This document shows positions 1 to 38,469 of a stretch of DNA of 38,469 nucleotides, piece after piece. A program made the translations under genes and the position numbers. The stretch lies in the IMG/VR virus record IMGVR_UViG_3300028571_000054, positions 1-38,469 of that record; one strand, 5' to 3'. The notes under the pieces are model-generated. The model was not told the origin of the DNA, did no database searches, and saw only the letters and a program-made list of their open reading frames with translations. Origin of the DNA: a virus. Numbering within the stretch: position 1 is the stretch's first letter; each line of letters begins with the position of its first letter.

Positions 1-120
1 AGATACAACAACAACATTACACCATACTACCTCTAAAACATAATAGAGTAGCACTATAATAGAGTACTACAGTACTACACTGCTACTGTACATCACCCGC
101 AACTATAGCATGCTACCATA

Positions 121-154
121 GCACCATACTATAGCACCATACTATAGCACCATA
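121..154. repeat. Tandem 13-base repeat, about 2.6 copies
   Basis: The unit GCACCATACTATA occurs at 121-133 and 134-146, followed by its first eight bases at 147-154. Related GCTACCATA and GCACTACTATGC words flank it. It lies in the non-coding region before the late genes and could be a protein-binding array or simple replication slippage. Confidence 0.7.
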
Positions 155-208
155 GCACTACTATGCTAACACTAATAGCATGCTACCTTACTCTTATATA
201 GTATGTGA

Positions 209-249
209 GTACTTACTAACAATACTTATGCGCTAGCGTACTTACTAAC
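209..249. repeat. 12-base direct repeat, 29-base period
   Basis: GTACTTACTAAC occurs at 209-220 and again at 238-249, a start-to-start distance of 29 bases (close to three helical turns). Such phasing would suit a regulator binding one face of the DNA, but no protein is known to bind it. Confidence 0.55.
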
Positions 250-462
250 TTGAGGATGGTGGTAGCCTTTTTTGAGTTTTGTGATTCCTTCCTTCCTTAA
301 GCACCTATCTATTTTTTATAAACTTTTTCAGTAGTACCACATTATAGTACTTAGCTAGCTAGTACTGCTATATACTAGATACCTAGTTACTACTGCATAT
401 AACTAAGATAGTACTGGTACTATAGCTGCTATCGGCACTATACCTAGTACTCTCCTATTCTT

Positions 463-468
463 TATAAT
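463..468 (+). promoter_or_regulatory. Candidate -10 box before the terminase genes
   Basis: A perfect TATAAT lies 41 bases upstream of the small terminase start. The matching -35 position (about 440-445) is a poor match to TTGACA, so an activator or a different recognition mode would be needed. Weak evidence. Confidence 0.3.
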
Positions 469-508
469 ACTAGTAATATGGAATATAGAACTAAAGGAAT
501 ACAGGCAA

Positions 509-1057
509 ATGGATAAGGTTTTTACTGGTACAGCTGGGCGCGCACTTGAGCTACTAGGAAATGGAGTAAATGCAGAATCTGTTGCAGCTGCACTAGGTGT
601 TACTCCTAGTTATATTAGTACACTTATAGCAGATGAAGAATTTACTACTCAGCTAGTTACTCTTAAATATGAGAAGCTTAGTAAACATAATGAGCGCGAT
701 GATAAGTATAACTCAATAGAAGATAAGCTATTAGAACAGTTAGAAAGTCTTCGTCCACTTATGATGAGACCAATGGAAGTATTGCGAGCAATTCAGGTAG
801 TAAATGCAGCGAAACGCAGAGGTGCAGCTTCACCTGATTCTATTGTAAATAAACAAGCATTAGTACAACTTACAATGCCAATACAACTAGTACAGAAATT
901 TACTACTAATATAAATAACCAAGTAGTGGAAGTAGAAGGACAGGAATTAGTAACTATTGATTCTAAGTCACTACTATCTAAGATAGGAAGAACAGATGAC
1001 TACAAAGCAGCAACACCAGAACTTACATCAGCAACACCAAGTGCTACATCAGCGTAA
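509..1057 (+). CDS. terS: Putative small terminase subunit
   Basis: A 182-residue protein directly upstream of the large terminase, the usual place for the DNA-recognition subunit of the packaging motor. Residues about 19-40 read as a helix-turn-helix (GVNAESVAAALGVTPSYIST), as expected for a subunit that binds the packaging site. The middle is helical and charged, which suits oligomerisation, and the last 20 residues are a Thr/Ala/Ser-rich tail. The ATG is preceded by AAAGGA at about 493-498. The assignment rests on gene order, size and the predicted DNA-binding motif; small terminases diverge too fast for residue-level proof. Confidence 0.75.
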   Translation: MDKVFTGTAGRALELLGNGVNAESVAAALGVTPSYISTLIADEEFTTQLVTLKYEKLSKHNERDDKYNSIEDKLLEQLESLRPLMMRPMEVLRAIQVVNAAKRRGAASPDSIVNKQALVQLTMPIQLVQKFTTNINNQVVEVEGQELVTIDSKSLLSKIGRTDDYKAATPELTSATPSATSA

Positions 1058-1085
1058 TAAGGATGCAGCATGGGAACGCTTGATT

Positions 1086-1196
1086 ATGATTCAGGCACAG
1101 TTATCTTCTACTCCTGATTCTGCCACTACTTCAGGTTCTTTAACTACGAGCATAGCTCTACTAACTAAACTATCTAATAAGTCTTACTATGGCTAG
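1086..1196 (+). CDS. Possible 36-residue ORF coupled to the large terminase
   Basis: The 131-base gap between the terminase genes has an open frame (ATG 1086) whose stop at 1194-1196 overlaps the large terminase start at 1189. The large terminase has no good Shine-Dalgarno site of its own, so ribosomes finishing this ORF could restart there. The predicted peptide is Ser/Thr/Leu-rich and unlike any family I know, and its own start lacks a clear ribosome site. The same frame runs back into the end of the small terminase gene, so it could also be a frameshift extension. It may equally be chance. Confidence 0.2.
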   Translation: MIQAQLSSTPDSATTSGSLTTSIALLTKLSNKSYYG

Positions 1197-2757
1197 ATAT
1201 GACTCTAGAGCAGATGCAGATTTAGGATTTACTAAACATGAACTAGATGAAGCAGCAGCTAAACTTACTCCTGTAGAAGATGAGCCTAGTACTGTAGATG
1301 ATTTTACCTTTACTAGTGATGAAGTAATTAATGCAGCTAAGGAATCTCCTGACTTTCTAGCAGGCTTAGTAATGCCAGCTATATTTAAATACATGCTACC
1401 ACCAGTATTCGTAGCTATTTGGAACTGGCTTGTATCCTTTGTTAATATATCTAGGATATTTCCACAGCTTGCAATAGGACTTCCTCGCGGCTTCGGTAAA
1501 ACCACAGTTATTAAACTATTCGTAGTATTCTGTATCCTATTTAGTAGAAAGAAGTTCATACTTGTAGTTTCTAGTACTAGTACTCTAGCTGAAAACATCA
1601 TTAGTGACATAGCTGATATGTTAGATGAACCTAATGTAAAGAAAGTATTTGGAGACTGGAGAGTAGGACTAGAAACTGATAGAAAAGACTTAAAGAAGTT
1701 CGGCTTCAGAGGTAAAGATATTACTCTTGCAGGACTAGGTGCTGGTACTTCCTTACGTGGACTTAATATTAAGAATGAACGTCCAGATGTAATGATATTC
1801 GAGGATATACAAACTAGGGAGTGCGCTGATTCAGAAGTACAATCTAATGCTCTTGAACAGTGGATGTATGGTACTGCTATGAAAGCTAAGTCTCCTCATG
1901 GCTGTATGTTCATATTTGTAGGTAATATGTATCCTACAAAAAACTCTATATTACGTAAGCTCAAACTAAATCCTAAGTGGACTAAGTTTATTGTAGGAGG
2001 AATTACTAGTAAGGGTGAATCACTATGGGAAGAACTACAACCTCTTACACAACTACTTCAGGAATTTGAGAATGACTTAGCATCTGGACATCCAGAGATA
2101 TTCTATAGTGAAGTGCTTAATGATGAAAACGCTAGTGTAAATAAGCGAATTGATTTATCTAAACTGCCACCATACCCATATACAGCAGATGAAGTAATAC
2201 TAGGCAATTATATAATCATTGACCCTTCTAATGATAAGTCTAATTCTGATAGTGTGGCTATAGGATACTTCGAAGTAATAGATACACTTCCTGTACTTAA
2301 AGACCTAGAGAATGCAAGACTAAGTCCAGGAGATACTATTAGAGTAGCACTTACTATGGCACTTAAGTATAACTGTCGCTTAGTAGCTGTAGAATCTAAC
2401 GCTTATCAGTACTCCCTTCTATACTGGTTTAAGCACTTCTCTGAACAACTAGGAATACAAGGAATTAACTTTGTAGAAGTGTATTCTGGTGGACTTAGTA
2501 AGCCTACTAGAATACTTACTATGTTTAAAGCATACATAGCTGGCGAGTTCTTTATAGACCCTAAGTTAGTATCACAAGTACACTTAGAAATATCTCAGTA
2601 TAACCATCTCAAACGAGATAATACTGATAACATATTAGACTTACTTACCTATGCTGCAAGAGTACTAGAACTATATGCTGAATTTATTCAGTTTGATTCA
2701 TACCTACAGATAGTAGAAGAATCTAGAGAACTTATATTACATAACTCACCATTCTAA
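1189..2757 (+). CDS. terL: Large terminase subunit (packaging ATPase-nuclease)
   Basis: Powers translocation of DNA into the prohead and cuts the concatemer. The 522 residues hold an N-terminal ATPase with Walker A LPRGFGKTT (98-106) and Walker B DVMIFED (200-206, catalytic E205). A C-terminal RNase H-like nuclease follows, with acidic residues D345 (IIDPSNDKSNSDS), E402 (VAVESNAYQ) and an aspartate among D477-D484. Both active sites look intact. Length and domain order are normal for a podovirus large terminase. The start codon overlaps a possible small upstream ORF and has only a weak ribosome site. Confidence 0.95.
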   Translation: MARYDSRADADLGFTKHELDEAAAKLTPVEDEPSTVDDFTFTSDEVINAAKESPDFLAGLVMPAIFKYMLPPVFVAIWNWLVSFVNISRIFPQLAIGLPRGFGKTTVIKLFVVFCILFSRKKFILVVSSTSTLAENIISDIADMLDEPNVKKVFGDWRVGLETDRKDLKKFGFRGKDITLAGLGAGTSLRGLNIKNERPDVMIFEDIQTRECADSEVQSNALEQWMYGTAMKAKSPHGCMFIFVGNMYPTKNSILRKLKLNPKWTKFIVGGITSKGESLWEELQPLTQLLQEFENDLASGHPEIFYSEVLNDENASVNKRIDLSKLPPYPYTADEVILGNYIIIDPSNDKSNSDSVAIGYFEVIDTLPVLKDLENARLSPGDTIRVALTMALKYNCRLVAVESNAYQYSLLYWFKHFSEQLGIQGINFVEVYSGGLSKPTRILTMFKAYIAGEFFIDPKLVSQVHLEISQYNHLKRDNTDNILDLLTYAARVLELYAEFIQFDSYLQIVEESRELILHNSPF

Positions 2758-2771
2758 AGGAACAATACATC

Positions 2772-4790
2772 ATGGCAACACCTGATATTCCATTTATACC
2801 ATCTATCAAATCACAAGAAGCACTAGTTAACTTCTCTACTGTTATTGCACAAGCTAATATTAACAACCAACGCCAAAGGTTCTTAGATATTGACTTAGCT
2901 TATATTCGTGAGCAAGACCAGACTAAAGAACATAAGAGAGCGCAACTAGCTAATAAGTATGGTGATTCTAATCGCCTTCAGAACATCACTATTCCAGTAG
3001 TAATGCCACAAGTAGAATCCGCAGTTACTTATCAAGCATCAGTATTCTTAACAGGTGTGCCTATGTTTGGAGTAGCAGCTGACCCTGAATTTATAGATGC
3101 AGCTCTCATGTTAGAATCAATCATTGAAACTGAGCAGATTCGTGGCGACTGGGTACGTAATCTTCTTATGTTCTTTCGTGATGGTTTTAAATACAACATT
3201 AGTGCTATAGAATGTTCATGGGATACTATGTCTACTGTAGCACTAGAGACTAATCTAGCACAAGGTATACAAGCTAAACCTAAGAATGTACTGTGGAGTG
3301 GTAATAAGCTTACTCGTATTAATCCATACAACTTCTTCTATGACACCAAAGTAGCGCCATCACAAATCTACATTGATGGAGACTATGCTGGTAAGCATGA
3401 ACTTATGAGTAGAATTAAACTTAAGCAATTTGTAGCTAATCTTAAGTACCGTATGAACATGACTGAAGCATTTGAATCCTCTTCTAAGGGTGCTAGTGTA
3501 CTAGGCATTGATACATCTTACTACTATATGCCTGATATTAATCCGCAAGTATCAGCAGAACTTAAAGATGGTGACTTCAATTGGATGTCTTGGGCTAAAA
3601 TTGCTGGAGGTAAGCAAGAAATTAACTACAGTGATAACTACTTAGTTACTACTATCTATGCTAGAGTTATCCCAGCGGACTTTAATCTAAATCTACCAGA
3701 GCGTAATACTCCGCAGATTATGAAGCTGATACTAGTAAATCTATCTGTACTAATATATGCAGAGAAACAAACTAATGCACATAACTACATACCTATAGTA
3801 TGTGGTGTACCTAACGAAGATGGCTTACAAGAACAAACTAAGACATTAGCTGAGAACTCTATTCCATTCCAGCAAGTAACTAGTGCTCTTATGAACTCAG
3901 TAATAGCTTCCCGCAGGCGCGCTATCAGTGACAGAGTTATCTATGACCCATCTAGAATTAGTGAAGCACAGATTAATAGTCCTAATCCTTCTGCTAAGAT
4001 ACCAGTACGACCAACTGCTTATGGTAAGCCAGTAGGAGAAGCAGTATATCCATTCCCATTCAGAGATGAACAAGCTGGCTTAGTACTAGGAGAAATCCAA
4101 CAACTACTAGCTATTGGTAATGAAGTTAATGGTCAGAATAAGGCTAAACAAGGGCAGTTTGTTAAAGGTAATAAAACCCAATCAGAGTTTCAAACTGTTA
4201 TGAACAATGCTAATGGTAGAGACCAACAAACAGCAATACTGTATGAAGCACAGGCATTTACTCCACTTAAGGAGATAATTAAAACTAACATACTACAGTA
4301 TCAAGGTGCTGAGAAGTTATTCTCTAAGAGTAAGAACCAAGCAGTACAAGTAGACCCACAACGTATGAGAGATGCAGTAATGGAGTTCAAACTATCTGAT
4401 GGTTTAGTTCCTACTGATAAAGTAATGGATGCAGAAGCATTTACTATCTCCTTGCAAACTCTTGGTTCTAGTCCACAGCTTGCTAGTGGTTACAATATAG
4501 CACCATTATTCAGCTATCTAATGAAACAAAGAGGTGCAGACTTAACTCCTTTTGAAAAGACTCCTGAGCAGATAGCTTATGAAGAAGCAGTACTAGCATG
4601 GCAACAAGCAGTAGCAGCATTTGCTAAAGGCTTAGAATCAGGACAAGTTACACAGGAACAACTTCCACCACAACCTACTCCTGAACAGTTCGGCTATACA
4701 CCAGCAGGTAATAATAGTGCTGCTACACCAGCTAGAACTACTCAGAATGTAAATAATATAACTAATAACATTACTAATAACCGCGCGTAA
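2772..4790 (+). CDS. Portal protein (head-tail connector)
   Basis: Forms the dodecameric ring at the special vertex through which DNA enters and leaves, docking the terminase and then the neck. The 672-residue length and the place right after the large terminase are typical. The body is a mixed alpha/beta sequence with a long region around residues 350-520 (arginine-rich helix IASRRRAISDR, then a Gln/Asn-rich part) that resembles the stem and crown of podovirus portals. The last 18 residues are Asn/Thr-rich. AAAGGAA lies just before the ATG. I call it by position, size and overall character, without a catalytic motif to check. Confidence 0.85.
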   Translation: MATPDIPFIPSIKSQEALVNFSTVIAQANINNQRQRFLDIDLAYIREQDQTKEHKRAQLANKYGDSNRLQNITIPVVMPQVESAVTYQASVFLTGVPMFGVAADPEFIDAALMLESIIETEQIRGDWVRNLLMFFRDGFKYNISAIECSWDTMSTVALETNLAQGIQAKPKNVLWSGNKLTRINPYNFFYDTKVAPSQIYIDGDYAGKHELMSRIKLKQFVANLKYRMNMTEAFESSSKGASVLGIDTSYYYMPDINPQVSAELKDGDFNWMSWAKIAGGKQEINYSDNYLVTTIYARVIPADFNLNLPERNTPQIMKLILVNLSVLIYAEKQTNAHNYIPIVCGVPNEDGLQEQTKTLAENSIPFQQVTSALMNSVIASRRRAISDRVIYDPSRISEAQINSPNPSAKIPVRPTAYGKPVGEAVYPFPFRDEQAGLVLGEIQQLLAIGNEVNGQNKAKQGQFVKGNKTQSEFQTVMNNANGRDQQTAILYEAQAFTPLKEIIKTNILQYQGAEKLFSKSKNQAVQVDPQRMRDAVMEFKLSDGLVPTDKVMDAEAFTISLQTLGSSPQLASGYNIAPLFSYLMKQRGADLTPFEKTPEQIAYEEAVLAWQQAVAAFAKGLESGQVTQEQLPPQPTPEQFGYTPAGNNSAATPARTTQNVNNITNNITNNRA

Positions 4791-4800
4791 GGATACAGCT

Positions 4801-5010
4801 ATGAGCCCATTTGTAGGTGCTAAGCATCAAAGAGATAAAGCTATATCCAGAGGTAATACATTAGCTTATAGAGTATGGACTACTGAAGAAGATGCTGAAC
4901 TACTTAAGTATGAAAAAGAAGGTCATAGTATCTATGCTTTATCTAAAGCATTTAAGAGAAGTGAAAAATCTATTAAAACTAGACTACATAAATTAAAAGA
5001 AAGGAATTAA
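4801..5010 (+). CDS. Small Myb/SANT-like DNA-binding protein
   Basis: A 69-residue basic protein. After a 25-residue basic lead it has the three-helix pattern of a Myb/SANT-like domain: W26-TTEEDAELLKY (about 26-37), SIYALSKAF (43-51) and RSEKSIKTRLHKL (54-66). In this pattern the Trp and acidic first helix pack the core and the Arg/Lys-rich third helix contacts DNA. It sits between portal and scaffold genes, an unusual place for a regulator. It could be a late transcription factor, a DNA-packaging accessory or a minor head protein. Its AAGGA site is 6 bases before the ATG. Confidence 0.7.
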   Translation: MSPFVGAKHQRDKAISRGNTLAYRVWTTEEDAELLKYEKEGHSIYALSKAFKRSEKSIKTRLHKLKERN

Positions 5011-5014
5011 TTAA

Positions 5015-5278
5015 ATGTCTAAACTATTAACATCACTATATACTAAGTATGAATTTACACCTGATGAAACTATTCAGGCTACATCATTTACAGACTTACA
5101 ACTTCAATTTTTACAAACCGAATTAGCTATTGCAGCAGAGGAGAAAATAACAGCGACATACGACCCACTTAATCCAGTATCATATGCACAACGAGAAGCA
5201 GAACTAACAGGTAAGATGCTAGTATTACAGTATCTTATCGAATTAGGTAACACAGCAAGAGCAGCACAAAACACTTAA
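5015..5278 (+). CDS. Small head-region protein, unknown function
   Basis: An 87-residue acidic, mostly helical protein (two likely long helices, about 25-45 and 55-80) between the Myb-like gene and the scaffold gene. I recognise no domain. A small helical protein between portal and scaffold in podoviruses is often a minor head or assembly factor, but that is inference from position only. It follows the previous stop by four bases and has an AAGGA site, so it is part of the same transcript. Confidence 0.6.
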   Translation: MSKLLTSLYTKYEFTPDETIQATSFTDLQLQFLQTELAIAAEEKITATYDPLNPVSYAQREAELTGKMLVLQYLIELGNTARAAQNT

Positions 5279-5309
5279 CTCACAACTTATATTCAAAGGA
5301 AATACTATC

Positions 5310-6041
5310 ATGGCATTATCAGACTTAATGGAATCATTCAAAGGCACACCAGCACCAGCGCCTGCACCAGCACCAGTAGTAGCACCTGCTACTAATATTC
5401 AACCGCCAGCAGATAATTCTGCACCAGCAGATTCTAATAACCCTACAGGTTCAGAATCGCCACTTGATACATTTAAGGACTTGTGGGAAACTGACCCTAA
5501 TAAGCAAGCCGATACTAACACTAGTTTACTAGGGGAAATCAATCCTCAGAAGATACTAGAGCAAGCTAGTAAGGTGAACTTTGCTAAAATTGTTAAACCA
5601 GAAGATGTTAAACTAATACAACAAGGCGGTGAAGGTGCAGTAGAAGCTCTTGGTAGAGCATTGAATGCAACATCACAAGCAGTTTATGCTCAATCAGCAG
5701 TAGCAACAGCTAAGATAGTGGAACAAGCAACTTCTAGATTAGAAGAAAAAATCTTAGCTTCACTCCCAGAAAGAATCAAACAACAGTCGTTCTCTAACTC
5801 CTTGCGAGAAGATAACCCTGCTTACTCCCATCCATCAGCTGCACCTATTGTAGCTATGATTGAAACTCAAATGCAAACTAAATTCCCTAATGCAACTACA
5901 GCAGAACTTAAGGAAATGGCGAAGGATTACTTCACTAAAACTTTCTCTGCTATCTCAGGTGCTGATGCAACTGCTGCTAAAACTAAGCAGGAAGCAGCTA
6001 GCAAAGAGATTGATTGGAGTAAGGAATTTGGTATAAGTTAG
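5310..6041 (+). CDS. Putative capsid scaffolding protein
   Basis: A 243-residue protein upstream of the major capsid gene, where scaffold genes usually lie. Residues about 13-30 form an Ala-Pro repeat, followed by a disordered Asn/Ser/Pro stretch to about 55. The rest is helical and charged (about 80-200), ending in a basic-acidic tail (KEIDWSKEFGIS). A disordered N-terminus plus a helical body matches scaffolds that guide prohead assembly and then leave. No enzyme motif is seen, so no head protease is implied here. Confidence 0.7.
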   Translation: MALSDLMESFKGTPAPAPAPAPVVAPATNIQPPADNSAPADSNNPTGSESPLDTFKDLWETDPNKQADTNTSLLGEINPQKILEQASKVNFAKIVKPEDVKLIQQGGEGAVEALGRALNATSQAVYAQSAVATAKIVEQATSRLEEKILASLPERIKQQSFSNSLREDNPAYSHPSAAPIVAMIETQMQTKFPNATTAELKEMAKDYFTKTFSAISGADATAAKTKQEAASKEIDWSKEFGIS

Positions 6042-6078
6042 TAACTAGTTTTATTTTTAACCAAATTAGGAGAAACAT

Positions 6079-6489
6079 ATGTTTAACAGAGCACAAGTGG
6101 TTCGTGGCTCAGATGGTATTGTACAGAAGCAGATGGTAGGAGATGGTATCTCTGCTAATCTAGGTACTACTATCCAAGCTACAGATTCTAACCAAACAAT
6201 TACTGCAAATGCAATTAGTAATGGTTTATATGTACGTAATGGTATGACTGCTGGTCGTACTGATACTACAGATACAGCACTTAATATCTTAGCAGCTAAT
6301 GCTGGTATAGATAATGGTGATAGCTTCTTACTAGTAGTATCAGTAAGTACAGCCTTTGCACTTACATTAGCAGGTGGCGCAGGTGTTACATTCGTAGCTG
6401 GTGGTAAAACTTCTATTCCAGCATCTAGCTTTGGATTAGTACAGTTTATCAAAACATCAGATACAACTATGCAAATGCGAATCCTCTAA
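6079..6489 (+). CDS. Putative head decoration or stabilisation protein
   Basis: A 136-residue, cysteine-free protein rich in Thr, Ala, Asn and Val, with the alternating pattern of a beta-sandwich. The segment about 70-130 (GDSFLLVVSVSTAFALTLA, then GVTFVAGG and a C-terminal strand) resembles beta-rich domains of small phage structural proteins. It lies between scaffold and major capsid, a common place for decoration proteins. An AGGAGA site lies just before the ATG. It could instead be a minor tail or fibre component. Confidence 0.55.
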   Translation: MFNRAQVVRGSDGIVQKQMVGDGISANLGTTIQATDSNQTITANAISNGLYVRNGMTAGRTDTTDTALNILAANAGIDNGDSFLLVVSVSTAFALTLAGGAGVTFVAGGKTSIPASSFGLVQFIKTSDTTMQMRIL

Positions 6490-6538
6490 CATCAAGTTAG
6501 AACCATTAATTTAATTAAATAAAGAAAAGGAATTTATT

Positions 6539-7759
6539 ATGAGTACAGGTATTTTACAGACTAATAATCTACCTATCGATTTAGCGAAGAAGTCGTTTGC
6601 TGGTATGATTACACGTCTTATGCCAAATGGTGCTGCACCATTGTTTGGTATGACTTCAATGTTAGGAGACGAACGTGCAGTACAAACAGAGCATGGTTAC
6701 TTCTCTAAAACAATGCTATTCCCTGAATTGCAATTAAGTGCCGCAGTAGTAGCTGCTGATACAGTGTTACCAGTTGTATCTACAGCTAACGTACTTCCAG
6801 GTATGATTATGCGTGTCAATACTACTGGTGAGAATATCATTATTAATAATGTAATTTCTCCTACTTCAGTGTCAGTATCTCGTGGCATTGGTACAGTAGC
6901 TGCTGCTAACATTGCTATTAACGTAAGGTTATACCAAGTTGGTTCTGCATTTGAAGAATCTTCTATCAGACCAAACGCACTTAATATTAACCCAGTACGT
7001 ATTACTAACTTAACCCAAATCTTCCGTAATACTTGGGCTGTCAGTGATACTATGCGTGAGACAATGGTAATTGCTGGCGAAACTAACGTAGCAGAGAGCA
7101 AGCAAGACTGTGCAGCGTTCCATGCTGCTGATATTGAGAAGGGCTTATTCTTCGGTCAACGTTCACAAGGTACTAGAAATGGTAATCCATTCCGTACTAT
7201 GAATGGTCTTATCGCTATTGTTGGTAACTTGGCTAACTACCCATCTTACTATGTAGCACCTAACAACTTTACAGCAGCAGCTACTACTAACTACACACAG
7301 TTAGAGGGTTTTTTAGACCCAGTGTTTAACCAAGCTACTGACCCTAAAGTTGCTAACGAGCGTGTATTATTCTGCGGTGGTAATGCTAAACGTGTTATCA
7401 ATAACATTGGTCGTTTGAATGGTACTTATCAGTTAGTTGATGGACAAACTAATTGGGGTCTACAATTTGCTACATTCAAAACAGCTCGTGGTATGTTCCG
7501 TCTTATCGAGCATCCATTGTTCAATAGTAATACTGATTGGTCTTCTATGGCTATTGCAGTTGACTTAAGTACATTTAAAATAGCATACTTAGGCGACCGT
7601 AAAACACAGTCTAAAGACTTTAATGGTTCTAGCAATGAAGCTACTGATAACGGTATTGATGCAGTAGGTGGTACATTAACTACTGAGTTAACTACAGTTA
7701 TTAAGAATCCTCCAGCTAACTCAATCATTACAGGCTTGACAGCAGCAGCAGTAGGTTAA
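6539..7759 (+). CDS. Major capsid protein, SU10/DUF5309 type
   Basis: Forms the icosahedral shell. The 406 residues match the pattern of the SU10-like major capsid family (DUF5309): a segment with TNLTQIFRNTWAVSDT, then ETMVIAGETNVAESK, then a helix with ADIEKGLFFGQRSQG and a short loop NPFRTMNGLIAIVGN, followed by the HK97-like P and A domain regions. Its codons look more optimised than those of its neighbours (Arg mostly CGT), as expected for a very highly expressed gene. AAAAGGA lies before the ATG, and a strong terminator follows within 80 bases. Confidence 0.9.
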   Translation: MSTGILQTNNLPIDLAKKSFAGMITRLMPNGAAPLFGMTSMLGDERAVQTEHGYFSKTMLFPELQLSAAVVAADTVLPVVSTANVLPGMIMRVNTTGENIIINNVISPTSVSVSRGIGTVAAANIAINVRLYQVGSAFEESSIRPNALNINPVRITNLTQIFRNTWAVSDTMRETMVIAGETNVAESKQDCAAFHAADIEKGLFFGQRSQGTRNGNPFRTMNGLIAIVGNLANYPSYYVAPNNFTAAATTNYTQLEGFLDPVFNQATDPKVANERVLFCGGNAKRVINNIGRLNGTYQLVDGQTNWGLQFATFKTARGMFRLIEHPLFNSNTDWSSMAIAVDLSTFKIAYLGDRKTQSKDFNGSSNEATDNGIDAVGGTLTTELTTVIKNPPANSIITGLTAAAVG

Positions 7760-7797
7760 TAGCAGTTAGCAGTTAGTAGTTAGTAGTTCTTCCCCCT

Positions 7798-7837
7798 GAA
7801 TAGGGTAGTAGCTTATTTTACTACCCTATTCTTTTTT
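7798..7837 (+). terminator. Intrinsic terminator after the major capsid gene
   Basis: A perfect 13-bp stem, GAATAGGGTAGTA (7798-7810) with TACTACCCTATTC (7819-7831), an 8-base loop, and six T bases directly after it (7832-7837). It lies between the capsid gene and the next start (7866). It should cap the abundant capsid message while partial readthrough feeds the tail genes. Confidence 0.9.
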
Positions 7838-7865
7838 CCCTCTTGTATATTAGGAGTAACATCAA

Positions 7866-8396
7866 ATGCATAAATTATATAAAGCAGTTCAAAGTAGTTT
7901 TCAAGTAGTATTAGCTAAAGGTGGTGTATGTGCCTTTGTAGGTAATCAGTTCCACACAGGTAATAAAGAAGTAATAGCAGAATTAGATAAAATGATAGTA
8001 GATGCTCCACACATGGGAATCTATGTTGATGAAAATGAGCCAGAAGTTGACCCAAATGCATTATCACCTACAGCTATCATTGAAGCAAAAGTACGTGCTA
8101 AGATTCTTGCGGAAATGGCAGAAGCTAATAATCCTGCAAATGACCGTGGTAATACTGTTCAAGGCAATTTTGCAAATTCTATTAATAACACAGATAAAGT
8201 AGAAGAAGCTGCAACTGGTATTGCACCTGAAGTTAAAGCTGAGTTAGCTGCATTAACAGCTACTAAGCAAGCAAGTACATTAGAAGCTATTAGAAATCGT
8301 GCTTCAGTGGTAGCTGCTGGCGGTCAAGGTACAGCAACAGTAGTACCAACTCCTGATACTAAGTTATCAGAAGATGAAGCAAGTACACAAGTATAA
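7866..8396 (+). CDS. Head-associated protein, unknown function
   Basis: A 176-residue acidic protein just after the capsid terminator. Residues 1-60 look like a small folded domain (pattern CAFVGNQFHTGNKEVIAELD, then IYVDENEPEVDP). From about 65 on it is Ala/Glu/Thr-rich and helical, with a disordered acidic tail. Its place between the major capsid and the adaptor gene suggests a head completion or neck role, but I do not recognise the family. An AGGAG site precedes the ATG. Confidence 0.6.
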   Translation: MHKLYKAVQSSFQVVLAKGGVCAFVGNQFHTGNKEVIAELDKMIVDAPHMGIYVDENEPEVDPNALSPTAIIEAKVRAKILAEMAEANNPANDRGNTVQGNFANSINNTDKVEEAATGIAPEVKAELAALTATKQASTLEAIRNRASVVAAGGQGTATVVPTPDTKLSEDEASTQV

Positions 8397-8420
8397 AACA
8401 TATAGATAGGATGAACTTTC

Positions 8421-9035
8421 ATGGCAGCTAATACACTACTTCAGTCTTTAATAGATGATACTATTACACTTACTAAGCGCCCAGACTTATTAGGGGAGAC
8501 TAAACTTGCTGTTAAATCAGCTACCTTGAAGGTTCATACTACTGACTATATGCAGAAAGATTTGAAAGACCATTCAATACAATTTAACACAGAAGAGTAT
8601 TTTCAAGAGTTTGAACCTAAGTTACTAATACCTACTTGGCGTGCGCTTAAGTACATTAGAAAAGTAGTACTAGACTCCAGTAGTGGAAACTACATTGGCG
8701 CTAATTTTCTTAGTATTGTAACTCCTGAAAGTATCCTTGATGACTACAGTGTAGAAAAGCCTGATGTAGCATATGGTGCAGGTACAGTTATTAAACTTAA
8801 GCTATCTACTAAAGAGAGAAGATTCTTAGTAGGTTGCTATGTGTATCCTACACTAGTAGATGAGTCTTATGAATCATGGATAGCTAGGGAGTTTCCTTAT
8901 GCTATTATATATGATGCAGCTGCTACTGTATTCAAGGGAATTGGATTTGATGAACAAGCAGCACAATTTAGGTCTGATGCTGCATTATGGTTCACCATAG
9001 TTAAGAACTCAAATGTATTAGTAACTGGAGAATAG
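8421..9035 (+). CDS. Putative head-tail adaptor (neck) protein
   Basis: A 204-residue protein. The first half is helical and contains LLIPTWRALKYIRKV (about 70-84). The second half has a strand-rich centre and a terminal helical region with ESWIAREFPYAIIYDAAATV (about 152-171), followed by a helix rich in Ala and Gln. Helical bundles of this size after the capsid gene are usually the ring joining portal and tail (gp4/gp6-like adaptors). The assignment is by size, order and helical character. Confidence 0.55.
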   Translation: MAANTLLQSLIDDTITLTKRPDLLGETKLAVKSATLKVHTTDYMQKDLKDHSIQFNTEEYFQEFEPKLLIPTWRALKYIRKVVLDSSSGNYIGANFLSIVTPESILDDYSVEKPDVAYGAGTVIKLKLSTKERRFLVGCYVYPTLVDESYESWIAREFPYAIIYDAAATVFKGIGFDEQAAQFRSDAALWFTIVKNSNVLVTGE

Positions 9036-9038
9036 TAT

Positions 9039-11708
9039 ATGTCAGATGAAGCAACCGTATGGAATCCTGGTAGTACCCCGCTAGTCAATAGTGATGGTAC
9101 TGTAAAACGCCAGTACTTTGTAGCAACTGCTGCGCAATCAGTGTTCAATCTAACAGCATTTGCATATGCTCTTAGTACTGAATCACTACAAATATATAAG
9201 AATGGTTTAGCTCTTAGATTAGGACTAGACTTTAATGAAACATCTACTAGTAGTTTTACACTCACTACTCCTGCTACTGCTGGTGATATCATTATTGCTA
9301 TTGGCTATGTAGGTATCACAGGAGTAGTGAATATTCCGGGCAATGGTACTGTTACATATGCTTCCCTAGCTATTGGTTTCGCACTTACTAATACCGAACT
9401 ACCAATAGTATCTCTTGCTAAAGGAGGTCTAGGACAAGCATTTGCAGACTTAGCTGCTGTTAAAACATATCTTGGTATTGTATCTTCTCCAGTACAGATT
9501 ACACAAGAAGGTATAATGAATGTACTAACTCCTTCACCATTAGGTAGAGGATTTAAGGATATTATATCTAGTGGATGGTTGCCTGCATTTATCAATGATT
9601 TATGGGGAGGTGCTGTTGCACCTTTTTGGCTAACTGACCAAGCTACTGGAGTAGAGTACAGATTTACTAGTAATACACAACAGATAGATGATAATGGATT
9701 TGCTAACTGTGGCGCACTTGCAGCTAATGCAGCCATAGCACAAGGCTTCCAGTTATCAAGAGATTTATCTAATGAGACACTAGTAATATGGGTTAAGATA
9801 TATAAAGTAGGCGCACCATCAGGTGCTAGTGTACACTTGTATGCAAGTACTGGTACAGCACCTACTGGCGCACCATTGTTTAGTAGTGGACTTCCTACTC
9901 CTGACACAGTAACTACTTCTACTGAAGGTTCTTGGTATAGGATTGCATTTAGTAATGTAACACTATCAGCTAATACACAGTATCACTTTGCTATAACCTC
10001 TGGTGCAGTAGATGCAGCTAACTATTGGGTATCTAAGACAGACCAAACTAATAGAACTTATCCATTAGGTTCATTTGCTAACGGTACTGCTGCACCTGTA
10101 TGGTCTCCTAATACTGCTGTTGCACTATGCTTTATTACAGAACTTCCTGTTAATAAGCAGATGTTACAATCAAGTGGGTTACTTAGTGGTGCTATTGTGT
10201 TTCATGAAGCAGTTAATCCAGTATTATCAAGTCTACTATGTAACTCAATGCAGAACATTTGGGATGGAGAAGAAGCTACTTGGATATTCACTGGTACTCA
10301 GTTTCAAATCAATAAACCATTCTTTGATTGTGTGTATGGACTTACTAAGAACCGTATTACTGGCGCTGTTGATAACTTTGGTAATGTTACATTTAGTTGC
10401 TATGATGCACTAGGTACATTAAGAACTACTAGCAGCTTAGGTGTGAATGTAGTTACAGGTAATAGGCAGATAGTATTAAGTATCAGAAGTAAAGGTGATG
10501 GAGTTGACTCCATGACTATTCACATTGATGGAGTACAGAGCGGCTCTGGACTAAGTAATATTAGTATTAGTTTTAATGATAGGTTCAGAGAACTTGGTAC
10601 TGTATGGCTTGGTGGTGGATTTAATGGTATTCCTAGTTGGTCTGATGAACTTACTATGAATGTATTACCAAGTTCCTCAGGCTGGACATACAGTGGTTCT
10701 AACGTAGAAGCTACTGCATTTAAACTTAATAATAGTAGATTATACCAAGTTAAGAACACAGCTACACTTACAGCTATTTATACTAAGCCTACAGCAGGAC
10801 TTAATAATGGTACTGGATGGACAGTTAGCTTTACTGCTAATGTAACTGATGCAACTAGAACTGCTTTCTCACAAGCATCTACAGTTAATATCTTTGATGG
10901 TGCTAAACAAACTGGATATATGCTACAAGATTACTTTGTATCATACTCAAATGACTTAGCTACATATCTGAATAGTGACTTACATACTACTACTAGAGTA
11001 GAGAATGAGTACTTAATATGCGGTAGAGCTTCTGACCAGTATATGTTTGTTAATGGTAGATTCATGAGAGATGGTAGTGGTACTCTTACTACAGTTAGTG
11101 CAAGTAATCAGATAGTATTTGGAGATAACTCAGCAGTAGCTGGTGAAGGTAATAGTGTAATTTGGGATAACATGGCATATGCTGGTACTACTTACTTCAT
11201 GCCTGTAGCTTCTAATGGATTAAGACTTAGTGAGTTTGTAGCACTTAAAGGTAATCAGACTAATAATATAACTGCGTTCTTTAATACTGCACCTATATCA
11301 GTTAAAGACTTTGCTGGTATAGCTGGTGGTTATATCGAGAAGTTAAAACATACTGTAAGTAAGAAAGGAGTATTAGCTAATACTACCACTACATCAGTAG
11401 CACAGCTTCCTATTGTAGATATGAGTACTTATGTGATTGGTAAAAACTTAGATGTAGAATATACTGGTACATTATCTAACAGTGCTGCACAAGTTAATAC
11501 AGTTACTACTTCTATTGACGGAGAAACTGCACCATACTTTGATAGAAGTGCAACTACTCCAGCTGCTGCTCTAAATGAGATTACTGCTAGAGTTAAGGTA
11601 AGTAGATACTTCGGTCTACATAGAGTAGAAGCTAGAGCTAGAAGTGCAACAGGAACAATAACACATACATCAACTAACAGGGAATTAATTGTAGAAGGAG
11701 AATCTTAA
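9039..11708 (+). CDS. Tail fibre / receptor-binding protein
   Basis: An 889-residue beta-rich, low-Cys protein. Residues about 20-95 hold a module common at tail-fibre N-termini (pattern AAQSVFNLTAFAY, then LQIYKNGLALRLGLDF and TTPATAGDIIIAIGYV), which likely attaches it to the tail. Residues about 230-350 look like a carbohydrate-binding beta-sandwich. A second lectin/LamG-like stretch around 410-530 contains the pattern NRQIVLSIRSKGDG. A further beta domain and an SVAQL/STYVIG region close the chain. No catalytic motif was recognised. It starts four bases after the adaptor gene and its stop overlaps the next ATG. Confidence 0.75.
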   Translation: MSDEATVWNPGSTPLVNSDGTVKRQYFVATAAQSVFNLTAFAYALSTESLQIYKNGLALRLGLDFNETSTSSFTLTTPATAGDIIIAIGYVGITGVVNIPGNGTVTYASLAIGFALTNTELPIVSLAKGGLGQAFADLAAVKTYLGIVSSPVQITQEGIMNVLTPSPLGRGFKDIISSGWLPAFINDLWGGAVAPFWLTDQATGVEYRFTSNTQQIDDNGFANCGALAANAAIAQGFQLSRDLSNETLVIWVKIYKVGAPSGASVHLYASTGTAPTGAPLFSSGLPTPDTVTTSTEGSWYRIAFSNVTLSANTQYHFAITSGAVDAANYWVSKTDQTNRTYPLGSFANGTAAPVWSPNTAVALCFITELPVNKQMLQSSGLLSGAIVFHEAVNPVLSSLLCNSMQNIWDGEEATWIFTGTQFQINKPFFDCVYGLTKNRITGAVDNFGNVTFSCYDALGTLRTTSSLGVNVVTGNRQIVLSIRSKGDGVDSMTIHIDGVQSGSGLSNISISFNDRFRELGTVWLGGGFNGIPSWSDELTMNVLPSSSGWTYSGSNVEATAFKLNNSRLYQVKNTATLTAIYTKPTAGLNNGTGWTVSFTANVTDATRTAFSQASTVNIFDGAKQTGYMLQDYFVSYSNDLATYLNSDLHTTTRVENEYLICGRASDQYMFVNGRFMRDGSGTLTTVSASNQIVFGDNSAVAGEGNSVIWDNMAYAGTTYFMPVASNGLRLSEFVALKGNQTNNITAFFNTAPISVKDFAGIAGGYIEKLKHTVSKKGVLANTTTTSVAQLPIVDMSTYVIGKNLDVEYTGTLSNSAAQVNTVTTSIDGETAPYFDRSATTPAAALNEITARVKVSRYFGLHRVEARARSATGTITHTSTNRELIVEGES

Positions 11709-11938
11709 TGCAGAAAGTAAAGAAGTATTTTTGGAATATTCTTATATCTGTTGACCAATTTGCTAATACAATATTCTTAGGCGACCCTGATGAAACTATA
11801 TCTAGTAGAATGGGTAAGAAAATAAGAGAAGGAACTAGAGGTAGAATTCCATTATGGTTATGTAAAGCATTGCATATAGTAGATAAGAACCACTGCACTA
11901 ATAGTATTGAAGAAGAGGAAGGTAAGGATAATGTCTAG
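11708..11938 (+). CDS. Small conserved phage protein, GDPDET type, unknown function
   Basis: A 76-residue protein of a type I recognise from several tailed phages but whose function is unknown to me. It has an N-terminal amphipathic helix, the block GDPDETISSRMGK (25-37), then C52 and the block DKNHCTNS around C63, and an acidic end. Its start overlaps the tail fibre stop (TAATG) and its end overlaps the next gene, so it is translated by coupling. The neighbouring membrane gene makes a lysis or membrane role possible. Confidence 0.65.
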   Translation: MQKVKKYFWNILISVDQFANTIFLGDPDETISSRMGKKIREGTRGRIPLWLCKALHIVDKNHCTNSIEEEEGKDNV

Positions 11939-12203
11939 GATGTTAAGTGATGAGGATATTAAAGCCATTGCTGATAAGTTAACAGAGTATAGTGGACTTA
12001 GTTCAGCAGAGCATAGAGACCATCACGAAGCACTTACCTTGTTTATACAAGAAAGAAGACAGAAGATGGAAGATTGGGCTAAGATTAGACAACAGGTTAG
12101 CGGTTGGCTTATCATTGTAGTACTGGGAGGTATTGGTACTATTGTGTATAACAGTGTAATAAGAGGTGAGTCTACTAAACAGCAGTTGGAAAGGAAGCAG
12201 TAA
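11931..12203 (+). CDS. Small single-TM protein, possible holin-like or accessory
   Basis: A 90-residue protein: a helical, charged N-terminus (MLSDEDIKAIADKL and a His-rich EHRDHHEAL), one hydrophobic segment at about 57-76 (VSGWLIIVVLGGIGTIVYNS) and a basic tail. I chose ATG 11931 over an upstream in-frame ATG at 11907 because GGTAAGGA sits right before it. It overlaps the previous gene by eight bases and its stop overlaps the next ATG. Candidates are a second holin, an antiholin or a spanin-like membrane protein; there is no classic spanin signature. Confidence 0.65.
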   Translation: MSRMLSDEDIKAIADKLTEYSGLSSAEHRDHHEALTLFIQERRQKMEDWAKIRQQVSGWLIIVVLGGIGTIVYNSVIRGESTKQQLERKQ

Positions 12204-13735
12204 TGGCGCAAGTAAGTTACAGAGCTAATCTAGGTGCATCTACATTCCCATTCTTATCTGAGAATCAGGGACAGAGTATTATTGTTAAGCAACAAGATAA
12301 TATGTATATCCCAGCAGTTGAGAGTGGAGGTAGAGATAACCAAGATGTAGGCATTCCACAGATATACTACTGTCATAATGTACTACCTACTAGTCAAGGC
12401 TATAGCTCTGTAGGCTATTCAAGAGTATGTAATGCAGTAGCTGGTGAAACAGGATTTAGTACTGTATTTGTATTAAGAGATAGTTCTGAGAATAAAGCGT
12501 ATTTCTGTCATACTACAAATAACAAGAATTTTGTACAACTTCCAGGTAGTAGTACATGGTTACAAATTAATAGTATTGCAGGTGCAGCTAACAAGCTTAC
12601 AACAGTTGCACTAATTAGTGGAGTTACTTATATCTACTTTGCTAATATTGGTTGTTATCGCTATGACTTCGCATCTAATCTCTTAGTACCAGTAACACTT
12701 AATGGACTTACGCCTAGTGCTGTTATTGGTATTACTACTACTGCTGGTTACATGATTGCTTGGACTGCATCAGAGATAGCATGGAGTAGTACTATTGATG
12801 CTACAGACTTTGAGCCATCTCTTAGTACTGGTGCAGGTGGTGGTGGAGTAGAAGGTGCGAAAGGCTCTATACAAGTATGTATTAACACTATTGCAGGCTT
12901 CATTGTATATACTACAAGTAATGCAGTAGCAGCTTCCTATAGTGGTAATAGTAGATACCCATTTAACTTCAGAGAGATTGTAGGTGCAGGTGGACTTGCT
13001 AATCCTGAACTTGCTTCAGCTGATGGTAACAGTAGTGCTCAATACGCTTATACTACTTATGGTATGCAATCAGTAGGTATTCAACTGGCGCAAACTGTAC
13101 TACCTGATGTAACTGACTTTATTGCAGGTAGCTATTTTGAAGACTTTGATGACTTCACATTGCAATTCAGTAGACAAGTACTTACTGGTACTATGCAAAA
13201 GAAACTCACACTTATATCTTCACGATATCTTATTATCTCCTATGGAGTTAGTAGTCTTACTCATGCACTTGTATATGACATAATACTTAAAAGATACGGA
13301 AAGCTTAAGATAACTCACACTGATTGCTATGAGTATAATCTTTTGAATCCTGAGATTATTGAAACTCCTAAGAAGTCTATTGCATTTGTACAAGCAGATG
13401 GTACTGTGTTCTTACTAGATACTACCTTTGGTGCAGCTAACTCTTTTGGTGTACTGCTTCTTGGTAAGTATCAGTATGTAAGACAGAGAATGTTGGCGCT
13501 AGATACTGTGGTACTAGAGAATATACAAACTAATAATGCTTTTGCGCTATATGCTCAACCAGCTATTGATGGTAAGAATGTAACTACAGAAGCTGGATAC
13601 CTACTTGAATCAGATGGATTACTTAGAAAGTATGGATTTAGTACAGTAGGTACTAACCAAAGTCTATTATTCTTCGGAGGGTTCTCACTTGTATCACTTG
13701 TTCTTAACTTTCATGTGCATGGTAGGAGTACATAA
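12203..13735 (+). CDS. Tail nozzle / gp10-like stabilisation protein
   Basis: A 510-residue beta-rich protein of the kind that closes the podovirus tail hub and retains packaged DNA. The diagnostic patch is around 199-215 (DATDFEPSLSTGAGGGG, followed by EGAKGSI). The chain shows repeated beta-blade-like segments, consistent with a propeller such as P22 gp10 or the T7 nozzle. It is downstream of the adaptor and fibre genes and upstream of a second tail protein, as in other podoviruses. A GGAAAGGAAG site precedes the ATG. Confidence 0.75.
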   Translation: MAQVSYRANLGASTFPFLSENQGQSIIVKQQDNMYIPAVESGGRDNQDVGIPQIYYCHNVLPTSQGYSSVGYSRVCNAVAGETGFSTVFVLRDSSENKAYFCHTTNNKNFVQLPGSSTWLQINSIAGAANKLTTVALISGVTYIYFANIGCYRYDFASNLLVPVTLNGLTPSAVIGITTTAGYMIAWTASEIAWSSTIDATDFEPSLSTGAGGGGVEGAKGSIQVCINTIAGFIVYTTSNAVAASYSGNSRYPFNFREIVGAGGLANPELASADGNSSAQYAYTTYGMQSVGIQLAQTVLPDVTDFIAGSYFEDFDDFTLQFSRQVLTGTMQKKLTLISSRYLIISYGVSSLTHALVYDIILKRYGKLKITHTDCYEYNLLNPEIIETPKKSIAFVQADGTVFLLDTTFGAANSFGVLLLGKYQYVRQRMLALDTVVLENIQTNNAFALYAQPAIDGKNVTTEAGYLLESDGLLRKYGFSTVGTNQSLLFFGGFSLVSLVLNFHVHGRST

Positions 13736-14364
13736 TGGCTGGTAATCAAGGTCAGTTTAGTACTAACTTAGGGCTACCAGTACTTCCTGGAATTACTGAT
13801 GCAGACCCTAGGCTGTATAATGAGTTCCTACTAGTATATAATGCACTTAGGTCTTTAGCTGTACAGCTAGATAGAGCTACTGGACTAGAGTTTAGAGATG
13901 AGATATCACAAGCACAATACAAGGTAGATGGTGCTCAGAATACTTATATAGTAGGTAACATGAGTAAGTTCTATCTTATAGCTGGAGAAGCTCTTACATT
14001 TGGACAGTTCGTTCATGTATTTACTAATGGTAAGGTATATAAAGCTAGAGGAGGAATTGGTAATCTTAACAGTGTGAATAGAAAATGTCATGGTTATTGT
14101 TCTAGTGAGTCAGTAGCAGCAGAAGATGTAGTAGAGGTTAGTACCACTGGAATAATTAAAACTAGTGGATTAGTTACTGGTGCAGGGTATAATTTATATC
14201 ATAATGCTAATATAGTAGATTCTGGAAGTAATAATGAAGGAGTTATACAGTATATAGGACTTGCTATAAGTACTACAGAGTTACTAGTACAGCCATCTAG
14301 GGATTGGTATTATATTAATGGTACTGACCCTGCTATAATATACATGGGTGAGAGAGATGGATAG
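13735..14364 (+). CDS. Tail-associated structural protein
   Basis: A 209-residue protein whose start overlaps the nozzle gene stop (TAATG). The N-terminus has the pattern QFSTNLGLPVLPGITDADPR, then a helix (NEFLLVYNALRSLAVQLDRATG) that could form a trimeric coiled coil. From about 60 on it is beta-rich, including a FYLIAGEALTFGQFVHVF block and a VAAEDVVEVSTTGIIKTSG block. I recognise the general type from other podovirus tail regions. It is likely a tail-tip, needle or short-fibre protein attached to the nozzle; the exact role is open. Confidence 0.6.
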   Translation: MAGNQGQFSTNLGLPVLPGITDADPRLYNEFLLVYNALRSLAVQLDRATGLEFRDEISQAQYKVDGAQNTYIVGNMSKFYLIAGEALTFGQFVHVFTNGKVYKARGGIGNLNSVNRKCHGYCSSESVAAEDVVEVSTTGIIKTSGLVTGAGYNLYHNANIVDSGSNNEGVIQYIGLAISTTELLVQPSRDWYYINGTDPAIIYMGERDG

Positions 14365-14395
14365 TTTACAAACATAATAGAAAGGAATTAGTACT

Positions 14396-14905
14396 ATGAG
14401 TAACAAATTAGCAATGATTATACCTAGAAATTTATCTCCACACTTCACTTATAAAGAAGCTATTGCATCTCAGATAGCTGCTAGATATAAACTAGATAAC
14501 AGTATTCCAACTAAGGAACTGCTAGATGCAGCTATTAATACAGCAAATAACATGGAACTAGTAAGAACACTACTAGGTTCTAATCCAATAAGAGTAAGTT
14601 CTTGGTTCCGCTGTATTGCACTTAACCGCTTTCTAGGTTCTAAAGATACTTCCCAACATACTAAGTGTGAAGCAGTAGACTTTGACTGCGACTCTTATGG
14701 TACTCCACTAGAGATAGTAATAGCTATAGTTGAATCTGATATTAATTTCGACCAAATAATTCTAGAACACGACTGGGTGCATATCAGTTTTAAAATCGTT
14801 GCTAGCAATAATAGAAGGCAAGTGTTAACATTACTTAGTAATGGCAGATATGCAAAAGGTATAACTAACAAAGTAGGAAAGGCACATCCAAAATGGGTAT
14901 CTTAA
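14396..14905 (+). CDS. Endolysin, peptidase M15 family
   Basis: Likely cleaves peptidoglycan cross-bridge peptides at the end of infection. The 169 residues follow the M15 pattern: SPHFTYKEAIAS near the N-terminus, the strand IRVSSWFRC, then zinc ligands H88 (SQH), D95 (VDFD) and H129 (WVHIS). All three ligand positions are present, so it should be active. There is no signal peptide, so release depends on a holin. It overlaps the holin gene by 13 bases and has a good AAAGGA site. Confidence 0.85.
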   Translation: MSNKLAMIIPRNLSPHFTYKEAIASQIAARYKLDNSIPTKELLDAAINTANNMELVRTLLGSNPIRVSSWFRCIALNRFLGSKDTSQHTKCEAVDFDCDSYGTPLEIVIAIVESDINFDQIILEHDWVHISFKIVASNNRRQVLTLLSNGRYAKGITNKVGKAHPKWVS

Positions 14906-15387
14906 AGGAAATACTACCAACTATTGCTACTGCACTAGGTGGCCCACTAGCAGGATTAGCAGCAGAACTAGTATCTAAAGCATTAGGAGTTCCTACTAAA
15001 GACCCTAAAGCATTAGAAGGAATATTAGCTGGTATGCCACCTGATAAGTTAATACAACTTAAACAGATTGAATCAGACTTAAAAGTTAAACTAGCACAAC
15101 TAGGTTATGAGTCTGAAGCTAAGATTGAGGAATACAATGCTAGAGCATTAGAAGCAGTTAATGCTACTATGCAAGTAGAAGCTGCTAGTGAGCATTGGCA
15201 GACTTATAGCTGGAGACCATTCATTGGTTTTACCTTTGGTCTATATATTGCTAGTATGTTCATGTTACCTTTATTTGGAGTTACTCCAGTGGTAATGAGT
15301 CCTGACTTAGTAATAGCAGTAGGTGGTATACTTGGAGTTGCTAGCTGGTTTAGAGGTCAGAAGCAATTAGCAGAAACTAAATCTTAA
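14893..15387 (+). CDS. Holin, GTA_holin_3TM-like
   Basis: A 164-residue membrane protein. It has a hydrophobic N-terminal stretch (about 8-32), a long charged helical middle (50-100), the conserved block YSWRPFIG (105-112), a membrane segment (about 110-128) and a last one (about 138-152), ending in a basic tail. This layout and the SWRPF motif match three-TM holins first described in gene transfer agents. It should permeabilise the inner membrane so the M15 endolysin, whose gene it overlaps, reaches the wall. The AAAGG site lies inside the endolysin gene. Confidence 0.8.
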   Translation: MGILKEILPTIATALGGPLAGLAAELVSKALGVPTKDPKALEGILAGMPPDKLIQLKQIESDLKVKLAQLGYESEAKIEEYNARALEAVNATMQVEAASEHWQTYSWRPFIGFTFGLYIASMFMLPLFGVTPVVMSPDLVIAVGGILGVASWFRGQKQLAETKS

Positions 15388-15413
15388 CACTATATTATAA
15401 AGGAATAGATATT

Positions 15414-16910
15414 ATGAATCAAAATAACTTAACTACTAGCTACCAAGATACACTAATTGCTAATAGGTTAAAACGAATAGAAGCTTGGAAAAAAGGTCCA
15501 ATGATACCAGCACCATTGAGACTTAATAATACTGCATATACTATTGGTACTGGTGAGATTCCAGCTAACGTAGTTAGATTTGCAGATGGTACTCACTGGA
15601 TATTAGCCACAGCAGGTACTACTGATGCAGCAGAACCAGTAGCTACTCCTATGGGCAGACCATTAACTGATGGTAGTTGTGTATGGTATCAAGACCAGTG
15701 GAGAACTGATAAATTAGCGGAAGGTGCGCCAACAGTTAAACCTGTTACTGCTGCACAACTTGCTGGTGAAGGACTTATATTTACCCGCTTTGCAGTAACT
15801 TCTGGCTTACCATTTGTAGTAGATTCAGAAGATGTTATTGTAGGTTCATTTAGTACTAACTACTTAAGTAGTTATAATCAAGTAGTTAACTTTAGTGGCG
15901 GTGGTAACTCCACTGGTGATGTAGTAGGTACTAACGCTGCTGGATTTAAAGGTGGAGTAGCTTGTACTAGAAGTTTTGCATATGACAAAGCAGCTCATAG
16001 TGAACTTACATTTGATGTTACTGACCATAAGTTCTCTTTAGGTTTCCATAACTTTGGCGCTCAGGCAATGGTAACTATTGATGGTAGATTAGTACAAGGA
16101 GAACCTAGTAGGTTTACTGTTGGTGGCGATGCTGGTCTTATCTATGACTTCAATGGCGAGTTCAAACGTAGAACTATTACAGTACCTGCTGCTGCACAAT
16201 TCAGAGGTGTAGGACTTACTGCTAAAGGTTTCGTAAGTGCAACTCCTAAAGGTAATGATACTATGTTACTTCTAGCTGATAGTTATGGTTCTACTAGTAA
16301 TCCATCATTATTCTTAATGGGAGTCATGGGATACCATCTTAAGAAAGAACTTGGCTTAAGTGGTATGATTAACTGCACTAGTGGTGGTACTGGGTACTTT
16401 AATAAAGTCACTGCACAGCAGTTAAATATGTTAGAACGATTAAACAATGTAGATAACATTGCTGCTTGGACATACTTAAATCCATCTCATATATTATTTG
16501 CTATGGGTAATAATGATGTAAATCAGAATGAAAGTAATGCCAGATATTACATGAGAGCTAGTTGGGAGAAAGCTAGAGGACTATTTCCTAATGCTAAGAT
16601 ATCAGTATGGACTTGTCATGGTGGTAGTACTGGACCTAGTGCTGGTACATTTGCTATGGGTGCTGCTATTAGAGCAGAGTTCAGAGCTTGGAATGACCCT
16701 AATAGTAGATTGATTGATATCTTAGGTACTTCTGCTGCACAGTCTATTGTGAGTGGTACTAGTAGAATTGACCTAGCTATCAATGCTGCTGAGAATGTTA
16801 GTTTTGTTGGTGGTTTTAATGATAACGCACATCCAAGTCCATTCGGTGCAAGGTACTTAGCTCAAAGATTAGCACAGTACATAAATGCAGCATGGAATGG
16901 TGAGTACTAA
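15414..16910 (+). CDS. SGNH/GDSL hydrolase-like tail protein
   Basis: A 498-residue protein with a beta-rich N-terminal half (about 1-280) and a C-terminal SGNH hydrolase domain. The family blocks are all present: ADSYGS with S290 (block I), SGGTG with a glycine at 324-325 (block II), GNND with N367 (block III) and DNAHP with D470 and H473 (block V). An active serine esterase is expected. In phages such domains often remove O-acetyl groups from capsule or LPS, so it may be a second receptor-processing tail protein. It follows the lysis genes and precedes the ejection proteins. Confidence 0.8.
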   Translation: MNQNNLTTSYQDTLIANRLKRIEAWKKGPMIPAPLRLNNTAYTIGTGEIPANVVRFADGTHWILATAGTTDAAEPVATPMGRPLTDGSCVWYQDQWRTDKLAEGAPTVKPVTAAQLAGEGLIFTRFAVTSGLPFVVDSEDVIVGSFSTNYLSSYNQVVNFSGGGNSTGDVVGTNAAGFKGGVACTRSFAYDKAAHSELTFDVTDHKFSLGFHNFGAQAMVTIDGRLVQGEPSRFTVGGDAGLIYDFNGEFKRRTITVPAAAQFRGVGLTAKGFVSATPKGNDTMLLLADSYGSTSNPSLFLMGVMGYHLKKELGLSGMINCTSGGTGYFNKVTAQQLNMLERLNNVDNIAAWTYLNPSHILFAMGNNDVNQNESNARYYMRASWEKARGLFPNAKISVWTCHGGSTGPSAGTFAMGAAIRAEFRAWNDPNSRLIDILGTSAAQSIVSGTSRIDLAINAAENVSFVGGFNDNAHPSPFGARYLAQRLAQYINAAWNGEY

Positions 16911-16927
16911 GTAGTTAAGTATAGAAT

Positions 16928-16951
16928 CTAAAGGACTAAAGGACTAAAGGA
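16928..16951 (+). repeat. Three tandem Shine-Dalgarno repeats
   Basis: The 8-base unit CTAAAGGA occurs three times without a gap (16928-16935, 16936-16943, 16944-16951), ending 7 bases before the ATG of the first ejection protein gene. Each unit holds a usable AAAGGA, but only the last has normal spacing. Confidence 0.9.
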
Positions 16952-16958
16952 GAATATT

Positions 16959-18194
16959 ATGGCGCAAGAAGTAGTAGCAAAGAAAGATAAGAAGTCGGGT
17001 AATCCATTAGGTAGTATTGCTGAAATCCTAGCATCTGCTGGACAGATTAATACTATCTTCAGTGGACAGGAACAGACTACTAGACAGAGTGGTAGTACTA
17101 GAACTAGTGGTCTTGATATCAGTCAACAAGGTATTGATAAAGTAATTCAAGATATATTAGAAAGTACTCAAGGACTTAGTGCAGTATCTAGTGGTCAACG
17201 TGGCGCTGGTTTGTATAATAGTACCACTAATCAACAATTAACTAATGACCTCCTCACTAGAACAGGTGGAGAAGCAGCTAAGTTATCAGCTAAAGAAGTT
17301 ACTACCCAAGGTCCTAGTACTACTACAACAGTAACTCCTCCTAGTCTTGATATTGGTACAGCACTTCTTGGTACAGCTGCTACTACTATTGGTAAGAAAT
17401 TATTCGAAGGTGCTGCTGATGGTACTATTCAGAACGCTAGTGGATTCATTGATGCACTTGTTAGTACTCCATCACTTAGCACAGCTAGTAGTGGACTAGG
17501 CTTCATTGATAGTGCTGTTAGTAGCGGTGGTGTAGGAGATTTAATTGGTGGTGCATTTGGCGGTGGTAGTGACTTAATAGGAGAAGTATTTGGTGGCTTA
17601 GATTTCTTAGGAGATGCTGGTGGCGCTTTTGGTGGACTTCCTATTGCTTCTATTGGTTTAGACCTATTATCTGGTGACCCTGAAGATGCACTAGGAGGCG
17701 CTGCTGGATATCTAATAGGTAATGCGTTACTACCTGGTATTGGTGGTCCGCTTGGTTCACTAGTATCAGAAATACTTCCTGTTGGTGATATCTTTGATAC
17801 AGTAGGTAGTTTATTTGGTGGACTCTTCGGTGGTTCAGTAGTATGTACAGAACTATTAAGACAAGGTAAGATGAGTAAGTACTTATATACTACTGATATT
17901 ATCTATGCTAGAGACCATATGTCAGCAGAAACTCTTAATGGATACAGATACTGGGGTATCCCATTAGTACGATTGATGAGGAGAAGTGAGTTAGTATCAA
18001 ATATAGCAGCTTGGTTTGCTGTAGCACGAGCACACTATGTAGTATCTCTATATGATGATGGTTTCTATAATGCTAAACTAGCACGCAGAGGTAAGATTAT
18101 TAATGCAATTGGAGTACCACTATGCAATATGATTGCAGCAGTAACTACTCCTAAAGATTGGTCAGTACTTTATACAGGTGGAAAGGTAGCATAA
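16959..18194 (+). CDS. Internal virion / ejection protein 1
   Basis: A 411-residue protein. Residues 1-115 are polar and helical, with the pattern SGQRGAGLYNSTTNQQLTND typical of ejection proteins I know from podoviruses. About 130-295 is a Gly/Ala/Leu-rich hydrophobic region suited to membrane insertion. From C296 a conserved soluble domain follows (CTELLRQGKMSKY, then LNGYRYWGIPLVRLMRRS). It is the first of three consecutive large genes that together resemble the ejectosome that forms a channel across the cell envelope. The ribosome site is the tandem triple repeat. Confidence 0.7.
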   Translation: MAQEVVAKKDKKSGNPLGSIAEILASAGQINTIFSGQEQTTRQSGSTRTSGLDISQQGIDKVIQDILESTQGLSAVSSGQRGAGLYNSTTNQQLTNDLLTRTGGEAAKLSAKEVTTQGPSTTTTVTPPSLDIGTALLGTAATTIGKKLFEGAADGTIQNASGFIDALVSTPSLSTASSGLGFIDSAVSSGGVGDLIGGAFGGGSDLIGEVFGGLDFLGDAGGAFGGLPIASIGLDLLSGDPEDALGGAAGYLIGNALLPGIGGPLGSLVSEILPVGDIFDTVGSLFGGLFGGSVVCTELLRQGKMSKYLYTTDIIYARDHMSAETLNGYRYWGIPLVRLMRRSELVSNIAAWFAVARAHYVVSLYDDGFYNAKLARRGKIINAIGVPLCNMIAAVTTPKDWSVLYTGGKVA

Positions 18195-18195
18195 C

Positions 18196-19899
18196 ATGGC
18201 AGTAGCATCAGTAGCAGATATACTAGGAAGTCTAGGGGCATCAGCAGTTAGGTCTGCTGGTGATTCTTCTGCTGTTAATGATATAGCAGATAACCTTAAA
18301 AGAGTTAAGGAAGATGAAGCAACTCAAATGCAACGAGCTTCTAAAGATGCAGAACTAGTACGTATGACTGAACAGCAGGGTCAACTTAACAGACAAGCTG
18401 CTAATGCTAGAGCTAAGCAACAACTTAATGTTGATGAAGTTATGGCTACTGTTGCTACTCAATTGCATAGTGAGTTCTTAAAGGCAGAACAACTTGATAA
18501 GACTATTCAACAGAAAGAATCAGTAGGATTCTTTGATAATCCATTTGAATACATTATAAATCAAACTACTATCAATGATGATATAGATGCTTATAATGCT
18601 ACTGCTGATTCTATCAATAGAAAAACTGGATACATAAAAGAAGTACAGAATCTTACTCAGGAAGCAGCGCAGACTAACTTAGCTACTATGGAAACAGTAA
18701 GTGAAGCTAGTGCTGCTGCTAGTGCTAGAGTAGCTGGTATGGAATTCCTCACTAGAGCTAATGATGCAAAAATCGCAGCTGGTACTATAGACCTTAATAG
18801 AATCAATCAACTATCACAAATAGATAATAACAGATTAGACCTGTTATTAAAACAGAGACAACAAGTTAACAGTGAAGAAGACCAAGCTATGCAACGAGCT
18901 AACTTTGCTGCTGAGCAGAAGGAACGTGCTATCAGACTTGCACAGTTCCAAGAAGATGCTAAGGATAAAAATAAGAAGCGAGAAGTAGAAGCTAAATACT
19001 TAGCTATTGCTAATGCTGGTGCTAAAGTACTTGGTATTAGACAGTTCAGTTCTACTGAGGACTTTGAAATCTTTAGGAGAGCTAATAAGGATGGTAAAGA
19101 GAAAGCTGATAGATTACTTGATGTAGGTTACCAAGTATTAGATAGAGAGACTACTGGTAAGCAGATTAAACTAGGTGACTCTCCAGCAGATATTGGTAAG
19201 TTCCTAGTAAATACTAGAGGTACGCTTGCACCTACTCAGCGCAAGATACAGGAACTTATAACTAGTACCCATCAAGGTGTAGCTAGTGGCACTCTTAGTG
19301 GAGTAGATAAAGGTGCTAGTATTGACCTAAAGAACCCAGCAGCAGTTACTGCACAGGCTAATAAGTTAATTGGTATAACAATAGAAACTATGCAGAAAGA
19401 TAGTACAGCAGATAGAGAGAAGAATATCTATGCTACTCCTACATTATCTAGTGTAGCTGCTACAGTTCCAGCAATTAAGAATAATAACCTGTATATTAAA
19501 CTGATTGAACCACAACTTAAAGTACTTGGTGATAAGCCAATTAACCCACAAGAACTAATTAATCAGACAGCAGTAGCTATGAAGAATAAAAGTATTACTT
19601 TTGCTGAAGGTGTACAAGGACTAGAAAGACTCTTTGGTGCAGCAGTAGTAACTAACAATGTACTTAACTCTTATGAGAGTGTAGGACTTCCAGCACAGAA
19701 GAAACTAAATGCACCTTATAAAGCATCTGATGCTATACCATTCTACAGTACTAAGACTAGAGACTTCGCATCTCCTACAGATGTTAAAGCTGCATTAGTA
19801 GCTAGACTTACTGCTATGGAAACTGAAAGAGGTGCTGACCCTGCTAGTGCTCTAAATACTTTTGAAACACTTATCTCTAGCCCACAAGTAAGGAATTAA
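18196..19899 (+). CDS. Internal virion / ejection protein 2, coiled coil
   Basis: A 567-residue, cysteine-free, Gln/Ala/Asp-rich protein with long predicted coiled coils (about 30-85, 140-270) and a conserved-looking block VGFFDNPFEYIINQTTI near 110-126. A more globular C-terminal half follows. Composition and place between two other large proteins parallel T7 gp15-type internal core proteins. It starts two bases after the previous stop, so translation is coupled. No enzymatic motif was seen. Confidence 0.7.
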   Translation: MAVASVADILGSLGASAVRSAGDSSAVNDIADNLKRVKEDEATQMQRASKDAELVRMTEQQGQLNRQAANARAKQQLNVDEVMATVATQLHSEFLKAEQLDKTIQQKESVGFFDNPFEYIINQTTINDDIDAYNATADSINRKTGYIKEVQNLTQEAAQTNLATMETVSEASAAASARVAGMEFLTRANDAKIAAGTIDLNRINQLSQIDNNRLDLLLKQRQQVNSEEDQAMQRANFAAEQKERAIRLAQFQEDAKDKNKKREVEAKYLAIANAGAKVLGIRQFSSTEDFEIFRRANKDGKEKADRLLDVGYQVLDRETTGKQIKLGDSPADIGKFLVNTRGTLAPTQRKIQELITSTHQGVASGTLSGVDKGASIDLKNPAAVTAQANKLIGITIETMQKDSTADREKNIYATPTLSSVAATVPAIKNNNLYIKLIEPQLKVLGDKPINPQELINQTAVAMKNKSITFAEGVQGLERLFGAAVVTNNVLNSYESVGLPAQKKLNAPYKASDAIPFYSTKTRDFASPTDVKAALVARLTAMETERGADPASALNTFETLISSPQVRN

Positions 19900-19904
19900 T
19901 ACTT

Positions 19905-22900
19905 ATGTCATTACTAGATGAATTGAATACTAGAAATACTACAGCTATACAATCAGGACAGCCAGCAGAAGAAGGCTTTGCAGAACTTCCTGATTACCTA
20001 GTTGCAGCAGATTTACATAACCAAGCAGGTGATGGTGGATTTAGCTTCTTTGACCCTAGTACTTGGGAACAAGGACTTAGTGATGCTAAGAGTTTTGTTG
20101 CTACTAGTGTTATCAGTGGCGGTGCTAGTATCTATAACAGCGGTGTAGCTATCAGTAACTTCTTTGGTAATGATGCAGAGGAGATAGATATTGCTGCTGC
20201 TATTGCTGATATTGATTCTGACTTAGGTTTCTACTATGAAGATAACAAGCAAGCAGTAGATTTAGCTGGCTTCATTGCTACTAGTCTTATCCCAGGTACT
20301 CTTGGAATTAAAGCACTTAATGCTGCTAAAGCAGGGTATGTAGGTAAGACTATGGCAGCAGCTACTAATCTGGCTGTGCCGAATACAGAGATACTAATAG
20401 CGAAAGCGGCTAAGGAACTAGCGCAGTCTCAGGCAGTCTTTTCTAATCTAAATGCAGGAGTACTTAAGGCTTATGGTGCAGGGTTACAAGCAGCTGCTGT
20501 TGAATCTATAGTAGCAGAAGTAGCTGTAACTGCAACTATGTTTAGAAGTCCTATACTAGAGAACCAAGATATAGGAGATTTAACTGCTAATGTATTTACT
20601 GGCGCACTCATAGGTGGTGCTATCGGCGGTGCATTTAATGCAGCCAAAGTATTCGGTGGTATTAAGAACAAGCTAACTCCAGTAGATGATGCACTTAAAC
20701 CAATACAACAACAATCAGCATTACCTGATAGCTTCTTAGAAACTGATAAAATATTAGTAGCGCTAGGGGATAGAGATAGAGTAGCATCTGCTACTGTTGT
20801 ATCAGACTTACTTGAAGAAGCTACTATTACTAGAGTAAGAAAGAATACACTTCAAACACTAGAGAATGAAGTAGGTATTCAAATGCAGAAGTTTGCTGGT
20901 AAGGATGCAGAACTAGCGAATCTAATGACTTCATCAATAAAAGAGATTCCTACAGATGTAGCACAAAGCTCACTGTTTGGTGCTACTAGAATGGGAAGGA
21001 TTGCGACTAGACTACCTGAAGAAACAATCATAGCTAAGGAAATGAAAGAGATAGGACTAGCTAACTTGGATGATTTGAATGCACCAGTTAAGACTCCTAG
21101 TCGCGCTATTGGTTATGTATCTCTTACAGGAGAGAATAAAGGTAAGGTACTATGGGAAGCACCAAAGGTAACTACTCTTGGTGACCAATTCGCTAGTGCC
21201 AATGACATAGTACGAGCAGCTAAGAATGAAGGATTCTCTATATCTAAAGTGTGGAGTCCTACTAAATCTAGCCTTAAGAGCGCACAACTACGAGAAGTAT
21301 GGGTAGATAAGTTCGCTAAGATAATTCCTAAGATGGTAATTGGTGAAGATGATATCCCACTTCTTGAGAAGTACTATAGGACTGTACTATCTCCTCCACA
21401 AGGAGGACTGGAACTAAGTATTAAAAACGCCAAAGGTCAAGTTACAGTACTTACTAATACTCAAGATATGCTTGCACATATAGTTAACAAGAAAGAAACA
21501 TTAGCAAAGAAACTACTACTTGAAGAAAAGCTAAGTGTAGAAGAGATTGCAGCTAAGTTGAATGTTAAACAAAGTATGCTTGAAGGACAGAAAAGTGCTA
21601 TTGGTTCTAAAGATATGAAAGATTACTTTGCTAGACAAAGTTATCAAGAATCTTATACTAGAGACTTAATTGCTAAAGGTGAGTGGAAGTCAGATAAAGG
21701 ATTATATCCTATAGGATTAGAACCTAAGTATGCTAAAGTAGCATATGATACTACACGCCTAGAAGCTATTGATGGTAATGTACTTAATGGTATGGTAGAT
21801 ATTCAGCAGAAATATAAGCTATACATGCAAGGAGTTGATAACGCTATATCTAATGCACTTGGTGATGATGATTTGTATAAACAACTATTCACACTATCTG
21901 ATGATGATATCCTTAAGGCTAACAGGTTTGGTTCACAGGCATCATTCTTAGGATTCAATAACAGTAACTATGATTCACTAGGTTCTAAGACTCAGTTCTT
22001 AGGCGCAGTAACTGCACGTATTACTAACAAGTTTAAAAACGCCACTAGTGATGCTATAAATCCGCTAGGACTTCAACTGCTATCCAAGCCACAAGCAGCT
22101 ATAGAATTTGCAACTATCAATCAGGCAGTAAGTAACAGTGGTGAAGCATACATCCTAAGAGGTAATGCACTTATCCCTAGAAGGCTACAGCAGTACTTAG
22201 ATGATATTGGTACAGGTAAGCCTAATGTAGTAGAACCTAAGTTTGCACCTAATACTAAATTAGAGATTCCTATTGATAACCCTGAGACATTGGAAGCAGT
22301 TAGAACTCATATTAATGTGAATGGTTCTAGATACAGCAAGGAAAAGGCTCTTAGAGCTGCACAGGGGCTAGAGCATCATGTAGATAGCCAATATACATTC
22401 TACCCTATTAGAAAGGATTACAGGGACTTTAAGTACTACGCATTTGTAACAGATGAAAAGATAACTGGTACAGGACATAGTAGTATGATTCATGCTAATA
22501 GTCCTGAAGCATTAGAAGCATTGATTGCTAAAGTACCTCCTGAACTTAAGGTTATTACTGACAAGCAATCTAAGGACTTTTTTAAAGCTAAAGGTGAATA
22601 TGACCATGCTAGAACTCTTAATGAGAACTACATTGATACTAAGCTAAAAAGAGCTGGTGTTGATAGTGACTACTTTGTACAGACTGACCCACAGAAGATA
22701 GTTAACACATGGCTTGAACAACATCACAGACAAGACAGTGTTCTTGCTAAGGAGTTAGTACGTGCTAAGAATGAAAAGCAGTTTTTAGAACTAGAGAAAC
22801 TAGGTCAGCAATATACTAATGTAGCTACTAGTACTAAAGGCGGCTCATCAAGAGCAGTAGAAGCAACTGTTAATAACCCTTATGAGAACTACATTAAGAC

Positions 22901-24785
22901 TGCACTTAATATTAGTACTGCTAATGAGCAACCACTGCTATCTGGATTTAATAACCTGATGGATAGAGGTTTTACTAAGATAGTAAATGCTTTAGATAGT
23001 GCATTACCTTCTGTAGGTAAGGTAGATGACTTAGCTCTTATTAATGAAGCACTAGAAAAGTACGGTGCTAAGAGTGGTTACTATGATGCAGCTACTAACT
23101 TGTATGCTAATGCTAGCTCTAATAGAGGTGCGCTAGGTAAGTTCGTACGAAATGCTAATGCTATGATTGCAACTCTCACTCTCCGTACTGACCCATTCAA
23201 TGCACTTACTAATGCTATTGGTTCTAATGTACTACTTGGTGCAGAGACTCAATCAATTCTTCGTGCTATTAAGAGTGGTAATAGTAATGCAGTAGGTAAG
23301 CTAACTGCTCTGTCTAAGGTTAAAATTCCACAAGTAGAAGCAATGCTTACTAGTCCTCAGAAACTTATAGCATCTGCATACAAGGAATTCATTACAGGTA
23401 ATGTAGATGACTTAAAGGCTTTTTATAAAGCTAACGGCTGGTCTAGTAATGTAATGGAACAAATGAGAAGTATGGTTGATGACCTTACTATTACTGGTAG
23501 TGAGAGTGAAGTAGTACTAGCTTCTAAAACACAAGCAGCTTTTGCTAAGTTTAAATCACTAGCAGATAAAGCAGAAGTAGCTACAGGTAACAGACTTGCT
23601 GAAGATATGAATAGATTCGTAGCAGCTAGTGTTGCTAAGAAGTTTACTGATGCTGCGGAGGAAGCAGGAATCTTTAATCCATCTGATAGTCTTGCTATGA
23701 TTAATACTTTTGTTAATCGCACACAAGGTAATATGTTAGCTTCTCAGAGACCATTGATGTTTCAAGGTGCAGTAGGTAATGCACTAGGTCTGTTTCAAAC
23801 ATATCAAGTTAACTTGATGCAACAACTATTCCGCTATGTTGGTGAAGGTTCTGCTAAAGATGCTGCTATGCTCTTGGGATTACAAGGTACTATCTTTGGT
23901 ATGAATGGCTTACCAGCATTTAACTTTATGAACACTCATATAATTGGTAATGCTAGTGGTAATACTCAGCATAAAGATTTATATGATGCTACTTATGGAG
24001 TTGCTGGTAAGGAACTAGGAGATTTTCTGATGTTCGGTGCAGCTAGTAACATGCCTAAGATAGCTAATATACTTCCATTTGTAGATGGAGTTAGTGGTGT
24101 TAACTTATACACTAGAGGTGATTTGAACCCAAGACATCTAACTATTGTACCTATTAATCCAGTAGACTTCCCACTTACTAATGCAATATCTAAACTATAT
24201 ACTAATACTACACAGCTCATGAGTAATATAGTAGGTGGCGCTAATGCAGTAGAATCTATTACACAGGCGCTAGAACACAATGGATTCAGTAGACCTCTTG
24301 CTGGACTAGCACAAGTATCACAAGCATTTAGTAGTCCTAATGGTCAGGTATATACTACTGATAGTAAGAGTAATATGCTAGCATCAAATGACCTGTTTAG
24401 TGTTAGTTCCTTAATTCGCTTGAGTGGTGGTAAGCCTCTTGATGAAGCTGTAATTAGTGATAGGTTCTTTACTTCTAAAGCCTATGAAGCTAAAGACCGA
24501 GCTAGGATGGATGCACTAAGAGAAAGAATTAAGACTAGTGTTATACAAGGTAATACACTAGGGGAGAATGAGTATGCTGAGTTTGCATATCAGTATGCTA
24601 AGATAGGTGGTAAAACTAAGAACTTTAACAAGTTTGTTATGAATCAATTTACTAATGCTAATACTCCTGCCGCTCAAAGGATAGCTGGTGAACTAGCTAA
24701 TCCAATGGCGCAGAAGATGCAAGAAGTAATGCAAGGTAGACAACTTACTAGTCCTTATCCAATAGAAGATACTACTACTGAATAG
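19905..24785 (+). CDS. Giant internal virion / ejection protein (1626 aa)
   Basis: The largest gene in the window, last of the late set. Its place after two smaller ejection proteins and its size parallel T7 gp16, which enters the cell ahead of the DNA. Hydrophobic Gly/Ala segments occur near 85-105, 125-150 and 230-247, and a Met/Phe-rich hydrophobic stretch lies around 1290-1350. The remainder is helical and charged. I did not find a lytic transglycosylase signature (no clear catalytic Glu motif at the N-terminus), unlike gp16, so wall digestion by this protein is not supported. Its end overlaps a convergent gene by 11 bases. Confidence 0.7.
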   Translation: MSLLDELNTRNTTAIQSGQPAEEGFAELPDYLVAADLHNQAGDGGFSFFDPSTWEQGLSDAKSFVATSVISGGASIYNSGVAISNFFGNDAEEIDIAAAIADIDSDLGFYYEDNKQAVDLAGFIATSLIPGTLGIKALNAAKAGYVGKTMAAATNLAVPNTEILIAKAAKELAQSQAVFSNLNAGVLKAYGAGLQAAAVESIVAEVAVTATMFRSPILENQDIGDLTANVFTGALIGGAIGGAFNAAKVFGGIKNKLTPVDDALKPIQQQSALPDSFLETDKILVALGDRDRVASATVVSDLLEEATITRVRKNTLQTLENEVGIQMQKFAGKDAELANLMTSSIKEIPTDVAQSSLFGATRMGRIATRLPEETIIAKEMKEIGLANLDDLNAPVKTPSRAIGYVSLTGENKGKVLWEAPKVTTLGDQFASANDIVRAAKNEGFSISKVWSPTKSSLKSAQLREVWVDKFAKIIPKMVIGEDDIPLLEKYYRTVLSPPQGGLELSIKNAKGQVTVLTNTQDMLAHIVNKKETLAKKLLLEEKLSVEEIAAKLNVKQSMLEGQKSAIGSKDMKDYFARQSYQESYTRDLIAKGEWKSDKGLYPIGLEPKYAKVAYDTTRLEAIDGNVLNGMVDIQQKYKLYMQGVDNAISNALGDDDLYKQLFTLSDDDILKANRFGSQASFLGFNNSNYDSLGSKTQFLGAVTARITNKFKNATSDAINPLGLQLLSKPQAAIEFATINQAVSNSGEAYILRGNALIPRRLQQYLDDIGTGKPNVVEPKFAPNTKLEIPIDNPETLEAVRTHINVNGSRYSKEKALRAAQGLEHHVDSQYTFYPIRKDYRDFKYYAFVTDEKITGTGHSSMIHANSPEALEALIAKVPPELKVITDKQSKDFFKAKGEYDHARTLNENYIDTKLKRAGVDSDYFVQTDPQKIVNTWLEQHHRQDSVLAKELVRAKNEKQFLELEKLGQQYTNVATSTKGGSSRAVEATVNNPYENYIKTALNISTANEQPLLSGFNNLMDRGFTKIVNALDSALPSVGKVDDLALINEALEKYGAKSGYYDAATNLYANASSNRGALGKFVRNANAMIATLTLRTDPFNALTNAIGSNVLLGAETQSILRAIKSGNSNAVGKLTALSKVKIPQVEAMLTSPQKLIASAYKEFITGNVDDLKAFYKANGWSSNVMEQMRSMVDDLTITGSESEVVLASKTQAAFAKFKSLADKAEVATGNRLAEDMNRFVAASVAKKFTDAAEEAGIFNPSDSLAMINTFVNRTQGNMLASQRPLMFQGAVGNALGLFQTYQVNLMQQLFRYVGEGSAKDAAMLLGLQGTIFGMNGLPAFNFMNTHIIGNASGNTQHKDLYDATYGVAGKELGDFLMFGAASNMPKIANILPFVDGVSGVNLYTRGDLNPRHLTIVPINPVDFPLTNAISKLYTNTTQLMSNIVGGANAVESITQALEHNGFSRPLAGLAQVSQAFSSPNGQVYTTDSKSNMLASNDLFSVSSLIRLSGGKPLDEAVISDRFFTSKAYEAKDRARMDALRERIKTSVIQGNTLGENEYAEFAYQYAKIGGKTKNFNKFVMNQFTNANTPAAQRIAGELANPMAQKMQEVMQGRQLTSPYPIEDTTTE

Positions 24786-25047
24786 AGCTAGAGGGTGCAG
24801 TACTTATGTATATTGCACCTCTCTTATCTCTAAGTCGTTTCCACAGTAACTCTGCTATAGCCTCTAAATCACTAGGAATATAATAGTCATCTAACATCAC
24901 ATCACAGTACGCTGCAATTTGCGCTAGGCGTACTTCAAACTCATTAGCTTCTTGATTCTGTAATAGCTCTACTAACTTTGGATGTTCTGCTACTTCTCTA
25001 TTTAGAGCTATATAACTATCAGGAAAAAATGCTAGTATCATAGCCAT
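24775..25047 (-). CDS. Small conserved early protein, unknown function
   Basis: A 90-residue acidic protein, last gene of the leftward set. The core reads FEVRLAQIAAYCDVMLDDYY, then a helix (PSDLEAIAELLWKRLRDKR). I have the impression of similar small proteins in other phages, but no function. The ATG directly follows the previous stop and has a good AGGAGA site. Its 3' end overlaps the end of the giant late gene. Confidence 0.6.
   Translation of the reverse strand: MAMILAFFPDSYIALNREVAEHPKLVELLQNQEANEFEVRLAQIAAYCDVMLDDYYIPSDLEAIAELLWKRLRDKRGAIYISTAPSSSIQ
24790..24822. terminator. Hairpin at the convergence of the two gene sets
   Basis: GGTGCA (24794-24799) pairs with TGCACC (24814-24819), extended by three more pairs across a one-base bulge (24790-24792 with 24820-24822). 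It lies five bases past the last late stop codon and inside the 3' end of the convergent early gene. It has no good T-run on either side, so termination activity is only possible. Confidence 0.3.
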
Positions 25048-25242
25048 TTAATATCTCCTATCTTTGTTATCTGTTGATGTTCTACAAAAGACACAAGTCT
25101 TATGAGCTTTAACTATTGTGTAATTAAAAGTATCTACCATACAATCAGGTAGCCACATCCCCCAAGTATGTATTCCTAATCTACACTTTAAGAACCCAAA
25201 CTTCCTAATTAGATAATATTTAACTTGGCTCATATTACCCAC
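25048..25242 (-). CDS. Small Cys-rich protein, possible zinc binder
   Basis: A 64-residue basic protein with C20, H25, C34, and a CVFC pair (C50, C53), a possible zinc site. I prefer the GTG start at 25242: AGGAAGG lies at normal spacing (8 bases) before it, while the in-frame ATG at 25233 has none. The GTG overlaps the exonuclease stop region. The N-terminus is amphipathic with several aromatic residues. No known family recognised. Confidence 0.5.
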   Translation of the reverse strand: MGNMSQVKYYLIRKFGFLKCRLGIHTWGMWLPDCMVDTFNYTIVKAHKTCVFCRTSTDNKDRRY

Positions 25243-25813
25243 AATTAATACCTTCCTCTCTTAGTACATTTAATAGGTTAGTTAATACTGTTGCTTGGTA
25301 CTTAGCATCACTTAGTGCATCATGCTTAGATAGATTTACTACTCCCACTACTGCTTGTGCATACTGCTCAGGGAATAGAGTACACAAGGTTCTATAGCAT
25401 AGCTCATTCTTGAAACTCCAAGGTGGTGTAATAGAGCAGTAGTCAAATGCATTCTTTATAACAGGAATATCAAAGACTGCACCATTGGAATATATTGCTA
25501 TGTTCTTAGCACCATGGTCTGCCTTAACTGCTTGTAACCAGTTATTAAAACTAAGCATTGCATTTGTAATCTTAGTAGTACCACTAAATGCTTCTGCTCT
25601 AATATGCTCATCTTGCTGACTCCACCAGTTAAGAGTACTAGAAGATACATCAAATGCACCTTCTATTAAATCTTCTGTTTGGTCTAACTTCTCATAGAAC
25701 ACATCTTGCACTTCATCTGATGTATCAAATGTACAAGCACCAATACTAAGAATCCTAGCATTAGGCTTAAGTGATAGTGTTTCTAAATCTAGCATTACTT
25801 TTAATGTATCCAT
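25235..25813 (-). CDS. DnaQ-like 3'-5' exonuclease (DEDDh)
   Basis: A 192-residue stand-alone nuclease of the RNase T/DexA-like superfamily. The metal-binding set is complete: D9 and E11 (LDLET, Exo I), D115 (GAVFDIPVIKNAF, Exo II), and H164 and D169 (KHDALSDA, Exo III). It probably degrades host nucleic acid or trims recombination ends; proofreading is already provided by the polymerase's own exonuclease domain. It follows the DUF3987 gene by one base, with a ribosome site inside that gene. Confidence 0.85.
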   Translation of the reverse strand: MDTLKVMLDLETLSLKPNARILSIGACTFDTSDEVQDVFYEKLDQTEDLIEGAFDVSSSTLNWWSQQDEHIRAEAFSGTTKITNAMLSFNNWLQAVKADHGAKNIAIYSNGAVFDIPVIKNAFDYCSITPPWSFKNELCYRTLCTLFPEQYAQAVVGVVNLSKHDALSDAKYQATVLTNLLNVLREEGINCG

Positions 25814-25814
25814 G

Positions 25815-27104
25815 TTATTTTCCTATATCCTTTTCTTCAGGGGTTAATAAATCATAATCTACCCAAGCAGATGCTTGTGTATCTTGTACTACTCTCTTAG
25901 GTAAGAAGCCACCATTAACTGATTGAATCTTACCAGCAAGTTTAAGAGAAGCCATCATCTCACCTAGTTCTCTAATACCTGATACATCTCTTAATACTTG
26001 AGCATGTAACTTAGGTATGTCTATTGGCGAGGTAGCAGCTTCTAGTATCTGCATTATCTTATGAACAACTTCAGAATTTCTTGCCCTACCAAATTCACCA
26101 AGAGCGCGAGGCATAAGATGTTCGGTATGAGTAAGAACAGTATTGGCGTATATAACATCCTCTGTAGTAATTTGGTTGTGTCCATTACCAGTGGTTGAGT
26201 CTTTATAAAGTCTGCAAGCAGAATGTATAAGACAAAGTTTAAGCAAATGAGTGAACCTACGATTGCTATAAGATTCAAAGCGTACATCATCTATTCCTTT
26301 CCAAGTTGTATAAATAGTATCTAGTGCTTTCTCTGCATCAGGAGTTAGTGTTACTTCTCCTACTGCATTGATTTTAATATTAACTAGTGCATCTAGTATT
26401 GCCTTAGTCTGTGCTGTTGTTGGAGGTACTGGAAATGCTATCTTCTTACCACTACTTTCTCCATAGATTAGTAGTATTCTTGAGAAGAATCCTTGTCCAA
26501 GAATTTCAGGAGGAAAAGCTAAGGAGAATCCTGTAGGTGTATTACCGCCAAGAATACTAACAGTAGGATTAGGAATAGCTACACTAACACCATTCTTAAT
26601 TCTATTCTTATATACACCTTCAAAGTCCCATAGAGTTCCTAGCAGTGATACGAACTCAATACCATTATTACCAAAGAAGTCATTGAACTCATCAGCAGCT
26701 ATGAACAGTTCTCTATTACCTATTAAGTTATCTTCATCTTCTTCCTCTCCTAAGTTCTCATCTAAGAAGTTGCTACCATTAGAATCCTTAGTAGTTTTGT
26801 GTCCTGCTAAGTCTAATAGAAACTTCTCCTTAGTAGTTTTATCTGCGGCAATGGTGTCATAACCTACTTGCTTCAGTAGTCCTTTAGCTATTTTAATACT
26901 CGTAGACTTCCTAGTTCCAGGAGTTCCTAATAGCATACAGTATGTATTAGGAACTAATGTTTGGTGTCCGAATTTAAAATAGTAATTTCTACCTAGTAAT
27001 GCACCAATACTAGTAATCATTGACCACCTATGAAAGAACTTAGGCGCTTCGTTGTTACTAGTATAATCTAGATATAAAGAAAAGAAGTCATCTTCCTGTG
27101 ACAT
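25815..27104 (-). CDS. DUF3987-type replicative ATPase/helicase
   Basis: A 429-residue P-loop ATPase. Walker A is GTPGTRKST (60-68, K66) and Walker B is ELFIAADEF (132-140, D138/E139), followed by a sensor-like SILGGNTP. An acidic linker (about 112-128) precedes Walker B, and a winged-helix-like C-terminus (about 340-400) may bind DNA. Proteins of this group act as phage primase-helicase or helicase partners of the polymerase. No primase active site is evident, so primer synthesis would come from the host or from an unrecognised gene. Start overlaps the previous stop. Confidence 0.8.
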   Translation of the reverse strand: MSQEDDFFSLYLDYTSNNEAPKFFHRWSMITSIGALLGRNYYFKFGHQTLVPNTYCMLLGTPGTRKSTSIKIAKGLLKQVGYDTIAADKTTKEKFLLDLAGHKTTKDSNGSNFLDENLGEEEDEDNLIGNRELFIAADEFNDFFGNNGIEFVSLLGTLWDFEGVYKNRIKNGVSVAIPNPTVSILGGNTPTGFSLAFPPEILGQGFFSRILLIYGESSGKKIAFPVPPTTAQTKAILDALVNIKINAVGEVTLTPDAEKALDTIYTTWKGIDDVRFESYSNRRFTHLLKLCLIHSACRLYKDSTTGNGHNQITTEDVIYANTVLTHTEHLMPRALGEFGRARNSEVVHKIMQILEAATSPIDIPKLHAQVLRDVSGIRELGEMMASLKLAGKIQSVNGGFLPKRVVQDTQASAWVDYDLLTPEEKDIGK

Positions 27105-27376
27105 TAGTTACCTTGCAATTCTTCTTTAATAGATGCCATTGATTGTTCACCGAGTTCTTTCATATCTTCGTTAGAGAGTCCTAGTATTCTTAAGATAAGA
27201 GTACTTAGTGCTATACTTCTGCCAATGCCAGTGATAAGATGCGGTGCTATCTCTGTTAGTTGTCCTGTCTTTTGAGTACTAGCTATAGAAGATAGTACTG
27301 CCAGTTGTGCTTCATTAAGAGATACGAATAGTACTCTTAATGTATTAAGTTCTTTTTCTGTAAATTCTTTTGCCAT
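27104..27376 (-). CDS. Small protein between polymerase and helicase, unknown
   Basis: A 90-residue, mainly helical, cysteine-free protein. Helices are likely at about 6-30 and 50-85, with a hydrophobic patch (LSTLILRILGL) in the second. Both ends overlap neighbours by one base, so it is tightly coupled to the polymerase and the DUF3987 helicase. That suggests a replisome accessory (loader, clamp or adaptor), but no motif proves it. Confidence 0.55.
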   Translation of the reverse strand: MAKEFTEKELNTLRVLFVSLNEAQLAVLSSIASTQKTGQLTEIAPHLITGIGRSIALSTLILRILGLSNEDMKELGEQSMASIKEELQGN

Positions 27377-29592
27377 TATATTTCACTCCAGTATTTAGCA
27401 CCCTTACCATCTTTACCAGCTTTAATATCTGCTGGTACTATATAAGTGTAAGTGACGCCAGTGGTTGATTTAATTGTTAAAGGTATTTCCATTCTCTTGC
27501 GTACTTCTTCTGCATAGTACTCCTTTCCTTCTTTAAATTGAAATAATAAACTATCATGGATTTGAGCATTTAATACAAACTCATCTGCATGAGGTATTGC
27601 TAGTTCATAAAATACTTTCATGAAACCTTTGTTTAGTTTCATAGCATTAAGACTTTGTGGACAGTGTGCTACTAGTGCATTAAGATGCATCTTATTAGTT
27701 CTAGGATTACCAAAACAGTAGCGAGTCCAGCCAGTAGCACCTACCAGTAGCCTAGTCTTAGCTACTGTATTAATAACATATTCATAGTATGATTTCTTAA
27801 TCATAGGATAAGTCTTATGGAATGTATCAAGTAAGTACTGTGTTACCTGTGCGCTAGTCCAAAACTTAGGAAGTCCTAATAGCTTCTGTGCCATCCATAC
27901 CTTTTCTTCTCCCATAGTATCTACCATTACATACTTACCCATATTATAAGATGCACCATGATTAGTATTCTTAGCTAGGTTTCTAATAGGAGTATTAAGT
28001 ACTTCTTTAGTACTATCATCATACAGTTGCTCATATGGTATACCAAAGAAAGCAGAAGCGTTAGTACAGTGGAAATCTTTAGTAGATTCTACTGCTGCAA
28101 TTAGCGCAGTATCACCACTGATATAAGCAGTATCTCTACTCTCTGCTTGCTTTAAGTCACACTCTGCTATCCTATAATTAGGAAAAGCTGCTAATGTACT
28201 CTTAACTATCTTACCTCTAGGTATGTTCTGTATCTGTAGTCCACACCAGAAATGATGTTCCATACTAGCTAGTCTACCAGTATCAGTACCCCAAGGAGTT
28301 AAGCTGTATAGTATTACATCCTTATACTCTTTACCAGCTACTAGATAAGTACTAAGAAGTTTTCTTATCTTTCTTAGCTCTAGTATAGTGTTAAGTATTC
28401 TACTATTAAGTGGATGTTTCAGAGCCGCCTTTTTCAAAGCTGTTTCATCACTACTCTTGATATCAGTACAACCTAGTATGCGGAGTAGTTCCATTACCTG
28501 CTTAGAACTATTAGCATTGAAGTTTGGTACAGTCATTGCTTCTAGTTGTCTTTGCTTCTCTACTCTTAGTTCTTCTTGCTTGTTATATGCTTCTTCTAAC
28601 TTAGCTTTATCTCTTAGTATGCCAGTCATTTCACACATATGACATGGGAATACAAGAGGAAACTCTTGCTTGTAGTTTTCTTTCGCCCAAGCTGGTGCTT
28701 CTAATAACCATAGCATAGCTACCATTAATGTATGCCATGCATCTAGTGCATTGTATTTGTAGTACTCATAGCGGTCTTGTGTTTGCGCTAGGTCTTTCCA
28801 GTAGAAAGATTCACGTATGAAGAAAGAAGCAATAGCATCAAGAGACTTAGGTAATTCACTGTACCAACAGTGCATCATAGCAGCAGTGTCAAATAGATAA
28901 TTATGCAGTGGTGCATTATACATAGCTAGATATGCTATATCATACTTACCATTCTGTAGTACTTTAGCTGGCTGTATGTAGTTCAGTGTGCGCATCCAAG
29001 CTACTGCTTGCATTGTATCCATTGGTAGTACATAGCTCATACATACTCCACTAGCAGTAATACCTGTATAACCTATACATTCTATTCTTGGCGGTGCTGG
29101 AGTAGTTTCTATATCTACTGCTACTAGCATACAGGAAGAAAGAAATGCCAATGCCTCAGTATAATTTTCTGTAGTTATTAGTGTCCATGAGAACTTAGGC
29201 AGATTCTTCCACTTGGAAGGAGTAGTAAGTTTAGAAGCATACCTCTTAGTTAGAAACTCACCATAAGGTACAGTTACTAGTTGCTTAAGAGGACTGATAA
29301 ACACATAGGTAATACCATTCCTCACTACTAATGAGCCAGCATAATCACTGATAGCTGGTGCTTTCTTTAGTGGGAATAGTTTAGATAAAAGTTTCGGTGA
29401 AGTACTTAGTACTTTAGTTATACCATTACTCCTGCATTTATGTTCTACTTCTACTAATGTAAGAGGTTCAGTAAAAGATACACTTACAGCATTGTTACTA
29501 ACACAAGGCTTTAAGCGTTGTATGTATTCTTTATCTTCGAATGTACCTAAGAAGTATATTCTTTCACCTATTGCTGTACTGGTATTATCCAT
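27376..29592 (-). CDS. DNA polymerase, family A, with 3'-5' exonuclease
   Basis: The replicative polymerase (738 residues). The exonuclease domain is intact: D160/E162 (VDIET), D218 (NGKYD) and Y280/D284 (YNALDA). The polymerase motifs are TGRLAS (438-443), motif A with D479 (CDLKQAESR), motif B R537-K541-NTNHGASYN (537-550) and motif C HDS (679-681, D680). Two differences from E. coli Pol I: His545 replaces Phe762 in motif B, and Ser681 replaces the Glu of HDE. There is no 5'-3' nuclease domain. The N-terminal 130 residues are unassigned. Start overlaps the small upstream gene by eight bases. Confidence 0.92.
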   Translation of the reverse strand: MDNTSTAIGERIYFLGTFEDKEYIQRLKPCVSNNAVSVSFTEPLTLVEVEHKCRSNGITKVLSTSPKLLSKLFPLKKAPAISDYAGSLVVRNGITYVFISPLKQLVTVPYGEFLTKRYASKLTTPSKWKNLPKFSWTLITTENYTEALAFLSSCMLVAVDIETTPAPPRIECIGYTGITASGVCMSYVLPMDTMQAVAWMRTLNYIQPAKVLQNGKYDIAYLAMYNAPLHNYLFDTAAMMHCWYSELPKSLDAIASFFIRESFYWKDLAQTQDRYEYYKYNALDAWHTLMVAMLWLLEAPAWAKENYKQEFPLVFPCHMCEMTGILRDKAKLEEAYNKQEELRVEKQRQLEAMTVPNFNANSSKQVMELLRILGCTDIKSSDETALKKAALKHPLNSRILNTILELRKIRKLLSTYLVAGKEYKDVILYSLTPWGTDTGRLASMEHHFWCGLQIQNIPRGKIVKSTLAAFPNYRIAECDLKQAESRDTAYISGDTALIAAVESTKDFHCTNASAFFGIPYEQLYDDSTKEVLNTPIRNLAKNTNHGASYNMGKYVMVDTMGEEKVWMAQKLLGLPKFWTSAQVTQYLLDTFHKTYPMIKKSYYEYVINTVAKTRLLVGATGWTRYCFGNPRTNKMHLNALVAHCPQSLNAMKLNKGFMKVFYELAIPHADEFVLNAQIHDSLLFQFKEGKEYYAEEVRKRMEIPLTIKSTTGVTYTYIVPADIKAGKDGKGAKYWSEI

Positions 29593-29800
29593 GTAATGGT
29601 ACTTCCACTATTTCAGGTGTATCATATATAAACATAAGACTGTTATCAGCTATGTATTGTTCTGCACTAGCTTTAGTAGCATGAGCTGATTGGAAGTGTT
29701 TACCTACATGAGTTTCATGTACGAATACTATGAAGATAGTAGATGGAGTAGTTTCTTCTTCACCTTTAAGACTTCTAATCATTTCTTCATATTCATCCAT
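29585..29800 (-). CDS. Small acidic protein before the polymerase, unknown
   Basis: A 71-residue protein with a compact pattern TIFIVFVHETHVGKHF, then a helix (ATKASAEQYIAD) and a final strand (EIVEVPLHG), likely a small alpha/beta fold. GAAAGGA lies before the ATG. Its start codon overlaps the stop of a 12-codon leader ORF, and its own end overlaps the polymerase start by eight bases, so all three are translationally coupled. Confidence 0.6.
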   Translation of the reverse strand: MDEYEEMIRSLKGEEETTPSTIFIVFVHETHVGKHFQSAHATKASAEQYIADNSLMFIYDTPEIVEVPLHG

Positions 29801-29838
29801 TATATTATCCTTTCATTCCATAAACTTTTTATAATCAT
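29800..29838 (-). CDS. Possible 12-codon leader peptide
   Basis: ATG at 29838..29836 with an excellent ribosome site (AAGGAG, 6-base spacing) opens a 12-residue frame (MIIKSLWNERII). Its stop overlaps the next ATG as TAATG. The strong initiation signal on such a short frame suggests a real leader, for reinitiation or attenuation-like control of the gene cluster leading into the polymerase. Confidence 0.45.
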   Translation of the reverse strand: MIIKSLWNERII

Positions 29839-29973
29839 TACTATCTCCTTTATAATTATTAATACCTACTCCATAACACAACAAGCATTGTCCGCAACAG
29901 AACTTATCTATCTCTAGGATGCTGATGTGCTACAGGCTAGATACTTTATATATCTAACTACCTTGCAAGGATT

Positions 29974-30321
29974 CTATTGTATTGCTGGACATAGAGGATT
30001 CTGTTCTCTATCCCAAGTTATTCCATCTGCTGATGTTGCACCATTCTTATAATAATATGTTTCTACCTCTTTAGTATCTCTATTAACATATGTATATACT
30101 AATGATAGACAAGCATCCTTACCAGCATTTACATCTTCTATTAGTGCTATATGAGGTGAGCAGTTCTTAATCTTTTCTACTGTACCACTAAGAGTCTTAG
30201 TAGGTTTATTGTTTACAAACATAAATACTTTCTTACCAGTATCAGTAGATGCAAAACATAGTAGTGCGCTAGCTTCTAATGATAGTGTTGATAAAAGTAC
30301 TGCAATTAATAGTCTTGACAT
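29974..30321 (-). CDS. Exported four-cysteine protein, unknown
   Basis: A 115-residue secreted protein. The signal peptide has a basic start (MSR), a hydrophobic core (LLIAVLLSTLSL) and a likely cleavage after ASA (about residue 19). The mature part has four cysteines (C22, C54, C71, C111) that could form two disulfides, and a beta-like, Lys/Thr-rich sequence. I chose the ATG at 30321 rather than an upstream frame because AGGAGA sits before it and the signal peptide starts there. It lies between hairpins and the polymerase cluster. Confidence 0.65.
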   Translation of the reverse strand: MSRLLIAVLLSTLSLEASALLCFASTDTGKKVFMFVNNKPTKTLSGTVEKIKNCSPHIALIEDVNAGKDACLSLVYTYVNRDTKEVETYYYKNGATSADGITWDREQNPLCPAIQ

Positions 30322-30357
30322 TTTACTTCTCCTATTGGCGGTGGTTAGTAACAACTA

Positions 30358-30390
30358 AAGGACTCCAGTATAAGTACTAGTGAAGTCCTT
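30358..30390 (-). promoter_or_regulatory. RNA hairpin upstream of the exported protein gene
   Basis: AAGGACTCCA (30358-30367) pairs with TGAAGTCCTT (30381-30390). In the leftward transcript the odd pair is a G-U wobble, so the 10-bp stem is better as minus-strand RNA. There is no T-run right after it. It may be a terminator, a processing site or an mRNA stabiliser. Confidence 0.5.
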
Positions 30391-30392
30391 AG

Positions 30393-30409
30393 ATTGTGTC
30401 TATCACAAT
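30393..30409. repeat. 6-bp inverted repeat ATTGTG-TCTAT-CACAAT
   Basis: Perfect half-sites at 30393-30398 and 30404-30409, separated by five bases, just past the stop of the upstream exported gene. It is in tandem with the larger hairpin at 30358-30390. It could be an operator or a small hairpin. Confidence 0.5.
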
Positions 30410-30415
30410 ATTATA

Positions 30416-30919
30416 CTAATAAGGTGAAGTTGTACCATCGTAGTTATAAGTACTGTACTCACTAGTCTCTTGCATCACTGCTAGTAAAGCAGTACAAGCT
30501 GGATTAGCTTTAGCATATGCTTTACTCTTAGAGCAAGCTAATGTATCAGCTACATCGTACTGCTGGCGATGAAAAGCATAGCAAATATCATTGAAGCTCA
30601 TACCAGTAGTACCACTGAAACTAAGAAAGAATACACTGAAAGCAGCACTATCCTGAGTTAGTATTGAACACTTGTCTACATTGGTAGTACTTGGTGCAAT
30701 AGCAGTAGCAGCTGTCTTAGGAATGTTAGTACCTTCTACTACTGTAGATGCAGTAGTAATACTGTTGTCTTGCACAATACCTATCTGACCTTGTGATTGT
30801 ACTTGACCTTGCGCTTGACCTAGTAATGGATGCGCTTCTGCTACTGTCATTACTATCAGTGTTACTATAATTGAAAGAAAGAATATACTACCTAACCTTA
30901 CATACTTAGATTTTAACAT
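30416..30919 (-). CDS. Exported or membrane-anchored four-cysteine protein
   Basis: A 167-residue protein with a basic N-terminus and one long hydrophobic segment (about 10-27), possible cleavage after AEA (about 29), then a Gln/Gly-rich linker (33-48). The C-terminal domain has four cysteines (C84, C113, C129, C142) and resembles in layout small exported proteins of other podoviruses, but the function is unknown to me. The second ATG (30919) is preferred because GGAGA overlaps the first. A terminator-like hairpin separates it from the gene before it. Confidence 0.65.
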   Translation of the reverse strand: MLKSKYVRLGSIFFLSIIVTLIVMTVAEAHPLLGQAQGQVQSQGQIGIVQDNSITTASTVVEGTNIPKTAATAIAPSTTNVDKCSILTQDSAAFSVFFLSFSGTTGMSFNDICYAFHRQQYDVADTLACSKSKAYAKANPACTALLAVMQETSEYSTYNYDGTTSPY

Positions 30920-30961
30920 TTGGTTCTCCATATAGAAATAAAAAGATAAAAGATATTAGAA

Positions 30962-30993
30962 GTAGGAACTACAAAAAGTATAGTAGTTCCTAC
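30962..30993 (-). terminator. Terminator-like hairpin between SSB-like and exported genes
   Basis: A perfect 11-bp stem, GTAGGAACTAC (30962-30972) with GTAGTTCCTAC (30983-30993), and a 10-base loop. In the leftward transcript it is followed by a T-rich stretch (TTCTAATATCTTTT) rather than a pure T-run. Probably a partial terminator that lowers expression of the exported genes downstream. Confidence 0.65.
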
Positions 30994-31017
30994 CTTTGAG
31001 CTAGTAGTTCTTAGATA

Positions 31018-31455
31018 CTAGATTAATGCTATTGAAACAATACCAGTGAAGTATTGTTCACGTTTCTTATCATAACGTTTCTTAGTAACTACTAATGCTT
31101 GAGCGCCATTAACTGCTTCAAACAATGCTCGCATAGTAGTTGCACCAGTAGCTTCCTTAAGACCTGCTGTATCTTTCTTAAGACTGCCTTGACCGTACTC
31201 GTTATCTAACATATAGAGAATACTAGTTTCAGCACCTGCTACTAATGGTTTATCTTCCGCTGGATTCTCTAGTTCTTCTGTACTTACTGCTACTAATGAT
31301 AACTCAATAGCACTCTTAGCATTGATAGTCTTAGCTTCAAACTTAATAGTACATACGTGTGCGCCATTTGGATATGGTAAGAACTCTGGCATATCTGCTA
31401 AGTCATCTAATTGACCATCTAATAATGAATCTAATGCTGCATTTGAATCTGACAT
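31018..31455 (-). CDS. Putative ssDNA-binding or replication accessory protein
   Basis: A 145-residue acidic protein. The first 25 residues are Asp/Leu-rich. From about 28 to 145 it shows a strand pattern (GAHVCTIKFEAKTI, SAIELSLVAV, ETSILYMLDN, QALVVTKKRY, QYFTGIVSIALI) that could be an OB fold. It lies next to a dNMP kinase, a Sak4-like ATPase and a Cas4-like nuclease, where phage SSBs often occur. The fold and the role are inference. Confidence 0.45.
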   Translation of the reverse strand: MSDSNAALDSLLDGQLDDLADMPEFLPYPNGAHVCTIKFEAKTINAKSAIELSLVAVSTEELENPAEDKPLVAGAETSILYMLDNEYGQGSLKKDTAGLKEATGATTMRALFEAVNGAQALVVTKKRYDKKREQYFTGIVSIALI

Positions 31456-31489
31456 AATACTTTCCTTTATATAAAATTGATTAACTTAC

Positions 31490-32092
31490 TTAGTTTAAAT
31501 TTAACTTACTTACTTCCTTTAAGATAAGAGGCGCAATGGCTTTAGCTTGTTTTGCTAAGTCATCAAGACTGATATCATTTACTACACTTATTACCCTACC
31601 ACTTTGTTGCATCAGTTCTAGTGTGGGCAATTGTTCACTAGAATGATTTGCTACACCCACATTACCAGTAGCACTAGCTCTAGTAATATGAATTATAATA
31701 CCACCCTTACTATGTACCCACTGTACTTCATTGTGAAAGCGGATATCAGTAATAAGTGCTATATCTAATAACTTCTTATCTAGTTTAGATTGAAGTCTTT
31801 TAATCCAGAAATCAGTTCCAAATACATCTCTGAAAGATTCAGTACCTACTAGTTGTGCCATACCTCTAGGAGATAAGCTCCAGTATGGATGTATCTTTTC
31901 TTTTAGTTCCATATTATAGAAGCAGTTAACTGGTAGATTAAAAGCAGTAGCTGCTACTTCTTTGACTGCATCTGCTAGTGCTACTTCTTCTATGTATGCA
32001 TCCCAATCTAGTCTAAGTATCTCACTGTAGATGTATTTAGCTAGAGTGTTCTTACCACTACCACTTTGTCCGCAGAATCCTACTAGTACCAT
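31490..32092 (-). CDS. Deoxynucleoside monophosphate kinase
   Basis: A 200-residue P-loop kinase of the T4 gp1 type, which phosphorylates dNMPs toward dNTPs for phage DNA synthesis. The P-loop is GQSGSGKNT (8-16, K14). The later block TDIRFHNEV (115-123, R118) is a known feature of this family, as is the acidic LADAVKEV segment near 39-46. It follows the Sak4-like gene closely, with AAGGA inside that gene's end. A role in supplying dNTPs fits the neighbouring replication genes. Confidence 0.8.
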   Translation of the reverse strand: MVLVGFCGQSGSGKNTLAKYIYSEILRLDWDAYIEEVALADAVKEVAATAFNLPVNCFYNMELKEKIHPYWSLSPRGMAQLVGTESFRDVFGTDFWIKRLQSKLDKKLLDIALITDIRFHNEVQWVHSKGGIIIHITRASATGNVGVANHSSEQLPTLELMQQSGRVISVVNDISLDDLAKQAKAIAPLILKEVSKLNLN

Positions 32093-32098
32093 AGTATG

Positions 32099-32962
32099 TT
32101 ATCCTTTTTTGATTGTTGAAAATCTGTTAAGTAATGCAGTTGCTTGTGCGCCTTGTGTATTAGTAGTACTAACTGCTGGTGCTACCTTACCTAAGAATAT
32201 ACCACTCAAGTCTGCTACTGCTAGTGCTTCTAACTTAGCATCAGTTCTAGAGCCAGTAAGTATGTTCATACTGTAATCAGTTGCAGAACCAGCTACGTGC
32301 TTCTTGTTCTTAACTTCACAGTAGATAACATGGTCAAAGTACTTAGCTACACCTCTACTGAAGTTCCTAGTACCTGCTACTGGTACAATCTTCTTCTTAC
32401 CATCTTCTAGTTCTGCTTCAGTTTCATGACTGATACATACTATATTGTATGGTGCTTGCTGTATGTGTGATAGTACTATATCCATTAGCTTACCTAGATT
32501 ACCCCAATCATCATACTGCATCTTATAGTCATCAGGTTCACCTTTAGTAATATGAGCAATAGCACTATTAGTAAGCTGTGTGAGTGAGTCTATTACTACC
32601 ACAGTGTCCGCGCCAAGACTGTTAAGATTAACATCTATAGTAGCTAGGTTATCTTTCTTACACATCTGACAAGATACTTTACCATGTGCTTCACAGATAT
32701 TAACTGCACCACCTTTGATTACCTTTAGCATAGTTTCTATCGCTATAGGAAACGAGCGAGTATCAGGTAAAGATATGATATTAATCTTCTCTTGTTGTGG
32801 TGTTGGTAGTTTTAATAGAGTGGTATAACCATTCTCTAAATCAAACCATAATAGATTAAAGTGTTCACTTAACTTACCAGTAAGTTCTGTCTTACCACTC
32901 TTAGGCGGTCCAAATAGTAGTACTCTATGTACTGTACTTACTTTCTTCTCTGTTAGTTTCAT
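32099..32962 (-). CDS. Sak4-like RecA-fold ATPase (recombination)
   Basis: A 287-residue AAA_24/RecA-like protein, likely a Sak4-type recombinase that anneals or pairs ssDNA. Walker A is GPPKSGKT (18-25, K24), Walker B is VVVIDS (121-126, D125), followed by a GTRNFSRGVAKYFDHVIY region. An insertion between them holds C90, H93, C98 and C101, a possible zinc site that is not part of the basic fold. It is flanked by a Cas4-like nuclease and a dNMP kinase; start site GGAGA. Confidence 0.8.
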   Translation of the reverse strand: MKLTEKKVSTVHRVLLFGPPKSGKTELTGKLSEHFNLLWFDLENGYTTLLKLPTPQQEKINIISLPDTRSFPIAIETMLKVIKGGAVNICEAHGKVSCQMCKKDNLATIDVNLNSLGADTVVVIDSLTQLTNSAIAHITKGEPDDYKMQYDDWGNLGKLMDIVLSHIQQAPYNIVCISHETEAELEDGKKKIVPVAGTRNFSRGVAKYFDHVIYCEVKNKKHVAGSATDYSMNILTGSRTDAKLEALAVADLSGIFLGKVAPAVSTTNTQGAQATALLNRFSTIKKG

Positions 32963-32966
32963 TCTG

Positions 32967-33893
32967 TTATTTCTCCATTTGAGTTGCTATTAAATCTTGT
33001 AATGTTAGATTTACTGTAAAGGTTTCACTATTGATTTGTTCTATATGCTTATTACTAAGTTCTTTTATTAGGAACTGTGTATTCATATTACATATACCAA
33101 AGTACTCGCATGGACTGTAGTAGTTATAACAACTTTCTCCATACATAGGATAGATTTGCAGTCCTTCATACATCTTGATTAGTTCTATATCTAGTATCAG
33201 TTGCTGAATCCACTGCGCTCTTTGTAGTAATGTCTTAGCAAATGGTAGTACTTCCCACTCCATAGCCTTAGCTTTGTAAGGTAAGTATAGTACTTTGTAT
33301 GAACTAATATCAGGAAAGAGATTATCTAGTACTACACTATAACCTAATGCCTGTGAGGAGTTCTTATACTGTGCTGGATTAATACTAGAAGCACTAGTGG
33401 TTTTAACTTCTAGTACAGTAATCTCACCAGTTAGTGTGTTTCTTAATACTGCATCTACGAATCCTCTAAAGCGGAATCCATCAGGACTAGTAATAGCAAA
33501 TGATAGTTCTGTTGCTGGCTTGCCATCTACATATACTAGTTCGTACTCACTAAGGAATCCTGCTACACGGATAGATTCATAGAGAGAAGTTACTGCATGT
33601 ACTGCATAGTAGAATGATTTAAGTTGCTTATCATTAGTAGCTGCTAAGTCACAGTCCCAGCGTAGGAACATAGCCCAAATTATTTCTTCAATACTCTTAC
33701 CTTGAAATATAAGTTGTACTCCCTCACCTACTACATGACCGAAAGTAAAGGTGATAGATTTAATAGAGTTTTCTTCATCATCTAGTTCTTCTTTACCACG
33801 TAGCTTGTATAGCTGGTATTTGCGTGGGCATTCATGTAGTAGTAATGCACTACTGTATGATAGTTGTTTAAGTCTTAGGTCTATATCGCTCAT
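32967..33893 (-). CDS. PD-(D/E)XK nuclease, Cas4/RecB-like
   Basis: A 308-residue nuclease likely to process DNA ends for the adjacent recombinase. Active-site residues: H53, D147 (GFVDA), E162 and K164 (LEVKTT), and the QALGY motif (Q181, Y185). Cysteines C22 near the N-terminus and C255, C262, C268 near the C-terminus are arranged as in Cas4/AddB proteins that hold a 4Fe-4S cluster. I chose ATG 33893, which follows the previous stop and has AAGGA before it, over an in-frame TTG at 33908. Confidence 0.82.
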   Translation of the reverse strand: MSDIDLRLKQLSYSSALLLHECPRKYQLYKLRGKEELDDEENSIKSITFTFGHVVGEGVQLIFQGKSIEEIIWAMFLRWDCDLAATNDKQLKSFYYAVHAVTSLYESIRVAGFLSEYELVYVDGKPATELSFAITSPDGFRFRGFVDAVLRNTLTGEITVLEVKTTSASSINPAQYKNSSQALGYSVVLDNLFPDISSYKVLYLPYKAKAMEWEVLPFAKTLLQRAQWIQQLILDIELIKMYEGLQIYPMYGESCYNYYSPCEYFGICNMNTQFLIKELSNKHIEQINSETFTVNLTLQDLIATQMEK

Positions 33894-33894
33894 G

Positions 33895-34095
33895 CTAGTC
33901 CTTATCAAATATTTTAACAGCTTGTATGTTCTCTATTATATTCTCTGAATCATTCAGCATAGATACCACTAGTTGTAATTGTTGTATTGTATTCTTAGGT
34001 AGTGGTACTACTTTTAATAGTGCTGATACTTCATGTTGTACTGCATACTTAGCTTGTTGTATGCTAGTAGTGGCTTTTACTAATGGATTCTTCAT
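33895..34095 (-). CDS. Small helical protein, unknown
   Basis: A 66-residue protein with two likely helices (about 8-27 and 34-58), no cysteine and no known motif. AGGAA precedes the ATG. The start lies inside the end of the previous gene (32-base overlap), and the stop lies one base before the nuclease ATG, so it is coupled to both. It may be a partner of the nuclease, but nothing shows it. Confidence 0.5.
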   Translation of the reverse strand: MKNPLVKATTSIQQAKYAVQHEVSALLKVVPLPKNTIQQLQLVVSMLNDSENIIENIQAVKIFDKD

Positions 34096-34429
34096 GGCTC
34101 TTTAGTTCCTGTTTTAATAATGCAAGTAAATCTATTTGATTACTATATGATAAGTTTGTATTTACTGACCTTACTATATGAAAGATAGTATCACTAGCTA
34201 CTTGCTCATTGTATTTAATACAAAGATAGTTAAAGAGAGCAGTAGGTAATGTTGGTAATACCTTTCTTTCAGCTGGTAGTATATATGTATATGCGCCAAA
34301 CCACTCTGCTATTAATCTGTAAGTATGCCAATCTACTTTTGGGTTCAGCAGTAGTAAGAAGCAGTTTATAATAAGAGAGCTACTAGTACTGAAGGAAGTA
34401 GTGGTGTTAACTGCCGCTTCGCCTTGCAT
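34064..34429 (-). CDS. Early protein, unknown function (121 aa)
   Basis: A 121-residue mainly helical protein. The first 20 residues are Ser/Thr-rich, then a hydrophobic helix (SLIINCFLLLLNP) and several amphipathic helices. It has no good ribosome site and probably depends on coupling to the gene just upstream, whose stop is two bases away. No family recognised. Confidence 0.5.
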   Translation of the reverse strand: MQGEAAVNTTTSFSTSSSLIINCFLLLLNPKVDWHTYRLIAEWFGAYTYILPAERKVLPTLPTALFNYLCIKYNEQVASDTIFHIVRSVNTNLSYSNQIDLLALLKQELKSHEESISKSHY

Positions 34430-34431
34430 AC

Positions 34432-34806
34432 TTAGATATCATCAAGACTAATGAGTTTCTTTTTAGAGCCACTAGTAGCACTCTTGATAGCTTTAGTAGT
34501 AACAGTTTGCTTAGTTACTTTCATAAGACCACTCACAATAGTACTAATTTCTACTTCACTTAGTAGTGTTACATTGTGTGGTTGCTTAGATAAAGCTGTA
34601 TGTATCTCTCTTAGTAGAGAAGGCATAGTAGGATGCTCATTATGGATAGCTTCACCTAAAGAAGTTATTTGCTTTTGTACTAGAGTAAGAGATATATCTT
34701 CTGAAAGAGATTCTACAGTTACTTGCTCTTGTACCTTAGCTTCTTGCTGTGGTGTCGGTGCTACTTGTGCGAGCTTAGCTCGTAGTGCTGCCATATCAAC
34801 TGCCAT
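34432..34806 (-). CDS. Early protein, unknown function (124 aa)
   Basis: A 124-residue protein. The N-terminus is Ala/Gln-rich and helical (about 5-35). The core LLREIHTALSKQPHNVTLLS followed by EVEISTIVSGLMKVTKQ (about 63-100) looks conserved: I have the impression of this block in other phage early regions, without a function. A basic tail ends the chain. GGGAGAA precedes the ATG. Confidence 0.55.
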   Translation of the reverse strand: MAVDMAALRAKLAQVAPTPQQEAKVQEQVTVESLSEDISLTLVQKQITSLGEAIHNEHPTMPSLLREIHTALSKQPHNVTLLSEVEISTIVSGLMKVTKQTVTTKAIKSATSGSKKKLISLDDI

Positions 34807-35068
34807 TGCTAGTTCTCCCTGTAGTAATTACATTACTAGGATTGAAGTTTATATTAAGTTTATCACAAGCCCACTCGGATATTAGTATTGTTATTGTACC
34901 CTCACCAGCAGTAATAGGCATATCAGTATGCTCAAAGACTTGTTCTTTAGGTATCGCTACTGGTCTTAGTCCTATGCGTAAGTAGTAATGTGTTGGTGTT
35001 ACTACATCTACTTGTGCATCCACTGGTGCATAGCGTTTGAGTACTAGGTTATTACTATCTTGTGCCAT
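34796..35068 (-). CDS. Early protein, unknown function (90 aa)
   Basis: A 90-residue protein with a likely strand-rich fold: THYYLRIGLRPVAIP, then GEGTITILISEWACDKL. One cysteine, no known motif. It overlaps the next gene by 11 bases and the previous gene by one (TAATG), so it is part of a tightly coupled block. Confidence 0.5.
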   Translation of the reverse strand: MAQDSNNLVLKRYAPVDAQVDVVTPTHYYLRIGLRPVAIPKEQVFEHTDMPITAGEGTITILISEWACDKLNINFNPSNVITTGRTSNGS

Positions 35069-35328
35069 TATATATCCTCTATTGTAATCTTGTTCTTAGT
35101 AAGTTTAAATGTAATAGTATTATCTTCTTTATTAATACTGTGTGTTAGAATGTAATTGAATCCTAGTTCAGAGCATTCAAACTTAAATGCTAGGTCATGG
35201 TCTTTCTTATCTGTTACTGCCTTGATAATAGTTCTATGCTTAGCTGGCAGTGCTACAATGGTGATAGATTTATCTTGCTTAAGTCTATTCCATAGTTCCC
35301 TGTAGCGTGAGAAGTAAGGATTAGCCAT
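35068..35328 (-). CDS. Small basic protein, possible nucleic-acid binder
   Basis: An 86-residue basic protein: an N-terminal amphipathic helix (SRYRELWNRLKQDK), strand ITIVALPAK, then an RTIIKAVTDKKDHDLAFKF segment and a C-terminal beta hairpin. The basic, alternating pattern would suit DNA or RNA binding, but this is only a guess. The start is inside the end of the previous gene with a weak ribosome site. Confidence 0.5.
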   Translation of the reverse strand: MANPYFSRYRELWNRLKQDKSITIVALPAKHRTIIKAVTDKKDHDLAFKFECSELGFNYILTHSINKEDNTITFKLTKNKITIEDI

Positions 35329-35653
35329 TTAGTTTCTCATTAGTAATACCATCATTAGAATCTTCTCCGAAGCCTTCTCTGTTACCTACTACTTGATAGT
35401 AGATAGCTTGTTTTATAGGAGGAAAATCTAGGAATAGTTGTATGTTACCATTAGTACTGAGGGTTTTATACTGGATAGTTTTGTGCTGTATATTAGTATC
35501 ACCTAGAAGTCCTGCTGATGCTAGTTGTTTAACATAGCGAGATTTATATGAGCGTAGTGTACCTAATAGATTATTAAGAGAGTCTCTATCTAGTGGTACT
35601 AGTTCTACAGTTTTGTTTTGTAGAAGTTGTTGAAAGATATCTTGTACAGTCAT
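35321..35653 (-). CDS. Early protein, possible DNA-binding (110 aa)
   Basis: A 110-residue protein. I chose the ATG at 35653, with AAAGGAA before it, over an upstream ATG at 35704. The pattern DRDSLNNLLGTLRSYKSRYVKQLASAGLL suggests a helical, HTH-like region, followed by beta strands and an acidic, Gly/Asn-rich tail. No family recognised. Confidence 0.5.
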   Translation of the reverse strand: MTVQDIFQQLLQNKTVELVPLDRDSLNNLLGTLRSYKSRYVKQLASAGLLGDTNIQHKTIQYKTLSTNGNIQLFLDFPPIKQAIYYQVVGNREGFGEDSNDGITNEKLNG

Positions 35654-35775
35654 GATAGTAGTTCCTTTAGGAGTATCAATTATTTTATTTAGTAGCATTA
35701 GCACTCAGTAAGAGGGGGACTTTATACTAATACTACTCGGATAAAATAACTAAGAGTAGTTATAAACCGTGTTAG

Positions 35776-36426
35776 TTATACATCTAAGTTCTTCATTAAA
35801 TCTTCATCAGTCATGTTAAGTAAGCGGTCAGCTTTCTCTGCTAAGAACTCTACACAATCAGCAAAAGATTCTGCATTAGGAGTAGATGCATACAGTGCTA
35901 ACTGTTCTGATAGTTTAGCAATGATAGGCTTGTTAGTTTTAACAGAACCACTGAACTTAGCAAGGAAGATTTTAGCAGCATTAGTAACTTGCTCAGTAGT
36001 TTTCTGTGCAATAGCTGGCATAACTGCAATGTAATCTTCTGCAAATGCTTCCCAAGTTTCTTTAGAGATACCACCACCAGTACGTTCTTTAGGTGTAATG
36101 TTAGCAATGAATTCCCAAGAGATTTTTTCTAATGGTAATGTATCTTGTGAGATAGTTTCATTCTCACTAACTACTTGACGAACGTGGTTTAGTACTGTGT
36201 TACGTACTGATTCTTGTAGAAGTTCTAAGCCTTTACCACCAGCTTCAATGATTTCTAAGATTGCTTCTACTGATGCTGGTACTGGGAATGATAGTTCTAC
36301 TGATGGTCTACGATTACCTAGTTTATCTTCACGAAAGTTAAACTTGTATTTAAACATATCAGGATTAGAATTAGTATCTTCATTAGTAGTAGTGGCTTGT
36401 TCCATTGCTGTAGTATCTTGTTCCAT
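35776..36426 (-). CDS. Conserved early protein, unknown function (216 aa)
   Basis: A 216-residue acidic protein, first gene after the only consensus sigma70 promoter in the window, so probably made early and in quantity. The N-terminal 24 residues are disordered and Thr/Glu-rich. The pattern FKYKFNFREDKLGNRRPSVE, then a Glu/Ile-rich helix, EFIANITPKERTGGGISKE and several helices follows. I have an impression of similar proteins in other podoviruses, without a function. AAAGGAA precedes the ATG. Confidence 0.65.
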   Translation of the reverse strand: MEQDTTAMEQATTTNEDTNSNPDMFKYKFNFREDKLGNRRPSVELSFPVPASVEAILEIIEAGGKGLELLQESVRNTVLNHVRQVVSENETISQDTLPLEKISWEFIANITPKERTGGGISKETWEAFAEDYIAVMPAIAQKTTEQVTNAAKIFLAKFSGSVKTNKPIIAKLSEQLALYASTPNAESFADCVEFLAEKADRLLNMTDEDLMKNLDV

Positions 36427-36500
36427 TTTAGTATTTCCTTTAAGTTAATAGTTGATATAAATAACAGTTAGATATGAGGTAGTTATTTAACTGAAAGAAC

Positions 36501-36529
36501 ATTATATATTAGGATTGCAGGGGAGTCAA
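36501..36529 (-). promoter_or_regulatory. Sigma70 promoter, TTGACT-17-TATAAT
   Basis: On the leftward strand, TTGACT (36529..36524), a 17-base spacer and a perfect TATAAT (36506..36501). The start of transcription should be near 36494 and the first gene starts at 36426. The -35 box sits between GGGG (36520-36523) and CCCCCC (36530-36535), with an A-run upstream on the leftward strand. This is the best promoter match found. Confidence 0.85.
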
Positions 36530-36541
36530 CCCCCCTTTTTT
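36520..36541 (+). terminator. Possible short terminator for rightward reading
   Basis: On the + strand GGGG (36520-36523) and CCCC pair across AGTCAA, and are followed after two more C by six T (36536-36541). The stem is only four GC pairs, so activity is uncertain. It could block antisense transcripts running toward the helicase gene. Confidence 0.3.
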
Positions 36542-36585
36542 GTTAGTAGTAAGTCTTTATGATTAGTGGTAGTTACTAACTCCTA

Positions 36586-38271
36586 TTAGTTTTCTAACTT
36601 ACCCTTGAAGAATTCTGCTTTCTCTTGCCAAGTGTTACCATGTATGCGTTGATTAGTAATACCTTTAGTAAATGTATCAGGTTCACATATGATATATAGT
36701 TCCTCCTTTGCACGAGTTACAGCTGTATATAGTAGTTCTCTTTGTATCATAGTAGCATGAGACTTGTGAAATACACAGAATACTTTGCGCCATTCAGAAC
36801 CTTGTGCTTTATGTATTGTTAGTGCATAACCTAATAGTATTGCATTAACATCAGCAGCAGTACTAACTTGATAGATAGTATCATCACCATAACGTTTATA
36901 CTTTATGATATGTGATGCTTGTCTAGTTCTAGTGTCAGAGCCAGTATCACTAGCTGCTAGTTCTAGTAGTGTATCTATTGCTTCATCAGATAGTTCTGCA
37001 CGTTCAAGAGTATTTACCTTGTTATCATATCCCCAATAGTTAAGAGATTTAGATGGTGTATGGTATGGTACTCCAGCATATAATGAATTTGGTTCTATGC
37101 TATGTACCATTGCATCTTCTTTATCTACTAGGATTTTATCTCCAGCAGATAAATATAGTTTTTCAAAGCCACTAATGATTTCATGTACTAATGCATCACG
37201 TTTCTTAGATAGGTGATTAGCTATGTGCTTATTAAGTTCAATAGTACCACATGCTTTGTTGAATGGTAGTAGTATTATGTCATCATCAGGATTTAGTATA
37301 CCCTTATCAATAGCTTGTTTAAAGAATACAGCAATAGTTTCTAATGCATCTTCACCTCGTATTGATTTTTTCCAAGGATGTATTGTTAGTTTATCAGGTA
37401 CTTTCCAGTCAGGATATTCTTCTACTGGTATAGGTCTACCACTAAGTATGCGATGTGCTAGGCGTATTATTGGTGATTCTAGTGCTTGCCTATATACTTG
37501 TGTTAGTTCTACTACTGGCAGTTCTAACATCTTGTATCCAAGAATAGCACTGCCGAATACTGGTGGTAGTTGTTGTATATCTCCTAAGAATATTAGTTGT
37601 GGATTATGTGGTATAGCTTCTAGTAGTCTATTATATAGTAGGAAGTAATCCTCTTGTTTCGGAGAACCTGCTACCATTGATGCTTCCTCTATGATGATAG
37701 TATGAATACTAGTAGATAGTGGATTATAAGAAGTACGCTTTGGTAGAAATTCCATAGTCTTCTTTAGCTTACCAGTTTCTGCATCTAGTTCCTCACTGAA
37801 TACAGGAGAATATTCTAGTAGTGCATGTATGGTGATACAGTTAGCTTGTAAGTCTTTAGGTAAGCGCTTACGGATATTAGCTACTGCTCTACGAGTGTAT
37901 GCTACTACTACTATACCAGCTACACCATTAGTAAGCTTACTGTGTCCATCATCAGTATATATCCCTGCTATACCTGATTGTATTAGTGCTGTGGTAACAC
38001 CTTGCATACAGGTAGTCTTACCAGTACCAGCAGCACCTATTAGTACACAGCTATTGCCTTTAGTAGCAAGGTCAATGAATTGTTGCTGTTGAGCGTTGTA
38101 TTCAATAGGAGTACTAGAAGTACTAGAAGTACTAGTAGTACTGGCTTCTTTTACTAGAGCTGGTATATTGGTAGGAGTAGCAGCTAGTGGTGCAGATGTT
38201 GCTTCCTTTGATGCTCGTAGTTTAGCTAGTAATTCTGTTAGCTTATCTTTAGAGATAGTAGTTTGGTTCAT
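36586..38271 (-). CDS. RecD/Dda-like SF1 DNA helicase
   Basis: A 561-residue 5'-3' helicase candidate. Motif I GAAGTGKT (79-86, K85), Ia VVVAYTRRAVANIRKR (about 121-136), II with E195-E196 (IIIEEAS), III LGDIQQLPP (229-237), a VYRQ motif, V LTIHKAQGSEW and VI LLYTAVTRAKEELY near the C-terminus. Motif II has EE where RecD and Dda proteins usually have DE. The N-terminal 55 residues are a disordered Ala/Ser/Thr tail encoded in part by a DNA repeat. It may start or drive replication, or act in recombination. AAGGACA precedes the ATG. Confidence 0.87.
   Translation of the reverse strand: MNQTTISKDKLTELLAKLRASKEATSAPLAATPTNIPALVKEASTTSTSSTSSTPIEYNAQQQQFIDLATKGNSCVLIGAAGTGKTTCMQGVTTALIQSGIAGIYTDDGHSKLTNGVAGIVVVAYTRRAVANIRKRLPKDLQANCITIHALLEYSPVFSEELDAETGKLKKTMEFLPKRTSYNPLSTSIHTIIIEEASMVAGSPKQEDYFLLYNRLLEAIPHNPQLIFLGDIQQLPPVFGSAILGYKMLELPVVELTQVYRQALESPIIRLAHRILSGRPIPVEEYPDWKVPDKLTIHPWKKSIRGEDALETIAVFFKQAIDKGILNPDDDIILLPFNKACGTIELNKHIANHLSKKRDALVHEIISGFEKLYLSAGDKILVDKEDAMVHSIEPNSLYAGVPYHTPSKSLNYWGYDNKVNTLERAELSDEAIDTLLELAASDTGSDTRTRQASHIIKYKRYGDDTIYQVSTAADVNAILLGYALTIHKAQGSEWRKVFCVFHKSHATMIQRELLYTAVTRAKEELYIICEPDTFTKGITNQRIHGNTWQEKAEFFKGKLEN
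38111..38137. repeat. Three 9-base repeats inside the helicase gene
   Basis: GTACTAGAA occurs at 38111-38119 and 38120-38128, then GTACTAGTA at 38129-38137. They encode the Ser/Thr-rich linker of the helicase N-terminus. In-frame repeats of this sort could change length by slippage without breaking the protein. Confidence 0.8.
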
Positions 38272-38469
38272 GGTGCTGTCCTTTTTATTAGGTGTTTCTG
38301 TAGTGCTAGTTTTATTACTGGTAGTATTACTGTTGCTCTGAATTCTACTGGACCTACTGCAAAATCTCTTGCTAGTAGTAAGAATGTAGTATCCTTAAAT
38401 CTAGGAGATTCCAGTATGTAATTAAAGTAATTGATTATAATATCAGCGGTACTAGCTTGTATAACACTT
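38268..38469 (-). CDS. Small early protein, 5' end outside the window
   Basis: An open frame enters from the right edge and stops at 38270..38268, overlapping the helicase ATG as ATGA. The visible 66 residues include ASTADIIINYFNYILESPRF, a LLLARDFAVGPVEFRA segment and a basic end, and match no family I know. There is no start codon in the early part of the visible frame. If position 38469 joins position 1, the frame opens at an ATG at 17..15 and the protein has 72 residues. Confidence 0.6.
   Translation of the reverse strand, partial: SVIQASTADIIINYFNYILESPRFKDTTFLLLARDFAVGPVEFRATVILPVIKLALQKHLIKRTAP

What the first reader, a model, noticed from the sequence alone, without database searches (positions are those of the whole stretch)
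29974..30993. Two exported four-cysteine proteins in a hairpin-bounded cassette inside the replication operon
Between the SSB-like and polymerase genes lie two proteins with signal or anchor sequences and four cysteines each, separated from neighbours and from each other by strong hairpins, in the only loosely spaced part of an otherwise overlapping operon. This looks like an inserted accessory unit. Early export suggests superinfection exclusion, envelope protection or interference with a host surface defence.
Basis: partly seen in the sequence, partly recalled or inferred. Interest (0 to 1): 0.6.

Follow-up and report, generated by a model that had tools for sequence, protein, structure and literature searches.

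The report
Orphan exported phage gene pair
An uncultured podovirus carries, in a fast-changing gap of its DNA-replication operon, two small genes that its sampled relatives lack, whose products look built to be exported to the bacterial envelope and disulfide-bonded; most likely they protect the infected cell, for example against a second phage, but that is untested.

Summary
The pair is real. On the minus strand, between an SSB-like gene and a family-A DNA polymerase, lie B (30416-30919, 167 aa) and A (29974-30321, 115 aa). Both have good ribosome-binding sites, codon usage like the rest of the operon, an N-terminal signal-peptide-like segment with an A-x-A site, and four cysteines (3.5% and 2.4%, against 0.7% for the proteome). 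The 'inserted accessory unit' reading holds: in 79 relatives the SSB-pol gap runs from 77 to 2349 bp and holds nothing or unrelated small genes, and no relative encodes A or B. Both are orphans in every library searched. The 'hairpin-bounded cassette' reading fails in part. The hairpin beside the SSB-like gene belongs to that gene: 59 of 79 relatives have a significant hairpin there, against 4-7 in control positions, including relatives with a nearly empty gap. B resembles in layout (signal peptide, QGQ linker, four C-terminal Cys) a diverse family of phage proteins around phrog_20531, some of them in early or replication regions, but profile tests gave no support for membership. Superinfection exclusion by a periplasmic disulfide protein is the most plausible function but is inferred only. 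This is ordinary accessory-gene biology with unknown genes.

The parts
29974..30321 (-). Gene A: 115-aa protein, signal peptide (MSRLLIAVLLSTLSLEASA|LLC...), 4 Cys in the mature ~96 aa; no lipobox (A-L-L-C)
   Evidence: ORF; SD and codon usage; no homologue found
30416..30919 (-). Gene B: 167-aa protein (171 if ATG 30931), signal peptide or anchor (MLKSKYVRLGSIFFLSIIVTLIVMTVAEA|HP), QAQGQVQSQGQ linker, C-terminal half with 4 Cys
   Evidence: ORF; SD and codon usage; no homologue found; layout like the phrog_20531-type family but profile test negative
30962..30993 (-). Perfect 11-bp hairpin 25 nt downstream of the SSB-like stop codon; a lineage-conserved 3' element of that gene rather than a cassette boundary
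30346..30402 (-). Imperfect long hairpin between B and A (25-nt arms, 72% complementary)
29585..29800 (-). 71-aa ORF with SD, no Cys, overlapping the pol start by 8 bp; third occupant of the slot
29801..29973 (-). 173-bp stretch with no assigned gene between A and the 71-aa ORF; moderately structured
   Evidence: z -2.65; no Rfam match
31018..31455 (-). SSB-like gene, upstream edge of the slot; homologues found in 79 relatives
27376..29592 (-). Family-A DNA polymerase, downstream edge of the slot
   Evidence: PF00476, 9.3e-27; phrog_17, 1.9e-62

Best explanation
A and B are lineage-specific accessory genes sitting in a hypervariable slot between the SSB-like gene and the polymerase gene. Shown: they are coding, absent from 79 relatives at that place, and unrelated to anything in the libraries searched. 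Predicted from sequence: both are Sec-exported and disulfide-bonded in the periplasm, A as a small soluble protein after cleavage at ASA|LL, B with a flexible Q/G linker carrying a Cys-rich C-terminal part. Inferred: they are transcribed with the replication operon by read-through of the SSB-like gene's 3' hairpin, so they reach the envelope early in infection. There they most likely protect the infected cell by blocking entry of competing phages (superinfection exclusion, by binding a receptor, an incoming tail lysozyme or a DNA-entry step), in the manner of T4 Spackle, T5 Llp or Rtp45, without being homologous to them.
For: Slot hypervariability and absence in relatives; coding and SD evidence; signal-peptide-like N-termini and Cys enrichment; relatives carry other, unrelated small membrane proteins or a lipoprotein in the same early region, e.g. 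a 69-aa LTAC-lipobox protein in L077 and L078, so envelope-directed early accessory genes recur. Published precedents for early or small periplasmic disulfide proteins doing this job: Spackle (PMC7677548), and Rtp45 and Llp (PMC12685063).
Against: No sequence or fold link to any known exclusion protein: PADLOC, Pfam, PHROGs, NCBIfam and PDB give nothing credible; single-sequence AlphaFold models are uninformative (pLDDT 44 and 48), so no fold search was run. No muralytic domain was found by Pfam in the four large tail or virion proteins scanned, so an obvious self-lysozyme target for a Spackle-like inhibitor is missing. Neither protein has a lipobox, unlike Llp and Rtp45. Exclusion is only one of several envelope functions that would fit.
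Confidence: 0.4

Rival explanations
1. Host-takeover envelope effectors: A and B act on a host periplasmic or outer-membrane process (e.g. an envelope stress sensor, protease, LPS or peptidoglycan synthesis) to favour replication, not on competing phages.
For: Early position, predicted export, orphan status and variable slot fit any host-directed effector. The phrog_20531-type protein of Achromobacter phage JWAlpha sits in its early region next to an anti-restriction (Lar family) gene; the one in Agrobacterium phage JP1 lies among many small hypothetical and membrane proteins.
Against: No host target suggested; neither protein resembles a known enzyme or inhibitor.
Confidence: 0.25
2. B is a very divergent member of the exported QGQ-linker, four-Cys family represented by phrog_20531, whose function is unknown, and A is an independent neighbour.
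For: Same order of parts: signal peptide, QGQ low-complexity linker, C1-x28-C2-x15-C3-x12-C4 near the C-terminus, D-x-C at C2. Of 12 signal-peptide plus QGQ proteins found in IMG/VR, 7 carry that C-terminal domain. One family member (L110) lies in a region with the same exonuclease (phrog_1218), Sak4-like (phrog_124) and family-A polymerase genes as the window. Best local match B vs L103: 44% over 25 aa, E 0.066.
Against: Profile built without B scores B at 2.3 bits (9 members) and 1.2 bits (12 members), E over 100; 501 of about 3000 Cys-fixed shuffles score as well; hhalign probability 0.1%. B does not hit phrog_20531.
Confidence: 0.3
3. A and/or B are virion or ejected proteins (e.g. periplasm-spanning or capsid-decorating) encoded away from the structural block.
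For: Some phrog_20531-type relatives (L195, L212) lie near portal or connector genes; the one in MW202481 lies upstream of an annotated lysozyme gene.
Against: The genes are on the replication strand between SSB and pol; signal peptides are unusual for ordinary capsid or tail proteins (general knowledge). In JWAlpha and JWDelta, virion proteins identified from gel bands came, but for one Ig-like protein, from genes on the complementary strand (PMC3915230), while JJJB_0025 is on the early strand; only major bands were sampled.
Confidence: 0.1
4. Lysis-timing regulators: a periplasmic antiholin-like protein such as T4 RI, which also has a cleavable signal peptide.
For: Small exported proteins fit; [quoted passage not shown]
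Against: The holin-like gene (14893-15387, phrog_3427 E 2e-10) and M15 endolysin gene (14396-14905) lie in the structural block on the other strand; A and B sit in the replication operon.
Confidence: 0.08
5. Chance open frames, not genes.
For: Orphan status.
Against: SDs, codon usage as in neighbours, signal peptides, ORF length in a 37% GC genome.
Confidence: 0.02

Closest known systems
phrog_20531-type exported QGQ-linker/four-Cys phage proteins (e.g. Achromobacter phage JWAlpha JJJB_0025, Agrobacterium phage JP1_110)
   Same: Signal peptide, Q/G/N/S-rich linker, four C-terminal Cys with similar spacing; some members in early or replication regions (B only)
   Different: No significant profile match; B lacks about 7 residues between C2 and C3; A has no resemblance; function of the family unknown
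T4 Spackle (gp61.3)
   Same: Early gene, small periplasmic protein with cleaved signal and disulfide (PMC7677548)
   Different: No sequence match (PDB searches); Spackle is a 75-aa helical bundle with one disulfide inhibiting the gp5 tail lysozyme; no muralytic domain found by Pfam in the scanned tail proteins here
T5 Llp / phage Rtp Rtp45 exclusion lipoproteins
   Same: Small phage-encoded exported proteins acting from the periplasm; Rtp45 has a disulfide (PMC12685063)
   Different: They are lipoproteins; A and B have no lipobox; no sequence match
Phage morons
   Same: Accessory genes inserted in a variable position beside a terminator-like hairpin
   Different: No own promoter-like site on the coding strand between SSB and B; the hairpin belongs to the SSB-like gene; no sign of lysogenic expression

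Membership tests
phrog_20531-type exported QGQ/four-Cys proteins (B) | Significant profile match of the Cys domain | tested here: not met
   2.3 and 1.2 bits, within shuffle range; hhalign 0.1%; no phrog_20531 hit
phrog_20531-type exported QGQ/four-Cys proteins (B) | Signal peptide, Q/G-rich linker, four C-terminal Cys | tested here: met
   features read from sequence with simple hydropathy rules
T5 Llp / Rtp45-type exclusion lipoproteins | Lipobox ([LVI][ASTVI][GAS]C) after the signal sequence | tested here: not met
   A has A-L-L-C; B has no Cys near its cleavage site
T4 Spackle family | Sequence similarity to solved Spackle structures | tested here: not met
   phmmer against PDB up to E 10: no match for A or B
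T4 Spackle family | Inhibits a tail lysozyme | not testable with these tools
   no Pfam muralytic domain in the four large tail/virion proteins scanned
Moron (autonomous accessory gene) | Absent from close relatives at the same place | tested here: met
   0 of 79 relatives; nearest relatives share only ~50% polymerase identity, so 'close' is relative
Moron (autonomous accessory gene) | Own promoter upstream | tested here: not met
   no sigma-70-like site on the minus strand between 31018 and 30931; other promoter types not covered
Moron (autonomous accessory gene) | Own terminator | tested here: inconclusive
   hairpin between B and A with a weak T-run; none clear after A
Superinfection-exclusion protein | Expression blocks adsorption or DNA entry of related phages | not testable with these tools
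   needs a laboratory assay

The most novel reading that the evidence does not exclude
A and B form a two-part, disulfide-bonded envelope-blocking system of a new protein fold, delivered early in infection from a hypervariable 'envelope-defence' slot that this podovirus lineage reloads with unrelated genes.
Probability: 0.08. Interest if true: 0.6.

Novelty: new member of a known kind. Interest (0 to 1): 0.3.

Why it matters
Accessory slots beside replication genes are where phages keep fast-changing host-directed genes. This one is now mapped in 79 relatives, so its contents can be mined for envelope-acting proteins. The pair itself is untested and has no known relatives, so it could be a new exclusion factor, but nothing yet makes it exceptional.

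Tried and rejected
Homologue searches for A and B in phage genomes, IMG/VR by peptide patterns, 37 whole relatives, 369 genomes drawn from the class of a relative's MAG, Pfam, PHROGs, NCBIfam, PADLOC and PDB: nothing credible. Weak whole-genome hits of A fell inside an aminotransferase reading frame (glutamate-1-semialdehyde type by inspection) and of B in a frame with three stops, so they are chance. Single-sequence AlphaFold models too poor for a fold search. A consensus of the QGQ/four-Cys family written from memory found nothing; real members were then found by a degenerate DNA pattern, and the membership test for B failed. A second linker pattern (QAQGQVQ) gave no exported four-Cys proteins. 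My automatic count of U-tails after the SSB hairpins missed stems of 48 nt or more and is not used. Promoter scan: fewer sites than in shuffles, so uninformative. Rfam: no match.

Full report
What is there. The window is a 38,469-base IMG/VR virus record, 37% GC. The replication genes are on the minus strand. Reading with that strand: PD-(D/E)XK exonuclease, Sak4-like ATPase, deoxynucleoside monophosphate kinase, SSB-like protein (31018-31455), B (30416-30919), A (29974-30321), a 71-aa ORF (29585-29800), family-A DNA polymerase (27376-29592), primase/helicase. The closest named relatives by polymerase are Aeromonas phage P5, EBPR podovirus 3, Polaromonas phage Tiera and the PaP2/119X Pseudomonas phages, at 29-34% identity; closer relatives (47-54%) are uncultured IMG/VR contigs. 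Gram-negative hosts are therefore likely (inference).

The two proteins. A starts MSRLLIAVLLSTLSLEASA|LLC and B starts MLKSKYVRLGSIFFLSIIVTLIVMTVAEA|HP: charged start, hydrophobic core, A-x-A-type site. Signal peptides were judged by these rules, not by a dedicated predictor. Each has four Cys. SDs (AGGAG for A; GGAG for B's second ATG) and codon log-odds equal to those of SSB and pol show that they are genes. Cys density is 3.5% and 2.4% against 0.72% for the 37 genes counted; taken one at a time P is 0.010 and 0.034, so the Cys counts alone are modest evidence.

The slot. In 79 relatives with both neighbours in hand the interval between SSB-like stop and pol start runs from 77 to 2349 bp, median 361. 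It is empty or holds diverse small ORFs. No relative has a match to A or B, neither in the fetched loci (tblastn E up to 10, only chance fragments) nor in 37 whole records. With a strict signal-peptide rule, no slot ORF of the 79 relatives is exported, although small membrane proteins and one lipoprotein (69 aa, LTAC lipobox, L077 and L078) occur elsewhere in the early region. So the occupant is unique to this phage in the sample, while the slot itself is a general feature.

The hairpins. The hairpin 30962-30993 lies 25 nt after the SSB-like stop codon. The 90 nt after that stop codon fold better than shuffles (z below -2) in 59 of 79 relatives, median z -3.5, against 7 of 79 inside SSB, 4 of 79 before SSB, 5 of 76 after pol and 6 of 79 inside pol (Fisher P about 6e-18; the relatives are related, so this P overstates independence). 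Loci with a near-empty slot (L035, L039, L040, gap 98 bp) have it too. It is therefore a 3' element of the SSB-like gene, probably a partial terminator or mRNA-stabilising stem (in several relatives, such as L012, L033 and L036, the stem runs into four or more T; in the window the T-run is broken). The hairpin between B and A (30346-30402) is not explained by the SSB-like gene. The stretch before the 71-aa ORF is less structured. The 'hairpin-bounded cassette' picture is thus half right.

A family that B looks like. A degenerate DNA pattern for GQ[AS]QGQ[AS]Q in IMG/VR brought in 120 stretches. Among the proteins with a signal-like start and such a linker, 7 of 12 end in a domain with two to four Cys. 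Members match phrog_20531, of unknown function, and occur in Achromobacter phages JWAlpha and JWDelta (N4-like), Agrobacterium phage JP1, and, unannotated, in MW202481. One (L110) lies in the same region as the same exonuclease, Sak4-like and polymerase families as in the window; the JWAlpha one lies in the early region; two (L195, L212) lie near portal or connector genes. B has the same layout, but profiles of 9 and 12 members score it at 2.3 and 1.2 bits, inside the range of shuffles, and hhalign gives 0.1%. B is therefore not filed as a member; the resemblance may be convergent low-complexity plus disulfide design.

Function. Nothing computed here identifies one. From knowledge of other phages, exclusion of competitors is a well-documented job for early exported disulfide proteins without enzymatic motifs; T4 Spackle (PMC7677548), Rtp45 and T5 Llp (PMC12685063) are worked examples. 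I put 0.4 on this class, 0.25 on other host-envelope effects, and little on virion, lysis or non-coding readings. The 0.3 on B as a divergent phrog_20531-type protein is about ancestry and does not exclude the functional readings. The steps shown are coding and absence from relatives; export and disulfides are predicted; early expression and exclusion are inferred.

Verdict. It is an ordinary though uncharacterised accessory pair.

Noticed in passing
window 30962-30993 and the same place in L002-L081: A strong hairpin directly after the SSB-like gene is kept in about three quarters of 79 diverged relatives although its sequence varies; terminator-like in several. A conserved 3' element of the SSB-like gene.
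   Followed up: partly
L217:5803-6309 (MW202481, Manatee Spring podovirus): Unannotated ORF with signal peptide and four Cys, a member of the phrog_20531-type family, upstream of the gene annotated 'transport protein tonB' and close to a lysozyme gene.
   Followed up: partly
L077:1686-1895 and L078:476-685: 69-aa protein with a clear lipobox (LTAC) and three Cys in the early operon of a relative: a candidate exclusion lipoprotein.
   Followed up: no
L110:133-9741: Exported QGQ/four-Cys protein ahead of exonuclease, Sak4-like, ParB-methyltransferase and polymerase genes in a different phage lineage.
   Followed up: partly
window 15414-16910: Protein with an SGNH-hydrolase-like stretch by eye and a weak phrog_10327 (hydrolase) match after the lysis genes; possible tail-spike esterase.
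   Followed up: no
window 29801-29973: 173-bp stretch without a gene, moderately structured, between A and the 71-aa ORF; unexplained.
   Followed up: no
L086, L087, L088: Contigs of this phage lineage are binned in MAGs labelled Coxiella, Anaerolineae and Thermoprotei; such different labels suggest binning errors rather than hosts.
   Followed up: no
L095, L104, L112, L119 and others: Proteins starting MKHIRTFE.. end in very long GQAQ repeats followed by an acidic tail (..EEGEEELPA), without signal peptide; many copies in IMG/VR.
   Followed up: no
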